64,000 nt of DNA from NCBI GenBank assembly GCA_017545185.1, contig JAFWQJ010000003.1, positions 43,615-107,614 on the forward strand. Reading direction: 5' to 3'. The notes beneath the pieces were generated by a model. The model was not told where the DNA came from. It ran no database searches and saw only the letters and a program-made list of their open reading frames with translations. The DNA comes from Oscillospiraceae bacterium. Lineage in GTDB: Bacteria > Bacillota > Clostridia > Oscillospirales > Ruminococcaceae. Shown in pieces: positions 1 to 64,000 of the stretch. Both the position numbers and the translations under genes were made by a program. Numbering within the stretch: the first letter of the stretch is position 1; the number at the start of each line of letters is the position of its first letter.

Positions 1-1025
1 TCAATGCCGAGATCAAGGAAGAACCGCACGGTCTCAAGCTCGCAGGGCTCTGCGCCGCAGCCGAGAATGATAATGCGCCTGCCGAGCGCGGGTGCATAGA
101 ACGGTCTGGTCAGCCAGCGCATCCGGATGCCGGTGCGCTTCCGGACATACGAGGTGATCCTGCAGCAGGCCGTAAACGCCGCCCGCACCGGGAACGGCCG
201 CTTTGCGATCTCCGCCTGCATTTTCTTCTGAATGGTCTCGTAGACCTTCGGGATCATGATCATATGCGTCGGCTGATACACCTTCAGACCGAGCGTCAGA
301 CCGGCTGCGGTCAGTTCGGGCACGAAGCCCATTTCCGCACCGAGGATCAGATTGATGTGCATCATCGCAAAGCCGGCCACATGAGAAAGCGGCAGCACCT
401 GCAGAAAGCAGGGCGTATTGTCCGTATAATTGCCGTAGCGCTCCCCTGCCTTCTGGCCGTAGAAGATCGACTTATAGGTCACCTCCACGCCCTTGACGCT
501 GCCGGTCGTGCCGGAGGAAAAGAGGATCGCGATGATGTCCTGCTTGCCGGGGATCGCCGGGATTTTACGCTGCTTCAGTCCGGGATTGAGCCGTTTCAGC
601 GGCGTATTCCCCGAGAACAGCCGGTATACCGGCAGGGTGTTTTTCAGATCGGGGTCAAGCGTTTCATACAGCGCATCCGTCGTGACGATCAGAGACGGCT
701 CCGCAAATTTCAGCAGACGGTTCCGCTCCTCCGGGGGCAGCGCCACATCCGGCAGCACTGCGGGATAGCCGAGATACGCAAGCGCCAGCAGCATCGCCGC
801 CATATCGCCGGAGGGCGGCGTCAGGACCGCGACGCGCGCATTCGGAGCAATGCCGTTTACTTCCAGAACGCGCTTCACATGCGCCGTCATGCGTTCGAGC
901 TTACGATAGGTATAAATTCGTTTTTCGTGTTCGTTTATGAGGTTGACGATCGCAGCCTTACCGGGCGTTTTCCGGAATACACCGTCAAGCCGTTTCCGGT
1001 AATCCTGCTGTCCGTAGGTTTTCAT
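1..1025 (-). CDS. AMP-dependent acyl-CoA synthetase/ligase, 3' part missing
   Basis: The reading frame starts at ATG 1025 behind AGGAGG and runs off the left edge after about 341 residues. It carries the adenylate-forming P-loop signature SSGTTGSVKG near residue 165, and the N-terminal half fits the ANL superfamily (acyl-CoA synthetase, peptide-synthetase A domain or aryl-acid ligase). Such enzymes activate a carboxylic acid as acyl-AMP and pass it to CoA or another acceptor. It is the last visible gene of an operon with the dehydrogenase and nucleotidyltransferase/aminotransferase genes, so it probably acts on a product of that pathway and not in general fatty-acid metabolism. The C-terminal lid domain is outside the window, and the substrate cannot be read. 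Confidence 0.85.
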   Translation of the reverse strand, partial: MKTYGQQDYRKRLDGVFRKTPGKAAIVNLINEHEKRIYTYRKLERMTAHVKRVLEVNGIAPNARVAVLTPPSGDMAAMLLALAYLGYPAVLPDVALPPEERNRLLKFAEPSLIVTTDALYETLDPDLKNTLPVYRLFSGNTPLKRLNPGLKQRKIPAIPGKQDIIAILFSSGTTGSVKGVEVTYKSIFYGQKAGERYGNYTDNTPCFLQVLPLSHVAGFAMMHINLILGAEMGFVPELTAAGLTLGLKVYQPTHMIMIPKVYETIQKKMQAEIAKRPFPVRAAFTACCRITSYVRKRTGIRMRWLTRPFYAPALGRRIIILGCGAEPCELETVRFFLDLGI

Positions 1026-1112
1026 CAAAAAGAATGCCTCCTGAATTTGCAAAAGAATCAGCCGGCGTCCGCGGGAAAAATGCAGTCTGAGGCAGCGGGC
1101 GCGGCGATGCGC

Positions 1113-2192
1113 TTACAGCGAATAGAAGCGCAGGAAATCTTCGGGATCATGAATCCCGTGATCCGCATACCAGAATTCGGCTGTCTCAATGCGGATGCCG
1201 TTGTACCAGTCCAGCACGCGGTTCAGCTCCGGCACATCCGCACCGGCAAACTGCGCGATCTGCACGATGACCGCAAGCCCGAACGAAAAATCCGCCGTGA
1301 AATACCGCGAATGCAGGTCGGGCAGAAAGCCGCCCTCCGCAGGAACAGACGGCGTTTTCAGTCCTTTGAACGCATTGATGCTGCGGATCTTTTCCGTCAG
1401 CTGATGCGGCGTTTCGCTCTCGTAATGCACCCGCAACGATTTCACATGCGAAAGGTCAAACATCGGCAGCGCACGGCAGATCTTCTGCACCTCATCGTCA
1501 CAGCGGAACAGCAGCTCCGAGGTCTCGTCGTCCCATTCCTCATAAAACAGCGGCAGCGACGGATAGACCTTCCCCGGCTGATAATCGCCGAACAGCGTCA
1601 TCAATCTTGTCGTATGCAGCACGGGATTCGAGGGCGTCAGCGTCAGGTTCAGCATATTCGGGATTGCCTTGCAGGGGATATCAAAAATGCTGCTGACGAA
1701 TGCGGCACATTGTTCCGCTGCGGATGCGGGCAGTGCCGCTGCGTGCAGCTCGGAACGGTATCCGACCGAGCGCACGGTACTCCCCTTTTTCACGAGCCGC
1801 GCCACAGCCGGTACCCGCTCGATACAGAAGAAGGTGTGCCCCTTTTCGATGCACCGCCGGAATGCGCATTCGCTGCCGCCGTTCCCCGGAACGACGCCGA
1901 TCAGCGCGTCTTTTTTGCAGTATGCAAAGACATCGTCTGCGGCCTTCTGCATCAGTGCAGAGGGATATGTCACGAGCACGGCGTCCGCATCGGCAAGCGC
2001 GGTGACAGGGTCGTCCGTCGCACAGCGGATCTCGCCCTGATGCGTGAGATTGCCGTTCTCATCGACGATCGTCAGGCACTTTTCAAACATCTCCGGCACA
2101 GAGGTATACACCGTGACCGCATGTCCTTTTTCCGCGCAGTGCACGGCGAACTGCGTCCCGATGTTGCCGCCGCCGATTACCGTAATATTCAT
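1113..2192 (-). CDS. opine/octopine dehydrogenase-like NAD(P)-dependent oxidoreductase
   Basis: The 359-residue protein opens with a Rossmann dinucleotide-binding motif (ITVIGGGNIGTQFA, residues 3-16). The rest resembles the NAD/NADP octopine/nopaline dehydrogenase family (ketopantoate-reductase fold), including a mid-protein HxxxxNP-type region (PSNPVLHTT) where this family carries its catalytic His. Family members reductively couple an alpha-keto acid to an amino acid. The ATG lies one base after the stop of the upstream nucleotidyltransferase/aminotransferase gene, so translation is probably coupled and the amine partner may come from that enzyme (inference). The substrate is unknown. Confidence 0.75.
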   Translation of the reverse strand: MNITVIGGGNIGTQFAVHCAEKGHAVTVYTSVPEMFEKCLTIVDENGNLTHQGEIRCATDDPVTALADADAVLVTYPSALMQKAADDVFAYCKKDALIGVVPGNGGSECAFRRCIEKGHTFFCIERVPAVARLVKKGSTVRSVGYRSELHAAALPASAAEQCAAFVSSIFDIPCKAIPNMLNLTLTPSNPVLHTTRLMTLFGDYQPGKVYPSLPLFYEEWDDETSELLFRCDDEVQKICRALPMFDLSHVKSLRVHYESETPHQLTEKIRSINAFKGLKTPSVPAEGGFLPDLHSRYFTADFSFGLAVIVQIAQFAGADVPELNRVLDWYNGIRIETAEFWYADHGIHDPEDFLRFYSL

Positions 2193-2193
2193 A

Positions 2194-4008
2194 TCACTTC
2201 ACCTGCATTTCCGTTTTCAGCGCAGCGGTCAGACGGTCGTTGTCCGCGCTGCCGCGGATCGCGATGCGGATGAACGCACCGCCGCCCAGCTTCTTTGAAA
2301 GGTCTTTGATCAGGATCGAATGCTTCACCAGCAGCAGCTTCGTCAGCTGTGAAGCGGCCATGCCGTTTGTGAGCTCCGCCGTGAAATAATTTGCCTGTGA
2401 CGGGATCACGCGCAGACCGTTGATTTCAGAGAGTGCTGCCGCAAACCGACTGCGCTCGGCACGGAAGCGGACAAGCGCAGTTTCGTAGTCCTTGTTGTAT
2501 TTTTCTGCGATCTGCATATAGAATTCGCCGAAGGAATTGATGTTCCAGATCGCGACGTCCTTTTTCATCGCTGCGATCAGCTCCGTATCGCCGGAAGCCA
2601 GCACGCCGAGGCGCAGGCCGGGAACGCCGTAGGATTTCGAGATGCTTTTCATCACATACAGCCGCGGGTATTTGTCAAGGATTTCCTGACGGATCAGCGT
2701 CGCATCCGGTTCGTCCGCAAAATCGACAAAGGATTCGTCGATCACAAGGCGGATGCCCTTTTCGGCAGCCCAGTCACAAAGACGCAGCAGGTCGGCCTTC
2801 GGGATATAGCTGCCGGAGGGATTGTCCGGATTCACCACGACCAGACTGCCGATCTCCTTATCTGCGAAAAATTGCATCAGGTCGTCCGCCGTATAGGAAA
2901 GGTCGGCATTGTGCGGATAAAACGAAACGGACTGTGCCGGGTCAAAGCGGTTCGGATATTCCTCAAAGGTCGGCCGGACAAAGCCGGTTCTGCCGCCCAG
3001 CTGCTCCATGAGGGATTTGATCAGCTCCGCCGCGCCGTTCCCGACGATGATGTTTTCCTGTTCTACGCCGAAGTTCTTGGCGGCCAGCAGCGCATTGACC
3101 TTCATGCCGGAGGGATACTGCGTCAGCAGCTTCTCAAAGCTCGCCTTGATCTCGTCGATCAGGCGCTGCGGCGGATAGAACGGATTGACCAGATAGCAGA
3201 AATCCAGCACCTGCGGATACCTCCAGTAGCCGCCGTACCGTGACTGGATCAGGCTGACCTTTTCATCGTCGTCCGGCGCGAACATGGACGCGGCAATGTC
3301 AAGATCCTGCAGATCGTCGATCTCGTACCAGAGCTGCCCGCTGAGCCGCTTTGCCTTGATAACCGGGATATCGAGCATTGTGATGACCTTCAGCACCTGC
3401 TCGTAATACTCATTGTTGCCGAGTGCTTTGGAATAGGCGTCCAGAAACGGGATATAGTGCGTCTCCGAAAAGCGGCGGCTGAACTTGTAGATATTCACGG
3501 TCTTGTAATAGCTGCCGATCTCGTTGAAGCGGAATTTGTCCTTGCTGACGAACGCCTCAATATGGTCGTCGTCGTCGATCCGGACGCAGGTGCCGTCCAT
3601 CCAGCTTTCGTATTTGTCCACGAGGGCAAGCGTATCACGCGGGTCGTCCAGCAGCAGGTCAATGACCGCATCCTCGAAGATTAGGTCGGACTCAAACAAG
3701 AGCGTATCGTCGCTGCAGAGATAATCCTTCGCAAGCGCGAGCGAATAGATATTGTTGGTCTTATAGTAGATCGGGTTTTCCACATATTCGATCGGCGTGC
3801 GGATGCCGAGCGTATCAATGTACCGCTTCAGTTCCTCCGCCTTGTAGCCGACGACAATGACGATCCGCCTGAGCCCCTTTTTCTCGATCTGCCGGAGCAT
3901 CCTGTCGATCAGGGTCTCCCCGTTCACCTGCACCATGCATTTTGTATTGCTGCGCGTCAGGTTTTTCAGCCGTTTTCCCATGCCTGCCGCCAAAATTACA
4001 GCCTGCAT
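2194..4008 (-). CDS. bifunctional nucleotidyltransferase / class I-II aminotransferase fusion
   Basis: Residues 1 to about 235 are a sugar/alcohol-phosphate nucleotidyltransferase (LicC/GlmU-N type) with AVILAAGMGKRLKNLT and the downstream K of TKCMV. Residues about 245-604 are a fold-type I PLP enzyme like HisC or CobD, with NPDNPSG for cofactor contact, DESFVDF for the ring aspartate, and SKSYGVPGLRLG holding the Schiff-base lysine and carboxylate arginine. A protein that makes an amine or amino-phosphate and then activates it with CTP or another NTP is a reasonable reading. NTP-transferase/transaminase fusions are known in phosphonate (aminoethylphosphonate) activation, but there the transaminase is a different PLP class. 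First gene of the operon, with its own strong promoter. Confidence 0.82.
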   Translation of the reverse strand: MQAVILAAGMGKRLKNLTRSNTKCMVQVNGETLIDRMLRQIEKKGLRRIVIVVGYKAEELKRYIDTLGIRTPIEYVENPIYYKTNNIYSLALAKDYLCSDDTLLFESDLIFEDAVIDLLLDDPRDTLALVDKYESWMDGTCVRIDDDDHIEAFVSKDKFRFNEIGSYYKTVNIYKFSRRFSETHYIPFLDAYSKALGNNEYYEQVLKVITMLDIPVIKAKRLSGQLWYEIDDLQDLDIAASMFAPDDDEKVSLIQSRYGGYWRYPQVLDFCYLVNPFYPPQRLIDEIKASFEKLLTQYPSGMKVNALLAAKNFGVEQENIIVGNGAAELIKSLMEQLGGRTGFVRPTFEEYPNRFDPAQSVSFYPHNADLSYTADDLMQFFADKEIGSLVVVNPDNPSGSYIPKADLLRLCDWAAEKGIRLVIDESFVDFADEPDATLIRQEILDKYPRLYVMKSISKSYGVPGLRLGVLASGDTELIAAMKKDVAIWNINSFGEFYMQIAEKYNKDYETALVRFRAERSRFAAALSEINGLRVIPSQANYFTAELTNGMAASQLTKLLLVKHSILIKDLSKKLGGGAFIRIAIRGSADNDRLTAALKTEMQVK

Positions 4009-4077
4009 TTTTTCACATCCTTCCGTTTTTCCGTATTCTCATCGCAAGCAAATAAATACATATTATAACAACTTCAT

Positions 4078-4106
4078 ATTATAGCAAATTCCGTTTGCCG
4101 TGTCAA
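4078..4106 (-). promoter_or_regulatory. sigma-A promoter of the 4008-1 operon
   Basis: On the minus strand TTGACA (4106-4101) is followed after exactly 17 bases by TATAAT (4083-4078), 70 bases before the ATG at 4008. The rest of the 4009-4230 interval is AT-rich and holds no supported gene. Confidence 0.8.
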
Positions 4107-4230
4107 CTGACAAAACGCATTTTTCACAGCAAAAACATACATATCGCAAAATTGGTTGATATTTCACAAAAGATAAAAATTATGTTGATATACAGAATAC
4201 AGCCCGTTTTTCTCCGGAAACATGCACAGG

Positions 4231-4264
4231 CAGAAAAACCGGAGCGCATTCACGCTCCGGTCAG
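4231..4264 (-). terminator. Rho-independent terminator of the sigma/anti-sigma operon
   Basis: A stem ACCGGAGCG/CGCTCCGGT (4238-4261) with a 6-base loop is followed on the minus strand by TTTTT. It lies just after the stop of the anti-sigma gene. Confidence 0.8.
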
Positions 4265-4272
4265 GTTTGCGG

Positions 4273-5157
4273 TCATGATGTTTTTCGGTGCAGATCGCGC
4301 CACGCCAGATATTCCTCGGAAAGCCGCTCGTCCTCGGTGATCCCCTGCTGCACGCTCGTGCTGTTCAGCGGCTCCGCGCTTGTTTCGACCAGCGACTGAT
4401 AGCTGCCGGACAACGTGCAGTACCGGAACTGCTGCCCCGTGATCTTCTCATCCGGGAAGGCGGCCTGCATTCTTTCCGTCAGCTCGACCATGTTTTTGTA
4501 TGCGTCACCCTTTGACATTTCCCGCGCATCCCACACATACCAGTAAATGCGGTGATACTGCGTTTTCAGGTCTCTGCCGCTGACGACCGTATATAACCCG
4601 ATCTGCTCCCCCGGTTCAAGCCCCTCGGCAGTCAGTTCGTCGCGGAACGCCGCATACTGTTCATTCAGCGCATTATGCTTCTGCTCGCCAAGCTTGCCGT
4701 CAATGATGAAATCATTGCGAAGCTGATAGGCTAGCCCGTATCCGTCGGAAACATACTGCCCGTTGTACCAGTCAAAATGACAGCGGATCTTGCTGCCGGA
4801 ATACGCCGAAAGCCGCGACTCCGCACGCAGCTTACCGATAAGCGGCACATAGCCGAGCCCGTAACAGATCACCCCGAATCCAAGCAGCAGCAAAGTCAGC
4901 AGCGTCAGACCGCAGCCTGCAAACACCTTCCGGACGCGCGATCTGCGCCGCACCTTTTTGAGTGCCGCCTTTGCCTCCGGCAGGTCGGCAGGCGGTTCCG
5001 CATCCGGCTGCTCCGGAAATGCCGCATAAAGCTTCCGGCATTCCTCACAGATTTTCAGATGCTCCTCGACCAGCTGCTTTGTTTCCTCGCTGCAGAGCCC
5101 GTCGTGATAGACCGGGAACAGGTCGCCGATCACCTGACAGCTTATCGTTTCATTCAT
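4273..5157 (-). CDS. membrane-anchored zinc-finger anti-sigma factor
   Basis: The N-terminus carries the HxxxCxxC zinc-binding anti-sigma motif (EEHLKICEECRKL). A hydrophobic segment follows near residues 78-108 and then an extracytoplasmic domain of about 185 residues with no recognised fold. This is the usual plan of a ZAS-type anti-sigma factor that holds an ECF sigma factor at the membrane. I chose the second ATG (5157) because AGGAGG then sits nine bases upstream; the ATG at 5163 is too close. Its start overlaps the stop of the sigma gene by eight bases, as expected for a co-expressed pair. Confidence 0.82.
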   Translation of the reverse strand: MNETISCQVIGDLFPVYHDGLCSEETKQLVEEHLKICEECRKLYAAFPEQPDAEPPADLPEAKAALKKVRRRSRVRKVFAGCGLTLLTLLLLGFGVICYGLGYVPLIGKLRAESRLSAYSGSKIRCHFDWYNGQYVSDGYGLAYQLRNDFIIDGKLGEQKHNALNEQYAAFRDELTAEGLEPGEQIGLYTVVSGRDLKTQYHRIYWYVWDAREMSKGDAYKNMVELTERMQAAFPDEKITGQQFRYCTLSGSYQSLVETSAEPLNSTSVQQGITEDERLSEEYLAWRDLHRKTS

Positions 5158-5659
5158 CGTCATCCGCCTCCTTCATCATCGCGAGCAGTTTCTTTTTCGC
5201 GCGGAAAAATGTTACGCCCGCCCAGTTTGCGTTTTTGCCGAACAATCTGCCGATCTCACTGAACTGCAGCTCCGCGAACACCCGTAGCAGAAAGACCTCC
5301 TTATAGGGCTCCTCCAGCTGATGCAGCAGGCTGTGGATCTCCATGGAGCAGTCATGTGTCTCGGCCTTCTCCTGCAGATCGCCGGATGCGGGCTGCTCCG
5401 GCACCTCGTCCAGCGGGAGCGGACGGTCTTTGTTCTTTTTCAGCCAGCGGCGGTATTCATTCCTTGCGATCGCGCAGAGATATGTTTTGATCGAGCATTC
5501 TCCGCGGAATTTGTCCGCAGAAAGCGAAAACTGCAGCAGCGTATCCTGCAGGATATCCATGGCAAGCTGCTCGTCGTTCGTCATACGCAGGATGAATCTG
5601 TAAAGATCGGCACTGTAAAGCCGGTAGATCTCCTCGAATGCACTGTCCGTCGCGCCCAC
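5150..5659 (-). CDS. ECF-family RNA polymerase sigma factor
   Basis: The 169-residue protein has sigma region 2 (FEEIYRLYSADLYRFILRM... ILQDTLLQF) and a C-terminal region 4 helix-turn-helix (YKEVFLLRVFAELQFSEIGR...). No sigma 1, region 3 or extra C-terminal domain is present, so it is a minimal ECF sigma factor. The only possible start is the GTG at 5659, since an in-frame stop precedes it. The purine-rich AAAGGGG touches that GTG directly, so initiation spacing is abnormal and the true start is uncertain. It is paired with the anti-sigma gene downstream. Confidence 0.88.
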   Translation of the reverse strand: MGATDSAFEEIYRLYSADLYRFILRMTNDEQLAMDILQDTLLQFSLSADKFRGECSIKTYLCAIARNEYRRWLKKNKDRPLPLDEVPEQPASGDLQEKAETHDCSMEIHSLLHQLEEPYKEVFLLRVFAELQFSEIGRLFGKNANWAGVTFFRAKKKLLAMMKEADDDE

Positions 5660-5671
5660 CCCCTTTCACTT

Positions 5672-5699
5672 CATTAGAGTACAGATGACGCGGTTTCAT
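5672..5699 (-). promoter_or_regulatory. possible autoregulated ECF promoter
   Basis: On the minus strand TGAAAC (5698-5693), a common -35 element of ECF-dependent promoters, lies about 35 bases before the coding start, and no TATAAT-type box is present. The -10 part cannot be assigned with confidence, so this rests on one element and on the habit of ECF genes to autoregulate. Confidence 0.3.
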
Positions 5700-5722
5700 T
5701 ACAGGATCTCAGAAAAATTATT

Positions 5723-6634
5723 TCATCCCGCCTGACTGTTCATCAATGCATGGATCTCCGGGAGCGCCGGCGGATGCAGCGGCAGCGGAAAACGCGTGAT
5801 TGCAACTGCGGCACAGGCCGCGGCAAACCGGACGGTCTCCGCATCGTTCATGCCGTGCAGCAGCGCGTATACACAGCCCGCCTTGAATGTATCTCCTGCG
5901 CCGAGCGTGCTCTTTACCGGAACGCAGAACGCGGGCATCCGGTGGGTCGGCCCGCCTTTTCTGCCGAACAGCATCTCCCCGCTCCCCTGCGTCAGGATCG
6001 TCAGGCCGTCCTTCTCCTGCTTCATCAGCTCCATGAGATCCTCCGGCGCTGCTGCGGCACCGTACTGCGCCGTGCATTCATGTGAGATCACATTGACCGC
6101 GGCGTAACGGTGCAGCGCGGAATCATGGCGCGCGTCGATCGTCACATACGGGATCCGGTGCTTCACGCAGAGCTCCGCGGCCAGCAGCGATTCCGCACCG
6201 AAAAAAGGGTCGATCGCGGCAGCGCGGCAGCCTGTGATGTCCGTTTCCCGCGGGATGCTCCACCAGCGTTTTCCGGACGAGAACAGCGCCTGAAATCTGC
6301 CCATCGGAGATCGCACCTGCCCGCCGATTACGACATAATCCATGACGCCCGGATCATCGGGCATCGGCTGCAGCGGTGACAGATCGACCTGCCTGTCCGC
6401 ATAAAACGCCTGCAGCATCGGCAGAACCGCCGTGCCGATCTGTGTGCCGTCCATGCGCACGGAAACGCCAAGCGCATCCAATACGGTCGCGGCGTTTCCG
6501 GTCTCCCCGCCCGGCAGAAAATACTGCGCTGCGATCTCTGCGTAGGTATCCGGCTGCAGAAAGCCGTCCTTCAGTAAAAAAGAATGCGTACCGAGAATCT
6601 GCCCGAACAGATAGACCTCCGGTGTATGCTTCAC
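5723..6634 (-). CDS. PfkB/ribokinase-family carbohydrate kinase
   Basis: The 303-residue protein has the PfkB C-terminal signature with the catalytic base (STLGAGDTFKAGCVYAL, near residues 250-267) and an N-terminal GG-type substrate region (ETGNAATVLDALGV). Family members phosphorylate sugars or nucleosides with ATP. It is somewhat shorter at the N-terminus than ribokinase and the substrate cannot be called. Translation starts at GTG 6634, eight bases after AAGGAGGG. No other sugar gene is adjacent on this strand. Confidence 0.82.
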   Translation of the reverse strand: MKHTPEVYLFGQILGTHSFLLKDGFLQPDTYAEIAAQYFLPGGETGNAATVLDALGVSVRMDGTQIGTAVLPMLQAFYADRQVDLSPLQPMPDDPGVMDYVVIGGQVRSPMGRFQALFSSGKRWWSIPRETDITGCRAAAIDPFFGAESLLAAELCVKHRIPYVTIDARHDSALHRYAAVNVISHECTAQYGAAAAPEDLMELMKQEKDGLTILTQGSGEMLFGRKGGPTHRMPAFCVPVKSTLGAGDTFKAGCVYALLHGMNDAETVRFAAACAAVAITRFPLPLHPPALPEIHALMNSQAG

Positions 6635-6750
6635 GGGAATCCCTCCTTTTTGTTATTGTTCCGGCTTCATTATAACATAAGCGCTGCGGGAAATCAAGCA
6701 TCCGGCAAGCTGTTTATTCTGCTGATTCCTGCATTTTCGGCATTCTGAGA

Positions 6751-6779
6751 TTGATAAAAGCCGAAAAGTATGGTATACT
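6751..6779 (+). promoter_or_regulatory. promoter of the dockerin protein gene
   Basis: TTGATA (6751-6756) and TATACT (6774-6779) are separated by 17 bases and lie about 50 bases before the chosen ATG. Confidence 0.65.
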
Positions 6780-6830
6780 ATAATGTTGTATGATATATCC
6801 ACTATCATCGCAGAGAAAGGAATAAAAAAT

Positions 6831-8957
6831 ATGAGAAAATGCTATATCTTTGCAATGGCGGCGCTGCTGTGCTGTACATCGGCCGTGCTGCCGGTACAGG
6901 CTGCATCCGTTCAGGCGGAAGCGGACGCTCCTGCAGCAGCGGAATGGATCGGCACCGGAACCGAAACAAAGAATATAACGGTTTACGATGCTGCAAACAA
7001 CGGCTCGTTCCGGATGAGCGGCCGGATCTATACGCAGGGCATTGTATTCACAGGCGCCTCCAATGACATGGAGAACAATGCCGTTTCAACGGTCACGTAT
7101 GATGTCTCCGCGTTCAGTACGATCAGCTTCACTGTCGGTCATGTGGATAATACCGTGCTCAACAGCGGCACGCTGACAGTCAGCAAGGACGGTCAGGAAG
7201 CAGATTCCGTTTTCCTTTCTTACAACATCACCGCAAGGGAATATACGCTGGATGTTTCGGATGCGCAGTCTGTCACGTTCACCGTCACGGTCAACGGAAA
7301 ATCCCAGTTCGGCTTCGGCAGTATTTCCGCGGACGGCAGTGAGCCGGAAAAGCCTTCCGCCGCACCGGAATACGATGCACCGGAAAAGCTGATGAACACC
7401 GGCTACAACATGCTGAACACGGCGGTCTATACCGCAGCGGACAAGAGCCAGTCCTTCAAAATGAACGGCAGGACCTATTATCAGGGACTTGTTTTCAGCG
7501 GCGGCGCGAGCTACAATGAAACAAATGCATCCCTGTTCACGGTCAATACGGAGAACGTCAGCAGGCTCCGCTTTACGGCCGGACACATCGACAACGCGGC
7601 CAGAAAAAACGCAACCGTCAAGATCTACCGCGACAATGTACATGACGAAGCAGAGGACATCGTACTGACGCCGGACATGGCACTGAAGGAATATGAGCTC
7701 GATGTCAGCGATACCAAATGTCTGCTGCTCTGGATCGACCGCGGCGGCGATTCCGTGTATGCATTCGGAGATATCTCCGTGAATGAAAAGGAATGCGGGC
7801 TGAAATCCGCAGCACCGGTTTACGCGTCCCCGGAAAAAATGCTGAACGCTTCCTTCAACAACGAAAATATTACCGTATGCAGCGCAACAGATCAGAGCCA
7901 GTCCTTCAAAATGAACGGCCGAACCTATTATCAGGGCATTCAGTTCAACGGCGGTATGCCGTACTATGACCCCAACACCTCACGCATTTCGTTCAATACC
8001 GAAAATGTCAGCAGGCTTTCGTTCACCGCGGGGCATCTTGACAACACGGCACTGAAGGACGCGACGCTGTATATCTACCGCGACAATGTAAAGAGCGACG
8101 AGGAAACGATCGGTCTGAGTGCTTCCATGCCGCTGAAGGATTACGTGATCGACGTCACCGATACCGGCGTTCTGACGCTTGTCATGGAGCGCAAAACAAA
8201 ATCGGACAGCTCCGTCAGCATTTCCGGCTACGGCTTTGCGAATGTCTCCTTTGACGGCAGGCAGGCTGAACTGGAATGCAAGATCCCAAAGTATACGGAT
8301 ACCGCACAGCTGCTGAAGGCAGGCTTCAATACGCAGAAGGCTGCTGTTTACTCCGGCGACGACACCTCCAGGACCTTCACGGTCGGCAGCGAGACATACA
8401 GTCAGGGCATCGTATTCGGCGGCGGCAATTTCTATACGCCGCAGACGGAAAACCGCATCTCGTTCAATGTTGAGAACACCGGCGCCGTGACAATGAAGCT
8501 CGGCTGCGTGCAGAGCACCGACGGCAAGGAGGATTCCGTCATGCGCGTCATGCTCGACAATCAGGAGATCCGTCAGATCCCGCTGAAAAAGGATATGCCC
8601 GTCCGCGATTACACGTTCAATACCGCAGGCAGCGCTGTGCTGGAGCTGGTCGTTCCGGTCAGCTACACGGACAGCTATGCAGCGGCCGATATCCGGCTTT
8701 CCGATACGCCGGTAATCCTGCGCGGTGATGTCAACGGAAACGGAGAGGTCGGCGTCGATGACGCACAGATCGCCCTGAGAGCATATACAGAACGCCTCTC
8801 CGGCAAGCCGCTCCCGCTGAACAAGGCACAGACCGAGGCCGCCGATGTGGATGATTCCGGCATCATCAGCATTGAGGACGTTCAGCTGATTCTCAAGTAT
8901 TACACCGAGAATACCGTCGCGGGAAAGAAGGTTTCGTGGGAAGCGCTGATACAATAA
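6831..8957 (+). CDS. secreted dockerin protein with four tandem NPCBM-like modules
   Basis: Start ATG 6831 is chosen because GAAAGGA precedes it and it opens a classic signal peptide (MRKCYIFAMAALLCCTSAVLPVQA). The 708-residue product then has four related modules of about 150 residues starting near 35, 183, 333 and 490. Each contains a motif like FKMNGRTYYQGLVFSGG, which recalls the NPCBM (novel putative carbohydrate-binding module) family. The C-terminus (from about 632) is a type I dockerin with two calcium loops (GDVNGNGEVGVDDAQ and ADVDDSGIISIEDVQ). No catalytic domain is visible, so it may be a binding or structural cellulosome component. Modules 2 and 3 are the most alike, suggesting recent duplication. 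Confidence 0.85.
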   Translation: MRKCYIFAMAALLCCTSAVLPVQAASVQAEADAPAAAEWIGTGTETKNITVYDAANNGSFRMSGRIYTQGIVFTGASNDMENNAVSTVTYDVSAFSTISFTVGHVDNTVLNSGTLTVSKDGQEADSVFLSYNITAREYTLDVSDAQSVTFTVTVNGKSQFGFGSISADGSEPEKPSAAPEYDAPEKLMNTGYNMLNTAVYTAADKSQSFKMNGRTYYQGLVFSGGASYNETNASLFTVNTENVSRLRFTAGHIDNAARKNATVKIYRDNVHDEAEDIVLTPDMALKEYELDVSDTKCLLLWIDRGGDSVYAFGDISVNEKECGLKSAAPVYASPEKMLNASFNNENITVCSATDQSQSFKMNGRTYYQGIQFNGGMPYYDPNTSRISFNTENVSRLSFTAGHLDNTALKDATLYIYRDNVKSDEETIGLSASMPLKDYVIDVTDTGVLTLVMERKTKSDSSVSISGYGFANVSFDGRQAELECKIPKYTDTAQLLKAGFNTQKAAVYSGDDTSRTFTVGSETYSQGIVFGGGNFYTPQTENRISFNVENTGAVTMKLGCVQSTDGKEDSVMRVMLDNQEIRQIPLKKDMPVRDYTFNTAGSAVLELVVPVSYTDSYAAADIRLSDTPVILRGDVNGNGEVGVDDAQIALRAYTERLSGKPLPLNKAQTEAADVDDSGIISIEDVQLILKYYTENTVAGKKVSWEALIQ

Positions 8958-8962
8958 CAGTG

Positions 8963-9000
8963 AAAGTGGTCATTTGTCGCCTGACAAACGACCACTTTTC
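8963..9000 (+). terminator. hairpin after the dockerin gene, overlapping a shared operator
   Basis: AAAGTGGTC pairs with GACCACTTT around an inner TTTGTC/GACAAA stem, followed by a short T-rich run (TTTTCTTT). It can act as the terminator of the dockerin gene. Its right half (CAAACGACCACT, 8985-8996) is also repeated before the ADP-ribose hydrolase gene at 51.7 kb. Confidence 0.55.
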
Positions 9001-9019
9001 TTTCAGTCTGTGCTATAAT
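8985..9019 (+). promoter_or_regulatory. promoter with CAAACGACCACT element, ADP-ribosylglycohydrolase locus
   Basis: The element CAAACGACCACT (8985-8996) lies exactly 17 bases upstream of a perfect TATAAT (9014-9019). The same 12-mer at the same distance from a -10 box occurs at 51592-51626. No TTGACA-like -35 is present, so the element occupies the -35 position and may bind a regulator. Confidence 0.6.
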
Positions 9020-9092
9020 GGGATCATCAAAGGCGAATCACATCGCCGGAGACAATAAAACCATTGTGCAAAGACGAAAAGGAGGAGATAAA

Positions 9093-9479
9093 ATGAAAGA
9101 GTATACTTTGGAAGCAATAGAACTGCGGATTCTGGCAAAAGCAGCGCTGATCACCGATCACGATCATGAAGCGTTCCATAAGCTTTCTGAGGATTATAGA
9201 GCGATCTGCGGCCATCCGCCGTTCTGCGGCTTCGATGACTACAGCTATGAGGGCGCTGATGAAGAAGCAAAAATAGAACGTGACTGGGTGCAGGCAGCGA
9301 AAAAAGGCAGAGCCATGGAAACGAATCATTCTGTAAATGCAAACAAAAAGGAGGGGTTCCACATGATCGGAGCAATGTTAGGTGATATGATCGGGCGCCC
9401 TATGAGTTTGACAGGGGCGCAAAAACCAAGGACTTCCCGCTGTTCGGCAGAGGCTCGCACATCACGGACGATTCCGTGA
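9093..9479 (+). CDS. N-terminal fragment of a frameshifted ADP-ribosylglycohydrolase locus
   Basis: ATG 9093 follows AGGAGGAG. The first 90 codons (MKEYTLEAIELRILAKAALI...) encode an acidic soluble segment that I do not recognise. At 9363 the frame continues, without a stop, into MIGAMLGDMIGR, the typical start of an ADP-ribosylglycohydrolase, which has its own AAGGAGG eight bases upstream. The frame is then lost at 9398-9401 and ends in unrelated residues at 9479. The 90-residue segment could be a separate small protein whose stop was lost, or an N-terminal extension of the hydrolase. Confidence 0.5.
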   Translation: MKEYTLEAIELRILAKAALITDHDHEAFHKLSEDYRAICGHPPFCGFDDYSYEGADEEAKIERDWVQAAKKGRAMETNHSVNANKKEGFHMIGAMLGDMIGRPMSLTGAQKPRTSRCSAEARTSRTIP

Positions 9480-10159
9480 TGACAGCCGCGGTCGCGGAGG
9501 CACTCATGGAAAGCAGCGGCAGATCCGATGACGAGATCAAAGCGGCGCTGATCCGCTCCATGCAGAAATGGGGCAGACGCTATCCGGATGCGGGCTACGG
9601 CGGACGGTTCATCCACTGGCTGTTCACAGCGGATCCGCAGCCGAACGGCAGCTACGGCAACGGCTCCGCAATGCGCGCGTCGGCGGCGGGGTGGATGTCC
9701 GACGACGTTGACACCGTGCGGCATCTCGCGGCGCTGACCGCGGAGGTCTCGCACAATCACCCGGAGGGCATCAAGGGCGCGGAGGCGACGGCCGCTGCGA
9801 TCTGCCTTGCGAGAAACGGCAGCAGCCTCGCGGAGATCAAAGCATACACCGAACGGGAATTCGGCTATGACCTTTCCGGAACATGTGCGGAGCTCCGGCC
9901 GAAGAACCGGCACAACGAGACCTGTCAGGTGACGATGCCGCTGGTCTTTGCGGCATTCCTCGAAAGCACGGACTTCGAGGACGCGATCCGGAACGCGGTT
10001 TCGCTCGGCGGCGACACAGACACGATCGCCTGCATCACTGGCAGCATTGCGGAGGCTTTTTACGGCGTCCCGGCGGAGATCGAAGCGGAGGGCAGAAAGC
10101 GTCTGCCGGACGACATGCTTGCGCTGCTCGACCGGTTCACGGCACAGTGTAAAGCGTGA
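9476..10159 (+). pseudogene. ADP-ribosylglycohydrolase (DraG/ARH family), frameshifted
   Basis: This frame carries most of a DraG/ARH hydrolase: upstream of its first ATG it reads DFPLFGRGSHITDDSVMTAAVAEAL, which includes the metal-binding DD, and near the end SLGGDTDTIACITGSIAEAF supplies the second metal-binding D-x-D-T. Such enzymes remove ADP-ribose from arginine or other acceptors. The matching N-terminus MIGAMLGDMIGR lies in another frame from 9363. One extra C at GCCCT (9398-9401) would restore R-P-Y-E-F-D-R-G-A-K-T-K across the join. So the gene spans 9363-10159 and is either inactivated or carries a sequencing error. Confidence 0.8.
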
Positions 10160-10219
10160 TCTCCGCCGGATTGAATATGCTGATCATTACAGAGCATACG
10201 TTTTCGGATAAACTGAAAC

Positions 10220-10250
10220 GGCCGGATGCACAAAAGCATCCGGCCTGCTT
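10220..10250 (+). terminator. terminator after the ADP-ribosylglycohydrolase locus
   Basis: A perfect ten-pair stem GGCCGGATGC/GCATCCGGCC (10220-10245) with a six-base A-rich loop; the following T run is weak. Confidence 0.6.
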
Positions 10251-10262
10251 CGTTCCAAAGCA

Positions 10263-10291
10263 TTGACAGAATGAAGAAGATGCGTTATAAT
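10263..10291 (+). promoter_or_regulatory. promoter of the HD-domain gene
   Basis: Consensus TTGACA (10263-10268), a 17-base spacer and TATAAT (10286-10291), 67 bases before the start codon. Confidence 0.8.
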
Positions 10292-10357
10292 AAACACATA
10301 TCTCTGCCGCATACCGCCGGCAGGAGAATCCCGAAGGAAGTGAAAGGAGTCCGCAGC

Positions 10358-11047
10358 ATGAGCTCAGAATTTGCAGAAAACGCCAAGCGGTTCCCGTTAT
10401 ACAACAGGGTGCGGAACGATCATGATATCCGCGTCTATATCGAGGAGCAGAACAAATCCATGCACGCCATGGGCTATACGGAGCACAGCTTCGGACATAT
10501 CGGCGTGGTCGCCGAGCGCACCGGCTACATTCTGGAAACGCTCGGAATGGACGATCACACCGTTGATCTCGGGCTGATCGCGGCATGGATGCACGATCTC
10601 GGGAATGTCGTGAACCGCGTCGATCACAGCCAGTCCGGTGCGCTGATGACCTTTTATCTGCTGGACAAAATGGGATTTGCCGCAGAGGATATCGCGCCGG
10701 TCATCCGCGCGATCGGAAACCACGATGAGGGCAGCGGCGTGCCCGTCAGCGATATCGCAGCCGCGCTCATTCTCGCCGATAAATCTGATGTCCGCAGAAA
10801 CCGCGTGCAGGATACGCCCGAGCATTTCGATATTCACGACCGCGTGAATTATTCCGTTACATCCTCACAGCTCAAAATCAATTCGGAGCATACCGCGATC
10901 AAATTAAAGCTCGTGATCGACACCAGATACGGCGAGATCGGCGAATACTTCGAGATTTTCATGGAGCGGATGCTGCTCTGCCGCAAGGCCGCCAAATTCC
11001 TGAATCTGGAATTTCATCTGATCATCAATGAACAGACGCTGATGTGA
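10358..11047 (+). CDS. HD-domain phosphohydrolase
   Basis: The 229-residue protein has the HD metal-binding pattern: an upstream His (HSFGHIGVVAERT), the HD doublet (AAWMHDLGNV) and a distal IGNHDE. HD enzymes hydrolyse phosphate esters, often nucleotides. Start ATG 10358 follows GAAAGGAG by seven bases; upstream codons in frame lack a ribosome site. It stands alone behind its own promoter. The substrate is not evident. Confidence 0.8.
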   Translation: MSSEFAENAKRFPLYNRVRNDHDIRVYIEEQNKSMHAMGYTEHSFGHIGVVAERTGYILETLGMDDHTVDLGLIAAWMHDLGNVVNRVDHSQSGALMTFYLLDKMGFAAEDIAPVIRAIGNHDEGSGVPVSDIAAALILADKSDVRRNRVQDTPEHFDIHDRVNYSVTSSQLKINSEHTAIKLKLVIDTRYGEIGEYFEIFMERMLLCRKAAKFLNLEFHLIINEQTLM

Positions 11048-11087
11048 GGGGCGGACTTCAGGAATATTATTTAATTTGCATGGAGCA

Positions 11088-12140
11088 TTAAAACTCATGC
11101 TCAATATTCTCCATAGCCAGAAAGCGCTCTAAATCTGTCATTTTATCCTTCTCCGGCTCTACCCCTTTTAATGCTTTCTCTTTCTCATAATCCCAGCCGT
11201 CACGCGCTTCGTCCCAATCATTATGAGATTTGAGGAAATCCCTCATTTCTATTGTATGGATATCCCAATAAGAGACAAGTAACGTGTAAAAATCTAATCT
11301 GGCATAACAAAATGTGACCTTATATTCAGAATGACGGCTGTACACCGACAGTTTATAATCACGACCGGGCTCATACTTTTCGCCCAGTTTTTCGTGATAG
11401 CTTTCAATTGAAATGCGCTTATCCGCCAGCACTTCCATATCTCCGGAAATCAGCGTGTTGTCCTCGCCGTTTTCTCTGACGGCATAAGCTTTAGAAACCC
11501 GTACTTCTTTCGGTTTTTTGCCAGACTTATTCGTCACTGTGATTGTGTACACGTTGTCAAGATCTATATAGAAAATCCAGCCTTTGTACGTACAATGCGA
11601 TTTGAGATTTGATTTGATACGGGCAAGCTTCGCCTCTGGCAGCCTTTCAGGCCGCGGCAAGGATACCGGCGCCTGTCTGTCCGGCAAAGAAGCAGGCGGA
11701 TTTCCCATATTCATATCCGGTAAGAAACCCGGTAAAGCACTTGGCACATCAAGTACAGACGGGTCAGGAATTGATATCCCTTGATTTTTCAGAGTAGGAT
11801 GTAACTGACGCAGATACTCCTCATGCAATGCTACCTTTATCTCCAGATACAAAGTTCTCGATTCCATATCCAGCTGTTTATTTGCGATATACTTAAGAAT
11901 CTGAAGCACAACCGTGTTGACTTCATTTTGAGCTAATTGTATCTTTCCCTGAACTTTTTTTTGCTTCCCCGCCAGAACATACCAGACATACCGAAGTCCG
12001 TGCTGTGCATCAACCGTAACCAGCGCTTTCTGATTCTGAATCAGATCGGTCAGCTCTTTCATCAGCCTCCTGATATCATCGGAATCCATTTCCTCTATGA
12101 CCTCTCCGTGGACAACCGGAGTAACTTCATACTGTGCCAT
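11088..12140 (-). CDS. unknown protein encoded with a patatin phospholipase
   Basis: I do not recognise this 350-residue soluble protein. Residues 1-130 are mostly charged helix (RRLMKELTDLIQNQKALVT... KYIANKQLDMESRTLYLEIKVALHEEYLRQL). Residues 133-165 are a Pro-rich linker. The C-terminal part is mixed and aromatic (GWIFYIDLDNVYTITV, CYARLDFYTLLVSYWDIH). It starts 18 bases after the stop of the patatin gene, so it is its operon partner. Its base composition is visibly more AT-rich than the flanking genes, consistent with acquisition by transfer. It converges on the HD gene with only 40 bases between. Confidence 0.7.
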   Translation of the reverse strand: MAQYEVTPVVHGEVIEEMDSDDIRRLMKELTDLIQNQKALVTVDAQHGLRYVWYVLAGKQKKVQGKIQLAQNEVNTVVLQILKYIANKQLDMESRTLYLEIKVALHEEYLRQLHPTLKNQGISIPDPSVLDVPSALPGFLPDMNMGNPPASLPDRQAPVSLPRPERLPEAKLARIKSNLKSHCTYKGWIFYIDLDNVYTITVTNKSGKKPKEVRVSKAYAVRENGEDNTLISGDMEVLADKRISIESYHEKLGEKYEPGRDYKLSVYSRHSEYKVTFCYARLDFYTLLVSYWDIHTIEMRDFLKSHNDWDEARDGWDYEKEKALKGVEPEKDKMTDLERFLAMENIEHEF

Positions 12141-12158
12141 TTTTCATGTTCCTTTCCC

Positions 12159-13088
12159 TTAACGATTTTCCAGCAGATATGCTTTAGCTTTCTGCAGCGC
12201 TGCTTCATAAGCAAGCTTCTGCTGTTCCAGTTTCCGTGCCTTTTCACCCAGCGTGTCAATCTGCAGATAACTTTTAAATACCGACATACTGTCGCGGTAT
12301 CCGGCTTCGATCAGGCGGGCGGCATGTTCCGGCTTGAAATTCAGGGTTCCGGTCAGAAGCCCCATTTGATCCAGCGGTACACTCGGAAGAATCTCATGCA
12401 CCGCAATGCCCTGCTCCCGGTACCGCTGTTTATCATACGGAGCATAACCGGCCAGAACATCCAGATGAATCACGATGACCTCATCACAAGCTGAACTTCC
12501 CAGCAGCGGATACACCGGCGAGTTATCGCCGCCCCACGGCACGCCGCCGTCCTCATGCAGCCTGCTGCCGATCCGGACTTTCCGGCATAACAGCGGGAGC
12601 GCGGAGGTCGCAAGCATAACGGCTTTCGGCGTTGAACATTTTTTCAGCCAGGTGCCGCAGTCTTTCTCGGAGACAACGCGCAAATTGTGATAGCTCATTT
12701 CTCCGTTTACGTATTTTTCAACTGACCGCCCGTCAGCGGCGTATTCACAGAATTCACCGTTCTGTCCGGCACAGTGCGTGGCCAGAAAGCAGTCAATGCT
12801 ACTTTGGGAAAAAGCTTTGGTATCTATAAAATCATCAATCAGCTCTTCCAGTTTCATTTGCAGTCGGGTCACCTTCAGCCTTGAGATCTCATGCAGCCAG
12901 ATACGCTCGGCATTTTCATAGCTGCCCTGCACAAACAAAGCCGCATTCAGACCGCCGACGGAGGTTCCGGCAATCGCCGTGACATTCCTGTCCCAGCCAA
13001 GCTCATGCAGCGCTTTCCACACACCGATCTGATAGGCGCCTTTTCCGCCGCCGCCGTCCAGAACCAATCCGATTCTTCGTCCGTTCAT
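12159..13088 (-). CDS. patatin-like phospholipase
   Basis: The protein (309 residues from ATG 13088, preceded by GAGGTGAA) has the patatin oxyanion loop DGGGGKGAYQIG at residues 9-20, the nucleophile elbow GTSVGG (Ser near 47) and the catalytic aspartate in EDGGVPWGG. The complete catalytic set predicts a lipid acyl hydrolase. There is no signal peptide, so it should be cytoplasmic. An in-frame extension to 13232 is possible but lacks a ribosome site. Patatins paired with unknown proteins are common in accessory and defence-like cassettes, but no cyclic-nucleotide synthase is present here. Confidence 0.85.
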   Translation of the reverse strand: MNGRRIGLVLDGGGGKGAYQIGVWKALHELGWDRNVTAIAGTSVGGLNAALFVQGSYENAERIWLHEISRLKVTRLQMKLEELIDDFIDTKAFSQSSIDCFLATHCAGQNGEFCEYAADGRSVEKYVNGEMSYHNLRVVSEKDCGTWLKKCSTPKAVMLATSALPLLCRKVRIGSRLHEDGGVPWGGDNSPVYPLLGSSACDEVIVIHLDVLAGYAPYDKQRYREQGIAVHEILPSVPLDQMGLLTGTLNFKPEHAARLIEAGYRDSMSVFKSYLQIDTLGEKARKLEQQKLAYEAALQKAKAYLLENR

Positions 13089-13128
13089 ATTATTCACCTC
13101 ACATGCTTTAGTCTGATCATTTGATCTT

Positions 13129-13157
13129 ATTATATCACATTTCAGACAGTATTTCAA
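13129..13157 (-). promoter_or_regulatory. promoter of the patatin operon
   Basis: Minus-strand TTGAAA (13157-13152), 17-base spacer, TATAAT (13134-13129). Confidence 0.75.
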
Positions 13158-13195
13158 CCATTTCCGGAAATTATTTCGTATCATTTGCAGTGCAG

Positions 13196-13224
13196 TTGAC
13201 GCAGCGCGCAGAATCTGATATAAT
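13196..13224 (+). promoter_or_regulatory. promoter of the SNF2-family gene
   Basis: TTGACG (13196-13201), 17-base spacer, TATAAT (13219-13224). It diverges from the patatin promoter. Confidence 0.78.
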
Positions 13225-13290
13225 AAAAACACAGGGATAATCTATTTTCAAAGTCAAACGGAAACAAACGACCCGCAGGAGGTGATTTTC

Positions 13291-15435
13291 ATGGCAAGGC
13301 CGTTCGGCACAAAGGAAGCAAAGCTGCTGATCACAGAGCACCGGGAGCTGCTCAGTCAACTGGAGGAAGCCGCATCTGCCCTGCAGACCTGCCGTGAGAA
13401 CATCAAACAGTATTCCGATCTGCTTGCCGCACAGAGCGTGCTCACGATCCTGCGGGATATCCCGGTCGAGGAGATCAACAACCGGGAAAAGCGTTCCTTC
13501 CGTGTCAAGACGCTCCGCGAAAACGGCTATCAGACGATAGCGGACATTGTTCCGGCATCCGTGCACGCACTCGCCTCCGTTTACGGCATCAGCGAGGATG
13601 CGGCCTGTTCGATCAAGCGCATCGTCAACGAAATGGCCTCACAGGCCGGGCAGGGCTGCAAAATCCGCCTCAGCACGGACAATCAGTCGAAGGAAGCCTC
13701 CGACCTTGTCTCGGCGATCTGCCGATTCCGGCAGCTGAAACCGCTGTCTGCATCCGCCGCACAGACCGCCGACGCAAACCGTTCCGATATCAGCACCGCG
13801 CTTGCCGATCTGGAACCTGTAAACGGTACGCTGAAATGGCTGTTCGCGTCAAAGGAAAAAAAGCGGAAGGCAATGGAGGCGTTCTGCCGGCTGACAGAAC
13901 TCCGCATCGACAACTACGGCGCGGAAGCTGCCGCGCTGACCGCCGAATATCAGGCGATACAGAACAGCACGGTCTCCGACGCGTGGAAGGATTTTTCTGC
14001 TGACCCGGTCTCCTATTTCAATGTTCTGGAGGAGATCAATCCGGGTCTGCTCGGCAATGACGACGCGCTGTACGGTCTGCCGGAGGAGCTTGCCCGCGAG
14101 ATTCAGGACGAATGCTGGTTCCCGGACGGCCTGCTCTGTGAGCTGCGCAGATATCAGCAATGGGGCGTAAAATATATCCTGCATCAGGAGCGCGTGCTGC
14201 TCGGCGATGAAATGGGGCTCGGCAAAACCGTTCAGGCGATCGCGGCCATGGTCTCGCTCAAAAACACGGGCGCATCGCATTTTCTGGTCGTATGCCCCGC
14301 AAGCGTCATCACGAACTGGTGCAGAGAGATCCGGAAAATGAGCCGGCTCACGGTGATCAAAATTCACGGCTGCTCCCGGACGGACGCCTTTCAGTCGTGG
14401 CTGAAAACGGGCGGCGTCGCCGTGACGACCTACGAAACAACCGCCTACTGCACACTGCCGGACGCTTTCCGGTTTTCGATGCTGGTTGTTGACGAAGCAC
14501 ATTATATCAAGAATCCCGAAGCGAAACGGACAAAAAATGTCAGAGCGCTCTGCACCCATGCCGAACGCCTGCTCTTTATGACCGGCACCGCACTGGAAAA
14601 CAGAGCCGGGGAAATGGTCTCACTGATCCGGATGCTGCAGCCGGATATCGGCAGCCGCATCGAAAATATGACGTATATGGCTTCGGCGCCGCAGTTCCGC
14701 AAAACGATCGCGCCGGTCTACTACCGCAGAAAGCGCGAGGATGTCCTGACCGAGCTGCCCGACCTGATCGAAAGCAGGGAATGGTGCACGATGTCCCCGG
14801 CAGAGGAAGCTGCCTATGAACAGGCGGTTCTCTCGGGCAATTATACGGAATCGAGACGGGTCTCGTGGAATGTGCCCGACCTCAACGATTCCTCCAAGGC
14901 AGCGCGGCTGCTGGAGCTTGTCAATGATGCGGAGGCAGACGGACGCAAGGTGATCGTCTTTTCGTTCTTCCTTGATACGATCCGGAAAATCACGCTGCTG
15001 CTCGGAAAGCGCTGTCTCGATCCGATCACGGGCGCTGTTCCGCCGCAGCGGCGGCAGGAGCTGATCGACAGCTTTGATCAGGCGCCGCCCGGCACGGTGC
15101 TTGCCGCACAGATCCAATCCGGCGGGACCGGCCTGAATATTCAGTCCGCCAGCGTTGTGATCCTCTGCGAACCGCAGCTGAAGCCGTCTGTGGAAAATCA
15201 GGCGATCTCACGCGCCTACCGCATGGGTCAGACGCGCAATGTGCTTGTCTACCGCCTGCTGTGCGAGGATTCCGTCGATGAGCGGATCACGGCGCTGCTG
15301 GAGGAAAAGCAGGCGGTCTTTGACGCCTTTGCGGATCAGTCCGAGGCGGCGAACGACAGTCAGGAGATCGACGAGCACACCTTCGGCGATATCATCCGCG
15401 AGGAGATCGACCGGATCAATGCAAAGCGCAAATGA
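13291..15435 (+). CDS. SNF2/SWI2-family DNA-dependent ATPase
   Basis: The 714-residue protein starts at ATG 13291 after AGGAGGTGA. Residues about 1-130 include a coiled segment and a helix-hairpin-helix-like region (ANG-rich DIVPASVHALASVYGISEDAA). The helicase core then has GDEMGLGKTVQAI (Walker A), VVDEAHYIKNPEAKR (DEAH box), MTGTALENR (motif III), and the C-terminal SGGTGLNIQSA and ENQAISRAYRMGQ motifs V and VI. Such proteins translocate on double-stranded DNA to remodel DNA-protein complexes. No methylase, nuclease or other partner is adjacent, so it stands alone and is not an evident restriction or defence subunit. Confidence 0.88.
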   Translation: MARPFGTKEAKLLITEHRELLSQLEEAASALQTCRENIKQYSDLLAAQSVLTILRDIPVEEINNREKRSFRVKTLRENGYQTIADIVPASVHALASVYGISEDAACSIKRIVNEMASQAGQGCKIRLSTDNQSKEASDLVSAICRFRQLKPLSASAAQTADANRSDISTALADLEPVNGTLKWLFASKEKKRKAMEAFCRLTELRIDNYGAEAAALTAEYQAIQNSTVSDAWKDFSADPVSYFNVLEEINPGLLGNDDALYGLPEELAREIQDECWFPDGLLCELRRYQQWGVKYILHQERVLLGDEMGLGKTVQAIAAMVSLKNTGASHFLVVCPASVITNWCREIRKMSRLTVIKIHGCSRTDAFQSWLKTGGVAVTTYETTAYCTLPDAFRFSMLVVDEAHYIKNPEAKRTKNVRALCTHAERLLFMTGTALENRAGEMVSLIRMLQPDIGSRIENMTYMASAPQFRKTIAPVYYRRKREDVLTELPDLIESREWCTMSPAEEAAYEQAVLSGNYTESRRVSWNVPDLNDSSKAARLLELVNDAEADGRKVIVFSFFLDTIRKITLLLGKRCLDPITGAVPPQRRQELIDSFDQAPPGTVLAAQIQSGGTGLNIQSASVVILCEPQLKPSVENQAISRAYRMGQTRNVLVYRLLCEDSVDERITALLEEKQAVFDAFADQSEAANDSQEIDEHTFGDIIREEIDRINAKRK

Positions 15436-15451
15436 ACACGATCATGAGAAA

Positions 15452-15490
15452 AAACAGCGGAACCGGAACAGCACCGGCTCCGCTGTTTCT
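15452..15490 (+). terminator. terminator of the SNF2 gene
   Basis: AACAGCGGA...TCCGCTGTT stem with an inner CCGG/CCGG pair, followed by TTCTTTT. Confidence 0.8.
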
Positions 15491-15540
15491 TTTATTGCGG
15501 AGCAGTCCCCTGCCGAGGCCGCAGACGGCAGCTCCCGCAA

Positions 15541-15574
15541 AAAAACTGACACCTCCCGCCGGAGATGTCAGTTT
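15541..15574 (-). terminator. terminator of the M4 protease gene
   Basis: AAACTGACA/TGTCAGTTT stem (15543-15574) with inner GGAG/CTCC pairs, followed on the minus strand by TTTTT. Confidence 0.75.
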
Positions 15575-15631
15575 GAATGTTCAGTCTGCAGACGGAACGC
15601 GCCCGTCCGCGCTCAGTGTCAGAATCGTGAC

Positions 15632-17632
15632 TTACAGATACTGCGTGGTGTGGTTGCGGATCGCTCTGGAAATGGCATCGGCATCCTGCATCGTGACCCT
15701 TCCGTCATAGTTCACATCCGCAGTTTTCTTGTTAAAGTTCTTCGGCGTATAACCGCGGGCTGCCTGCGTGACGGCATCCACATCCTTGTTATCGACCAGG
15801 CCGTCTCCGTTCACATCACCCATTTTGTTGCTGACATCCGGAATGCCGACCGTATTGAATGCATTGACAACATAGTTCTTGTACTTCGTTCTGTCGGACG
15901 CGGACAGGGACTTCCTGCTCAGAACGGCATCGGCCGCCTTCAGAACAGCGGTTCTGCACTGGATGAAGTTTGCGGCATTCGCGCCCTGGCTCAGATAATC
16001 GAGCGACGTATACCAGATTTCTCTGCCGATCGCAGCAGGCAGGCCGGCATGATGCATCAGGTATGCGGCATGGGAGATGATCGTGCTGGCACTGTGCTGC
16101 TCAATGTGCTCATACGCGCCCAGATTCTGTTTGTCGTACCGGTACGCATTGTAATGATAGTAGAAGAGATTGCCGTCATAAGGATTCCGCTGCCTTCCGC
16201 TGCTCGGCGAGCAGGTCAGATCTCTTGAGCAGCGGCCGGACTGCTTATATTCATCCTCAGCGAATTTCCACTGCAGCTTGTTCTCGAAATATTCGCCCAT
16301 GATATCGCTGTAGGCTTCCTGCAGCGCATCCGTCTCAGTATTGTTGTTGTTCTGATCTTCCCACTTCACCTTTGCGATCGTGACACGGTGCGTAAATTCA
16401 TGCGCGGCCACATCCCATGCACAGGCTGCAGCTTCTTTATGTTCGCTGTCGCCGGAGTTGAATATCGCATAAGCAATATAATTGCCGCACGGGCTGGCAA
16501 AAGAACCTTGACTGGACTGATACCGCGCTCTCACCGCAAGTGCGGAGCCCTTTCCGTCTGTTCCCTTCCAGCCGAAATTGTTGAGATAGAAATCATAGAT
16601 CCGCTGCACGACATACATCGTTCCTGCCTCTAATTTGTCATCCATCATTTTTGACTTGGAAGACACATGATATGTACCGGCACATAAGTTTGAAAGTCCG
16701 AGCGTGTTCTGAAAGTTATACGCCATACCGGAAACGCTCTTTTCAAAGAAATACTGCTCATGCCGCGCAAAATAATAGTCTCTCAGTGCATACTCAGGGT
16801 TATAGTCATCCCTCGTAATATAGATGTTTCGCTTGGAATCATACGAATAATAATCATCCCCCTGCTTTGCATACGTCAGCATGAATCTGTTGGAATGCAC
16901 GATCGGATTGTATTTGCCGTCGCTTGTGCTGGTCATCTGTTCCACACTCTGCGGCAGGGCATAAGCCGGGCCGACCTGATGCAGAACGGTGCCGGTTTCC
17001 GCATCGAGATACACGATCGAAGCGTCAATACGGTCGGTCACGCCGTGCCATGCAAGATGCGGCTTGCCATCCTCCGTCCGGAACACGACCAGTTCCGGCG
17101 TGCCGGAGACCTCTGCATCGAGCTGCTCCTGCAGGATCGTCTTTGCGGCATCCGCAGGGATCTCCGGTGCAGTATCCAGCGTCAGGCCGGGTGCAAAGGA
17201 GCTTGTCAGAAAATTCGCCTGTCTGCTGCTCTGATCCACAACAAGCTTGACATAAGCGTTCCGGACAGTGAGCCCCTGATACACCTGACGGAAGGTGTAA
17301 ACATCGTTGTATGTGCTTTCGGTCCTGCTGTCAAAGATGAGCTCGCTGTCAAAATCGGCAATGCCCAGCAGGCCGGACATGCCCTTCAGAACAGCAGCTG
17401 CGTCGCTTTCACTGCGAATCTTCCGCGCGGAAATGATGCCGTCGATTTCGGAAGCGGCACCGGTTTCCGTGTACGCAATGCGCGGCAGGACACCTCCGTT
17501 TGCTTCGGTCAGGACAGCGCATGCGTCAGCCGGCACAGTCCGGGCGGTTTCCGCTGCAAAGGCAGCAGGACTTGCGGACTGCAGAGCAACTGCGCACAGT
17601 GCGGCGATTGTGAGAATGGATTTTCGTTTCAT
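15632..17632 (-). CDS. secreted M4 (thermolysin-like) metalloprotease with dockerin
   Basis: Start ATG 17632 follows AGGAGGG and begins a signal peptide (MKRKSILTIAALCAVALQSASPAAFA). The 666-residue product has an FTP/PepSY-like propeptide (about 60-260). The M4 catalytic domain has the zinc motif HEFTH and the third-ligand region ETDALQEAYSD. The C-terminus is a type I dockerin (GDVNGDGLVDNKDVD and ADVNYDGRVTMQDAD). It should be a cellulosome-associated or surface-delivered neutral endopeptidase. HEFTH in place of the usual HELTH is a mild variation. Confidence 0.88.
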   Translation of the reverse strand: MKRKSILTIAALCAVALQSASPAAFAAETARTVPADACAVLTEANGGVLPRIAYTETGAASEIDGIISARKIRSESDAAAVLKGMSGLLGIADFDSELIFDSRTESTYNDVYTFRQVYQGLTVRNAYVKLVVDQSSRQANFLTSSFAPGLTLDTAPEIPADAAKTILQEQLDAEVSGTPELVVFRTEDGKPHLAWHGVTDRIDASIVYLDAETGTVLHQVGPAYALPQSVEQMTSTSDGKYNPIVHSNRFMLTYAKQGDDYYSYDSKRNIYITRDDYNPEYALRDYYFARHEQYFFEKSVSGMAYNFQNTLGLSNLCAGTYHVSSKSKMMDDKLEAGTMYVVQRIYDFYLNNFGWKGTDGKGSALAVRARYQSSQGSFASPCGNYIAYAIFNSGDSEHKEAAACAWDVAAHEFTHRVTIAKVKWEDQNNNNTETDALQEAYSDIMGEYFENKLQWKFAEDEYKQSGRCSRDLTCSPSSGRQRNPYDGNLFYYHYNAYRYDKQNLGAYEHIEQHSASTIISHAAYLMHHAGLPAAIGREIWYTSLDYLSQGANAANFIQCRTAVLKAADAVLSRKSLSASDRTKYKNYVVNAFNTVGIPDVSNKMGDVNGDGLVDNKDVDAVTQAARGYTPKNFNKKTADVNYDGRVTMQDADAISRAIRNHTTQYL

Positions 17633-17996
17633 AAATACCCTCCTAAAATGTAGTGTGATTCTTTCGTTGATATATTTTTTAACACGAAAGCAGCTATATT
17701 CTACCATAAAAAGCAATAAAAAGCAAGCGATTTAATAAATGCTTCATCTATTTGCGGCAATACCTCCGAAAGATTTGAACAGGCGCCGTTTTTTATATAC
17801 AGCAGCTACAACAGATCCGGTCTGCGCACCTGCAGATCCGCCGCTGCACCCGCAGGCTGCAGTTATGATAATATCGTACAGAAAACGCGCAGAATTTGAT
17901 TTCACTCTTGGCATCTTTGTTTCTTGCATTTTGAGTTAGCATATGCTATAATATATACGGCAGTTTGCTTATGCTAACTACATAGGAGGAAGAAAC
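17633..17996 (+). other. intergenic region with two promoters; no further gene seen
   Basis: The minus-strand promoter of the protease gene (TTGCTT 17726-17721, TAGAAT 17703-17698, 17-base spacer) and the plus-strand promoter of the methyltransferase gene lie here. Between them, about 17730-17920, a 61-codon minus-strand frame exists but has no ribosome site. I see nothing supported there. Confidence 0.5.
17924..17978 (+). promoter_or_regulatory. promoter with GTTAG-N6-CTAAC-type operator before the methyltransferase/feo genes
   Basis: TTGCAT (17924-17929), 17 bases, TATAAT (17947-17952). The dyad GTTAGCATATGCTATA (17935-17950) overlaps spacer and -10, and a half-site GCTAAC lies at 17973-17978. 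This is one of eleven similar dyads in the 17.9-44 kb island, the likely sites of the DtxR-family repressor. Confidence 0.65.
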
Positions 17997-18794
17997 ATGG
18001 AATTGAAACTCGGCGACGTACAAACAACAGCACTGATCCCGCTGGCGATCAAGGCGAATGAGACACAGCGGAAGCATCCCCGCATCAAAGACCCGAAAGC
18101 TGTCGAGATCATCCGGTCGCTCAGAATCGACACGAAGCCCTACGATAAATTCATGTCGCATGAGGGCGTGATCGCACGGACGATCATGCTTGACCGTCAG
18201 TTAAAGGGCATCATCAAAAAAGCACCGGATACTGTCATTGTCAATGTCGGTGCAGGCTTTGACGACCGTTTTTCCAGAGTGGACAACGGCAGGATCCTGT
18301 GGTTTGACCTCGATCTTCCGGATTCGATCGCCGCAAGAAAAAAAGCCTTCCCGGAACGTGACCGCGTCACCATGATCGCAGGAAATGCACTGGAAAGCGG
18401 CTGGTGCAAACCGGTACAGGACGCACTCGCCGGCAAAAAGGCAAAACCTGTTTTCATTGCAGAGGGTCTGTTTATGTATCTGACGTTCGATCAGATCCGG
18501 ACATTTCTGGAGGTACTGAAAAGCAATTTTCCCGGCGGCGGCATTCTGATCGCGGAACAGAACTGCAAAGCGATGCAGAAAAGCGAAAAGCACCATGATA
18601 CGGTAAAAAATACCAATGCGCATTTTATGTCGGGGACGGATTCCGGACAGGAGATCGCAGATCTGACGGACAGAATCGAGTTTGTGGAGGAACACAGCTT
18701 CAATGAAGAAATGAGGAAATACAGCATCCGTGCAAAGCTCTTTGCGCTGCTGCTCCCGAAAATGAATGACCGCTGGGCGACCTTCCGCTGGTAA
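17997..18794 (+). CDS. class I SAM-dependent methyltransferase, leucine carboxyl methyltransferase-like
   Basis: The 265-residue protein resembles the LCM/Ppm1/Tcmp O-methyltransferase family. The N-terminal motif IPLAIKANETQRKHPRIKD lies before the SAM-binding loop VIVNVGAGFDDRF and the acidic WFDLDLPDSI, followed by FIAEGLFMYL. Bacterial members methylate carboxyl or hydroxyl groups of small molecules. It sits directly behind an iron-box promoter and 68 bases ahead of the HMA/feoAB genes, so it is probably iron-regulated. Its substrate is unknown. Confidence 0.8.
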   Translation: MELKLGDVQTTALIPLAIKANETQRKHPRIKDPKAVEIIRSLRIDTKPYDKFMSHEGVIARTIMLDRQLKGIIKKAPDTVIVNVGAGFDDRFSRVDNGRILWFDLDLPDSIAARKKAFPERDRVTMIAGNALESGWCKPVQDALAGKKAKPVFIAEGLFMYLTFDQIRTFLEVLKSNFPGGGILIAEQNCKAMQKSEKHHDTVKNTNAHFMSGTDSGQEIADLTDRIEFVEEHSFNEEMRKYSIRAKLFALLLPKMNDRWATFRW

Positions 18795-18830
18795 CAGAGA
18801 CCGTATGCAGACATTTTCCGATATCGTATA

Positions 18831-18846
18831 GTTAGCTATAGGTAAC
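18831..18846 (+). promoter_or_regulatory. GTTAG-N6-GTAAC dyad before the feo operon
   Basis: GTTAGCTATAGGTAAC matches the island dyad with one mismatch and ends four bases before the ribosome site of the next gene. Confidence 0.55.
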
Positions 18847-18862
18847 AAAGGAGGATGATGAC

Positions 18863-19237
18863 TTGTATTTTGCAATGACGGCAGCCGCCCTGTGCGGCGT
18901 GATCCTGATCGTCTTTTCGGTCGTGCATAAGATCCGGTACGGCGGGGGCTGCTGCGGCGGGCATGAAGCTGCTGCGGCAAAGATCCATGCGGCCGACCGC
19001 GATCTCTCACATTATCCGTATCAGTATACCGCGGAGATCGAAGGCATGGTCTGTTCGCACTGCGTTCGGAATGTGGAAAATGCCTTTCATGCAGATACGG
19101 GCATCCGCGCTGCTGTCGATCTTTGCCGCAAAACCGCAAGGCTCTATGCCAAGCATCCGCTGACACGGAAAGAAGCGGCAGCGATGCTGGACGGCACAAG
19201 CTATACACTGACTGAATTCAAGGAGGTAAAGGAATGA
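18863..19237 (+). CDS. membrane-anchored protein with heavy-metal-associated (HMA) domain
   Basis: Starts at TTG 18863, eight bases after GGAGG. Residues 1-20 are a single membrane helix (FAMTAAALCGVILIVFSVV), followed by a Gly/Cys-rich GGGCCGGH stretch resembling FeoB-associated Cys-rich peptides. An HMA fold follows with its metal-binding GMVCSHC. The last codons overlap feoA by four bases (ATGA). The arrangement suggests a small metal-binding membrane partner of the FeoB encoded two genes downstream. Confidence 0.75.
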   Translation: MYFAMTAAALCGVILIVFSVVHKIRYGGGCCGGHEAAAAKIHAADRDLSHYPYQYTAEIEGMVCSHCVRNVENAFHADTGIRAAVDLCRKTARLYAKHPLTRKEAAAMLDGTSYTLTEFKEVKE

Positions 19238-19461
19238 ATCTGGGCGAACTGAAAGAGAATTCCGAAGCCGTCGTCAGCGGCATTTCGGGGGATGCGCGGT
19301 TTATCAGCCGCATCACATCCATCGGTCTGACACCGGGCTGCCGTGTGCAGATCATCAAAAATGACAGGAACCGTCCTGTCCTGCTGTACTCGCGGGATAC
19401 GATGATCGCCGTGAACCGCAAAGAATGTGCAGGCATTACCGTTTCGGAGGTGAGAAAATGA
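19234..19461 (+). CDS. feoA: ferrous iron transport protein A
   Basis: This 75-residue protein is a FeoA SH3-like domain (ITSIGLTPGCRVQIIKND, ending in AGITVSEV). FeoA is a cytoplasmic accessory of the FeoB Fe(II) transporter. It overlaps both neighbours by four bases (ATGA), so HMA protein, FeoA and FeoB are translationally coupled. Confidence 0.92.
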   Translation: MNLGELKENSEAVVSGISGDARFISRITSIGLTPGCRVQIIKNDRNRPVLLYSRDTMIAVNRKECAGITVSEVRK

Positions 19462-21470
19462 GCGCAACGATCGCACTGCTCGGACAGCCGAACTCCGGCA
19501 AATCGACGCTGTTCAATGCGCTGACGGGCCTTCGTCAGCATGTCGGAAACTGGCCGGGCAAAACCGTCGAGAAAAAGGAAGGCACCTTCACGCACAAGGG
19601 CGATACCTATTCCGTGGCCGACCTGCCGGGCTCGTACAGTATGTCCGCAAACTCGGATGAGGAAGTCATCACGCGGGATTTCATCGCGTCCGGCAAGGCG
19701 GATGTGGTCTGCATACTGGCGGACAGCTCGCAGCTGGAACGCAGCCTGTTCATGCTCGCCGATTACGCCGGGCTTTCCGCGCCTTGCTTTCTGGTATTGA
19801 ATATGGCGGATGTCGCGAAGGAGCGCGGCAAGAAGATCGACGCAAAGAAAATCGAGCAGAAGCTCGGGATTCCGGTGATGCTGTTTTCTGCGACCGATAC
19901 GAAATCATACGACACGTTTTATGCGGCGCTGGAACGCGCGCTGAAAGAGAGATCACATATCAATGCCGCGGCGCTTGAGGCGGAATATGAAAAGATCGAC
20001 GGTTATCGGGATATCCGGCAGCGGATCTCGAACTGCGAGATCCCGGGGTATACCCCGATGTGGCTGACCGTCAAGACACTGGAGCATGACAAGGTCATCA
20101 CGGCAAAGCTGAAAAATGCGCTTCCGGATGAGATCATGGAGGAGATCGAACGGCATACCAAGGGGACGGAAACTGCGATCGCTGCCGGAGAATGCAAATT
20201 CAAATGGATCGACAGCATCCTGAACGGCGCCGTCACGGAGACCAAAACCAAAGCAGCGCTCGGCAGGCTTGACCGCATCTATACGCATAAATTCTGGGGC
20301 AAGCCCGCGGTCGTGCTGACGGTCCTGCTCGGCCTGCTCGCGTCCTTTATTCCGGCGCTGCCGGTCATGGGCGTCGGCTCCGGCGTGGATGCCCTGAACG
20401 CCGTGATCCGTTCGTCCATGCTGGGCGCAGGTGCTCCGGCGTTCCTGACCGGCCTGCTCTGCGATGTGCTGATCCAGTCGCTCTCCTATGTCATCAAAAT
20501 GCTCGGCTTTGTGTTCGGCGTCACGCTGGTGTTCGGACTGCTCGAGGAGATCGGCATCATGGCGCGCATTTCCTATGTATTCGACAACACAATGGGCAAG
20601 CTCGGCCTGCAGGGCAAATCGGTGATGCCCTTCCTCGTCAGCTTCGGCTGCACGATGGGCGGTGCCGCCGGAGCAAGAGTCATCGACAACTGGGGACAGA
20701 AGGTCCTGACGATCGCGCTGGCATGGGCAGTCCCCTGCGGCGCGGCATGGGCAATCATTCCGATGCTGTCAACGGTCTTTTTCGGCGCAGGCGCACCGCT
20801 TGTCATTGCCTCGCTGCTGCTGGTCATGCTTCTGCACATGTGGATCACGGCAAAGATCTTCGGCAGAAAGCTCGTGAAAACCGAGGACAAATTCGGCATG
20901 ATCATGGAGCTTCCGCCGTATCATAAGCCGAAGTGGGGCGCGTTGATGCGCTATGTGTTCGGCAGAACAAAGGATACATTTTTCCGCGTGGTGAAGGTCG
21001 TTCTGCTGGTCTGCGGCATCTTCTGGCTACTCAGCTACGGCGGCAGCACCGGCGAAAACAGCATTCTGGAAAAATTCGGTCTGGCGATCGAGCCGGTGAC
21101 AAAATTCTTCGGTATGCCGTGGCAGCTGTTCCTTGCGTTTATTGCATCCTCGGTCGGAAAGGAGGGCGCAGTCGGCGTCATCACGGCACTGTATTCCGGC
21201 GGTTCGATCGGCACGGCATTTTCCGAGGCCATGGCAGGCGGCGCAAGAGCGGCGAATCTCAATGAGCTGCTGCTCGCGAATGTCTCTCGCCCCGAAGCAC
21301 TTGCATTCATCTTCGCGATCACATTCAATCTGCCCTGCGTTGTGGCACTTGCCGCGACCTATCAGGAGATCCACTCGGTCAAATGGACTGCAAAGATCGC
21401 GCTGTATTATACGGTTTCGGCACTGCTGCTCGGCTGTATTGCCTATCATGCCGGACTGCTGATCTGGTGA
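19458..21470 (+). CDS. feoB: ferrous iron transporter FeoB (670 aa)
   Basis: Start ATG 19458 overlaps the feoA stop. The N-terminal G domain has GQPNSGKST (residues 9-17), the switch region NWPGKTVEKKEG, DLPGSYSM (G3) and NMAD (G4). Two transporter core repeats follow (FGLLEEIGIMARISYVFD; GAVGVITALYSGG). FeoB moves Fe(II) across the cytoplasmic membrane. This copy is compact, lacking the extra segment in the second FeoB at 40.9-43.4 kb. Confidence 0.95.
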   Translation: MSATIALLGQPNSGKSTLFNALTGLRQHVGNWPGKTVEKKEGTFTHKGDTYSVADLPGSYSMSANSDEEVITRDFIASGKADVVCILADSSQLERSLFMLADYAGLSAPCFLVLNMADVAKERGKKIDAKKIEQKLGIPVMLFSATDTKSYDTFYAALERALKERSHINAAALEAEYEKIDGYRDIRQRISNCEIPGYTPMWLTVKTLEHDKVITAKLKNALPDEIMEEIERHTKGTETAIAAGECKFKWIDSILNGAVTETKTKAALGRLDRIYTHKFWGKPAVVLTVLLGLLASFIPALPVMGVGSGVDALNAVIRSSMLGAGAPAFLTGLLCDVLIQSLSYVIKMLGFVFGVTLVFGLLEEIGIMARISYVFDNTMGKLGLQGKSVMPFLVSFGCTMGGAAGARVIDNWGQKVLTIALAWAVPCGAAWAIIPMLSTVFFGAGAPLVIASLLLVMLLHMWITAKIFGRKLVKTEDKFGMIMELPPYHKPKWGALMRYVFGRTKDTFFRVVKVVLLVCGIFWLLSYGGSTGENSILEKFGLAIEPVTKFFGMPWQLFLAFIASSVGKEGAVGVITALYSGGSIGTAFSEAMAGGARAANLNELLLANVSRPEALAFIFAITFNLPCVVALAATYQEIHSVKWTAKIALYYTVSALLLGCIAYHAGLLIW

Positions 21471-21739
21471 TGAATATGCAGAAGCTGTTGGAATTGTTAA
21501 AGGACGGGCACTCCCGCACCGTTGAGATGCTCGCGGCGGAGCTGCACACCTCTGCCGGTGACATCCGCCGTCAGATCGAATATCTGGAGCAGATCGGCGC
21601 AGTCAGACGGATCGCGTTTCCGAAGGGAAACGGCTGCAGCGGATGCACCGGCTGTGAGGGCGGAACCGGCTGCAAGGGCTGTATGCCGGCGGATGCGGAA
21701 AGCAATATGGGCGAAATGTGGGAGGTTGTATCAGTATGA
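21470..21739 (+). CDS. FeoC-like winged-helix protein with Cys cluster
   Basis: The ATG shares its A with the feoB stop (TGATG). Residues 1-45 form a winged helix (LKDGHSRTVEMLAAEL...RRQIEYLEQIGAVRRI). The tail has six cysteines in CSGCTGC...CKGC spacing, as in FeoC proteins, which may bind Fe-S or regulate FeoB. Length (89 residues) and position directly after feoB agree with FeoC. Confidence 0.78.
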   Translation: MNMQKLLELLKDGHSRTVEMLAAELHTSAGDIRRQIEYLEQIGAVRRIAFPKGNGCSGCTGCEGGTGCKGCMPADAESNMGEMWEVVSV

Positions 21740-22377
21740 CAAGCAGGGAATACAAGGCGCTTTCTGTGAAAGAGTTTACGAAAGCGGCGGAGATCTATGA
21801 ATCTGACCATGCCGGTGTGTACAATATCTGCAAAAAGGATTATCCGGATGTGCTGGCAGAGCTTGAAAAGGAACCGTTTACAGACCTGCTGGACTGCGGC
21901 TGCGGAACGGCTCCGATGATCTCTCTGCTGCATGAGAAATATCCGGAAAAGCACTATACCGGCATTGACCTGACACCGAAAATGATCGAGATCGCAAAGG
22001 CAAAAAAACTGCCGGGCGTTTCATTTGTGCTCGGTGACTGCGAAAACCTGCCCTTTTCAGACCGTTCTTTCGATGCGGTGATCTGCTGCGAGAGCTTTCA
22101 TCATTATCCGGATCCGCAGGCGTTCTTCAACAGCGTATCCCGTGTTCTGCGCCCGAACGGAAGGCTGATCCTGCGGGATATGACGATGAACTCTGCGGTA
22201 AAGCGCTGGTTCTGCAATCACATCGAAATACCGCTGTTCCATCTGGCCGGAAAGGGCGATGTCCGCATCTACGGCAGAAGCGAGATCCAGGAGCTGTGCA
22301 GAAAAGCCGGCCTTTCTATGGAATCCTTTGAAAAACGCGGATTCTGCCGGCTGCACTGTGTCATCAGAAAGCCCTGA
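21736..22377 (+). CDS. class I SAM-dependent methyltransferase
   Basis: The 213-residue protein has the methyltransferase 11-type SAM loop (LLDCGCGTAPMISLL), the acidic GIDLTPKMIEIA, and CCESFHHYPDP. It overlaps the FeoC-like gene by four bases (ATGA), so it is the last gene of the feo operon. It may methylate a small molecule linked to metal handling, but nothing in the sequence identifies the substrate. Confidence 0.83.
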   Translation: MTSREYKALSVKEFTKAAEIYESDHAGVYNICKKDYPDVLAELEKEPFTDLLDCGCGTAPMISLLHEKYPEKHYTGIDLTPKMIEIAKAKKLPGVSFVLGDCENLPFSDRSFDAVICCESFHHYPDPQAFFNSVSRVLRPNGRLILRDMTMNSAVKRWFCNHIEIPLFHLAGKGDVRIYGRSEIQELCRKAGLSMESFEKRGFCRLHCVIRKP

Positions 22378-22398
22378 ATCAGACACCGGAATCAAAGA

Positions 22399-22429
22399 AA
22401 AGGCACTTCGTCGGGAAGTGCCTTTTTTT
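22399..22429 (+). terminator. terminator of the first feo operon
   Basis: AAGGCACTT/AAGTGCCTT stem with a seven-base loop, followed by TTTTTTT. Confidence 0.88.
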
Positions 22430-22523
22430 GCCCGCAATGTCCTGACACCGCGCTTATTCGGGAGGGAGATTTCAACATTCTGTGTACTGTTATGTGCTGA
22501 ATGACGAATTTCTTTTCCGGCCG

Positions 22524-22575
22524 TTGACAGATCACACTTTTTTTGATATGATAACAGTGTTAGGTAACAGTGTTA
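22524..22575 (+). promoter_or_regulatory. TetR-gene promoter with two tandem operator copies
   Basis: TTGACA (22524-22529), 17 bases, TATGAT (22547-22552). The palindrome TAACAGTGTTA occurs twice (22552-22562 and 22565-22575), starting at the last base of the -10. This is the expected place for autorepression by the encoded TetR protein. Confidence 0.7.
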
Positions 22576-22592
22576 TGAACGGAGATGATGAT

Positions 22593-23210
22593 ATGGAAAA
22601 GGAATACGAGGCGCGGGAAAAGCTGATCGCCTGCGCAAAGAAGGAGTTTCTGGAAAAGGGATTTGCCAAGGCTTCTCTGCGGTCGATCAGCGCAGCAGCC
22701 GGCATGACGACCGGTGCGGTCTATTTCTTCTGCAAGGATAAAAACGGGCTGTTCGGCGCGGTCGTGGATGAACCGCTGAACCGGATCATGACACTGATCT
22801 CTGCGCATTTTTCCGCGGACATGGAAACGGATGTTTCACAGTTTCAGCATCATCCCGGCGACCATGACGATTTTGCGGAGGCTATGATCTCCATGCTGTA
22901 TGCCGACCGCGATGCACTGCTCATTCTGCTGGAAAAGTCAGCCGGTTCGCGCTATGAGGGCATCATCGACCGCTTTATTGAATTGATCGAGCAGCACAAT
23001 CTGGCACTTGCGGAAAAATATGCAGCTGCATTTCCCGGCAAGCGAATGAACCGGTATATGCTGCATTGGCTTTCGCATGTTGAGATCAATGCCTATGTGC
23101 ATCTGCTGACGCATGAGGATGATCCGCAGAAGGCACTCCGGGAGATCAAGCCGGTCATGGATATGCTGGTCGAGGGCTGGCTCGCGCATATTTTAGAGGA
23201 CGATATCTGA
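22593..23210 (+). CDS. TetR/AcrR-family transcriptional regulator
   Basis: The 205-residue protein begins with a TetR helix-turn-helix (REKLIACAKKEFLEKGF...ISAAAGMTTGAVYFFCKDKNGLF) and has an unassigned C-terminal ligand domain. ATG 22593 follows GGAG by nine bases. It precedes the ABC exporter genes on the same strand, and its promoter carries two TAACAGTGTTA sites, so it probably controls itself and perhaps the exporter. Confidence 0.88.
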   Translation: MEKEYEAREKLIACAKKEFLEKGFAKASLRSISAAAGMTTGAVYFFCKDKNGLFGAVVDEPLNRIMTLISAHFSADMETDVSQFQHHPGDHDDFAEAMISMLYADRDALLILLEKSAGSRYEGIIDRFIELIEQHNLALAEKYAAAFPGKRMNRYMLHWLSHVEINAYVHLLTHEDDPQKALREIKPVMDMLVEGWLAHILEDDI

Positions 23211-23241
23211 AAGGAAAAACAACCCCTTTCAGTATCCATAA

Positions 23242-23257
23242 GTTAGCAATAACTAAC
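23242..23257 (+). promoter_or_regulatory. GTTAG-N6-CTAAC dyad before the ABC exporter genes
   Basis: A perfect copy (GTTAGCAATAACTAAC), three bases upstream of the AAGGAGG of the ATPase gene. Confidence 0.65.
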
Positions 23258-23275
23258 GCAAGGAGGACATGACAT

Positions 23276-23977
23276 ATGTATTTACAGGTAAAGGACGTCA
23301 AAAAAAGCTACGGCAGGGACACAAGCTATGTACAGGTGCTGAAGGGCATCAATACGGAACTGGAGCGCGGACAGATGTGCGTGATCCAGGGCACGAGCGG
23401 CTCCGGAAAATCCACGCTTCTGAACTGCATCGGCGGACTGGACACCATGGATTCCGGCTCGATCACCGTGGACGGCAAAGAGATCTTCGGGCTGAAGCCG
23501 GCACAGCTTTCGGATTACCGCCGGGACAATCTCGGCTTCGTTTTCCAGTTTTACAACCTCGTGCCGAACCTGACCGTGCGGGAGAATATCCAGATCTGTC
23601 AGCATATTGCAGAAAACCCGCTGGACATGGACGAGCTTCTGGAAACGCTCGGATTAACAGAGCATCAGAATAAGTTTCCGGCGCAGCTCTCCGGCGGTCA
23701 GCAGCAGCGGACGGCGATCGCACGGGCGCTCATCAAGAATCCGAAGCTGCTGCTCTGCGACGAGCCGACCGGTGCGCTGGACTCCAAAACGAGCCGGGAT
23801 ATTCTCATTCTGCTCGAGGAGATCAACGCAAAATACGGCACGACCATGCTGATCGTCACGCACAATAATTCGATCAAAAACATGGTGCACAAGGTCATTC
23901 TCATCAAGGACGGACTGGTGAAAAAGGAATACATGAACGAGACCAGAACGCCCGCCGCGGAACTGGAGGATCTGTGA
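23276..23977 (+). CDS. ABC transporter ATP-binding protein (MacB/LolD type)
   Basis: The 233-residue ATPase has Walker A GTSGSGKST, the Q-loop in VFQFYNLVPNLTV, the LSGGQQQRTAIARAL signature, Walker B LLCDEPTGALD and the H-loop. It belongs to the MacB/LolD class that powers FtsX-like permeases. Its stop overlaps the start of the permease gene (TGATG). Confidence 0.92.
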   Translation: MYLQVKDVKKSYGRDTSYVQVLKGINTELERGQMCVIQGTSGSGKSTLLNCIGGLDTMDSGSITVDGKEIFGLKPAQLSDYRRDNLGFVFQFYNLVPNLTVRENIQICQHIAENPLDMDELLETLGLTEHQNKFPAQLSGGQQQRTAIARALIKNPKLLLCDEPTGALDSKTSRDILILLEEINAKYGTTMLIVTHNNSIKNMVHKVILIKDGLVKKEYMNETRTPAAELEDL

Positions 23978-26679
23978 TGAACAAGGTACTCAGGAAGCGG
24001 CTGCTGCGTGATCTGCGGGCAAATTCCGGGCGCTGTCTGGCATTGTTCCTGCTGTTTGTCATGGGCATCTATCTGGTCATTTCGATCGTCGGTTCATCCG
24101 AAATGATCATTCGGGGAACGGAGCGGCAAAAGGCGGTCAACATGGTCGAGGACGGTCAGTTCACGGTGTTCCTGCCGCTCACCGAAGATGATCTGTCCCG
24201 CCTGACAGCGGACGGGACCGTCATCGAACCGACCTTTTCATTCGACCTCAAAACAGACGAAAATGCAGCCTTGCGGCTGTTCCGCAGCAGAGACAAAATC
24301 GACCTGATCCAGCTTGACACCGGCAGTCTTGCAGCAAAAAGCGGCGAAGCCGTCGTTGAAAAGGGCTATGCCGAAGCACATGATCTGCACACCGGCGATA
24401 CGGTCAGAGCGAGCGGCTTCGATTTCAGAATCACGGGCATCGGCTCTGTGCCGGACTACGATATGTGCATTGCGAAATTCAGCGATTCGGCGGTCGAGCG
24501 AAGTGCGTTCGGTCTGCTGTTCGTGACCGGGGAACAGTATGATGCGATCCGGGACAGCGGCACGCAGAATGCCGAGGAATACACCTATGCTTACCGGCTC
24601 GGCAATACGACAGACGATGCGCTGAAGGAGAAGATCAGGGAAATCAAAATCGAGCCGGAGCAGATCGAAAACAGGTATTTCCGCGAAACGGTTGACGACA
24701 TTCTGCAGGAACGCAGGGACATCGAAAACGGCATCCGCGATCTGCATGACGGCGCGGATGAACTCGCTGACGGACTGCATGAGCTGACCGGTCACAACAG
24801 GGAATTGTGCGATGCGGCCAATGCGCTCTTTGCGCAGTATCTTGCGCAGGCCAATCAGACACTTGCCGCGCAGCATATTACACTGACAGAGGAAAACTAC
24901 GCAGATACGCTGGAATCGCTGATCGGGCAGACGCATTCGGATGAGCTTGCCGCGCTGAAAAGCAGCCTTGACGGGCTGGCGGAATTCCGGCAGGGCATCC
25001 ATGACTACACGGACGGCGCAGGCAGCGCTGCGGACGGTTCCGCGGAGCTTGCAGACGGCGTTTCGGAATTGAAAGAAAACACGGATGAACTGCTTGATGA
25101 AGTATTCAAGCTCGATATAGAAAATCTGACCTCGTTCGTGGCCGCAAAGGATAACATCCGCATTGCCGCCGCTGCCGGAGATGTTATCATGGACAGAAAC
25201 GCAGGACTGGTCGCCGGGATCATCATACTTGCGCTGTTTGCCTATGTGCTTTCGGTGTTTGTCGTGCATCAGATTGAGCAGGAGCAGAGCGTCATCGGTG
25301 CGCTCTATGCGCTCGGCGTGAAGAAGAAAGATCTCATGCTGCATTACATCACAATGCCGACGCTGATCGCATTTCTCGCGGCACTGGCCGGCGCGGCACT
25401 CGGCTTTTCGATCGGTGCGGAATCGCAGGCAAAGGACTCCTACGCCTACTTTTCGCTACCGGTCTTTGATATGATCTATCCGGCGTATCTGGTCATTTAC
25501 GCGCTTGTCATTCCGCCGGTGATCTCGGCTGCTGTCAATGCGCTCGTGATCAACAAAAAGCTTTCGCGCACTGCACTCTCCCTGATGAAAAACGAGCAGT
25601 CCGCAGGCAGCTACAGGCAGTTTTCGCTCAAAACCAAAAGCTTTCCGCGCCTGTTTGCGATCCGGCAGCTTGTCCGCGAATCCCGCTCCGCGATCGCAAT
25701 GGTGCTCGGCATGTGTGTGTCGGTCATGGTCGTGATCCTGGGACTCGACTGCTTTGTGATGTGCAAAGCGGTCAAGGACGATACGATCGCAGATACGAAG
25801 TATTCGTATCAGTATCTCTACAAGTACCCGGAGAAAACCGTGCCGGAAGGCGGCGAAGCGGCTTACATTGAAACACTTAGTACGGACTGCATGGGCTACA
25901 CGCTGGATGTGACGGTCATCGGCATTGACAGCGACAACAGATTTTTCGATGCAAAGCCCGAAAAGGGCAAAAACAAGGCCGTCGTCAATTCGTCTTTGGT
26001 CGAGCGTTTCGGGTATAAAACCGGCGACCGCATCCTGTTCCACAATGCCGCTGCCGATGCGGATTACAGCTTTACCGTGACCGGCGTCAGCGATTATTCC
26101 GTCGGCTTCACGGTCTTCATGGATATCGGCAGTATGCGGGAGCTGTTCGGGCAGGACGAGGATTATTTCAATACGGTCTATTCCGGTCAGGCGCTGGATA
26201 TTGACGAGGGCAGGCTGTATTCCGTTACGACAAAGGAGGATGTCACGCGCAGCGCAAGCGTTTATGTCAAACTGATGCGCTCACTTGTGTTCACGATGCT
26301 CACAGCGGGTTCGGTGATTTTCTGTGTTGTCATGTACCTGATGACAGGCGTGATGATCGACCGCAGCACAGCGGGCATTTCACTGATCAAGATCTTCGGC
26401 TACCGTCCGAAGGAGATCCGCGCGCTGTATCTGAACGGCAATCTGCTCATCGTGGCAGTCGGCGCACTGATTGCCGTACCGCTTGCAAAATTCCTCATGG
26501 ATGCGATCTATCCGAGCTTTATCCGCAATGTTGCCTGCTCGATGAAGCTTGCATTTCCGTGGTATCTGTATGCGGTCATCTATACGGCGGTACTCCTCAT
26601 CTACGCAGTCATCAACAGGATGCTCGTCGGAAAGATCCGGAGAATATCCCCGGCAGAGATCCTGAAAAACAGAGAATAA
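23977..26679 (+). CDS. FtsX-type ABC permease with large coiled extracytoplasmic domain
   Basis: The 900-residue permease has an N-terminal membrane helix (LALFLLFVMGIYLVISIVG). A long extracytoplasmic part includes helical repeats rich in DGADELADGL-type heptads (about residues 240-390). Two groups of FtsX transmembrane helices follow, near 410-530 and 770-890. Such exporters transmit force to surface substrates or export lipids or peptides; the substrate is unknown. It pairs with the upstream ATPase and resembles the second exporter at 36.4-39.9 kb. Confidence 0.85.
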   Translation: MNKVLRKRLLRDLRANSGRCLALFLLFVMGIYLVISIVGSSEMIIRGTERQKAVNMVEDGQFTVFLPLTEDDLSRLTADGTVIEPTFSFDLKTDENAALRLFRSRDKIDLIQLDTGSLAAKSGEAVVEKGYAEAHDLHTGDTVRASGFDFRITGIGSVPDYDMCIAKFSDSAVERSAFGLLFVTGEQYDAIRDSGTQNAEEYTYAYRLGNTTDDALKEKIREIKIEPEQIENRYFRETVDDILQERRDIENGIRDLHDGADELADGLHELTGHNRELCDAANALFAQYLAQANQTLAAQHITLTEENYADTLESLIGQTHSDELAALKSSLDGLAEFRQGIHDYTDGAGSAADGSAELADGVSELKENTDELLDEVFKLDIENLTSFVAAKDNIRIAAAAGDVIMDRNAGLVAGIIILALFAYVLSVFVVHQIEQEQSVIGALYALGVKKKDLMLHYITMPTLIAFLAALAGAALGFSIGAESQAKDSYAYFSLPVFDMIYPAYLVIYALVIPPVISAAVNALVINKKLSRTALSLMKNEQSAGSYRQFSLKTKSFPRLFAIRQLVRESRSAIAMVLGMCVSVMVVILGLDCFVMCKAVKDDTIADTKYSYQYLYKYPEKTVPEGGEAAYIETLSTDCMGYTLDVTVIGIDSDNRFFDAKPEKGKNKAVVNSSLVERFGYKTGDRILFHNAAADADYSFTVTGVSDYSVGFTVFMDIGSMRELFGQDEDYFNTVYSGQALDIDEGRLYSVTTKEDVTRSASVYVKLMRSLVFTMLTAGSVIFCVVMYLMTGVMIDRSTAGISLIKIFGYRPKEIRALYLNGNLLIVAVGALIAVPLAKFLMDAIYPSFIRNVACSMKLAFPWYLYAVIYTAVLLIYAVINRMLVGKIRRISPAEILKNRE

Positions 26680-26684
26680 AACCG

Positions 26685-26724
26685 AAAACGAGCTTATACA
26701 GAGTTGTATAAGCTCGTTTTGTTT
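26685..26724. terminator. bidirectional terminator between convergent genes
   Basis: A perfect 16-pair stem AAAACGAGCTTATACA/TGTATAAGCTCGTTTT (26685-26720) with a four-base loop. It serves the ABC permease gene on the plus strand and the DtxR gene on the minus strand. Confidence 0.92.
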
Positions 26725-26764
26725 GTGCATCAATCTGCGCTTTCTGTCCGGCGCGGACCGGGGT

Positions 26765-27154
26765 TCATTTTTCCGGGAGTTCAAATCCTTGTTCGGTCAT
26801 GAAGCTTTTTAGGCGCAGATAGGTTTCCTCGCTGATGATATGCTCCACCTTGCAGGCGTCCTTTTCGGCGGTGACCGGATTAACGCCGAGAAGCTCCGCA
26901 AAAAACTGTGTGATCAGCGTATGCCGCTCATAAACGGATGCAGCGTGCTTCAAGCCTGCTTTGGTCAGCTTCAGACCGCCGTCATCCGCAACGGTGATCA
27001 TCCCTTCCTCACGCAGCAGACGCATCGCACGGGAAACGCTCGGCTTGCTGAAGCCCAGCTCATTTGCGACATCAATGCTCCGTACAAAAGGGCTTTTCTT
27101 TGAAAGCAGATAGATCGTTTCTAAATAGTCTTCTCCGGATTCGTGCAGTGCCAT
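26765..27154 (-). CDS. DtxR/MntR-family metal-dependent repressor
   Basis: The 129-residue protein is the DNA-binding and dimerisation core of a DtxR/IdeR/MntR repressor: YLETIYLLSKKS..SIDVANELGFSKPSVSRAMRLLREEGMI, then LTKAGLKHAASVYERHTLITQFF, then EKDACKVEHIISEETYLRL, which supplies the Glu, Cys and His metal ligands. No SH3 domain is present. It is the best candidate to bind the GTTAG-N6-CTAAC dyads of this island, although its own promoter shows none. RBS AAAGGAGC precedes ATG 27154. Confidence 0.9.
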   Translation of the reverse strand: MALHESGEDYLETIYLLSKKSPFVRSIDVANELGFSKPSVSRAMRLLREEGMITVADDGGLKLTKAGLKHAASVYERHTLITQFFAELLGVNPVTAEKDACKVEHIISEETYLRLKSFMTEQGFELPEK

Positions 27155-27196
27155 AATATCATGCTCCTTTCAGTGTGCGAGCGTATATTGATATTA

Positions 27197-27226
27197 TAGC
27201 ATATTTATCATGTTCCTGTCAACTGT
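27197..27226 (-). promoter_or_regulatory. promoter of the DtxR-family gene
   Basis: Minus-strand TTGACA and TATAAT separated by 18 bases, between the repressor gene and the stop of the ATPase gene. Confidence 0.6.
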
Positions 27227-29306
27227 GCGGCAATTCCGGAACCGTCAGGTCCGTCATGCTTTTCAGTCCGATCGCCAGCGTGGATGCATTGTGCAGAAGG
27301 GCGGACGTCGCAGGCGGCAGAATACCGGCAGCACCGAGCAGGATCAGCCCGAGATTAAAGCCGATGATCGTGCGGTAATTCCGGCGGATCCGCTGCATGA
27401 GTGCATCGCTTAATTGTTTCAGCGAGATCAGCGCGTACAGGTCATTCGCGGAGATCGTGATATCCGCGATCTCCCTTGCGATCGCAGCGCCCGTGCTGAT
27501 CGCAATGCCCGCATCGGATTCGCTGAGTGCAGGAGAATCGTTCACGCCGTCGCCGATCATGATGACGCGCCGGCCGGCTTCATGCTCCGCACGGATGAAT
27601 GCCGCCTTATCCTCCGGCAGCACCTCCGAATAATAAGCATCGACACCGACCTTTTCTGCAACGGATTTTGCAGTCCGCTCGTTGTCGCCGGTCATCATCA
27701 CGATATTGGAAAGCCCCAGCCTGTGCAGCGCATCAATCACCGTTTTGGATTCATCGCGCAGCGGATCCTCAATGCAGATGACCGCTGCGATCTCCCCGCC
27801 GATCGCGAGATACAGATGCGAATATTCCTTCGGCAGATGCCGGAAAATCCGTTCATCCGGAATCCTGCACGCTTCGTCCTCGACCACAAAATGATGACTG
27901 CCGATGACCACGCACTCCCCGTCGATCATGCTGGAAATGCCGTGCGCGACCACGTATTCGACCTTGGAATGGCGTTCCTCATGCAGCAGGCCGCGCTGTG
28001 CCGCCTCTGCAACAACTGCGTTCGCGATCGAATGCGGATAATGCTCCTCCAGACAAGCGGCAAGGCGCAGCATCTCCGATTCATCGCGCCCGCCGAACGG
28101 AATGATCTGCGCGACACGCGGCTGCGAATGCGTCAGCGTGCCGGTCTTGTCAAAGACGATCGTATCCGCCTCTGCGACCGCTTCGAGGAATTTTCCGCCC
28201 TTGACCGTGATACCCGCTTCCGCACACTGGCGCATCGCGGACAGCACCGCGATCGGCATCGCGAGCTTTAACGCACACGAAAAATCGACCATGAGGATCG
28301 ACACGGCTTTCGTCGCATTGCGCGTCAGCAGCCATGTCAGCAGCGTACCGCCCAGACACCACGGCACGAGCTTATCCGCGAGATGTGCCGCCTTGCTTTC
28401 CGCGGACGACTTCATCTGCTCCGATTCCTCGATCATTTTCACGATGCGGTCATAGCGGCCGCTGCCGGCGGTGTTCTCGACCTGCACCGTGCATTCGCCG
28501 TCCTCAACGACCGTTCCGGCATAGACATACGCGCCCTCGGATTTGTGGACCGGCACCGACTCCCCTGTCATGGACGCCTGATTGACCATAGCATCGCCGG
28601 AGATCACCCTGCCGTCCAGCGGGATCATGGAACCGGTGCGGACGATCACGCAGTCATTCTTCCGGATCTGCGAGACCGGCACAAGCACCTCCTGCCCGTC
28701 CGCGGTCTGTATCCAGACCTGCTCCACGCCGAGCGACATCGTTCTTGCAAGATCATCGACCGATTTCTTGTGCGTCCATTCATCAAGAATATCGCCGATC
28801 TTCAGCAGGAACATGACGCTTCCCGCAGTGTTGAAATCGCCGCGCAGCATGGATACCGTGATCGCTGCGGCATCAAGCACCTCGACCTCAAGCCTGCCGT
28901 GCAGCAGACACCGCAGTCCCCTGACGAGATATTTCAGCGCCTTGACCGCCGAGATCAGACGGCGGATCGGCAGCGGCAGCACGAATTTATGCAGCACCCG
29001 CCGGATCACGGCAGATTCCAGCTTTTCCTCAAATTCGCGGCTCAGCGCTCTGCCGGTCTGCGCAGGAACCAATGCTTCCGCCGCGGCATTATAGCAAAAA
29101 TGTGCAAGCGCGGAGATCACATGTCTGCGGGCGCAGTTGTAATACAGGATCACATCGCAGGTGCGGTCAAACACCTGTACCTTTGTAATACCGCTGACCG
29201 CGGACAGCGCATATTCGGCAATATCCGCCTGATGCAGCGTCATGTAGTTCTGACAGAAATGCACGCGGATACGTCCTTTTGATTCATGGAGAATTTGACA
29301 TTTCAT
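27219..29306 (-). CDS. heavy-metal P-type ATPase with atypical SCA motif
   Basis: Start ATG 29306 follows GAGGGG. The 695-residue pump has an N-terminal HMA-like region without CxxC (KGRIRVHFCQNYM...GITKVQVF), the actuator loop TGESVPVHKS, the phosphorylation site DKTGTLTHS, MTGDNERTAKSVAE and IGDGVNDSPALSESDAGIA. The membrane metal site, normally CPC, SPC or CPx, reads VDFSCALKLAMP here, so the proline is replaced by Ala. The setting (DtxR regulator, feo genes, iron dyads) favours Fe(II) or Mn(II) export rather than copper. It is the downstream gene of a pair with the DUF6110 protein. Confidence 0.85.
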   Translation of the reverse strand: MKCQILHESKGRIRVHFCQNYMTLHQADIAEYALSAVSGITKVQVFDRTCDVILYYNCARRHVISALAHFCYNAAAEALVPAQTGRALSREFEEKLESAVIRRVLHKFVLPLPIRRLISAVKALKYLVRGLRCLLHGRLEVEVLDAAAITVSMLRGDFNTAGSVMFLLKIGDILDEWTHKKSVDDLARTMSLGVEQVWIQTADGQEVLVPVSQIRKNDCVIVRTGSMIPLDGRVISGDAMVNQASMTGESVPVHKSEGAYVYAGTVVEDGECTVQVENTAGSGRYDRIVKMIEESEQMKSSAESKAAHLADKLVPWCLGGTLLTWLLTRNATKAVSILMVDFSCALKLAMPIAVLSAMRQCAEAGITVKGGKFLEAVAEADTIVFDKTGTLTHSQPRVAQIIPFGGRDESEMLRLAACLEEHYPHSIANAVVAEAAQRGLLHEERHSKVEYVVAHGISSMIDGECVVIGSHHFVVEDEACRIPDERIFRHLPKEYSHLYLAIGGEIAAVICIEDPLRDESKTVIDALHRLGLSNIVMMTGDNERTAKSVAEKVGVDAYYSEVLPEDKAAFIRAEHEAGRRVIMIGDGVNDSPALSESDAGIAISTGAAIAREIADITISANDLYALISLKQLSDALMQRIRRNYRTIIGFNLGLILLGAAGILPPATSALLHNASTLAIGLKSMTDLTVPELPHS

Positions 29307-29321
29307 AAAGAATCCCCTCAA

Positions 29322-29348
29322 CAAAACAGACCGCCTGAATGCGGTCTG
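29322..29348 (-). terminator. hairpin between the DUF6110 and ATPase genes
   Basis: CAGACCGC/GCGGTCTG stem with a six-base loop, followed on the minus strand by TTTTG. It may attenuate transcription into the ATPase gene. Confidence 0.6.
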
Positions 29349-29358
29349 CTTCTGATGA

Positions 29359-29673
29359 TTATTCGGTCGGTTCCGGTTCTGCGGCATCCGCCGCATCCTC
29401 GATCACGGCTTCAGCTGCATCGGCAATCATTGCTTCTGCTTCAGAAACGGCGCGCTCTGCGTTGATCTCTTTTGCGTCACTGAGAATATCATCGCAGTTT
29501 TCGCGCACAGTCGTGACAGTTTCCGCGACGCTGTCCTTTGCACGCAGGACAGCAGCAGTCACATTCGTATAGCATTTTTTTGCATCCTGACTGCTCAGGA
29601 TCCTGATACCGGCAGTCCCGAACAGCACACCGCCTGCAAACAGGCCGAGCTTTCCCCATGGCAAACGGCTCAT
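29359..29673 (-). CDS. small DUF6110-type membrane-associated protein
   Basis: The 104-residue protein (ATG 29673 after GAGGTGAT) has one hydrophobic segment (GKLGLFAGGVLFGTAGIRIL). A helical, Ala/Glu-rich acidic tail follows, ending in PEPTE. Small proteins of this type (DUF6110) are typically encoded beside heavy-metal P-type ATPases, as here. A chaperone or regulatory role for the pump is likely but unproven. Confidence 0.72.
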   Translation of the reverse strand: MSRLPWGKLGLFAGGVLFGTAGIRILSSQDAKKCYTNVTAAVLRAKDSVAETVTTVRENCDDILSDAKEINAERAVSEAEAMIADAAEAVIEDAADAAEPEPTE

Positions 29674-29717
29674 ACAGATCACCTCTTTTTCATTCCGAAG
29701 CATTCCGCTCCGTTTAG

Positions 29718-29746
29718 GCTATTATAGCACAGCCGCGCGCCGTTTT
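29718..29746 (-). promoter_or_regulatory. weak promoter before the DUF6110/ATPase pair
   Basis: A clear TATAAT on the minus strand lies about 45 bases before ATG 29673, with TAGAAA 17 bases upstream as a poor -35. The dyad at 29870-29885 lies about 130 bases further upstream, inside the AraC-type gene. Confidence 0.45.
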
Positions 29747-30097
29747 CTACTCCAAACGGACACGGCTCTGATATTCACGCGGCGAACAGCCCATAACTGC
29801 CCGGAACGCTGCGGAGAATTTACTTGCATTGTCATATCCGCAGGCCTCCGCAATGTCGATCACACGCGTGTTAGATAAAGCTAACCTTCGGGCAGCCCAG
29901 CGCATTTTTTCTTTGCGGATATGCGAAAACAGCGGCGCACCGTATACGCGGCGGTAAACCAGCTTGAGCTTTGTCGGTGAGACGTCGGCGCGCGCGGCAA
30001 GAAACGGGATCGTGAAATGCTCCTGCACATGCTCCATGCAAAAGGAGCATGTATCTTCTGCAAGCTGCTGTTCAGCCTGCGTCAGTTGTTCTGTCAT
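29747..30097 (-). CDS. AraC-family transcriptional regulator, DNA-binding domain only
   Basis: The 116-residue protein is essentially the two-HTH AraC domain (IPFLAARADVSPTKLKLVYRR and IDIAEACGYDNASKFSAAFRAVMG...SPREYQ) with a short Cys-containing N-terminus. It is too short to carry a separate sugar-binding domain. The coding sequence contains a perfect GTTAG-N6-CTAAC dyad. It follows the Gx-transporter gene by 12 bases and may be the last gene of that operon. Confidence 0.85.
   Translation of the reverse strand: MTEQLTQAEQQLAEDTCSFCMEHVQEHFTIPFLAARADVSPTKLKLVYRRVYGAPLFSHIRKEKMRWAARRLALSNTRVIDIAEACGYDNASKFSAAFRAVMGCSPREYQSRVRLE
29870..29885 (-). promoter_or_regulatory. intragenic GTTAG-N6-CTAAC dyad
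   Basis: Perfect 5-6-5 copy (GTTAGATAAAGCTAAC) inside the AraC-type gene. It could act on the downstream ATPase genes or be fortuitous. Confidence 0.4.
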
Positions 30098-30109
30098 AAC
30101 AGCACCTTC

Positions 30110-30598
30110 TTATCGTTTGATACGGTTCAGCAAAAGCTGCGCGCACAGTCCCGTAAACGCACCGGCCAGCGAGCCTGTTACGAGCAGCAGCGGCAGATAG
30201 GCAATGACACCGGGGCTGCGCATGAGAATGACCGCCGCTGTGATCTGTCCGATGTTGTGCAGCATCGCGCCAATGACGCTGCAGAGCCAGAGCTGCTTCT
30301 CCGGCAGGATGTGCCGGAGTGCCAGCATACCGAGCAGGCTGCAGACAGCCCCCGCCGCCGAATACAGCAGCGCCGACGGATTGCCGCTGAACATCGCGCC
30401 GAGCAGCAGCCGTACAGTCACGATCATCGCCGTTTCAGCCGGACGATAGCGGAACACCGCATACACCGTGACGATATTTGCAAGCCCCAGCTTCACGCCG
30501 GGAATCGGAAACGGGTTCGGGATGCGCAGCTCGATCACAAAAATGATGAGCGCAACAGATGAGAGCAGCGCAAGCTCGGTCAGTCTTCTGATGTTCAT
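30110..30598 (-). CDS. Gx transporter family membrane protein
   Basis: This 162-residue hydrophobic protein matches the Gx transporter family (formerly called heptaprenyl diphosphate synthase component I). It shows ELRIPNPFPIPGVKLGLANIVTVYAVF near the N-terminus and about five membrane helices resembling ECF S-components. It overlaps the NusG-II gene by four bases. Gx proteins commonly accompany NusG-II and ApbE/FMN-binding proteins in electron-transfer clusters, as here. Confidence 0.82.
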   Translation of the reverse strand: MNIRRLTELALLSSVALIIFVIELRIPNPFPIPGVKLGLANIVTVYAVFRYRPAETAMIVTVRLLLGAMFSGNPSALLYSAAGAVCSLLGMLALRHILPEKQLWLCSVIGAMLHNIGQITAAVILMRSPGVIAYLPLLLVTGSLAGAFTGLCAQLLLNRIKR

Positions 30599-30942
30599 GC
30601 TTCGCCCTCCGCAAACCGCACGATCAGCTTGTGCGGCAGACAGACGATCGGCAGATAATCCGATTTCAGTTCCCCCATTTTTACGCAGGTCTGATCGGGA
30701 CAGTCTGCCTCTGCAATGCAGATCGTTCCGCCGCTTATCACGATCAGATTGTTTCCGCCGTCCGCAGCAGGAACACGGATCTCCTGATCTTCGGCACGGT
30801 TCAGGTCAAAGGTATAAAGCACTGCGCCGTCCTGCACGATCTCTACGGTCCGCCGGTCGGAATGCCGCAGAATGCATACAGATAAGCACACAGATACGAG
30901 AAAAATCAATGCAACAGCAATCAACAGCTTACGGTTCCTCAT
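30595..30942 (-). CDS. membrane-anchored NusG domain II protein
   Basis: The 115-residue protein starts at ATG 30942 with a membrane anchor (KLLIAVALIFLVSVCLSVCIL). It then has the NusG-II fold typical of these clusters (CIAEADCPDQTCVKMGEL...IVCLPHKLIVRF). The two-cysteine CPDQTC motif is conserved in the family. It probably acts outside the membrane with the neighbouring ApbE and FMN-binding proteins. It overlaps the apbE stop by 14 bases. Confidence 0.85.
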   Translation of the reverse strand: MRNRKLLIAVALIFLVSVCLSVCILRHSDRRTVEIVQDGAVLYTFDLNRAEDQEIRVPAADGGNNLIVISGGTICIAEADCPDQTCVKMGELKSDYLPIVCLPHKLIVRFAEGEA

Positions 30943-31963
30943 TGCGCTGCACCACCCTGTAAGGCAATTCGGTTTTCGCGGTATAATCTGCGGCAATGCC
31001 CTCTGTCAGCAGCAGCCCGCCGTCCGATGTGACGAGGATCATCTCAAAATCACCGCTTCTGCGCCAATGCTCCACCGCCTGCTCCGTTCCCTCGACGAAC
31101 AGCGCCGTTGAGAGCGCATCGCATTCCGCACCGCACGCCCCGATCACGGTCACGGAAACAAGTCCGTTGTCCGCCGGATATCCGTCAGCCGGATCGAGGA
31201 TATGCCAGTATCTACAGCCGTCCGCACCGGTGAAGTAGCGCTCATAATTGCCGGATGTGATGACCGCTTTGTCGGTGACACTGACCGTCCCGATCAGAGA
31301 ATCCGGCGCAAACGGGTCTGTGATGCCGACCTTCCACGCGCTGCCGTCCGGCCTGCTGCCGAGCGTCTGCACATTGCCGCCGAGATTGATGATCGCCGAG
31401 GAAATACGATGCACCTGCATGATCTCCATGACCGCATCGCCGGTGTACCCCTTTGCGACCGCGCCGAGATCAATTTCCATACCCGCCGGACATCGCACGG
31501 TTTGACCGTCCGCCGAAATCTGCGTATCATCGGCATTTTCCAGCAGTTCAGCGATCTCATCGGCAGCTGGGATCCGGTATTCTCCGGTCGTAAAGCCCCA
31601 CGCACGCAGCACCGGATACAGCGAAATACAAAGCGCCCCGCTGCTCTCATAATGCATATCCTGCGCCGTCTGCAAAACGGAAACGGTATCAGCGGAAACG
31701 GTCACGGGCTGTCCGCCTGCTTGATTGATTTTCCGGATATCGCTGGCTTCATCTGTAACAGACAGCGTCCGCTCCAATTCATAGATCCGCGCTTCGGCAT
31801 CCGTGACAGCCGATTCCGCGCCGCTGCCGTAAGCCTTGATGTTCATGTAGGTGTCCATTGCGAAAATGTCCGCTGTTCTCACCGTTTCTGCCGTATTCCC
31901 GCAGGCAGTCAAAAGCGGCATCACGCAGATACCGCTCATGATTCTGATATAAGTGTTCTTCAT
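30929..31963 (-). CDS. apbE: FAD:protein FMN transferase, lipoprotein
   Basis: The 344-residue protein has a lipoprotein signal peptide with lipobox LTAC (Cys near 21). ApbE landmarks follow: FAMDTYMNIKAYG, IDLGAVAKGYTGDAV, NLGGNVQTLG and ECDALSTALFV. ApbE attaches FMN through phosphoester bonds to Ser/Thr of target motifs outside the membrane. The upstream gene, overlapping by four bases, encodes an FMN-binding domain with SGATYSS, its expected substrate. Confidence 0.92.
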   Translation of the reverse strand: MKNTYIRIMSGICVMPLLTACGNTAETVRTADIFAMDTYMNIKAYGSGAESAVTDAEARIYELERTLSVTDEASDIRKINQAGGQPVTVSADTVSVLQTAQDMHYESSGALCISLYPVLRAWGFTTGEYRIPAADEIAELLENADDTQISADGQTVRCPAGMEIDLGAVAKGYTGDAVMEIMQVHRISSAIINLGGNVQTLGSRPDGSAWKVGITDPFAPDSLIGTVSVTDKAVITSGNYERYFTGADGCRYWHILDPADGYPADNGLVSVTVIGACGAECDALSTALFVEGTEQAVEHWRRSGDFEMILVTSDGGLLLTEGIAADYTAKTELPYRVVQRNEEP

Positions 31964-33300
31964 ATTCTCGCTGACTCCAATGCCGCCCGGACAGCCGTCA
32001 TGATGCCGTTCGAGCTGTATGTCGCGCCGGAGCAGGCATCCACATCCGCCGCCTGACTGCGGATGATCGCCGGGATCACGGCGCTTTTTGCATCATTGAA
32101 ATAGGAATCGTCGCTTTCCTCCGTCCCGGCGGTGATGTCGGTGATCCTGTCGTCCTGAATCGTCACATGGACTGTGATATTGCCGTCGTAGCCGTAAGCC
32201 GACGCAGTGAAGGTACCGTCCTGATACCGGCGGGCTGACTGCGGATCTGCCGCCTGCGGTGCCTCCTCTGCGGGTTCCGGCTGCGCCGGCTGTTCTGTCT
32301 CAGCCGTGCTGTCTGCGGATGCCGCCGGTTCCTCCGGCTGCTCCGTATGTTCTTCTGTCTCAGCCGCGGTGACCGCTGCGGCTTCTGTCGTGTCCGTCTC
32401 CGTGCTGACCGTCACAGCTGCTGTCACGGTCTCAGCCGCACTTGTCTGTGCGGGAACTGATACTGCAGCAGCATCGGTCACAGGCGCCTCAGAAAAAGAG
32501 GATTCCTCCTGTACCGCGATCTCTGCGGACCGTGCTGTTTCCGCCTGCTTCTGTGGGAATGCAGCAGCCGTAAACACCGCGATGCCGGTCAGAAACGCAG
32601 CCCACGATGCGCATTTCAATCCGATCAGCCGCTCCGGTTTCTTTTTGATAACATACCATTTATGGATGCGGCAGACCGCATAGCCGAGGAACACGACCAG
32701 ATACAGCATCAGGCTCAGCAGCACATCCTTGCGGCCACTGCGCGCCTTTGCGATATTCAGCGCGATCACATGGACCGGGATCAGCGCGTAGAACAGATAT
32801 GCCCAGCGCTGTGCGGATTTCCATGTTCTTGCCTTCATTTTCCGGCGGATCTTCTGCACGGAAATGACCGTCAGCGGCAACATGATCAGCACCAGAACGA
32901 TGCAGACCGTCAGGTTCAGCGCATCGGCTTTTTTCAGCCAGCGCGGGAGCATCGAGATCCCCAGACCGATCACATGACCGAGCGTCAGGATCGCCGCAAA
33001 AATTGAGAGCTGACCGCGCTGCGGCATCAGCTTTTTCATGAGTGAAGAACCGTTCGGGAGCGCGCCCGTCCACATGATGACCGCCCAGAACGCCGCCGCA
33101 AGAATACCTTTCGTAAACAGTGCAATGATATTCTGCTGCACGAACACCGGGATCTCCGGAATACGCGAATTTGCGAGAATTGCCGTGCCGATGCTCAGCA
33201 CCGCAGCAGCCAGATAAAACGGCACCGGATGCTTGCGGATCGCCTTCCCGCAGAATACGGAGAAGGCGGCCGCAATCAACAGAGAGAATAGAAACAGCAT
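31960..33300 (-). CDS. ferric-reductase-like membrane protein fused to an FMN-binding domain
   Basis: Residues 1 to about 260 hold seven or so membrane helices with spaced histidines (LGHVIGLGISM, IPVHVIALNIA), like the ferric reductase/MsrQ haem-membrane family. A low-complexity Ala/Thr/Glu linker (about 265-355) leads to a C-terminal FMN_bind domain (YQDGTFTASAYGYDG...DACSGATYSS). The Thr in SGATYSS is the typical covalent flavin site set by ApbE. The layout suggests electrons from inside are passed through haem to a surface-exposed flavin. Confidence 0.85.
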   Translation of the reverse strand: MLFLFSLLIAAAFSVFCGKAIRKHPVPFYLAAAVLSIGTAILANSRIPEIPVFVQQNIIALFTKGILAAAFWAVIMWTGALPNGSSLMKKLMPQRGQLSIFAAILTLGHVIGLGISMLPRWLKKADALNLTVCIVLVLIMLPLTVISVQKIRRKMKARTWKSAQRWAYLFYALIPVHVIALNIAKARSGRKDVLLSLMLYLVVFLGYAVCRIHKWYVIKKKPERLIGLKCASWAAFLTGIAVFTAAAFPQKQAETARSAEIAVQEESSFSEAPVTDAAAVSVPAQTSAAETVTAAVTVSTETDTTEAAAVTAAETEEHTEQPEEPAASADSTAETEQPAQPEPAEEAPQAADPQSARRYQDGTFTASAYGYDGNITVHVTIQDDRITDITAGTEESDDSYFNDAKSAVIPAIIRSQAADVDACSGATYSSNGIMTAVRAALESARI

Positions 33301-33301
33301 A

Positions 33302-34792
33302 TCAGCTGCTGCGCTTTCTGCGCGTCAGGACGACAGCCGCAGCAGCAGCCGATGCCAGAGCAGCAATTTCGCCGACGCCTGCATCACCGGTCTGCGGTGC
33401 AGATGTGCTGTTATTAGCAGTTGTGGACTTTGCAGCTGCCTGCGTCTGCGGAGCGGCTGTCGCTGCTGCCGTTGTCTGTGCAGGTGCCGCAGTCGTCTGA
33501 ACGGAGACCGGCGCCGTCGTTTCGGCGGCCTGCGGTGCAAGCTCGACTGTCAGCGGATTGCGGTAGCCGGTCGCAGTAATTTTCAACGTATAGGTACCGT
33601 TTGCGCCTTCAGCGAAAACCTTGCCGTTCCGGGACTCGGCATCAAAATTGATCGCATTGTTTTCGTCAAAGATCTTGACCGCACCTCTGCCGGATGCATT
33701 GTAAGCAGTCTCACCGACTTCGACCTTGGAAAGATTCCTGATGAAGTTCTCAGCGTCGGCATCGGAAGCATCGTCAGCCTTCACAAGCTTGCCGTCCTTG
33801 TACTGCACCGGTACTGCATCGGTTTCCAGCGTGAAGGTCGTGCTCAGGTCGGCATACTTTTTGCCGTCGTCCGAGACCGTCAGTTTGTAGCTGCCCGGCT
33901 TCGCGTCGGTATAGTCGATCTTGCCGTCCGTGACGGTAAAGCCGTCAGCGACCGTGTACTTCTTCTGATAATCCGCCGGAACGCTCTCTGCGGTGAAGGT
34001 CGTGCTGCCTGTGCCCGCATTACCGTTTTCGGCAGTCAGCGTTGCCGCAAATTTCACCGGGATATAGGTGTCGGTATCGACCGTGATGTAGCCCTTCTTC
34101 GTGATGAGAACGATCTGCTTGACCGTGCTGCCCATCAGCCCCTCATACAGTTTGTAATCGAGCTGATTGCCGTGCGGTTCTTCGGTTTTGATACCGGACG
34201 ACCATGCGATCTCACCGCGCCAGATATTCTGCTCATGCCGCATCGCGTATGCTTTGCCGTCTGCGGTTTTCAGCAGCGCGCCCCGGTATTTTGTATCAAA
34301 GCCTTCCGGCTGGTCGGTCAGGTCGATCAGATAATCGCCCCACGGCGTTTCCGTCGAGAGCTTCACACCGAGATTTGCGGTTTCCGGCTCTGCATCCTGC
34401 ACAGCGGAAAAGCTTGCCTTGCCGTCCTTGACCGTGACATTTTTATATGCCTCCGGCGCACTGTCCAGCTTCGTGAAGCCGTAGTTGTTTTCCCCGAGCG
34501 CGTCGAGATCGGCCTGCGAGATCGCGACCGGGTAATTCACACCGAGGATCTTGTCCTCGCCGTTGTTGTACGAGCCCTCAAACAGCTCGCCCTCACCGTT
34601 CTTCAGGACCTTGTTCTTGGTCGCAGAGGTCACGGCGTCTACCTCGCCGGCGGAATCGCCCATTTCTGCCGCATAGAAATCGGTATACGGGATGTTCATG
34701 GTGCCGTAAAGCACCGTATCCTCCGCCGATACCGGGATTGCCGCGCTCATGACCGCAATCGCCGCCGCAGAGATCATTGCTAACTTCTTCAT
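33302..34792 (-). CDS. Tp47-domain surface protein with cell-wall sorting tail
   Basis: Start ATG 34792 follows AAGGAGAA and opens a signal peptide (MKKLAMISAAAIAVMSAAIPVSA). The mature protein contains segments like Treponema Tp47 (YGTMNIPYTDFYAAEMG; AMRHEQNIWRGEIAWSSG; YKLYEGLMGSTVKQI). After an Ala/Thr-rich stalk it ends with a sortase-type tail: APQTGD, hydrophobic stretch, RRKRSS. It follows an iron dyad and precedes the reductase gene by one base, so it is probably an iron-regulated surface protein working with the flavin system. A ligand-binding role is inference. Confidence 0.78.
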   Translation of the reverse strand: MKKLAMISAAAIAVMSAAIPVSAEDTVLYGTMNIPYTDFYAAEMGDSAGEVDAVTSATKNKVLKNGEGELFEGSYNNGEDKILGVNYPVAISQADLDALGENNYGFTKLDSAPEAYKNVTVKDGKASFSAVQDAEPETANLGVKLSTETPWGDYLIDLTDQPEGFDTKYRGALLKTADGKAYAMRHEQNIWRGEIAWSSGIKTEEPHGNQLDYKLYEGLMGSTVKQIVLITKKGYITVDTDTYIPVKFAATLTAENGNAGTGSTTFTAESVPADYQKKYTVADGFTVTDGKIDYTDAKPGSYKLTVSDDGKKYADLSTTFTLETDAVPVQYKDGKLVKADDASDADAENFIRNLSKVEVGETAYNASGRGAVKIFDENNAINFDAESRNGKVFAEGANGTYTLKITATGYRNPLTVELAPQAAETTAPVSVQTTAAPAQTTAAATAAPQTQAAAKSTTANNSTSAPQTGDAGVGEIAALASAAAAAVVLTRRKRSS

Positions 34793-34807
34793 TCCTGTTC
34801 TCCTTAG

Positions 34808-34823
34808 GTTAGTTGAATCTAAC
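34808..34823 (-). promoter_or_regulatory. GTTAG-N6-CTAAC dyad before the Tp47-like gene
   Basis: A perfect copy lies between the flavodoxin stop and the ribosome site of the Tp47-like gene, flanked by A and T that extend the symmetry. Confidence 0.65.
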
Positions 34824-34829
34824 TCACGC

Positions 34830-35246
34830 TTATACGGAAGCGCCTGCAAGCTCTGCGCCGAGCGCCTTCAGCTTTGCAAGATCATCGTCAGTCGGCGCTT
34901 CATTGACAGTATAGCCCTCATCACCGAGCAGTGCTGCGCCTGCCGCCTTGACGCGGTCAGCCCAGTTGCGCATCCATTCGCCGTCGCCCCAGCCGTAGGA
35001 GCCGAACAGCAGAACCGTCTTGCCGCTGAGATCCTTCTCAATGCCGGTGAAAAACGGATCGAACTCGTCCTCCTCAAGCACCTCTGCGCCCATAGCCGGG
35101 CAGCCGAATGCAAGTGCATCAAAATCCGCGACACTGCCGCTGAAATCGGAAACGGTCAGCGCGTCAACGCCTGCGCCCTCGGCAACTGCGTTCGCCATTG
35201 CCTCGGTATTGCCCGTGCCGCTCCAATAAATAACTGCTGTTTTCAT
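34830..35246 (-). CDS. flavodoxin
   Basis: The 138-residue protein is a short-chain flavodoxin with the FMN phosphate loop WSGTGNTEAMA (residues 8-18), GCPAMGAE and LFGSYGWGDGEWM around the isoalloxazine ring. Flavodoxin replaces ferredoxin as a low-potential electron carrier when iron is scarce, consistent with the iron dyads just upstream. It lies 54 bases after the DUF2325 gene. Confidence 0.92.
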   Translation of the reverse strand: MKTAVIYWSGTGNTEAMANAVAEGAGVDALTVSDFSGSVADFDALAFGCPAMGAEVLEEDEFDPFFTGIEKDLSGKTVLLFGSYGWGDGEWMRNWADRVKAAGAALLGDEGYTVNEAPTDDDLAKLKALGAELAGASV

Positions 35247-35300
35247 AATGATTCCTCCAAATAGTATTATTTCAAACAGATCACTCTGTATTGAACGTGG

Positions 35301-35582
35301 TTATCCGCTGTACTGCTCCAGCAGCTTTTTCAGTGCGCTGACACTCGCGCTGTGGATATGCTTCACCGGAATGCCGTGCTTTTCGGAACGGTTCTTCACG
35401 CCCGCCAGCATTTTATGGGAGCAGGTGCTTGTGAACACGACCAGCAGATCCGGCTGACCGATCTTGTTTTCAAAGTCCGCAGGCATTTGCGTAAAGACTT
35501 TGGATTTCCACTGATACTGTTTACAGATATCCTGATAGCGTGTTGCCATGCGGTCATTGCCGCCTACGATGACTAAGCTCAT
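35301..35582 (-). CDS. DUF2325 domain protein
   Basis: The 93-residue protein is a single DUF2325 domain (MSLVIVGGNDRMATRYQDICK...LVVFTSTCSHKM...HSASVSALKKLL). Function is not established. It is the first gene of a short operon with flavodoxin, behind two iron dyads and a strong promoter. Confidence 0.82.
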   Translation of the reverse strand: MSLVIVGGNDRMATRYQDICKQYQWKSKVFTQMPADFENKIGQPDLLVVFTSTCSHKMLAGVKNRSEKHGIPVKHIHSASVSALKKLLEQYSG

Positions 35583-35596
35583 AAAATCCTCCTTTG

Positions 35597-35612
35597 GTTA
35601 GATTATGCTAAC
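35597..35612 (-). promoter_or_regulatory. GTTAG-N6-CTAAC dyad, proximal copy before the DUF2325 gene
   Basis: Perfect copy immediately upstream of the ribosome site of the DUF2325 gene. Confidence 0.65.
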
Positions 35613-35659
35613 ATTGTTTCAAAAACACAGAGCGGGCGCAAAACTCGCTCTATCATGCG

Positions 35660-35711
35660 GTTAATCTATGCTAACCGGTTTGATTATACCACAGATTTCC
35701 GGATTTGTCAA
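35660..35711 (-). promoter_or_regulatory. promoter of the DUF2325/flavodoxin operon with second dyad
   Basis: Minus-strand TTGACA (35711-35706), 17 bases, TATAAT (35688-35683). A dyad GTTAA-N6-CTAAC lies at 35660-35675, just past the -10. Confidence 0.75.
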
Positions 35712-35737
35712 GCCTGATTTTTCAGTTTTTTTTCCGC

Positions 35738-35788
35738 TTGACAAAAGATCGTTCCTATGCTATAATAAAATAGTTAGCATTAGACAAC
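35738..35788 (+). promoter_or_regulatory. promoter of the DUF3793 gene with dyad
   Basis: TTGACA (35738-35743), 17 bases, TATAAT (35761-35766), then GTTAG-N6-ACAAC (35773-35788) at the expected transcription start. Confidence 0.75.
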
Positions 35789-35808
35789 TGAATAAAGGGG
35801 GCTGTACC

Positions 35809-36363
35809 GTGTCCGAAGAAACAGTGGTTCGCAACTGCGCGCCGACACTCGCCGGCATCAAAACCGGAAATCTGTTCCGCTGCCGCTATGACAGCATCGT
35901 CGAAATGCGCGATTCTGTGCGTTTCTGGAACCGCAAACTCCACAGCAAGGGCGTCCGCATCCTGCCGCTGCGGTACTGCGGACATCATGCTCTGATCTAT
36001 CTGTACCGTCCGGCTCAGCTTGCGGACGATCTCCATAACGATCAGGCAAAAGCGATCCTCCGGCATTGCGGCTACCGGCCGGACACCGCAGAAAAATGCA
36101 TTGCCACGCTGATGCAGCGGATGAGAGAATCGGATGATTTCCCGCACGAGATCGGGCTGTTTCTCGGTTATCCGCCCGAGGATGTCTCCGGGTTCATTGC
36201 GCATCATGCCTGCGGCTATAAATGCGCAGGCTGCTGGAAGGTCTACGGCGACGAGCAGAAATGCCGCCGTCTGTTTGCGAAATACAAGCAGTGCACACGC
36301 ATCTATGAAACCTGTCTGGCACGCGGCAGAGATATCGTATCCATGACCGTTGCAGACCGTTAA
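35809..36363 (+). CDS. DUF3793 family protein
   Basis: The 184-residue protein matches DUF3793, with LAGIKTGNLFRCRY, HHALIYLYRPAQLADDL, FPHEIGLFLGYPPEDVSGFI and a Cys cluster around CGYKCAGCWKVYGD. The domain is frequent in iron-regulated loci of gut Firmicutes, but no reaction is known. Start GTG 35809 is set by AAAGGGGG eight bases upstream. It diverges from the DUF2325/flavodoxin operon and shares an iron-dyad region with it. Confidence 0.82.
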   Translation: MSEETVVRNCAPTLAGIKTGNLFRCRYDSIVEMRDSVRFWNRKLHSKGVRILPLRYCGHHALIYLYRPAQLADDLHNDQAKAILRHCGYRPDTAEKCIATLMQRMRESDDFPHEIGLFLGYPPEDVSGFIAHHACGYKCAGCWKVYGDEQKCRRLFAKYKQCTRIYETCLARGRDIVSMTVADR

Positions 36364-36398
36364 AAAGCAGCAGTACACCGCGGTGTACTGCTGCTTTT
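36363..36398. terminator. perfect bidirectional terminator
   Basis: An uninterrupted 36-base palindrome, AAAAGCAGCAGTACACCG and its complement, between the convergent DUF3793 and ABC permease genes. Confidence 0.9.
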
Positions 36399-36399
36399 G

Positions 36400-39144
36400 T
36401 TATTCTGCGTTTTTCAGTGCCAGAACCTTCGGGATCCTGCGGATGCGGATGAAATCGCAGACAGTGATCAGGAGATACGCCGCCGTAACCAGCGCGAACT
36501 CTTTGATAAAGCCCTCCGGCTTCATGATGAACGTGAAATAGCCGCCGAGCGTCTGCATCATGATCTCCCACATCAGCTTCATCGCATAGAAACCGATCGC
36601 CATGGCGATCAGCTCCGTGATGATGACAACGACCGCCGTCGTGAGCAGATAGAGCCGTGCGATCTCGCCGTCCTCATAGCCGAGGATCTTGACCATCGCG
36701 ATCGGGAGCTCATTCTTCTCAATGATGATCTTTGTCAGCAGATACAGGATGATCGCCGCGATAATCACGCAGATATACTGGAAATACACGATATAGTTTC
36801 CGATGGAATGATCGAGCTGATTTGCGATCTTGATCATGTCATCGGAAGTGATGCGCTTGACGATCTGCTTTTCGTCGATATCGGTGATCGTTTCATCCGA
36901 AAGATACCCGCTGAATGCGTCCGCATCGCGTTCAAAGATCTCGTTGAAGCGTTCATTCGGCATGAATACGGCCAGTGCCGCGTCGTAGCTGTACACACCT
37001 GCGACATGCCATGTATACTGCTTGTTTTCGTACTTTTCGTGCATGGTAAAGCTGTCGCCCGTATTCAGATGATACTTGCCTGCAAATGCAGTTGAGATCC
37101 ACATATCATCCGGTTTATCCGTTTTTCCCGTACTGATATATCTGCTGTTTTCTGCAATGCCGTATACCGAGATCTCCTCATTGTATTTCTCGGTGCGGTA
37201 TTCCAGTGCACCCATGGAAACCGGCTCCGCGCCTTCTGTTGCCGTGCGGATGATCTCACCGTCCTCATCCTTGTAATCTGTCAGAAGGACCTGCTCCTTT
37301 GCAAACATCATGCCCGGCATGGTGTCCTGATAATACGAAAGCGTCGAGGGCAGTCCGACGACCAGCGAAAGCAGCAGCATGACGAAATTGATCCCGACAA
37401 ACAGCATCAGATAATTCGGGATGTTCTGCAAAAACACGCGCAGACGGAACCGCCGGAAGAAACGCCAGCGCGGCAGGCGCACCGCTTTTTTGCGGCGGGT
37501 CTTTTTGAGGTCATGCCGCAGGAATTTCAGCGGAGAGAGCCGCAGCATCCGGACGATCACAACAAAGTTGATCGCGAGCATCAGCACAAACGGTATGATC
37601 GTCGTGCGGATGAATGCTTCCGGCGTCCAGAGCGTTTCATAGGTCGGCAGGCTGTAGCTCAGATAGTACATCCCGACCGCAATGTCTTTGAACACGGTAT
37701 AGCCGAGCACATTGCCGATGACCGCAGCAAGGATCACGACCAGCAGCGGCGCGCTCATATAGTAGCGCAGCAGCTCCCCTTTCGTGAATCCGGATGCGCG
37801 CAGCGTACCGATCGAGGACGCTTCTTTCTCCAGCGTGCTGCTGATATTCACCGCAAAGATGAATGCAAGCACCGCCGTCAGCACATAGAGAATGACGCCG
37901 CTCATCGCCATGTCCGTGCCGAGATCGTCCTCCGCGAAGTTGATCGCAAGATTTGCGAATGCCGGCACATAATCCTTGATCTCCGTTTCCTTTTCGGCAG
38001 CGGCGGCCTGTGTGATGAGTGCTTTCAGGAAGTGGTCGGAAAGCGTTTTTTCCTCGTAGAGATCGGCAGGCTTGTTCTTGTATGTGAAAGCATAATTTGC
38101 GTGCAGCGCCGTGCCGATCCGCGCAAAGCCTTCATCCGTTACCATGCCGACATCAAAGGTCAGCGCGTCAAACATGGTGTCGGTATTGCTCTCATAAAGC
38201 GTGATGTAATCGGTGAAGGACGCCAGTCCGACGACCTCGAACTCCGCGCCGTCCGCCTTCACCGTATCACCGATCTGAATGCCGGCGTTTTCCGCGTGCA
38301 TCCGGTCAATGATGATCTCGCGGTCATTCTGCGGGGCTCTGCCGGAAAGCAGGTCGAAGAGATCGACTTCCTTTCTGGTGTTATAAACGCGGATCTTTCC
38401 TTCAAATGCAGCATCGTCCGGAATATGCTCATCCGCATTCTTAAAGAACAGCTCATATACATTGACCGGCACCGGATCAAAGTTCCGGTCAAGCTCGTAG
38501 CGCTCCGCAAGCTTGGTATATTCCTTGTCGATCTCCCTGTCGATCTTTTTATGCGCCTTGTCCTCCGCTTTGGAAAGCGCATCCTTATATTCCTCGGAAT
38601 CCCACGCCTCCTTCAGCGCATCGCTGACCGCTTTGTCATAGCTTTCCTCCATTGCGGTTTCCAGCGCCTGACTGAGCATCTCCTGCCGCATGTCATCCGG
38701 AAGCTCCGCACCGGCCTCTGCGATCTGCGCATCGACTGCCGCCGTCACCTGCTCCGTGATCGCGGCTCTGACCTGCTCCCGCACCGTTTCTTCGACGGCC
38801 TCCCGCACGGCATCCACGATCTCCGGTTCGGCATCCCGATAGGCACGCTCGCGGAAAATCTTTACCATATCGGCCTTTTTGCCGGATGCGATCGCTTCGA
38901 GCACCTCCGGCTCCGGAATGCGCGACAGCTCAAAATGGCCGTCCTCGCGGCGGAATTTTGCCGCATTGCCGTTCAGCGAGGTCATCATGCTGTTGTTTGC
39001 GACATACATGCCGGAAACAAAGCCGATCGTCACGACCAGCATCGCAAAAATCATCAGATAGCGTTTCCAGTCGCGCAGCAGATCGCGCCAGACCCGCTTA
39101 TGCAGCGGATTTTTGGGGCGCTTCCCAAATGAAATCTTCTCCAT
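36400..39144 (-). CDS. FtsX-type ABC permease with long helical domain
   Basis: The 914-residue permease has an N-terminal helix (YLMIFAMLVVTIGFVSGMYVA). A long Glu/Ala-rich coiled region follows (about 95-220, e.g. VREAVEETVREQVRAAITEQ), then a MacB-like extracytoplasmic domain. Two FtsX membrane blocks lie near 430-560 and 770-905. It pairs with the ATPase gene 12 bases upstream. The stop lies just after a strong shared terminator. The substrate is unknown; the manganese-riboswitch leader upstream raises a metal link. Confidence 0.85.
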   Translation of the reverse strand: MEKISFGKRPKNPLHKRVWRDLLRDWKRYLMIFAMLVVTIGFVSGMYVANNSMMTSLNGNAAKFRREDGHFELSRIPEPEVLEAIASGKKADMVKIFRERAYRDAEPEIVDAVREAVEETVREQVRAAITEQVTAAVDAQIAEAGAELPDDMRQEMLSQALETAMEESYDKAVSDALKEAWDSEEYKDALSKAEDKAHKKIDREIDKEYTKLAERYELDRNFDPVPVNVYELFFKNADEHIPDDAAFEGKIRVYNTRKEVDLFDLLSGRAPQNDREIIIDRMHAENAGIQIGDTVKADGAEFEVVGLASFTDYITLYESNTDTMFDALTFDVGMVTDEGFARIGTALHANYAFTYKNKPADLYEEKTLSDHFLKALITQAAAAEKETEIKDYVPAFANLAINFAEDDLGTDMAMSGVILYVLTAVLAFIFAVNISSTLEKEASSIGTLRASGFTKGELLRYYMSAPLLVVILAAVIGNVLGYTVFKDIAVGMYYLSYSLPTYETLWTPEAFIRTTIIPFVLMLAINFVVIVRMLRLSPLKFLRHDLKKTRRKKAVRLPRWRFFRRFRLRVFLQNIPNYLMLFVGINFVMLLLSLVVGLPSTLSYYQDTMPGMMFAKEQVLLTDYKDEDGEIIRTATEGAEPVSMGALEYRTEKYNEEISVYGIAENSRYISTGKTDKPDDMWISTAFAGKYHLNTGDSFTMHEKYENKQYTWHVAGVYSYDAALAVFMPNERFNEIFERDADAFSGYLSDETITDIDEKQIVKRITSDDMIKIANQLDHSIGNYIVYFQYICVIIAAIILYLLTKIIIEKNELPIAMVKILGYEDGEIARLYLLTTAVVVIITELIAMAIGFYAMKLMWEIMMQTLGGYFTFIMKPEGFIKEFALVTAAYLLITVCDFIRIRRIPKVLALKNAE

Positions 39145-39156
39145 GCTGCAGCCCCC

Positions 39157-39873
39157 TTACCATTCCAGCTCGGCGGCTGTGATCTTCTCTGTGTTGCGGT
39201 CATCGTGGCGGATCTTGCCGTCACGCAGCTTGATGACATGGTCTGCCATGCGCCTGATCGCCTCATTGTGCGTGACCATAATGATCGTATTGCCGTACTT
39301 TTGATTGACCTCCTCGATCAGCTGCAGGATCTCCTTCGATGTGGTGTAGTCCAGTGCACCGGTCGGCTCGTCGCAGAGCAGGATATCCGGATTCTTGACG
39401 ATCGCACGCCCGATCGACACACGCTGCTGCTGACCGCCGGAAAGCTGATTCGGCAGCTTGTAGCGGTGCTCGAACAGGCCGAGGATCTTCAGCAGCTCGT
39501 CAATATCCAGCGGCTTGTCGGACAGATACGCGCCGGTCTCGATGTTCTCCTTGACGTTGAGATTCGGGATGAGGTTGTAGGACTGGAACACATAGCCGAG
39601 ATGCTTGCGGCGGTAGCGCGTCAGGCTCTTTTCGTTCATATCCTCCAGCTTGTCGCCGTTGATGAGGATCTCGCCCTCGTCTGCGCTGTCGATGCCGCCG
39701 AGGATATTCAGCAGCGTGGACTTGCCCGAGCCGGACGGCCCCAGCAGCACACAGAATTCGCCCTTGCTGACCGTGAAATCCAGCCCGCGCAGAACATCCT
39801 GCTTCGTATCCCCGGTACCGAAGCTCTTTTTCAGCCCGTGTACTTCCAAAAACTTTCTTTCTGCTTCGCTCAT
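39157..39873 (-). CDS. ABC transporter ATP-binding protein (MacB/LolD type)
   Basis: The 238-residue ATPase has Walker A GPSGSGKST, VFQSYNLIPNLNV, signature QLSGGQQQRVSIGRAI, and Walker B LLCDEPTGALDYTTS. RBS AGGAGG precedes the ATG at 39873. It resembles the ATPase at 23.3 kb throughout, so the two exporter pairs are paralogous. Confidence 0.92.
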   Translation of the reverse strand: MSEAERKFLEVHGLKKSFGTGDTKQDVLRGLDFTVSKGEFCVLLGPSGSGKSTLLNILGGIDSADEGEILINGDKLEDMNEKSLTRYRRKHLGYVFQSYNLIPNLNVKENIETGAYLSDKPLDIDELLKILGLFEHRYKLPNQLSGGQQQRVSIGRAIVKNPDILLCDEPTGALDYTTSKEILQLIEEVNQKYGNTIIMVTHNEAIRRMADHVIKLRDGKIRHDDRNTEKITAAELEW

Positions 39874-39895
39874 AATGTCCTCCTAACGGCTTAGC

Positions 39896-39952
39896 AGTTG
39901 AATATGTGCTCAACTGATGATGCGTTATAGCATAACTCAGCGGCATTGTCAA
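39896..39952 (-). promoter_or_regulatory. promoter and operator of the second ABC exporter
   Basis: Minus-strand TTGACA (39952-39947), 17 bases, TATAAC (39929-39924). Just downstream is an inverted repeat AGTTGA-N8-TCAACT (39896-39915), different from the iron dyad, which may be a site for another regulator. Confidence 0.7.
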
Positions 39953-40027
39953 CCCCTTTTCGGGAAAAATTTTCAGGCCGCCTCCTGCGCGCCGTCAGCA
40001 GCCGTGAACCTGTCCGTTGTTTCAGGC

Positions 40028-40062
40028 AAAACAAAACGGACATGACCGAAAGCCATGTCCGT
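40028..40062 (-). terminator. terminator, likely expression platform of the Mn riboswitch
   Basis: Stem ACGGACATG/CATGTCCGT (40036-40062) followed on the minus strand by TTTTGTTTT. It lies 60 bases after the riboswitch aptamer and before the exporter's own promoter. Confidence 0.8.
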
Positions 40063-40122
40063 GAACGTCATGTTCAGACTCCATGCATAGCTTACGGCGG
40101 ATATTTGCCCGAAAAGTTATAC

Positions 40123-40204
40123 ATGAGTCTCGCAAATTAAAACAAGCCAGACCCGAAGGCCAGGATGTTGACTTGTTACTCGAAAGAGCTTGCTACTCCC
40201 TCAT
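40123..40204 (-). ncRNA. yybP-ykoY (manganese) riboswitch aptamer
   Basis: Read on the minus strand, the element opens with ATGAGGGAGTAGC and closes with TTTGCGAGACTCAT; ATGAG and CTCAT form P1. A short GCTC/GAG hairpin follows the first conserved block. Then ACAAG/CTTGT encloses the conserved TCAACAT loop and a CTGGCC-TTCG-GGTCTGG-like hairpin. The GGGAGTAGC, TCAACAT and GCGAGAC blocks in this order are the hallmark of the yybP-ykoY family, which binds Mn(II). No Mn exporter gene of a familiar kind follows; the next gene is the ABC ATPase. Confidence 0.82.
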
Positions 40205-40213
40205 TACGCTTTC

Positions 40214-40242
40214 ATTCTAATACAGAACGGTTGGTTTGTCAA
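40214..40242 (-). promoter_or_regulatory. promoter of the riboswitch leader
   Basis: Minus-strand TTGACA (40242-40237), 17 bases, TAGAAT (40219-40214), ending ten bases before the riboswitch P1 stem. Confidence 0.8.
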
Positions 40243-40360
40243 TAGGCAGAACGCAAATATCATAAAAATCCAAGAATCGAATAAAAGCATTTCTGCTTCG
40301 GGCACGAATCATGTGCATGATTACATAACAGGAACGCAAAGTTCCGTTTCGTCGGGGCCG

Positions 40361-40729
40361 TTAATCTGCCGGATGCAGGCTTTGCAGCGTCTGCTCCGGG
40401 ATCTCTGCCAGCAATGCCAGAACCGCCCCTTCCCGATCGGCAAATGCCGGGAAACATTTTTGCATCATGGAATCAACCGTGCTGTAATATGCCTGATACC
40501 GGGCAGCGGCCTCGGCGCCCTTTTCAGTCAGGTAGATGATATTGTCATCGTCCTTGGTGATCAGTCCGAACGAAACCAAGTGCTTCAGCATGGTATGGAT
40601 GCTGGACTTTTTATAGTGGAAATACTCAGCCAGATAGGTATTGCGAATCGGTTTGTCAGCATCGGCAAATGCTTTCATCGTCAGCAGATAACGAATATTT
40701 GCCGCAGTGAGTTTTTCATTTGTATCCAT
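40361..40729 (-). CDS. winged-helix transcriptional regulator of the second feo operon
   Basis: The 122-residue protein has a winged helix (NIRYLLTMKAFADADKPIRNTYLAEYFHYKKSSIHTMLKHLV) followed by LITKDDDNIIYLTEKG, like the DNA-binding half of DtxR/MarR-type regulators. A full metal-ligand set is not visible. ATG 40729 follows AGGAGA. It is the last gene of the feo operon, separated from the small Cys-rich gene by a hairpin, so it may feed back on iron uptake. Confidence 0.75.
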   Translation of the reverse strand: MDTNEKLTAANIRYLLTMKAFADADKPIRNTYLAEYFHYKKSSIHTMLKHLVSFGLITKDDDNIIYLTEKGAEAAARYQAYYSTVDSMMQKCFPAFADREGAVLALLAEIPEQTLQSLHPAD

Positions 40730-40745
40730 AGTATTTCTCCTGAAA

Positions 40746-40775
40746 GCGGGCAGCATACCGAAATATGCCGCCCGC
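40746..40775 (-). terminator. hairpin between the Cys-rich peptide and regulator genes
   Basis: GCGGGC(G/A)GCATA pairs around a six-base loop. No T run follows, so it may be an mRNA processing or attenuation stem. Confidence 0.45.
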
Positions 40776-40780
40776 TTGTC

Positions 40781-40951
40781 TTAATGCTTATGGCATGAGC
40801 CGCAGCAGCCGCAGTGTGCGCAGTCACACCCGCAGGAAGATTTCCCTTTTTTCTTATCCCGGATCATCGAGATCACGACCGCAGCCACAACGGCAAGCAG
40901 GATCAGCGAAACAACGATCGTTCCGAGATTGTCGGTCAGCCATTGCAGCAT
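40781..40951 (-). CDS. FeoB-associated Cys-rich membrane peptide
   Basis: A 56-residue product: MLQWLTDNLG, a membrane helix (TIVVSLILLAVVAAVVISMI), a Lys-rich KKKGK turn, and a C-terminal tail with seven cysteines (CGCDCAHCGCCGSCHKH). This is the usual architecture of the FeoB-associated Cys-rich membrane protein family. Its start lies four bases after the feoB stop. Confidence 0.9.
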   Translation of the reverse strand: MLQWLTDNLGTIVVSLILLAVVAAVVISMIRDKKKGKSSCGCDCAHCGCCGSCHKH

Positions 40952-40955
40952 GAGA

Positions 40956-43370
40956 TCAGCTCCCCTGTGTACGCAGCTTTTCAGTCAGCGTCGTGGATTC
41001 CGTATACTTTTTGATAAACAGCATGTAGATCATGACAGCGAGGATCGCAATTGCAAACACCAGACCGATCGGGTTGACGCTTCCGGTGAACAGACCGCCG
41101 AACTGATTGATCATGAACGCAACTGCATACGCAAAGCCGCACTGATACAGAATTGCGAACCATGTCCATTTTGCGTTGTTCATTTCACGCTTGATCGCGC
41201 CGATCGCGGCAAAGCAGGGTGCGCAGAGCAGATTGAACACGAGGAAGGAGAAGCCAGTCACGCCGGTAAAGGCCGCTGCCAGCGTCTGCCAGACCGTCCG
41301 GTCGCCGCCGCCGTAGAGAATGCCCATGGTACCGACGATGTTTTCCTTTGCGACCAGTCCCGTGAACGATGCGACAGCCGCCTGCCAGTTGCCCCAGCCC
41401 AGCGGTGCGAAGATCCACGCGATGCCGCTGCCGATCCTTGCGAGAATAGAGAGGTCAAGCTCATCCTCGGAGAGCATCCGGAAGCCTTCGTCCGTGAAGC
41501 CGAAATACGATGTGAACCAGACAAAGATCGTCGAAAGCAGAATGATCGTGCCGGCCTTTTTGATAAACGACCAGCCGCGCTCCCACATGGAGCGGAGCAC
41601 ATTGCCGAGCGTCGGCATGTGGTATGCCGGCAGCTCCATGACGAACGGTGCAGGCTCGCCCGCAAACAGCTTCGTCTTTTTCAGCATGATACCGGAGACG
41701 ATGATCGCCGCCATGCCGATGAAATACGCAGATACCGAGATCCACGGAGAACCGCCGAAGATCGCGCCTGCGATCATGGCGATGAACGGCACCTTTGCGC
41801 CGCAGGGAATAAAGGTCGTCGTGATGATCGTCATACGGCGGTCGCGCTCATTTTCAATGGTACGGCTCGCCATGATGCCCGGAACGCCGCAGCCCGTGCC
41901 GACCAGCATCGGAATGAACGACTTGCCGGAGAGACCGAACTTGCGGAATACGCGGTCGAGCACAAATGCGATACGCGCCATATAGCCGCAGGCTTCGAGG
42001 AATGCGAGCAGCAGGAACAGCACGAACATCTGCGGGACAAATCCGAGCACCGCGCCGACACCGGCAACGATACCGTCGAGGATCAGTCCTTTGAGCCAGT
42101 CCGCCGCGCCGACCTTATCCAGACCGCTTTCCACGATCGACGGAATGCTCGGTACGAATGTGCCGTAGTTTGCCGGATCCGGCTCCTCGCCGTATTCGTC
42201 CAGCGTTTTCAGTGCTGCCTGATAATCGTCCAGCGTTGCGGTTTCTTCGGAGATCTCAAGCGTTTCTTCATCCTCAACTTCATAAGTGAAATCGTTGATA
42301 GGTTCAACGCCGTTCGCCTCGGTGAAGGCATCATAGCCGTCCGCGATCAGCTGTGCAGCAGCATATTCCTCCGACGCTTCTTCGTATTCCTTCGTGCCCA
42401 TGCCGAACAGGTGGAAGCCCTCATCAAAGAGATTGTCATTCGTCCAATCGGTCGCCCAGGCACCGGGGCCCTTCATCGCGATCAGATAGACAAGGAACAT
42501 GATGACGGCAAAGATCGGCAGGCCGAGGATCCGGTTCGTCACGACCCGGTCGATCTTGTCAGAGGTCGTCAGCTTTCCGGCAGAATGCTTTTTGTAGCAG
42601 GCCTTGATAACCGAAGCGATGTAAACATAGCGCTCGTTCGTGATGATGCTCTCGGCATCGTCATCCAGTTCTTCCTCGGCAGCATTGATATCCTGTTCAA
42701 CATGCTTCAGCGTCGATTCCGGAATATTCAGCTTTTCGAGCACCTTGTCGTCGCGCTCAAAAACCTTGATCGCGTACCAGCGCTGCTGCTCCTCCGGAAG
42801 ATCATGCACGACCGCTTCTTCAATGTGCGCGATCGCGTGCTCGACCGGGCCGGAGAAGGTGTGCTGCGGGATCGTTTTCGTATCCTTCGCCGCCTTGATC
42901 GCGGCCTCGGCAGCTTCCTTCACGCCCGTGCCCTTCAGCGCGGAGATCTCGACGATCTCGCAGCCAAGCTGACGGGAAAGCTCCTTGGTATTGATCTTGT
43001 CGCCGTTCTTCTTAACGACATCCATCATGTTGATCGCGATCACGACCGGAATGCCGAGCTCCACAAGCTGTGTGGTCAGATAGAGGTTGCGCTCCAGATT
43101 CGTGCCGTCGATGATGTTGAGGATCGCGTCGGGGCGCTCCCCGATCAGATAATTACGCGCGACGACCTCCTCCAGCGTATACGGCGAGAGCGAGTAGATG
43201 CCGGGCAGGTCGGTAACGGTCACGCCGTCGTGATCCTTCAGCTTGCCTTCCTTCTTCTCCACTGTCACGCCCGGCCAGTTTCCGACAAACTGATTCGAGC
43301 CTGTCAGCGCGTTGAACAGTGTTGTTTTTCCCGAATTGGGGTTGCCCGCAAGAGCGATGCGGATGTCCAT
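40956..43370 (-). CDS. feoB: ferrous iron transporter FeoB, large form (804 aa)
   Basis: ATG 43370 is preferred over GTG 43376 because AAAGGAAG then has normal spacing. The G domain shows GNPNSGKTT, NWPGVTVEKKEG, DLPGIYSLSPY and INMMD. The membrane domain has the Gate repeats (FLEACGYMARIAFVLD; GLVAKENIVGTMGIL). Compared with the 670-residue FeoB at 19.5 kb it carries an extra acidic segment of roughly 130 residues (about 305-435, e.g. YEVEDEETLEISEE) within the first membrane part. Confidence 0.95.
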   Translation of the reverse strand: MDIRIALAGNPNSGKTTLFNALTGSNQFVGNWPGVTVEKKEGKLKDHDGVTVTDLPGIYSLSPYTLEEVVARNYLIGERPDAILNIIDGTNLERNLYLTTQLVELGIPVVIAINMMDVVKKNGDKINTKELSRQLGCEIVEISALKGTGVKEAAEAAIKAAKDTKTIPQHTFSGPVEHAIAHIEEAVVHDLPEEQQRWYAIKVFERDDKVLEKLNIPESTLKHVEQDINAAEEELDDDAESIITNERYVYIASVIKACYKKHSAGKLTTSDKIDRVVTNRILGLPIFAVIMFLVYLIAMKGPGAWATDWTNDNLFDEGFHLFGMGTKEYEEASEEYAAAQLIADGYDAFTEANGVEPINDFTYEVEDEETLEISEETATLDDYQAALKTLDEYGEEPDPANYGTFVPSIPSIVESGLDKVGAADWLKGLILDGIVAGVGAVLGFVPQMFVLFLLLAFLEACGYMARIAFVLDRVFRKFGLSGKSFIPMLVGTGCGVPGIMASRTIENERDRRMTIITTTFIPCGAKVPFIAMIAGAIFGGSPWISVSAYFIGMAAIIVSGIMLKKTKLFAGEPAPFVMELPAYHMPTLGNVLRSMWERGWSFIKKAGTIILLSTIFVWFTSYFGFTDEGFRMLSEDELDLSILARIGSGIAWIFAPLGWGNWQAAVASFTGLVAKENIVGTMGILYGGGDRTVWQTLAAAFTGVTGFSFLVFNLLCAPCFAAIGAIKREMNNAKWTWFAILYQCGFAYAVAFMINQFGGLFTGSVNPIGLVFAIAILAVMIYMLFIKKYTESTTLTEKLRTQGS

Positions 43371-43389
43371 ATTCACGCTTCCTTTCTTT

Positions 43390-43407
43390 AGTTAGGTGTA
43401 CCTAACT
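43390..43407 (-). promoter_or_regulatory. perfect GTTAG-N6-CTAAC palindrome before feoB
   Basis: AGTTAGGT-GT-ACCTAACT is fully symmetric over 18 bases and lies between feoA and feoB. It is the strongest copy in the window and close to the known DtxR/IdeR consensus half TTAGGT. Confidence 0.75.
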
Positions 43408-43422
43408 TATGCTTATAAAGAA

Positions 43423-43644
43423 TCATTCGACCTCGATGAGTTCGGCATCCGCCTTGCGCAGCGACAGCTCATAGCCGCGCACCGTCAGCTCAAGCGGATC
43501 CCCGAGCGGTGCGACCTTGCGCACATAGATCTCTGTTCCGCGTGTGATGCCCATGTCCATAATGCGGCGCTTGATTGCGCCTTTGCCGTGCAGCTTCACG
43601 ACCTTGGTCTTGCCTCCGACCGGGATTTCTCTGAGCGTTTTCAT
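43423..43644 (-). CDS. feoA: ferrous iron transport protein A, second copy of the operon
   Basis: The 73-residue FeoA SH3-like domain reads VKLHGKGAIKRRIMDMGITRGTEIYVRKVAPLGDPLELTVRGYELSLRKADA, the classic FeoA pattern. It follows a second FeoA-like gene by 17 bases. Confidence 0.93.
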   Translation of the reverse strand: MKTLREIPVGGKTKVVKLHGKGAIKRRIMDMGITRGTEIYVRKVAPLGDPLELTVRGYELSLRKADAELIEVE

Positions 43645-43661
43645 GCTTCATTCCTCCGTTT

Positions 43662-43874
43662 TCAGACAAAGATTTTCCGTGCCATATCCGCGCCGATCGC
43701 AACGCGGGATTCCTTGACCTTGACAATCACATTCTCACCGAGATTGCTGATGAGCGTGACCGTTTCCCCGGCCGTAAAGCCGAGATTTTCGAGATGCTGC
43801 CTGAGCGCCGGCGTTCCGCCGATTTTCCGGATCGTCAGCGGCGTGTCGGCATCTGCAAGACTGAGCGGTAACAT
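43662..43874 (-). CDS. feoA: FeoA-domain protein, first gene of the second feo operon
   Basis: The 70-residue protein (ATG 43874 behind GGAAAGGA) is a divergent FeoA domain (TIRKIGGTPALRQHLENLGFTAGETVTLISNLGENVIVKVKESRVAIG). It lacks the conserved DPL turn of the next gene. Tandem FeoA proteins before FeoB are common in clostridia. Confidence 0.88.
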   Translation of the reverse strand: MLPLSLADADTPLTIRKIGGTPALRQHLENLGFTAGETVTLISNLGENVIVKVKESRVAIGADMARKIFV

Positions 43875-43897
43875 AATAAAGACTTCCTTTCCTTGCA

Positions 43898-43984
43898 ATT
43901 AGCTTTCGCTAATTGGCGGTCAGCATTCATGGATTAGACTTTGCTAACCGTTAGTATTGTATCACTTCCGGTTTGTTCTGTCAA
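43898..43984 (-). promoter_or_regulatory. promoter of the second feo operon with two dyads
   Basis: Minus-strand TTGACA (43984-43979), 17 bases, TACAAT (43961-43956). Dyads follow at 43933-43948 (ATTAG-N6-CTAAC read on the plus strand) and 43898-43913 (ATTAG-N6-CTAAT). Together with the 43390 copy this operon has three sites. Confidence 0.75.
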
Positions 43985-44107
43985 GCGGATTTCTCAGGAC
44001 AAGGGCATTTTCGTGAGAATGAATAATTGTTTGCGTAAGCTAACTGCATACATTGTACCTTATGTCACAGCGCGCCTGTCTGCTGACAGCCTGTCATCCC
44101 CCGTTCA
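43985..44107. other. intergenic stretch without a supported gene
   Basis: Only short frames and a lone GCTAAC half-site are visible between the feo promoter and the regulatory region of the next gene. Confidence 0.5.
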
Positions 44108-44188
44108 CAGATTCCTACATGATTCCACATTTCGCCGCCTGCGATTCCACATTCGTCCCATATTCCTTTCATATTCAGCGTTTATAAT
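44108..44188 (+). promoter_or_regulatory. likely two-component-controlled promoter of the carbohydrate-binding lipoprotein
   Basis: CAGATTCCTACATGATTC (44108-44125) lies 72 bases before TATAAT (44183-44188), and TTTCATATTCAGC overlaps the -35 zone. The HtrA gene at 48 kb has nearly the same pair of elements. ATTCCACATT also recurs at a 22-base period here. Confidence 0.6.
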
Positions 44189-44240
44189 AAAGCCATAGAA
44201 GCAAACCCGACCCCGACTGAATATGAAAGGATGTATAAAA

Positions 44241-45689
44241 ATGAAAAAGATGAATATGATCTCCGCCTTACTGGCAGCGATTCTCGCAATGACAATGACA
44301 GGCTGCGGCATGAACCTGAATACCGGCACCACAGCCGAAAATCCCGCTGTAACGCGCAGCGATTCCGTGAAGAAAGAGGAATCTTCGGAAAACACGGAAG
44401 CTGCATCTGCGGATCAGGAAATAAACGACACCGTTCAGGCGGTAGAGCTTTCTCAGAAAGCAGGATCCGCAGAGCAGGACAGCGAACTGTTCACAAAGCG
44501 CGACCTTGCGCAGACCGCCGATCTGAGCGAGGCACAGCGCATCACAGTCTCCGACGGTCAGACGATCGACATCACCGAGGAAGGTGTATATGTCATCAGC
44601 GGCACGGCAAAGAACTGCACGATCCGCATCAATTCCGACGATGCCGCGAAGATCCAGCTTGTGCTGAACGGCGTCAGCATCACAAACGACGATTTCCCTG
44701 CGATCTATGTGATCTCCGCAGACAAGGTGTTCATCACGGCGGCCGACAGCGAAAACACACTGACCGTCAGCGGACAGTTCAAAGCTGACGGCGATACGAA
44801 CACCGATGCCGTCATCTTCTCGAACGACGATCTTGTTCTGAACGGCACCGGTACGCTGAACATCACTTCCGCATACGGCAACGGCGTCACCTGCAAGGAT
44901 GATCTGAAGATCACCGGCGGCACCTACAATGTCACGACCGCACTGGACAGCTTTGAAGCAAACGACAGCATCTCCGTATACGACGGCACATTCAATATCA
45001 AGACCGACAAAGACGGTTTCCGCTGCGAAAACGATGCGGCGGAGGGAACGATCACGGTTCTCGGCGGCGCCTATACGATCACGGCAAGCAGCGACGGTAT
45101 GCAGGCCTGCGCGCTCCTGCAGATCGACGGCGGAACAATGGACATCACCGCTTCGGAGGGTCTGGAAGCGACCTTTGTACGCATCAACGGCGGCGATATC
45201 ACGATCAGCGCAAGCGATGACGGCATCAACGCCTCTGCATCGACCAATGCGTATGAGACCGCGGTCGAGATCAACGGCGGCAATCTGAATGTTTCGGTCG
45301 GACAGGGCGACACCGATGCGATCGACGCAAACGGCTCGATCTATGTCAACGGCGGCACGATCAATATCACCGCGCAGATGTCCTCGTTCGACTATGACGT
45401 CAAAGCCGAGTTCAACGGCGGCACGATCATCATCAACGGCGAGGAGGTCTCTGAGATCCCGCTGAGCATGATGGGCGGCGGAATGCACGGCGGCATGGGC
45501 GGAATGCGCGGCGGCATGTCCGGCGGCATGAACGGTGAATCCGATCCGATGCAGGACGGCATGAAAGGCGGCTTCGGCGGCCGCGGCGGCAGACGCGGGA
45601 TGCAGGAAAGCACCGGCGGCGGAACCGAAGATATGACGGGCGGCATGAACGGAATGTTCGGCGGCACAGAGAATCACACAGCGATCTGA
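44241..45689 (+). CDS. carbohydrate-binding beta-helix lipoprotein (Cthe_2159-like, DUF4353)
   Basis: ATG 44241 follows GAAAGGATG. The 482-residue protein has a lipoprotein signal peptide with lipobox TGC (Cys near 21) and an acidic linker. The large domain (about 85-400) has right-handed beta-helix repeats of the type GGTYNVTTAL, GGAYTITASSDG, GGTMDITASEG, INGGDITISASDDG. This matches the carbohydrate-binding domain of Clostridium thermocellum Cthe_2159. The tail is rich in Gly and Met (MMGGGMHGGMGGMRGG), which may bind metal. The two-component system directly follows. Confidence 0.82.
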   Translation: MKKMNMISALLAAILAMTMTGCGMNLNTGTTAENPAVTRSDSVKKEESSENTEAASADQEINDTVQAVELSQKAGSAEQDSELFTKRDLAQTADLSEAQRITVSDGQTIDITEEGVYVISGTAKNCTIRINSDDAAKIQLVLNGVSITNDDFPAIYVISADKVFITAADSENTLTVSGQFKADGDTNTDAVIFSNDDLVLNGTGTLNITSAYGNGVTCKDDLKITGGTYNVTTALDSFEANDSISVYDGTFNIKTDKDGFRCENDAAEGTITVLGGAYTITASSDGMQACALLQIDGGTMDITASEGLEATFVRINGGDITISASDDGINASASTNAYETAVEINGGNLNVSVGQGDTDAIDANGSIYVNGGTINITAQMSSFDYDVKAEFNGGTIIINGEEVSEIPLSMMGGGMHGGMGGMRGGMSGGMNGESDPMQDGMKGGFGGRGGRRGMQESTGGGTEDMTGGMNGMFGGTENHTAI

Positions 45690-45702
45690 CGGGTCAATAC
45701 GG

Positions 45703-45738
45703 AAAACGCTCCTGCGTGCTTTACAAAGGAGCGTTTTT
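45703..45738 (+). terminator. terminator of the lipoprotein gene
   Basis: AAAACGCTCCT/AGGAGCGTTTT stem ending in TTTTT. The -35 (TTTACA, 45720-45725) of the next promoter lies in its loop, with TATAAT at 45743-45748. Confidence 0.8.
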
Positions 45739-45779
45739 CGTGTATAATAATTGTATGATAACCGATGCGGAGGTGCATT

Positions 45780-46454
45780 ATGCCGAAGATATTGATTGCA
45801 GACGACGAACCGAATATTGTGACGCTGATTTCCCGCTACGCGGAACGCGAGGGCTATGAGGTAACAGCCGTATCCGACGGCCGGCAGGCGATCGAAGCCT
45901 GCAAAGCGGATGACTTCGACGTCATCATTCTGGATGTGATGATGCCCGACACGGACGGCTTTACTGCGTGCCGGAAGATCCGGGCGTTCTCGGATACGCC
46001 GGTCATCATGCTTTCCGCGCGCGGCACGGAATACGACAAGCTGCACGGCTTTGAGGTCGGGATCGACGACTATGTCACGAAGCCGTTTTCGCCGATGGAA
46101 CTGATGGCGCGGATCAAGGTCGCACTCAAGCGCGCACAGCCAAAGGAGCCCGCAAAAAAAGCCGAAATCCTTACGGTCGGCGGCATTGTGATCGACATTC
46201 CCGGCATGACGGTCACGGCGGACGGCGAAACGCTCGAGCTGACCGCAAAGGAATATGCGCTGCTGCAGTATCTTGCGGAAAATCAGGGCATTGTGCTGTC
46301 CCGCGAGCAGATCCTGCATACGGTCTGGGGATATGACGATTCTGTTGCGGACCGTACCGTAGACTGGCAGATCAAGCTGCTGCGGAACAAGCTCGGCGCT
46401 TACCGCGAATGCATCCGGACGATCCGAGGGGTGGGATATAAATTTGAAGCGTAA
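45780..46454 (+). CDS. OmpR-family response regulator
   Basis: ATG 45780 follows GGAGGTG. The 224-residue protein has a receiver domain (ILIADDEPN; phospho-Asp in VIILDVMMPDTDG; K in YVTKPFSP). The OmpR winged helix follows (LTAKEYALLQYLAENQGIVLSREQIL..VDWQIKLLRNKLG..IRTIRGVGYKF). It is co-transcribed with the overlapping histidine kinase gene. Confidence 0.94.
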   Translation: MPKILIADDEPNIVTLISRYAEREGYEVTAVSDGRQAIEACKADDFDVIILDVMMPDTDGFTACRKIRAFSDTPVIMLSARGTEYDKLHGFEVGIDDYVTKPFSPMELMARIKVALKRAQPKEPAKKAEILTVGGIVIDIPGMTVTADGETLELTAKEYALLQYLAENQGIVLSREQILHTVWGYDDSVADRTVDWQIKLLRNKLGAYRECIRTIRGVGYKFEA

Positions 46455-47880
46455 CACATCCACATTTCAAAAGAAGCTCCTCCGCTATTTCATGTTTTTT
46501 ACGGCGGTGATCTTCACCGTGCTCTGGCTGCTGCAGACCGTCTTTCTGCAGCGGTTCTATGACGGCATGATCATCAGAAATACGGTTTCCGCCGCAGACA
46601 GCATCGTCTCGCAATTCGGCAGCAGCCGGATCGCAGACTATATAGATGAGATCTCCAGAGAAAACTCCATTGTCGTATATCTGACCGATACGGACGGCAA
46701 TTTGCTGTACAGCTCCGATGAATTCCGGAAAATGCATGGAATGCGCGAAGAACGCGGCGGCAGGTTCTTCCGGGACGATTATCCGCATTACAGGGAGCTG
46801 CCGGAAAACTACGGCACGTTTCTGCAGACGCTCCGCGCATCGGCGGACGGAACTGCCGAACTGCGCTCGGATGACCTGTATGTTTACGGCAGATATATCA
46901 CATTCAGCGGCGAGGATGCCGTGCTGTACCTCGGCACGACGCTCGGCGCAGTCGGTTCTGCCGCGCGCATCATCCGGACACAGCTGCTCTGGGTGACGCT
47001 TCTTTCGGTCGCAGTCGGATTTGTTCTGGCATGGTTCCTGTCCCGCAGCTTTGCAAAGCCGATCGCGCAGCTGAACGAAAAAGCGCATCAGCTCGGCGGT
47101 CATCAGCAGGATATGCCTTTTGAGGAGGGCTTCTGCACCGAGCTGGACGACCTGAACGGCACACTGGACAGAACCGCCGAAAAGCTGCAGCAGAACAGGG
47201 AATTTCAGAACGAATTTCTCGCAAATGTCTCTCACGATCTGCGCACGCCGCTGACCATGATCAAGGGCTATGCGGAGATGATCCGCGATATCTCGCGCGA
47301 GGACGAGCAGCAGTGTGCCGCGGATGTTGCGGTCATCGTTGAGGAATCCGACCGTCTGACCGCGCTGGTCAATGAGATCCTGGAATACTCCGAGCTGCAG
47401 ATGAGCGACAAAGAGCCGTTCACGGAAACGGTCAGCCTCAGCGAGATCGCCGCCTCTGTGACAGACAGCTTTGAGAATCTCTATGCAAAGGACGGATTCA
47501 CCTTTGAACGCAGCATTGCAGCGGACGTTCAGATCAGCGGCAATGCGTCCCGGCTGCAGAGAGCCGTCTATAATCTGCTGGACAATGCCGTGCGTCATGC
47601 CGGTGCGGACAAATGGATCGGCGTGACACTCAGCTCCGACGAAAACAATGCTGCAATTGAGATTTCCGATCACGGCAGCGGCATCGCGCCGGACGAGCTG
47701 GAACGCATCTGGGAAAAATACTATACCAACCGTCAGCGCCGCGGCAAGGGCGTTTCCGGTCTGGGGCTTGCGATCGTGAAGCAGACCGTCACGATGCATA
47801 ACGGAAAATGCGAGGTCAGCTCCGAGCCGGGAAACGGCAGCACCTTCCGGATCATACTCCCGGTCACACACGGATCATAA
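46444..47880 (+). CDS. membrane sensor histidine kinase
   Basis: Starts at TTG 46444 inside the end of the regulator gene. The 478-residue protein has a first membrane helix near 15-37, an extracytoplasmic sensor (about 38-172), and a second helix (LLWVTLLSVAVGFVLAWFL). HAMP, a HisKA domain with NVSHDLRTPLTMIKGYAEM, and HATPase boxes NLLDNAVRHA, ISDHGSGI and GKGVSGLGLAIVKQT follow. It is an EnvZ-type kinase partner of the preceding regulator. Confidence 0.92.
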   Translation: MKRNTSTFQKKLLRYFMFFTAVIFTVLWLLQTVFLQRFYDGMIIRNTVSAADSIVSQFGSSRIADYIDEISRENSIVVYLTDTDGNLLYSSDEFRKMHGMREERGGRFFRDDYPHYRELPENYGTFLQTLRASADGTAELRSDDLYVYGRYITFSGEDAVLYLGTTLGAVGSAARIIRTQLLWVTLLSVAVGFVLAWFLSRSFAKPIAQLNEKAHQLGGHQQDMPFEEGFCTELDDLNGTLDRTAEKLQQNREFQNEFLANVSHDLRTPLTMIKGYAEMIRDISREDEQQCAADVAVIVEESDRLTALVNEILEYSELQMSDKEPFTETVSLSEIAASVTDSFENLYAKDGFTFERSIAADVQISGNASRLQRAVYNLLDNAVRHAGADKWIGVTLSSDENNAAIEISDHGSGIAPDELERIWEKYYTNRQRRGKGVSGLGLAIVKQTVTMHNGKCEVSSEPGNGSTFRIILPVTHGS

Positions 47881-47884
47881 GGCA

Positions 47885-47920
47885 GACTCCCCCGCTGCAA
47901 GCCGGGGGAGTTTCTGTTTC
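47885..47920 (+). terminator. terminator of the two-component operon
   Basis: ACTCCCCCG/CGGGGGAGT stem followed by TTTCTGTTT. Confidence 0.82.
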
Positions 47921-47957
47921 ATCATATTCTTATCACAGAATGCACGCGTTCTCCCGG

Positions 47958-48027
47958 CAGATTCCTCATGATTCTGACCTTGTTTCCAAACTGCCGTCAT
48001 ACTGTTTTCAAATTCAGCCGGTATAAT
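47958..48027 (+). promoter_or_regulatory. likely two-component-controlled promoter of htrA
   Basis: CAGATTCCTCATGATTC (47958-47974) and TTTTCAAATTCAGC before TATAAT (48022-48027) match the lipoprotein promoter at 44.1 kb. The first element is one helical turn (11 bases) closer to the -10. Confidence 0.6.
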
Positions 48028-48085
48028 CATACTTGTAAGAACGAAACACCGCCGGAAACGGCACAAACTGAAAGGACGGTCTGTT

Positions 48086-49363
48086 ATGATGAATCAGAAC
48101 AACAATCAGCACAAGGGTCACACGATCATGAAGGTATCCGCAGCACTGGCAGCGATGCTGCTCGTATCCGGCACATCCGTCGGAATGTATAAGCTGACTG
48201 AGAAGCTCGGAGCAGAAGCACCGGAATACAGCATATCCGAAAACCTCACGGATACCGGAAGTGATACGGCCGCACAGGAGAAAAGCACGGCAGGCAGCAC
48301 CGCGGCAAAGGCGGTCAATATGAGCTGGATCGAAATGGCATCCCCCGCAGATGCGCTCACCGTTCCGGAGATCGTCGAAAAAGCAATGCCCTCTGCCGTC
48401 GGCATCAGATCGACCTTCACATACACAAGCCGGACTGCGGATAATACGGGCTTTGCGTTCGGCGGGATGCGCGGCAATGCGCAGCCGATGACACAGGAAA
48501 CGACCGCATCGGGCAGCGGCATCGTCATGAGCAGCGACGGTTATATCATCACGAATGCGCATGTCATTTATGATACCGAAAGCGAATATCAAATGGGCAA
48601 GGCGTCATCCGTTCAGGTTGTCATGGGCGAGAATCACGATGTTGAATATGAAGCGGAGATCGTCGGCTATGACATTCAGACCGACCTTGCCGTACTGAAG
48701 ATCGACGCGGAAGGGCTGACACCCGCCGAGTTCGGAAACAGCGATGAACTGACGGTCGGCGAGCTGGTCGTCGCGATCGGCAATCCGCTCGGCTTCGAGC
48801 TTTACGGCACGACGACCTGCGGCATCGTATCCGCGAAGAACCGCACAATCCAGCTTGAGGACAGAACGATGACGCTGATCCAGACAGATGCAGCGATCAA
48901 TGCAGGCAATTCCGGCGGTATGCTGCTCAATTCCAGCGGTCAGGTCATCGGCATCAATTCGATGAAAATGAGTTCGTCTTACGGTGAGGCAAGCGTGGAA
49001 GGGCTCGGATTCGCCATTCCGATCAACGATGCAGCCGAAATCATCGGGTCACTGATCCGTGACGGCTATGTGACCGGAAGGCCGCAGTTCGGCATCTGCG
49101 GCACAACGATCACCGAGGACATGGCCGCGCTTTATCATCTCCCGCAGGGCGTGTATGTTTACAGCGTGTCTGAAAACAGCGGAAAAGGATTGCAGCAGGG
49201 CGATGTGATCACTGCGGTTGACGGCACGGAGATCACGACAATGGAGGAACTGAACCAGCAGAAGAACCTGCACAAAGCCGGTGAAACCGTGACACTTCGG
49301 ATCAGCCGGAACGGCGAGAGCAAAGATGTGCAGATCACCCTGCAGGAAAGCCGACAGGAATGA
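48086..49363 (+). CDS. htrA: HtrA/DegP-family membrane-anchored serine protease
   Basis: The 425-residue protein has an N-terminal membrane anchor (VSAALAAMLLVSGTSVGMY). The trypsin-like domain has a complete triad: His in IITNAHVI, Asp in YDIQTDLAVLKI, Ser in INAGNSGGMLL. A single PDZ domain follows (VYVYSVSENSGKGLQQGDVITAVDGTEI). HtrA degrades or refolds damaged envelope proteins. It follows the two-component genes and shares promoter elements with the lipoprotein gene, so it probably belongs to their regulon. Confidence 0.92.
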   Translation: MMNQNNNQHKGHTIMKVSAALAAMLLVSGTSVGMYKLTEKLGAEAPEYSISENLTDTGSDTAAQEKSTAGSTAAKAVNMSWIEMASPADALTVPEIVEKAMPSAVGIRSTFTYTSRTADNTGFAFGGMRGNAQPMTQETTASGSGIVMSSDGYIITNAHVIYDTESEYQMGKASSVQVVMGENHDVEYEAEIVGYDIQTDLAVLKIDAEGLTPAEFGNSDELTVGELVVAIGNPLGFELYGTTTCGIVSAKNRTIQLEDRTMTLIQTDAAINAGNSGGMLLNSSGQVIGINSMKMSSSYGEASVEGLGFAIPINDAAEIIGSLIRDGYVTGRPQFGICGTTITEDMAALYHLPQGVYVYSVSENSGKGLQQGDVITAVDGTEITTMEELNQQKNLHKAGETVTLRISRNGESKDVQITLQESRQE

Positions 49364-49374
49364 CCCTGCATAAA

Positions 49375-49410
49375 AACGCAGACGATCTTTGCGATCGTCT
49401 GCGTTGTTTT
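49375..49410. terminator. terminator between htrA and the flavoprotein gene
   Basis: AACGCAGACGATC/GATCGTCTGCGTT stem followed by GTTTTTT on the plus strand; the two genes converge here. Confidence 0.85.
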
Positions 49411-49419
49411 TTATTCGCT

Positions 49420-49959
49420 TTATTCGATTGAGAGTCCCAGCCGGTACGCTTCATCCAGCGCCGGATGCCCGATGATATCTCCCCTGTCCTTCACGCCGCG
49501 GACCAGCACTTTGCCGCAGTCCTGCAAGTGAAAAAAATCCAGAATCATCTGATACTGCAGCAGAATCGGGTCAAACAGATTCGGCAGGCTTGCCGCGCCG
49601 ACAAGCAGCAGCGCCGTTTTCCGGATCGCAAAGCTGCTCCGCATCGGCGTATGCAGCCGGTCGATGATCGCTTTCAGCTCGGCGCTGATGCCGTAGAAGT
49701 AAACCGGCGACGCAATGACAAGCACATCCGCACGCCGCAGCTTTTCGTAGATCATGTCCATGTCATCGTGATTGAAACACGCATGGTCCTCGCGTGTGAA
49801 GCAGGTATTGCAGCCGATACACGGGCTGACCCTGCAGTCAGCAGCCGAAATGATCCCGACATGATTGTGCTCCGCAGCACCCTCGGCAAACCGCCGCGCC
49901 AGCAGATCGGTATTGCCGCCCTTTCTCATGCTTCCGACCAGAATCACAATATTGCGCAC
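49420..49959 (-). CDS. iron-sulfur flavoprotein / NADPH-dependent FMN reductase family
   Basis: Start GTG 49959 is set by GGAGGGA seven bases upstream. The 179-residue protein has the flavodoxin-fold FMN loop GSMRKGGNTDLLA and the cysteine motif CIGCNTCFTREDHAC of iron-sulfur flavoproteins, then VIASPVYFYGISAELKAIIDR. It should be a small redox protein. It follows the membrane-protein gene by 16 bases. Confidence 0.86.
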   Translation of the reverse strand: MRNIVILVGSMRKGGNTDLLARRFAEGAAEHNHVGIISAADCRVSPCIGCNTCFTREDHACFNHDDMDMIYEKLRRADVLVIASPVYFYGISAELKAIIDRLHTPMRSSFAIRKTALLLVGAASLPNLFDPILLQYQMILDFFHLQDCGKVLVRGVKDRGDIIGHPALDEAYRLGLSIE

Positions 49960-49975
49960 TGTCTGTCCCTCCGCA

Positions 49976-50413
49976 TCATTCTTCGTCCGAGCCGCAGGCA
50001 TATCCCTCTTTGTGGATCACTTCCCTGCCGTGCGTGAACCACCCGTGATAGGCATAAAACAGACGGCGGCTCTCCCACATCACGGGTTCATATTCAACAA
50101 CGCAGCGCATACCTTTATAATCGGTATTGCTTGATATCTCATGACGGTATGACAGTATAAACATCAGCCCGCCCCAGATGCAGAATGCGATCAGTGCTGC
50201 TGCCCAAAGTACGATCGCGGCGATCCTGACATGCTTGCCGGGAATTTTCAGCAGCAGCTGCAAAATACCTGCTGCCGTACCGAATGCGATCAGCAGCGTG
50301 ACCGGTTCACGGATCCATGTCCGGAACTGCAGACCGCGGTGATCCAGAAGCCGGCGTGCAGCGAGAAACAGTACGCACACGATCACTGTCCAGAACAAAA
50401 TACTCTTTTTCAT
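49976..50413 (-). CDS. small membrane protein of unknown function
   Basis: I do not recognise this 145-residue protein. It has three predicted membrane helices (residues 4-20, 37-55, 63-87) and a soluble C-terminal tail with CVVEYEPVMWESRRLFYAYHGWF. It is the first gene of a two-gene unit with the flavoprotein. Confidence 0.65.
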   Translation of the reverse strand: MKKSILFWTVIVCVLFLAARRLLDHRGLQFRTWIREPVTLLIAFGTAAGILQLLLKIPGKHVRIAAIVLWAAALIAFCIWGGLMFILSYRHEISSNTDYKGMRCVVEYEPVMWESRRLFYAYHGWFTHGREVIHKEGYACGSDEE

Positions 50414-50563
50414 AAGATATGTCCTCCGTCTTTCGGCGCAGATTCATTCCTGTGATGCATTCAGTATACCATGTTTTGCCGGGAATTGCAAGTACCGGCT
50501 CCTTGTTCGTCCGGAGCTGCCGCCCGTCCGCCTCATTGAACAGAGCGTATTTGCCGCTGCGGA
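50414..50563. other. divergent intergenic stretch, nothing further seen
   Basis: No gene or clear structure is visible between the membrane-protein start and the next promoter. Confidence 0.45.
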
Positions 50564-50592
50564 TTGACTTTTTCTTCCTGCTGTGTTATAAT
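50564..50592 (+). promoter_or_regulatory. promoter of the LRR protein gene
   Basis: TTGACT (50564-50569), 17 bases, TATAAT (50587-50592), giving a leader of about 125 bases. Confidence 0.75.
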
Positions 50593-50721
50593 TCTGATAA
50601 AGGCGAAGGCTTGGGATTCCGACAGATTGACAAACCCTGCGAAATCTGTGCAGGCACATGTATCCACAGGGCTGTACCGATTTCGCGCATTCACAAATTT
50701 GAGAAAGGAAAAGAATACATC

Positions 50722-51384
50722 ATGATGAACATGAATCACGGATTCTGCCCGTTATGCGGGGCAGTCATTCCTGTTGACCTCTCAAAAGAAGCGATGATCT
50801 GCCCCGCCTGCGGCAGACCGTTTATCAACGCACAGGCAATTACAGCCGATCCGACACCGGCACCGCAAACCCTTGCCTTTACGAAAAAGGAATTTTCGAC
50901 CACGCCCCTGAGCGATCTGGAAATCGAACACGGCGTACTGCTGCGCTATAAGGGCAAAAACAGCTATGTCATTCTGCCGGACTGTATCAAAGAGATCGGC
51001 AGCAACGCATTTCTCGCTGCCCGCAACCTTCGCAATGTCATAATGCCGGACAGCATCACGAAAATCGGTGCGCAGGCATTCTCGGAGTGCCGGCAGCTTG
51101 TCAAGCTGCGTATGCCGGAAACGGTCACTCTGATCGGAAAGGGCGCATTTTCCGGCTGCAAATCGCTGACAGCGTTCACGCTCCCGTTCGGTATTCAGAC
51201 CGTTGCAAGCGACACCTTCTGGGGCTGCACTGCACTGAAATCCATCCAATTCCCGCCCACACTCCGCCGCATCGAAACAAATGCCTTCCACGGCTGCACC
51301 GCATTATTATCTGTTGAGGTACCGGCAGGTACTGTGATTGCAGACGGCGCCTTCCCGGCTCAGACAAGCATTACCCAAATCTGA
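50722..51384 (+). CDS. zinc-ribbon protein with BspA-like leucine-rich repeats
   Basis: ATG 50722 follows GAAAGGAAAAG. The 220-residue protein starts with a zinc ribbon (CPLCGAVIPVDLSKEAMICPAC). It continues with five LRR_5/BspA-type repeats (IKEIGSNAFLAARNLRNVIMPDS, ITKIGAQAFSECRQLVKLRMP and so on). There is no signal peptide, so it is cytoplasmic, unlike most BspA-repeat proteins. Probably a protein-interaction module; function unknown. Confidence 0.8.
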   Translation: MMNMNHGFCPLCGAVIPVDLSKEAMICPACGRPFINAQAITADPTPAPQTLAFTKKEFSTTPLSDLEIEHGVLLRYKGKNSYVILPDCIKEIGSNAFLAARNLRNVIMPDSITKIGAQAFSECRQLVKLRMPETVTLIGKGAFSGCKSLTAFTLPFGIQTVASDTFWGCTALKSIQFPPTLRRIETNAFHGCTALLSVEVPAGTVIADGAFPAQTSITQI

Positions 51385-51473
51385 TTTCCGCAAGGGAAAT
51401 ACCGGCGCAGCGGGACTTTTCTTTCCTCTGCCCCGCGGCTGCAGCATTGATTTTTACGGATTGATGATTTGAA

Positions 51474-51513
51474 AAAAGCTGAGTCGGTTCAGTTGACCGA
51501 TTCAGCTTTTTCT
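51474..51513 (+). terminator. terminator of the LRR gene
   Basis: AAAAGCTGAGTCGGT/ACCGATTCAGCTTTT stem followed by TT. Confidence 0.85.
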
Positions 51514-51582
51514 ATTGCAATCGTCTGAAATCATGTTATAATATTGTATTATTTCTTTATCCGGAATCAGAATCATCAAATT

Positions 51583-51626
51583 GTCGTTTGCCAAACGACC
51601 ACTCCCCTCTCAAAAAGTGGTATCAT
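51583..51626 (+). promoter_or_regulatory. operator/promoter of the triple ADP-ribose hydrolase gene
   Basis: A perfect inverted repeat GTCGTTTG-C-CAAACGAC (51583-51599) is followed by CACT. The 12-mer CAAACGACCACT ends 17 bases before TATCAT (51621-51626). The same 12-mer and spacing occur at 8985-9019. Confidence 0.65.
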
Positions 51627-51691
51627 AACAGCAGACAGACCGAACGGCGGCTGTTCATGGATCGTTTATATGGAGAAAGCGAGGATCAGAT

Positions 51692-54379
51692 ATGAGAGAC
51701 AGAAGTCAGGATATCCGCATATTTGAAGATACCATGCAGATTTTGAAGCAGGACTGGTACGAGAAAAACGGGAAGCGTATTCAGTTAAAGCTCACGGCAG
51801 AGCAGATGCAGGAGATCCAAGTGTATCTGCCGGAGGATGTGCGGAATTACAGCAGCCGCAGGGACTTTCAGCCGCCGATTGTCCTCGGGCGCTGCGGATA
51901 CGGCTGCGAAAACACGGATTCCTTTGCGCTTGCCAGAAAGCGGCTCGGCGCCGCGCACCTTTTTACGAAAGAGGATAAAGGCATTCTGGTGCTGAATTTA
52001 GCCAGCGCGGTGCATCCCGGCGGCGGTGTCCGGCGCGGTGCCAGAGCGCAGGAGGAGGATCTTTGCCGGAAAAGTTCCCTGCTGCTGTCGCTGGAAAGTG
52101 ATGCGGCAAAAGCATATTACGATTATAACAGAAGCCTGAACACGCTGATGGGCTCGGATGCGCTGATGATCACGCCGCAGGTCGAGATCATCAAGGACGA
52201 AAACGGCGAACTGCTTGACGATACGGTCATTGTCTCCGTTCTGACCTGTGCCGCGCCGAATCTGGCACACGGCATGGAAGGCATGAGCGAAAAAGCGTAT
52301 CAGGATATGGTTTACAACCGCATCATAGGGATGCTGAAATGTGCGGCGTTCTTCGGCTATCGGCATCTGGTGCTCGGTGCATGGGGCTGCGGCGCGTTCG
52401 GCAACGATGCGCACCTGATCTCCGATCTGTTTTATCAGGCGCTGAAGGAGATCGACTACAACGGACACGGCGAGAAAGATTTGTTCCGCAGGATCGACTT
52501 TGCTGTGCTTGACCGCACGCCGGATCAGTATAACTATAAGGAGTTTTACCGGAACTTCTCATTCGACAACTTCTACCGGGAAGAAAATCAGCAGGAAATT
52601 GATGAAGCGCTCCGCTGCATCAAAGAAACAGAAGTGCATCTCGATCAGATCCGCGGCTGCATGGTCGGCGGCGCTGTCGGTGACGCACTCGGTTACGCCG
52701 TTGAATTTTCGGACGAGGACAAAATCTTCTCGAAATACGGCGCATCCGGCATTACCGAATACGAAACCGATCAACGAACCGGAAAAGCACTGATCTCCGA
52801 TGATACCCAGATGTCGCTGTTCACCGCAAACGGGCTGCTGTTCGGGCATACCCGCGAATGCATGAGGGGCATTGCTGCATGGCCGAGATTCTATGTGCAG
52901 TCGGCTTATCAGGACTGGCTCAGAACGCAGGAGATCTCTTATGCAGAAAGCAGAAAGCGCCGGGAAGATACACAGCACCGCGTTTCGTGGCTGTTGGATC
53001 TTCCGGAGCTTTACAGCCGCAGAGCCCCCGGAAACACCTGCCTTTCTGCGCTGCAGAAGCAGAAAAACGGGAACAACGATACAGAGGACTTTATCCGCGA
53101 ACCGCAGAATGACAGCAAGGGATGCGGCGGCATCATGAGAATTGCGCCGCTCGCGCTCAGATATCCCCGTGCGGATATCGAGGAGCTTGACAAGGAAGGT
53201 GCGCAGATCGCCGCGATCACGCACGGTCATTCGCTGGGGTTTATGCCGGCTGCCGTTCTGACGCATATCATTCACCGGATCGTTTTTTCTGAGGAGAAGA
53301 TGCCGCTCAAAGCGATCGTGACCGAAGCAAAAGAAACGGCGGAAAAGCTGTTCCGCGGCGACAGGCATCTGAAAGAACTGACGGATATCATCGAACTGGC
53401 GGTCGCTCTCTCCGAAAACGATGCCCCTGATCCTGCGAATATTCACCGCATCGGGGAAGGCTGGGTCGCAGAGGAAACGCTCGGCATTGCAATTTACTGT
53501 GCGCTTCGCTATCAGAATGATTTTTCTGCCGGCGTAATCGCCGCGGTCAATCATAAGGGCGACAGCGATTCAACAGGTGCCGTGACCGGCAATATTCTCG
53601 GTGCGCTGCTTGGCTATGATGCCATTGACGCGAAGTGGAAAACGGCTCTCGAGCTGCTTGACGTCATCCTTGAGATCTCGGATGATCTCTGTCACGGCTG
53701 CCAGATGGACGAATACAGCCATTATGAAGACCCCGACTGGACGAGAAAATATATTTATATCCAGTGGAAAGATGCGAAGCCGGAGCCCGCTGCAAAAACG
53801 CAGTTTCTTGCCGTGCGCGGGGACATTACGGAAGATCACGGCGTGCAGGCGATCGTGAATGCCGCGAATACCAGTCTGCTCGGCGGCGGCGGTGTGGACG
53901 GCGCGATCCACAGAGCGGCCGGGCCGGAACTGCTTGCGGAATGCAGGCTGTTGAACGGCTGCAAAACCGGTAAAGCAAAGATCACAAAGGCGTACCGGCT
54001 CCCCTGCAGCTATGTCATCCACACGCCAGGACCGCACTGGAACGGCGGCAAATCCAATGAACGCGAGCTGCTTGCTTCCTGCTATCGCTCCTGTCTGGAA
54101 CTTGCTGTTGAAAACGGGATCCGGAGCATTGCGTTCCCGTCGATCGCAACCGGCATCTATCAGTTTCCGCTGGATGAAGCGGCACAGATCGCAGTAAGAA
54201 CGGCAAAGGCGTTTACGGCAGAGCATCCGGGCGCACTGGATGTGATCAAGTGGGTGCTGTATGACATGACCACATGCAAGGCTTATACGGATGCGCTTGA
54301 ACATTGGGAAGCATCGGAATTTGTGCAGTCACCGGACTTTTACGCGATCAACCGGATGCTCCGCGATGGCGGCGTGTAA
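51692..54379 (+). CDS. PARG - ADP-ribosylglycohydrolase - macrodomain triple fusion
   Basis: The 895-residue protein joins three ADP-ribose hydrolase families. Residues about 10-290 are a microbial-type poly(ADP-ribose) glycohydrolase with the GGG-X6-QEE signature ([15 protein letters not shown], near 110-124). Residues about 315-680 are a DraG/ARH fold with [19 protein letters not shown] and [17 protein letters not shown], which carry the two-metal site. Residues about 705-880 are a MacroD-type macrodomain ([41 protein letters not shown]). All signature residues look intact. It could strip ADP-ribose from different linkages. No signal peptide; monocistronic. Confidence 0.92.
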
Positions 54380-54392
54380 TATATTTCTGATA

Positions 54393-54432
54393 GAACAGCT
54401 GAGCCGGTCATTCACCGACTCAGCTGTTTCAT
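54393..54432 (+). terminator. terminator of the triple hydrolase gene
   Basis: AACAGCTGAG-CGGT/ACCG-CTCAGCTGTT stem with a short loop, followed by TCATGTTTT. Confidence 0.78.
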
Positions 54433-54690
54433 GTTTTACCTGAACCGCCCCGCTGCAAATCGCCGCATACAGCTTCTCCGGATCATCGGGGAACAAATCT
54501 CGGCGGGCAGATCAGCACCGGCTGCGGAACCGTAACCTCTGCCGCAGGCGGCGCATGGAACACGGAAGATCGGAATAATCCGCCGCTTGATGAAAACAGC
54601 CGCGATTCGCAAGAGAGATTGCACAGTTTACCATGATTTTCAGCGAGTGCGTTTGTGCATGATGACGGTTTTGCATCAAATGATAGCGGT
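54433..54690. other. intergenic stretch without a supported gene
   Basis: Two short minus-strand frames exist here but have no ribosome sites, and their translations look random. I see no RNA structure that I can name. Confidence 0.5.
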
Positions 54691-54696
54691 TGCCTT

Positions 54697-54725
54697 GTCT
54701 AACTGCCGAAAAAATGTTATAATTA
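54697..54725 (+). promoter_or_regulatory. promoter of the GH5 cellulase gene
   Basis: TTGTCT (54697-54702), 17 bases, TATAAT (54720-54725). The leader of about 155 bases contains a tandem TCCGGATCAG repeat (54767-54790 area) and could be structured. Confidence 0.68.
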
Positions 54726-54887
54726 AATAGGTACCCCATGGTTTTTAGATTCACAATGAGAAAAAGGAATTCGTCCGGATCAGTCCGGATCAGGCGAACA
54801 GAGACACAGCCGGACTGATGCGCTGACACAGTGATTGGTGCATTATAAAATGCGCAAATCGAATTATTTTTTGGAGGGACAAACTTT

Positions 54888-56531
54888 ATGAAAATTCAAA
54901 AAGCGTTCAGTGCAGTCTGCGCATTTGTGATGTCAGCTGCACTCCTTCCGCGGGTCCTGCCTGCACCTGAACTTTCGGAGGTTTCAGCGGCAGAGAGCGG
55001 ACCTGTCAGTTATTACGGTCAGCTTCAGACCAGCGGAAACAAGATCATCGGTTCATCATACAATGAACCGGTGCAGGTCAAGGGAATGAGCTTTTTCTGG
55101 AGCAACTGGCAGGGGCAGTACTGGAACAGCGGAACCGTTGACCGCATGGTTGAGGAATTCAAGTGTGAGATCCTGCGCTGCTCGCTCGGTGTAGACGATC
55201 AGGGTTCGATCTACAGCGGCGGAGACGTCGGCGCGCTGCGCTCCGTCATGGATGCGGCGATCGCAAAGGATATCTACGTGATCGTGGACTGGCATTCGCA
55301 CGGTGCACATAATAACACGAATGCAGCGAAAAGTTTTTTCTCCGAGATTGCGCGTGATTACGGAAAATATGACAATGTGATCTTTGAGCTTTACAATGAA
55401 CCGACACAGGTCTCCTGGTCTACCGTGAAGGGCTATGCCGAGCAGGTGATCCCGGAGATCCGCAAGTACTCGGACAATCTGATCATCGTCGGCACTCCGA
55501 CATGGTCTCAGGATGTCGATGCAGCCGCAAATGATCCGATCAATGACAGCAATGTTGCGTATGTTCTGCATTTTTATGCCGGCACGCACGGCGGCGAACT
55601 GCGCGGAAAGGGCGATGCGGCACTCAGCAAAAATGCAGCAGTCTTCGTATCCGAATGGGGAACGGTCAATGCAGACGGTGACGGTGCCGTCAATGTCGGA
55701 TCGACAGAAGAGTGGCTTTCATGGATGGATTCCAACAAACTCTCCTGGTGTAACTGGGCGATCAGCAGCAAGGCAGAGGGTTCCAGTATTTTCGGCGGAG
55801 ACGGCAGCTCGCTGACAGACGCTGGCAACTACCTCAAAAAGATCCTGAATGCACATGCTGAGAATGCAGTATGGCGCACGGTTCCGAAGAGCGGCACCGA
55901 TCCCGACCCGCAGACAACAACGCCCACTCCGCAGACGCAGAACAATGAACGGCTTTCTCTGTCCGGCTCCGGCTCTGCGGTACTGGAAGCTGAAAACTAT
56001 AGTTCCATGAGCGGCGTGGAGCTGGAGGACTGCACACAGGGCGGAAAAAATGTCGGATATATTGAAGCGGGAGACTGGATGAGCTATTCGATCTCCGTGC
56101 CGCAGACGATGAAATATGAGCTGACGCTGGATGCTGCATCAGAAAGCGGCGGAGGACAGATCGCATTTTCCTGCGGCGGCAATACGCTCGGTACGCTCGA
56201 TATTCCTTCGACCGGCGGCTGGCAGAACTGGCAGCAGTTCAAGGTGACGCTGGAGCTTCCTGCCGGCGTATCCGAGCTGAAGCTGAATGCACAGCAGGGC
56301 GGATTCAATGTTGACAAGATCACATTCACTGCAGTCGGCGGACAGGCATCCGGCGGAGATATCAACCGGGACGGCAGTGTGTCCGCGGCGGATGCAGTCA
56401 TGCTGTGCAAATATCTGATCGGCAATGAGCAGCTGAATGACGAGCAGGCCAAGCAGGCTGATCTCGATAGCAATCAGGTGATCAACGTCATTGACCTGAC
56501 GCTGCTGAAGCGGATGCTTCTCAGAAATTAA
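54888..56531 (+). CDS. GH5 endoglucanase with CBM6-like domain and dockerin
   Basis: ATG 54888 follows TTGGAGGG. The 547-residue enzyme has a signal peptide (to about 36). The GH5 barrel (about 40-325) has the acid/base Glu171 in YNEPT and nucleophile Glu256 in SEWGT, plus DWHSHG. A Thr/Pro linker (TTTPTPQTQ) precedes a CBM6-like module (about 362-485, LEAENYSSMSGVELEDC, IEAGDWMSYSISV). The dockerin follows (GDINRDGSVSAADAV, ADLDSNQVINVIDLT). It is a classic cellulosomal endoglucanase, close to subfamily GH5_2 types. Confidence 0.93.
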   Translation: MKIQKAFSAVCAFVMSAALLPRVLPAPELSEVSAAESGPVSYYGQLQTSGNKIIGSSYNEPVQVKGMSFFWSNWQGQYWNSGTVDRMVEEFKCEILRCSLGVDDQGSIYSGGDVGALRSVMDAAIAKDIYVIVDWHSHGAHNNTNAAKSFFSEIARDYGKYDNVIFELYNEPTQVSWSTVKGYAEQVIPEIRKYSDNLIIVGTPTWSQDVDAAANDPINDSNVAYVLHFYAGTHGGELRGKGDAALSKNAAVFVSEWGTVNADGDGAVNVGSTEEWLSWMDSNKLSWCNWAISSKAEGSSIFGGDGSSLTDAGNYLKKILNAHAENAVWRTVPKSGTDPDPQTTTPTPQTQNNERLSLSGSGSAVLEAENYSSMSGVELEDCTQGGKNVGYIEAGDWMSYSISVPQTMKYELTLDAASESGGGQIAFSCGGNTLGTLDIPSTGGWQNWQQFKVTLELPAGVSELKLNAQQGGFNVDKITFTAVGGQASGGDINRDGSVSAADAVMLCKYLIGNEQLNDEQAKQADLDSNQVINVIDLTLLKRMLLRN

Positions 56532-56546
56532 CCGGATCATAACAGA

Positions 56547-56582
56547 AAGAGGGTGCCCTATGCAGCAGGGCGCCCTCTTGAT
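56547..56582 (+). terminator. terminator of the cellulase gene
   Basis: AAGAGGGTGCCCT/AGGGCGCCCTCTT stem followed by TGATTT. Confidence 0.8.
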
Positions 56583-56605
56583 TTAACTGCTTCAATGTCA
56601 GCGTA

Positions 56606-56800
56606 TCATGCGCCTGGTTTTCCCGCGCGGATCGCCTTGGGCTGCTTGATTTTCAGACCTTCCGGAAGCCAGCGTGTTTGCTGCGGCGTAAGGAGCCGGG
56701 CTTCATTTTCGGTGCGCATCCATTGGAACTGTCCGTTATCCAGACGCTTATACTGCAGCAGAAAAACGCTTTGTATTCTTCCTGTCTCATCAATGCTCTT
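56606..56800 (-). pseudogene. IS66-family TnpB (Orf2) C-terminal remnant
   Basis: The minus-strand frame reads FLLQYKRLDNGQFQW, then TENEARLLTPQQTRWLPEG, then KIKQPKAIRAGKPGA and a stop. This is the C-terminus of the IS66 accessory protein TnpB. An in-frame stop just upstream (56803-56801) and the lack of any N-terminus show it is a fossil of about 64 codons. No tnpA, tnpC or terminal repeats are visible nearby. Confidence 0.75.
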
Positions 56801-56809
56801 TCAGGATAT

Positions 56810-56850
56810 AGAAAAGCCTTCGTATCAAAACAACACAAAGGCTTCTCAAT
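56810..56850 (-). terminator. terminator of the 56.9-57.3 kb gene
   Basis: AAGCCTT/AAGGCTT stem (56814-56844), extended by GA/TC pairs and followed on the minus strand by TTCTAT. Confidence 0.55.
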
Positions 56851-56919
56851 GGTATTCAATTTGTGTTCATCAAAACAGCATTGCCATAAACTCTGAAAAA
56901 GTATCGGAAACCTTTTCGG

Positions 56920-57336
56920 TCAGGGCTTCCATTCACCGGATTCCTCACGGAACCAAACGCAGACACAGTATGATGCAAATTGATAGACGATTTCCGGATC
57001 AAGCGTGTTTTCATGGTCGATGATATAGCGCTGAATCGCATCAATACCGCGTACAGGCGGGATGTTACGGAAGAATTGCCCCATTTTCGCGGCTGCTTCC
57101 TGATGATCGCTGACAACTGAAAAAGCTTCACCAATCATTTGAATCTGTTCATCGGTGATTGTCGGCTGGCTCATATGAAAGATCCCGACACCGTCTAATG
57201 CGCCGTCAGCCCATTTTATTTTGTTTTGGTCAGTGTTTTCGTCTTTGGGCAGAGAAAAGGAATCGGGCAGTTCACCGTTTACTAAATTCTCTTTTATGAC
57301 TTCATATAACGCCTTTTTTGATCCATTGCATATCAC
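56920..57336 (-). CDS. unknown small protein with disrupted 5' end
   Basis: I do not recognise this 138-residue soluble protein (KKALYEVIKENLVNGELPDSF...GIDAIQRYIIDHENTLDPEIV...CVWFREESGEW). As read, the frame starts at a GTG directly attached to AGGA, which is unlikely. A well-spaced AGGAG/ATG pair exists (ATG 57326), but its frame enters the main frame only if the A6 run at about 57314-57319 had one more A (MDQKKALYEVI). So the gene probably has a one-base deletion or an assembly error. It lies between the IS66 fossil and the HTH/sirtuin operon. Confidence 0.55.
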   Translation of the reverse strand: MICNGSKKALYEVIKENLVNGELPDSFSLPKDENTDQNKIKWADGALDGVGIFHMSQPTITDEQIQMIGEAFSVVSDHQEAAAKMGQFFRNIPPVRGIDAIQRYIIDHENTLDPEIVYQFASYCVCVWFREESGEWKP

Positions 57337-57509
57337 TCCTGTTCATTTTTGTTTTTATTGCCTTCTGATTCAATAGATGATGGCAGCATCTGACTATATA
57401 TGTATAGTATATCATATTTTTTATAAAACGCAAGTAAACCGGAAGATGATTCTATCGCTCGAAGTCAGTATAATATATATAATTAGAGGTATTAACAATC
57501 ACTACTAAT
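57337..57509. other. AT-rich divergent intergenic stretch
   Basis: Strongly AT-rich with TATATATAATT runs; it separates the minus-strand unknown gene from the HTH/sirtuin operon promoter. No gene is supported. Confidence 0.45.
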
Positions 57510-57565
57510 TTTGGGACTAAATAATCCCAAATTCTTTTGACAAGTTTTTTGAATTGTGCTATAAT
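57510..57565 (+). promoter_or_regulatory. promoter and operator of the HTH/sirtuin operon
   Basis: TTGACA (57537-57542), 17 bases, TATAAT (57560-57565). An inverted repeat TTTGGGA-N8-TCCCAAA (57510-57531) ends five bases before the -35, a good candidate site for the HTH protein encoded first. Confidence 0.75.
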
Positions 57566-57605
57566 ATGGTCAACAAGAAAAAATACCCGAAAAGGAGTTG
57601 ATACT

Positions 57606-59201
57606 GTGGATAATTACACGTCCAATAACGGTGCGATCATCAATAAGGAAGACTACTATCCGCAAGATTCTGGTAAACCTGTGAAAGAAACAGCCGGTTC
57701 GTTCTCAAGTTTTTTCAAAGAAAAGCGAAAAGCGCTTTGTCAGAAAACATATAGCAGGATTTCGACAGAAGATATCGGGCTGATGCTGGATATTGACTAT
57801 GAATCGTTCAGAAAGATCATTAATAAACAGAAACAGACCAAAAAGCGTGACTGTATCATTGCGATCTGCGCTGTGCTGGGATGTGACGGAACTGCAACGA
57901 ATGCGGCATTGAGTCTTTACGGTTTCCCGATACTGGATGAATACCATCGGAGAGATGAGATCATATGGGATGCACTGGTTAAGAATCCGGGTTTGCCGGT
58001 CTCTATTGAGGCGCTCAATGATGCGCTTACTGCGAAAAGCTTTGCACCGCTGGATATTTATACGCATCGCGGCACTGAGAAAAAAGAGTTTCCGTATAAA
58101 CTTGTCAGACGGCAGTTTCAATGCTCGCTGGAAGGCATCGGGCAATTCAATGATCCGGAGAGTTTCCTTGATCTGCGCTATGATACAGAATGCTTCTATA
58201 ATATGCGAACCTGTATGGAGTATCTCGGCGGCGGAAGGCTCTTTGAGGTCTGCATTCAATATGAAGAACCGCACCGCGATGTGGCGCAAAATATCTGGCA
58301 GATCGGCATTCAGAGAAGAATCTGCCCGAAACGCAGGAAATATATCCTCTATATCTATCCGACAGAGGAACAGGCATCTGAGGTGGAAGAATACGAGCGG
58401 CTCGATGATACCGGCAAGTTCCGCAGTTGCTTTCTTGAAATTGAAAAAACAGAGCGGGCAGAGCGCCAGAGAATCTGTGATCAGGTAAATGATACACGCA
58501 ATTACGGAAGCCGCATTTCTGCCAAGGTCATTGAAAGTGAGCTGCATATTTTCTGCGAAACCTATAACTGCGATGTGCCGGAACTGGCGGAGTATTATCT
58601 CATGGATTACTGCGGCGGTGAATATACGCTGTATATCCTGAATCAGAGCTGTTTTATGCAGATGTATCTTTCTGAGGAACAATATGCGCAGATATATAGC
58701 AGAATGTCTGCTTTCCGGATCCTTTATATGCGGAATACATGGGATGACGCCTATGGAACAAACGCAGGAAAACTGAGAGATCCGGTGCTCGATCAGTATT
58801 CTTCAGAGGAAGAAATTGCAGATTCCGTCTATGAAGCGCGGGATATCGGGACATTTGAAACCTACAGTGAAAATGTGATGACCGGACTGCGGCTCAAAGC
58901 CTACAGAAAAATGAAAGCGGAAATAGACGATATGATGCGCAAACTGAAAAACGGCACAGCGCATATCTGCAATCGGGAATTGCTCGGTGATGCTGCTGAC
59001 AGCCTGATTGCTGCATATTTTGGTTTGCCGGATATAGAAGAAAATGAAGCGGAATATACGGCGGAGCAATTTCGGGATGCGTTTGCGCTCGGTTTGCGCA
59101 CGGTTGCTGAGATCGGAGCATTCTTACACACAAACGGCAGCCTGAAAATCAATGAAGTATTATCTTTACAGGAATCGGAAGGAGCTGAAAGTTATGTATG
59201 A
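57606..59201 (+). CDS. XRE-like HTH protein with novel C-terminal domain, operon with sirtuin
   Basis: Start GTG 57606 lies eight bases after AAAAGGAG. The 531-residue protein has an XRE/Cro-like HTH near residues 30-105 (ISTEDIGLMLDIDYESFRKIINKQ...IIAICAVLGCDGTATNAALSLYGFPIL). The rest I do not recognise. The block ISAKVIESELHIFCETYNCDVPELAEYYLMDYCGGEY and the tail (KLKNGTAHICNRELLG...FALGLRTVAEIGAFL) are shared with the next protein, so the two are paralogues over their C-terminal halves. It overlaps the next gene by eight bases. A DNA-binding sensor or toxin-like role is possible but unproven. Confidence 0.75.
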   Translation: MDNYTSNNGAIINKEDYYPQDSGKPVKETAGSFSSFFKEKRKALCQKTYSRISTEDIGLMLDIDYESFRKIINKQKQTKKRDCIIAICAVLGCDGTATNAALSLYGFPILDEYHRRDEIIWDALVKNPGLPVSIEALNDALTAKSFAPLDIYTHRGTEKKEFPYKLVRRQFQCSLEGIGQFNDPESFLDLRYDTECFYNMRTCMEYLGGGRLFEVCIQYEEPHRDVAQNIWQIGIQRRICPKRRKYILYIYPTEEQASEVEEYERLDDTGKFRSCFLEIEKTERAERQRICDQVNDTRNYGSRISAKVIESELHIFCETYNCDVPELAEYYLMDYCGGEYTLYILNQSCFMQMYLSEEQYAQIYSRMSAFRILYMRNTWDDAYGTNAGKLRDPVLDQYSSEEEIADSVYEARDIGTFETYSENVMTGLRLKAYRKMKAEIDDMMRKLKNGTAHICNRELLGDAADSLIAAYFGLPDIEENEAEYTAEQFRDAFALGLRTVAEIGAFLHTNGSLKINEVLSLQESEGAESYV

Positions 59202-60309
59202 GATTCTCAGCCGAAAAAAGTGCGGTGTGCTATGGCACTTCAATCAATTTGATCATCCGGAGCAGAATCTTTCTCTGCTGTATGATCCGGACAGCATTGA
59301 TTTTGATTCAGAATCCTTTACGCTGAACGATGCAGGGCAGCATATACGGCTTTATGTTTCACGCAAAGAAAATTATCGCCGTGATCCTTACAGTGTCGGA
59401 TTTGACCGCAGCCACATCGGACTCGAACGGCTGCCGAAAGAGTATAAGATTTGGAATGAAAGTGTAAGAGACGAAAACGGCGTGCCGGTGTTGCAGCGGC
59501 TTGCACCGGAAACGGACTGCAAATATCATGAACTCTTTGAAGAATTGGATGCCGCAGATGAAAAAGAGCGCAGAAGAATCTGGAGTATGCTGCTGGACAG
59601 CCGGAATACCGGTAAACGGATTTCAGCAAAGATCATAGACAATAAGCTGCATATCTTCACGGAAACATATAATTATGATATGCCGGAATCCGGTGAGTAT
59701 TATCTGATGGATTACTGTGACGGTGCATACACATTTTCTGTTTCGGATGTCAGCAGGTTTATGACGCTGTATCTGTTGCGTGAAAAGTATTTGCAATACT
59801 ACGGCGAATACAGTGAATCGAATACGCGGCAGTATACATCTTTGGAAGAAATCGCGGCGCATGAAAATGATTATGCGGAAAAAAGATATTATGAACGAGA
59901 AATGATAACAAAGCATCGGATGAATGCGTTTCAGCAGATGCAGAGTGAAATTGACGATCTGCGCCGGAAACTGAAAAGAGGAAAGGCGCAGATCCGCAGC
60001 AGAGAATTGTTCGGATTCGGGGAGTATGCAATGAAGTTTATTGCAGCATTCAAACTCATTGAACTTTACAAGGCGAAAACGGAATTCTGCTGTGAGGGGC
60101 TGGAAACACTCAGATGGGAAAATATGTGCGTAGAATTTTATCTTAGATCGAAGAAACGTGTTGAATTCCGTCTTTCTGACGGCAGGACTGTGAATCTCAG
60201 CCGGAATGATCTGTATAACGGCTATGAACTCGGTCTGACTTCGATCGAGGAGATCGGGCAGTTTCTTTTGAAATACGGAAAAATCAGCATCCGTGCCTGC
60301 ATGAAATAA
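59194..60309 (+). CDS. paralogue of the preceding protein lacking the HTH
   Basis: ATG 59194 follows GGAAGGAG inside the end of the previous gene. The 371-residue protein starts with MYEILSRKKCGVLWHFNQFD. It shares ISAKIIDNKLHIFTETYNYDMPESGEYYLMDYCDGAYTF and the Lys/Arg-rich helix KLKRGKAQIRSRELFG plus ELGLTSIEEIGQFL with its neighbour. No DNA-binding part or known catalytic motif is seen. The stop lies 30 bases before the sirtuin start, so all three are co-transcribed. Confidence 0.72.
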   Translation: MYEILSRKKCGVLWHFNQFDHPEQNLSLLYDPDSIDFDSESFTLNDAGQHIRLYVSRKENYRRDPYSVGFDRSHIGLERLPKEYKIWNESVRDENGVPVLQRLAPETDCKYHELFEELDAADEKERRRIWSMLLDSRNTGKRISAKIIDNKLHIFTETYNYDMPESGEYYLMDYCDGAYTFSVSDVSRFMTLYLLREKYLQYYGEYSESNTRQYTSLEEIAAHENDYAEKRYYEREMITKHRMNAFQQMQSEIDDLRRKLKRGKAQIRSRELFGFGEYAMKFIAAFKLIELYKAKTEFCCEGLETLRWENMCVEFYLRSKKRVEFRLSDGRTVNLSRNDLYNGYELGLTSIEEIGQFLLKYGKISIRACMK

Positions 60310-60339
60310 GGCAAATGGATTGCCGAAAGGGGAATGATT

Positions 60340-61071
60340 ATGGAGACCAGAGAAGAAAAAATTGCAGCACTGCAAAAAGCAGTTGATGCAGCAGAAAATA
60401 TTGTGTTTTTCGGCGGGGCAGGTGTCTCGACGGAAAGCGGGCTGCCGGATTTCCGCGGTGAAAAAGGGCTTTATCTTCAAAAATACGGCTTGCCGCCGGA
60501 ATCCTATTTCAGCAACCGCCTTTTGAAATATAATCCGGAGGAATTCTTCAAATTTCAGCGGAAACGGGTTTTTGGCTATCAGGCAAAGCCGAATGCGGCA
60601 CATCTGAAACTTGCGGAATGGGAGAAGCAGGGCAAACTGCGCGCTGTGATCACGCAGAATATTGACGGGCTGCATCAGGCGGCAGGCAGTCAAAACGTCA
60701 TCGAGCTGCACGGCAATCTCAGGAAATGTCACTGCATGATCTGTCATAAATCCTATGATATCTCTGCGGTAACGGATACAGAAGGCGTTCCACGCTGCAA
60801 AATCTGTCACGGTATTATCAGACCTGATACGGTACTTTATGGCGAGAAATTGGACAAGCGACTCATTGAAAAAGCAACGAATTATATCAAAAAGGCGGAT
60901 ATGCTGATTGTCGGCGGTACATCGCTTGTGGTCAATCCTGCTGTCAGTCTGGTGCATGAATTTGAAAAAAAGACGCTTGTTATTATCAATCTCGGTCTGA
61001 CACAGCTTGATGATCATGCAGATATCCGGATCTACGAGAAAATCGGCAAGGTTTTTTCAGAATTGAACTGA
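60340..61071 (+). CDS. Sir2-family NAD-dependent protein deacylase (sirtuin)
   Basis: ATG 60340 is preferred because GAAAGGGG then has seven-base spacing. The 243-residue protein has FFGGAGVSTESGLPDFRG, TQNIDGLHQAAGS with the NAD-ribose contacts, and the catalytic His in ELHGNL. A four-Cys zinc site (CHCMIC...CKIC) is present, then GIIRPDTVLYGE, VGGTSLVVNPAVSL and INLG. It looks like an intact bacterial CobB-type deacylase, not the macrodomain-linked SirTM type. Its place behind two unknown paralogues suggests it reverses or reads an acyl mark in that system. Confidence 0.92.
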   Translation: METREEKIAALQKAVDAAENIVFFGGAGVSTESGLPDFRGEKGLYLQKYGLPPESYFSNRLLKYNPEEFFKFQRKRVFGYQAKPNAAHLKLAEWEKQGKLRAVITQNIDGLHQAAGSQNVIELHGNLRKCHCMICHKSYDISAVTDTEGVPRCKICHGIIRPDTVLYGEKLDKRLIEKATNYIKKADMLIVGGTSLVVNPAVSLVHEFEKKTLVIINLGLTQLDDHADIRIYEKIGKVFSELN

Positions 61072-61092
61072 TTATGCATATATGTGAAAAAT

Positions 61093-61136
61093 AGCCTGCG
61101 GAGAACAGTACAAATCGTGTTTCCGCAGGCTTTTAT
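61093..61136 (+). terminator. terminator of the HTH/sirtuin operon
   Basis: AGCCTGCGGA/TCCGCAGGCT stem (61093-61131) followed by TTTATT. Confidence 0.78.
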
Positions 61137-61159
61137 TCAGTATTCCATCATGTCGAAAT

Positions 61160-61188
61160 TTGTCAATTATCTCGATCTATGCTATAAT
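61160..61188 (+). promoter_or_regulatory. promoter of the decayed dockerin gene
   Basis: TTGTCA (61160-61165), 17 bases, TATAAT (61183-61188), followed by AGGAGA and ATG 61219. Confidence 0.7.
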
Positions 61189-61218
61189 GCAAATGAACTG
61201 AAACAGGAGATGTTTTTC

Positions 61219-61475
61219 ATGAGAACAGGGATGAAGCCGGCAGCGATCCTTCTGACCGCATTGCTTAGTTTTAGAAGTATTTCGTCAAATTTCGGGATGC
61301 AGACGCTCGGATATGATGAATTGCACTGCGATTGATTCAGGAAGATGATACGATTATTCTTTCGGAGCAGCTCCAAAACGCAGATCTTGATTCCGACGGG
61401 ATCCTCACTATTCTGGATGTTCAGGCATTTCTGCGGGAATATCTCGTTCCTTCGACCGGAATAAGCGTCAAATAA
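61219..61475 (+). pseudogene. remnant of a dockerin-containing secreted protein
   Basis: From ATG 61219 the frame encodes a signal-peptide-like start (MRTGMKPAAILLTALLSF) and stops at 61335. In another frame from about 61320, IALRLIQEDD and then NADLDSDGILTILDVQAFLREYLV form most of a dockerin, lacking only the first calcium loop. The last codons read on to a stop at 61475. Promoter and ribosome site are still good. So the body of the gene was deleted and the frame shifted, next to an element boundary. Confidence 0.72.
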
Positions 61476-62620
61476 ACCGCGTCATAGTTTACTGCTTTTG
61501 AGAGATTGCCTTTTCCGCTGACCGGTACCGTTTCAAGCCACGCAAAAAGCTCGTCCAGCAGCACGGCATATTTGCCGTCCTGATCACGGAAAACCACACG
61601 CGGCTTCTCGTCTTTCTTCGGCTGCACATACCAGCATCCGAACGGCTTGGCATACAGGCTTTCGCCTTCCAGCGTGACATTGCTTTCGATGCGTGAGAAT
61701 TCGTTTTGCGCGCTGCTGGTGAAATACTGCTCTTTCTGCTTTCGCTTGAGTGTTTCCTCTCCGAATTTCGACGCAGCCAAATCAGCTTTGACCGGATCGT
61801 AGCCGAATTGCGTCTGAATCTGATGAGAGACCGTTGCCTTGTCCGGTACTTGATCGAAGGAGATCTCTCTGCCGGAATGCAGATCTTTCAGTGTATAGAA
61901 GCCGTTTTCGTCCTTGTCAAAGGAAAAGTTCTTCTCGATCTCCTTGCATTTGGCAACAAACTCCTCGCGGACGATGCGCACGGCATCCTGATGCTTCACA
62001 TCATGGAGGCAATACTGGTCGCCGCTTTTCGTTTCCACGAAAACCGCGGGCAGATCATGCGCTTTCAGCATCGCGGTCAGGTGCGGCACTTCCCATGCCT
62101 GCACCTTGAAATTGCCGAATGATTCGGGCTTTTCTGCGATTTTCTCCTTGATGCACTCGGTGCATATCTGCTTGAAGATCGGCAGATCGCCGCTGCGGAC
62201 ATTCGCGTAAAGGTTGTTTTTCCCTTTTTCGCCGGAGAATGCAATGGGGATGCCGTATTTCTTCGCGGTGCGGGCAATCGCCTTGCGATCCTCCTGTGAG
62301 AAGCCGTGCTGCGAGACAGACAGCGCTTCGCCTGTCTCTCTGGCGTTTTCGGCAAGTTCTTTCAGCGATACTTCACCTGGCTTGATGCCGGTCAGATTCG
62401 TTGCCGTGACATTCGGCGGCTTGGTCTTTTCCGGCACAGCGCTGCCTTTCGATGCCTTGATCTGCACCTTTGCGCGGGCACGGTCATGCTCCATACCGAG
62501 CAGTTCGCGGAACAGCCTGCCGACCGAATCCAGCACGGACTTGAATGCGGATAGCGCCGCTTCTGCTGCTTTTTCCGATACCTGCATCGAAACGGCGGTC
62601 ACATCTTCGCTCATGTTCAT
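61421..62620 (-). CDS. DUF3801/PcfB-like conjugative-element protein
   Basis: The 399-residue protein (ATG 62620 after GGAGGAGG) contains VSEKAAEAALSAFKSVLDSVGRLFRELL, FKVQAWEVPHLTAMLKAHDLPAVFV and PVKADLAASKFGEETLKRKQKEQYF. These are typical of DUF3801/PcfB proteins in Tn916-like and other ICE modules. The last 10-15 residues (GTRYSRRNA) are read antisense to the dockerin remnant, so the natural C-terminus was replaced at a recombination joint near 61450-61475. It is probably a leftover of an integrative element. Confidence 0.75.
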   Translation of the reverse strand: MNMSEDVTAVSMQVSEKAAEAALSAFKSVLDSVGRLFRELLGMEHDRARAKVQIKASKGSAVPEKTKPPNVTATNLTGIKPGEVSLKELAENARETGEALSVSQHGFSQEDRKAIARTAKKYGIPIAFSGEKGKNNLYANVRSGDLPIFKQICTECIKEKIAEKPESFGNFKVQAWEVPHLTAMLKAHDLPAVFVETKSGDQYCLHDVKHQDAVRIVREEFVAKCKEIEKNFSFDKDENGFYTLKDLHSGREISFDQVPDKATVSHQIQTQFGYDPVKADLAASKFGEETLKRKQKEQYFTSSAQNEFSRIESNVTLEGESLYAKPFGCWYVQPKKDEKPRVVFRDQDGKYAVLLDELFAWLETVPVSGKGNLSKAVNYDAVYLTLIPVEGTRYSRRNA

Positions 62621-62643
62621 TGGTTCATCCCTCCTCCAATGGG

Positions 62644-62702
62644 CAAAAAAAGAGCCCGTTATTAAATAGTAGAAAGGCTTCACACTTCATAATAACGGGC
62701 TT
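62644..62702 (-). terminator. terminator with large loop before the DUF3801 gene
   Basis: AAGCCCGTTATTA/TAATAACGGGCTC stem with a 25-base loop, followed on the minus strand by TTTTTTT. Confidence 0.78.
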
Positions 62703-62789
62703 GAAAAAGAATATTCAGTTGTCAAGATGCAAATACCTGCAAGAATCTGAGCTGTATGCAGGAGCAATTTTGCCGGTAGAGGTATGCGG

Positions 62790-63224
62790 TCAGTCATTCT
62801 CAGTCGGATAGAACAGCTTTTCCGTCTCGTCTGCCTCCACAACGGTCAGCACCAGAAGCTGGGGCTCATGCCGGTTATAGGTGATAAGCGGCGCACATTC
62901 GTCATCGACCAGGACGCCGCAGACCTGCGGCAGCATATCCTCGGTCAGCATGAAAACGGTATCGTCCAGCGGCGCATCGTCGTCCATATTGTCCGGCTCA
63001 TAGACGCCGGGAATCTCGAACGGATTGAAGTCCGGGCAGGTGTCGATGAAGCGCTGGAGGCTGCTTGCCTCGACGAAATACTTGTTGTTCGCATCCTTGA
63101 GGACATGGAACGGGCGACCGCTCCAAAATGCTCTCTTGCAGATTTCGTTCATAAAGGGCAGGCTGTAGCCGAGCTTGCTTGCGGCTGCGTACATGGAAAG
63201 GAGCGTCAAAGTCATCTGTTTCAT
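62790..63224 (-). CDS. unknown protein of an integrative element
   Basis: ATG 63224 is seven bases after CAGGAGG; the ATG at 63233 is too close. The 144-residue acidic protein (LGYSLPFMNEICKRAFWSGRPFHVLKDANNKYFVEASSLQRFIDTCPDF...DDTVFMLTEDMLPQVCGVLVDDE) has no motif I recognise. It lies 165 bases before the DUF3801 gene on the same strand. It is preceded by a perfect ten-base inverted repeat at 63261-63293. Confidence 0.62.
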   Translation of the reverse strand: MKQMTLTLLSMYAAASKLGYSLPFMNEICKRAFWSGRPFHVLKDANNKYFVEASSLQRFIDTCPDFNPFEIPGVYEPDNMDDDAPLDDTVFMLTEDMLPQVCGVLVDDECAPLITYNRHEPQLLVLTVVEADETEKLFYPTEND

Positions 63225-63260
63225 AGTAATCATCCTCCTGAAAGATATAGATTTTCATTT

Positions 63261-63293
63261 TCGTGTGCGAAATCTGGCTGAAATCGCACACGA
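63261..63293 (-). promoter_or_regulatory. ten-base perfect inverted repeat with GTGTGC core
   Basis: TCGTGTGCGA (63261-63270) and TCGCACACGA (63284-63293), 13 bases apart, about 37 bases before the start of the unknown gene. The same CGTGTGC word recurs at 63561-63590. Confidence 0.55.
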
Positions 63294-63349
63294 CACCGGG
63301 TATGTCCGATCTGGATTCTTGTTTACATTGGCATCACCACCAGAAAAAG

Positions 63350-63392
63350 GGCATAAAAATAGCCCGGATTTTTTTGTTAAAAAGACCGGGCT
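63350..63392 (-). terminator. hairpin, probable terminator
   Basis: AGCCCGG/CCGGGCT stem followed on the minus strand by ATTTTTATG. Confidence 0.55.
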
Positions 63393-63560
63393 GATGGATT
63401 ATTCAATTGAAAAAGGGAAAAGCGAAGAAAAAAGGAAAGAGGGTACTGAATCACGCGAGAATCGCGAAGAGAATGTAACGAAATCGACGCATTTACACTG
63501 CTTTTGATTGAATGAGTACGAGCCATGATACACCTGATTGTGTGCAGTGTTTTTGCGGAC

Positions 63561-63590
63561 TTTCGTGTGCATTCGTGTGCACGCGTGTGC
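63561..63590. repeat. three tandem ten-base repeats, TTCGTGTGC type
   Basis: TTTCGTGTGC, ATTCGTGTGC and ACGCGTGTGC follow each other at exactly one helical turn, a pattern seen at recombinase or excisionase arm sites. Confidence 0.6.
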
Positions 63591-63669
63591 GATTGGCTTG
63601 AAAAATACTTCAAAATACGGAAAAAATCTTCCGAAATCGGAAATTTTTTTCAATTCAAAACATAAGAAA

Positions 63670-63710
63670 AAATGTCCTAGATGCTTGATTTTCACGCATC
63701 TAGGACATTT
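63670..63710. terminator. terminator of the integrase gene
   Basis: A perfect 15-pair stem AAATGTCCTAGATGC/GCATCTAGGACATTT with an 11-base loop; on the minus strand it is followed by TTTTTTCTT, matching the integrase orientation. Confidence 0.75.
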
Positions 63711-63716
63711 TACATC

Positions 63717-63739
63717 TGGCGGAGAAAAAGGGATTTGAA
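63717..63739 (-). other. tRNA-3'-end-like attachment site
   Basis: On the minus strand the segment reads TTCAAATCCC, then TTTTTCTCCGCCA, which resembles the T-loop and acceptor end of a Firmicute serine tRNA. The rest of the tRNA is absent. Placed just beyond the 3' end of an integrase gene, it is a probable att core of the integrated element. Confidence 0.55.
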
Positions 63740-63790
63740 GAACTAGTTTTTCTCCTAAAAAGAACGTATCTGCTAACAAAATTTTCGGGC

Positions 63791-63852
63791 GTGTGACTTT
63801 TGTGTGACTTCGCCCTATTTCGTGTGACTTTCGTGTGACTTTCGTGTGACTT
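63791..63852. repeat. five GTGTGACTT repeats next to the integrase
   Basis: Copies start at 63791, 63802, 63822, 63833 and 63844, spaced 11, 20, 11 and 11 bases. The last runs into the integrase stop codon. They look like arm-type binding sites of a Tn916-like tyrosine recombinase. Confidence 0.65.
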
Positions 63853-64000
63853 ACGGGTTTTCTCTACGCGACTTCCCGATGACCGACATGAAGAAGTCGT
63901 CGATCTTCCGCTGGTATTCGACTTCCTTTGCAGAGGTCGTGTGCGTGTAAACCGACTTCATGACATTGTCGGTTGCCCAGCCGCCGAGCTTCTGGATGTA
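63851..64000 (-). CDS. tyrosine-family site-specific integrase, C-terminal end only
   Basis: The last 49 residues are present (YIQKLGGWATDNVMKSVYTH...EYQRKIDDFFMSVIGKS). They match the C-terminus of phage/ICE tyrosine recombinases, where the LGGW segment and the YTH tyrosine region are conserved; the catalytic Tyr is probably the Y of VYTH. The gene extends beyond the window, so the element lies to the right. Confidence 0.85.
   Translation of the reverse strand, partial: YIQKLGGWATDNVMKSVYTHTTSAKEVEYQRKIDDFFMSVIGKSRRENP

Follow-up and report, generated by a model that had tools for sequence, protein, structure and literature searches.

PARGs occur in many bacteria that lack PARP, and their role there is a standing question (PMC4245714). 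In the same paper the bacterial enzyme is termed a single-domain type, and a bacterial fusion of an ARH3-like with a MacroD-like enzyme is put forward as what may be an 'all in one' eraser of PAR, so that the idea of a two-domain ARH-MacroD eraser has been in print since 2014. ARH-centred host systems thought to counter viral ADP-ribosylation have been predicted as gene neighbourhoods with regulators and phosphatases, in which ARH stands without a coupled transferase and sometimes with Macro or NADAR; the word PARG is absent from the main text of that paper (PMC9503650). In DarT-DarG and DarT-NADAR pairs an ADP-ribose eraser acts as the antitoxin.

Here we analyze a gene from an Oscillospiraceae bacterium, contained in a 64-kb stretch of DNA (hereafter, the window), that encodes a microbial-type PARG, an ARH/DraG-type domain and a MacroD-type macrodomain in one chain of 895 residues. 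Its PARG is a family match to the microbial-type enzymes (DUF2263/TIGR02452; the PARGs of T. curvata and D. radiodurans, and S. coelicolor SCO0909), but whereas bacterial PARG is termed single-domain in PMC4245714, here it forms the first third of a chain of three erasers. The succession of ARH and MacroD in one bacterial chain, with both active sites kept, resembles the proposed 'all in one' eraser, but no PARG is named for that fusion there, and with its additional PARG the window protein falls outside the type; in the ARH-Macro proteins of its genus (L021, L022, L351, L353) the ARH is shorter than that of the window protein. The ARH domain has its fold and metal residues in common with the ARH/DraG family (ARH3, ARH1, DraG and the Tri1 and Lmo0067 immunity proteins), but no paired transferase gene was found for the window protein. 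The MacroD domain is like MACROD2 and YmdB in both loops but sits between the ARH domain and a conserved tail. With the predicted ARH-centred systems the protein shares an ARH without a coupled transferase, sometimes joined by Macro or NADAR, but it is one chain of erasers rather than a neighbourhood of genes (PMC9503650). NADAR is present in relatives (L030, L035), as in the DarT-NADAR pairs, but no DarT was found in the genome and no transferase lies next door. The earlier note on this DNA knew of no described protein with all three domains, and we likewise found no PARG-ARH-Macro protein in the open-licence PMC literature, outside which most subscription journals fall; the sources covered include the accessible text of PMC11833690, PMC4245714, PMC9503650, PMC11125620 and PMC7050489.

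The protein is encoded in a single open frame, from an ATG at 51692 to a TAA at 54377-54379, with no internal stop (Table 1). A Pfam search at E 0.01 returned three families only, each far above its cut-off: PARG_cat_microb (PF10021; residues 13-169, E 5.3e-27, 95.4 bits against a cut-off of 23.5), ADP_ribosyl_GH (PF03747; residues 322-647, E 3.2e-67, 228 bits against 26.2) and Macro (residues 722-834, E 3.4e-47, 160 bits against 22). Among the NCBIfam models, TIGR02452 matched residues 11-286 (155 bits, cut-off 50) and the MacroD-type model PRK00431.1-6 residues 704-871 (208 bits, cut-off 200); the ARH domain scored under the cut-offs of the DraG and Tri1 models. The domain search proposed in the earlier note thus recovered all three domains in the one chain, with their catalytic residues kept. 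We rejected a frame or assembly artefact as unlikely because a single frame is kept in relatives at 93%, 83% and 58% identity and because dN/dS against the relatives L026 and L025 lies between 0.08 and 0.15 in each domain. Every domain is under purifying selection, with values for PARG, ARH and Macro of 0.14, 0.13 and 0.08 against L026 and of 0.11, 0.09 and 0.15 against L025 (against L028, synonymous sites are saturated in all three domains); with values this low, no domain looks like dead freight.

Table 1. Features of the gene and its flanks (window coordinates; A1, alignment A1)
Feature	Coordinates	Strand	Basis
PARG-ARH-MacroD gene, 895 aa	51692..54379	+	ORF, Pfam, NCBIfam, structure model
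Microbial-type PARG domain, residues 4-289	51701..52558	+	
PARG catalytic loop GGG-X7-QEE, residues 110-122	52019..52057	+	motif read-off; definition PMC7050489
ARH/DraG-type domain, residues 313-671	52628..53704	+	
E338, column of the DraG 'VEF' glutamate (Glu flap position)	52703..52705	+	phmmer alignment to 2woc; invariant in A1
ARH metal motif SDDT, residues 369-372	52796..52807	+	A1, alignment to DraG
ARH metal motif DSDS, residues 624-627	53561..53572	+	A1, alignment to DraG
Low-confidence ARH-Macro linker, residues 672-701	53705..53794	+	pLDDT <50 at 672-699; A1
MacroD-type macrodomain, residues 702-872	53795..54307	+	
NAAN loop, residues 723-726	53858..53869	+	motif read-off
MacroD GGGGVDGxIH-type loop with D736 and H740, residues 731-740	53882..53911	+	motif read-off
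C-terminal tail, 15 residues	54326..54370	+	A1; same tail after ARH in Macro-less L027
Promoter-like site TTGCAA-16-TATAAT (putative)	51515..51542	+	consensus scan
Hairpin upstream of gene	51473..51511	.	stem near-identical to downstream hairpin
Hairpin just past stop codon	54394..54428	.	terminator-like by eye; not called by the consensus scan

The signature residues are in place, with one correction of spacing. GGG occupies residues 110-112 and QEE residues 120-122 of the PARG domain, seven residues apart rather than the six first read, which lies within the published motif GGG-x(6,8)-QEE (PMC7050489); as a point of caution, a serine replaces the first glycine in L026 (SGG; A1). The two-metal DD and D-x-D-S of the ARH domain correspond to D370-D371 and D624/D626/S627, which together with E338 are invariant across the eight rows of A1. 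Both MacroD loops, NAAN included, were found as described in the earlier note, and the window MacroD, which matches MACROD2 at 2e-46, retains N, D and H. All three domains were matched to known folds in a structure model with pLDDT 87.5 (an earlier model from a 9-row alignment was poor, with pLDDT 58.3). The ARH domain combines the PF03747 match with the all-helical ARH fold; its nearest neighbour is ARH3 by fold and DraG by sequence, the two rankings differing, and its fold matches include immunity proteins of toxin pairs (6dre, 8za7). Since PARG, too, belongs to the macrodomain class (PMC11833690, PMC7050489), two folds make up the chain, with two macrodomain-class hydrolases flanking one ARH, in place of the three unrelated folds first supposed. 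Judged by residues and predicted fold, catalysis by each domain is likely, and the same evidence points to the linkages that each might cut.

The PARG-ARH-MacroD architecture is rare, as emerged from the survey that the earlier note had proposed. Intact triples were seen at five loci, the window, L025, L026, L028 and L330. Within the genus, full-length matches occurred in 3 of 30 genomes (E limit 1e-3), namely the own genome and two others at 93% and 83%, which are the same genes as L025 and L026. No triple beyond that of the own genome was found in samples of the family (297 genomes, limit 1e-60), the class (391 genomes, limit 1e-80) or the phylum (398 genomes, limit 1e-60); these samples overlap, all genome samples lie within one phylum, and the E-value limits were strict except in the genus search and the PARG census. 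In another family, 24 of the 182 genomes searched had any match at 1e-60, and one triple was among the loci returned (L330, in G1251). A scan of contigs from 84,980 species, which picks up close relatives only, gave eight loci: the triples L025, L026 and L028, the PARG-ARH proteins L027 and L029, an ARH-NADAR-Macro protein (L030), an ARH (L031) and a PARG with an ARH stub (L032). The PARG census of the class sample found 18 genes in 15 of 391 genomes, although its PF10021 search missed the broken PARG of G672. Five of the 18 lie in frames longer than 450 aa: the window gene, the PARG-ARH genes of G548 and G593, and two PARGs of G575 that are fused to a nucleotidyltransferase (Pfam was run on one of the two). 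Three ARH matches of the family sample in frames of 813-1133 aa (G266, G179, G037) proved free of PARG, Macro and NADAR by HMM search.

Comparison among relatives shows PARG-ARH as a recurring core to which a MacroD, another macro type or a NADAR-MacroD has been gained or lost as a cassette. Macro is absent from the PARG-ARH proteins L027, L029 and L050, and the C-terminal tail, which follows Macro in the window protein, comes straight after ARH in L027 (A1). In L030, which reads ARH-NADAR-Macro and has mostly lost its PARG, NADAR-Macro fills the Macro slot of the window protein, with NADAR at the position of linker residues 672-701 (A1). The decayed PARG-ARH gene L052 has, beyond ARH, just parts matching residues 702-733 and 864-894, and a domain suspected to be common to the extra ends of L028 and L332 came down to a match of just 25 residues. 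Other orders are Macro-NADAR-ARH (L035) and ARH-Macro (L021, L022, L351, L353). The PARG-only proteins L008 and L033 nest with the window clade (96/92, and 98/88 in another tree), which suggests that they have lost the other domains. Domain loss in these two and in L027, L029 and L050 implies that the triple is not always needed.

The triple of the other family is built differently. In L330 the order is PARG-ARH-tail-Macro, with the tail first and then the macro, and the macro reads GSGVCGAIF at the MacroD loop, with C and F for the D and H of MacroD; it shares 64% identity with the macro of a Macro-NADAR protein. Forcing it together with the window-type macros was rejected (p-AU 5.3e-6) in tree tests whose groups were named after the first tree had been seen and from which L196, L198 and the long-branched L005 were left out; the macro tree also carries a warning about a meeting of two long branches at L004. 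The core tree places L330 as sister to the Macro-less L027 (100/99). Given this macro type and these sister cores, the PARG-ARH-Macro triple seems to have originated at least twice. Holding the macros of the window, L028 and L030 as one clade gave p-AU 0.086, and another tree groups them with standalone MacroDs in one starred clade.

Several relatives lie beside genes known from defence. DpnI (325 bits) is directly upstream of L025; L213 (G593), whose PARG-ARH is split into two reading pieces, has DpnI (322 bits), a PDC-S02-like nuclease (61 bits), two macro proteins and an ABC-type protein (102 bits to mad3) that is assigned to transporters by Pfam; the decayed L214 (G672) has PDC-S01 (382 bits) and PD-T4-3 (161 bits); L027 has PDC-S41 (812 bits) and KptA; and a phage integrase adjoins L030. 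Flanks of L029 gave UvrD-type matches only, and no defence or mobile neighbour was present among the few ORFs scanned around L026, L028 and L344. PADLOC was applied to 20 selected flanking ORFs, all of them from loci other than the window and L026, and the defence neighbours were noticed after looking. In a marker control, DpnI was found in 2 of 11 core loci and in none of 41 other regions, of which 32 are single-eraser loci (Fisher test, 0.035 for 2/10 with L032 left out; about 0.04 by hand for 2/11). The association of DpnI with core loci is weak, and because the choice of markers followed inspection of the core loci, the excess is a lead and not proof. In the 32 single-domain regions (21 ARH, 11 PARG; some cut by contig ends), other erasers were in reach in one, L291.

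The surroundings of the window copy itself are of another kind. By Pfam, its neighbours are a two-component pair, HtrA, an FMN reductase, an unmatched ORF and a leucine-rich repeat protein, with a GH5-CBM6-dockerin enzyme as the next gene downstream, followed by two unmatched ORFs; the same scan gave no ADP-ribose gene (transferase or eraser) and no defence or mobile gene. When the flanking ORFs of eight loci were compared they were unshared, with two exceptions, one upstream region common to the window and L026 and a weak pair in L027 and L032 (28%). On either side of the gene stands a hairpin, and the two have almost identical stems (GCTGAGYCGGT/ACCGAYTCAGC), for which paired terminators or the ends of a mobile cassette are candidate readings; no further copy of the stem was found in the window or in eight other, partly overlapping loci of the own genome, and L026 retains the downstream hairpin and a worn upstream one. 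The window also contains a second ARH gene (9018-10159, + strand), with 82% identity to the ARH of the ARH-Macro protein L021; its beginning is in one frame and its main part in another, which marks it as interrupted or mis-assembled.

Searches for a transferase partner covered the whole genome. No PARP scored over the cut-off, the single match (21.4 bits against 26.7) being KptA, which is present as KptA/Tpt1 (PF01885, 164 bits) on a different contig from the window gene. No DarT was found by a search that was positive in 1 of 14 control genomes; searches for ART (PF01129) and exotoxin (PF03496) domains were empty in this genome and in the controls too, so that their silence says little. Four more matches of macro or PARG type to the query are present in the genome. 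We rejected a toxin-antitoxin pair, given that searches found no DarT in the genome and no transferase among the Pfam-scanned neighbours. No PADLOC family matched the protein at E 0.01. A known phage or plasmid gene was likewise rejected, since 80% query coverage was reached nowhere in 50,697 phage and 72,556 plasmid records. In viral contigs the single-protein search gave no match, and alignment searches and HMMs gave no PARG-ARH, ARH-Macro or triple frame; they did give one Macro-NADAR fusion (L259), two erasers as separate genes in six contigs (L101, L115, L144, L216, L238, L267), and, in L092, a PARG (58% identity) that runs off the end of the contig.

We propose that the protein is a multi-linkage eraser that undoes foreign ADP-ribosylation and serves in immunity generally, with no toxin as its partner, a reading to which we give an even chance of being right. 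Three pockets on one chain would remove ADP-ribose from different linkages: the PARG pocket from ribose hydroxyls and phosphate ends, the ARH pocket from Ser- or Arg-type links, and the MacroD pocket from Glu/Asp esters and phosphate ends. The protein would in this way clear ADP-ribose put on the cell's proteins and nucleic acids by transferases of phages or rival bacteria. Among the enzymes tested in PMC11833690, removal of 2'-OH RNA adducts was confined to PARGs, whose bacterial members protected E. coli from the RNA-modifying transferase RhsP2; activity on phosphate ends was also seen with macrodomain and ARH enzymes. Glu/Asp links are cut by MacroD enzymes, and PAR is a substrate of ARH3 (PMC4245714). 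With all three domains, one chain could therefore cover several of the linkages made by foreign transferases, guanine excepted. Guanine-linked ADP-ribose was removed only by NADAR enzymes in the panels tested (PMC11833690), so the window chain should miss it, and the 'all-purpose' eraser first imagined is to that extent too broad; the NADAR cassette of L030 would add this activity. We infer the defence role from the missing partner transferase and from the neighbours of relatives. Protection against phage- or toxin-borne transferases, as suggested in the earlier note, is thus plausible, with no PARP over the cut-off and no DarT found in the genome and some relatives beside anti-phage genes, but the neighbours of the window copy give it no support.

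More tentatively, and with somewhat less than even confidence, we suggest that the PARG-ARH core with its swappable MacroD, second-type Macro or NADAR represents an undescribed modular 'omni-eraser' family that moves through defence islands and has been selected at least twice to gather three erasers, so that one enzyme neutralises many ADP-ribosyltransferases of phages or rivals. A triple chain with at least two origins, and with some relatives beside DpnI, PDC-S41, PD-T4-3 or an integrase, gives the question of PARG without PARP a direct test; if active, the protein would be a single reagent for stripping several ADP-ribose linkages.

An alternative, which we regard as unlikely, is that the protein is an RNA-end repair partner of KptA/Tpt1, with KptA adding 5'-phosphate ADP-ribose or releasing ADP-ribose cyclic phosphate and the three domains cleaning up. 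The own genome does encode KptA, and a bacterial PARG was the most active enzyme on the 5'-phosphate adducts that a KptA-like enzyme produces, which are substrates of macrodomain and ARH enzymes as well (PMC11833690). In L027, moreover, KptA and PARG-ARH belong to one co-directional row (2792-10097) of PDC-S41/Schlafen-type helicase, KptA, Smr, a small ORF, PARG-ARH, an esterase and DinB (by eye), in which the KptA start overlaps the helicase stop. However, KptA is at only 1 of 11 core loci, and the copy in the own genome sits on another contig than the window gene.

It is slightly more doubtful that the protein is a housekeeping eraser of a putative ADP-ribosylation of the cell's own proteins, such as that by sirtuins or unrecognised transferases. 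The gene resembles a single transcription unit, with its promoter-like site and hairpins, in an ordinary chromosomal setting, and all of its domains are constrained; against this stand its patchy occurrence within the genus, neighbours that vary between loci, and the domain swaps and decay among relatives.

We think it very improbable that the protein is a reader-eraser, in which one domain, most likely a macro, anchors the chain by binding ADP-ribose while the others cut. With C and F at the D and H positions, a binding role is possible for the macro of L330, but in the MacroD of the window protein N, D and H are all present, and its dN/dS is the lowest of the three against L026, though the highest against L025. 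Least credible is a role in scavenging from the gut, with ADP-ribose polymers or ADP-ribosylated food material as the source: recycling of environmental PAR has been suggested as one role of bacterial PARG (PMC4245714) and the next gene is a dockerin-type cellulase, but no signal peptide is seen by eye at the N-terminus of the protein, which is probably cytosolic, and no transport or NAD salvage gene lies among the Pfam-scanned neighbours. The multi-linkage immunity enzyme remains our preferred reading.

Other combinations of erasers were met during the searches. Macro-NADAR fusions occur in L259 (2944-4392, the viral contig) and L210. A CTP_transf_like nucleotidyltransferase is fused to PARG or NADAR in L205 and L206 (G575), L209 (G232) and L215 (G162); in L215 the NADAR fusion is directly beside an ARH gene, which hints at NAD re-synthesis coupled to erasing. 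The 966-aa frame in L291 (7601-10498) begins with PARG, followed by SGNH-hydrolase-like, zinc-ribbon-like and FHA-like parts (by eye), and has ARH and macro genes in reach. Frames of 813-1133 aa contain an ARH in L348 (2358-4844), L349 (3236-6634) and L350 (3058-5496), together with an N-terminal region of about 200 residues and a C-terminal region that is HD hydrolase-like by eye; a separate gene that looks alike is just upstream of PARG-ARH in L213 (7690-8136). A small frame in L344 (11215-11553, - strand; VITLCGSTRFKDEF...), with no Pfam match, ends 3 bases ahead of the frame of the second-origin triple in G1251. Seven bacterial loci (L016 at 1477-2574, L004, L005, L017, L018, L020, L034) and ten viral loci (L221-L223, L233, L235, L238, L240, L241, L263, L267) have a C-terminal extension of about 115 residues behind a macrodomain, with no Pfam match when run from L016. 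In L208 (1683-2864; G235), NADAR is fused to a DnaB-type helicase domain.
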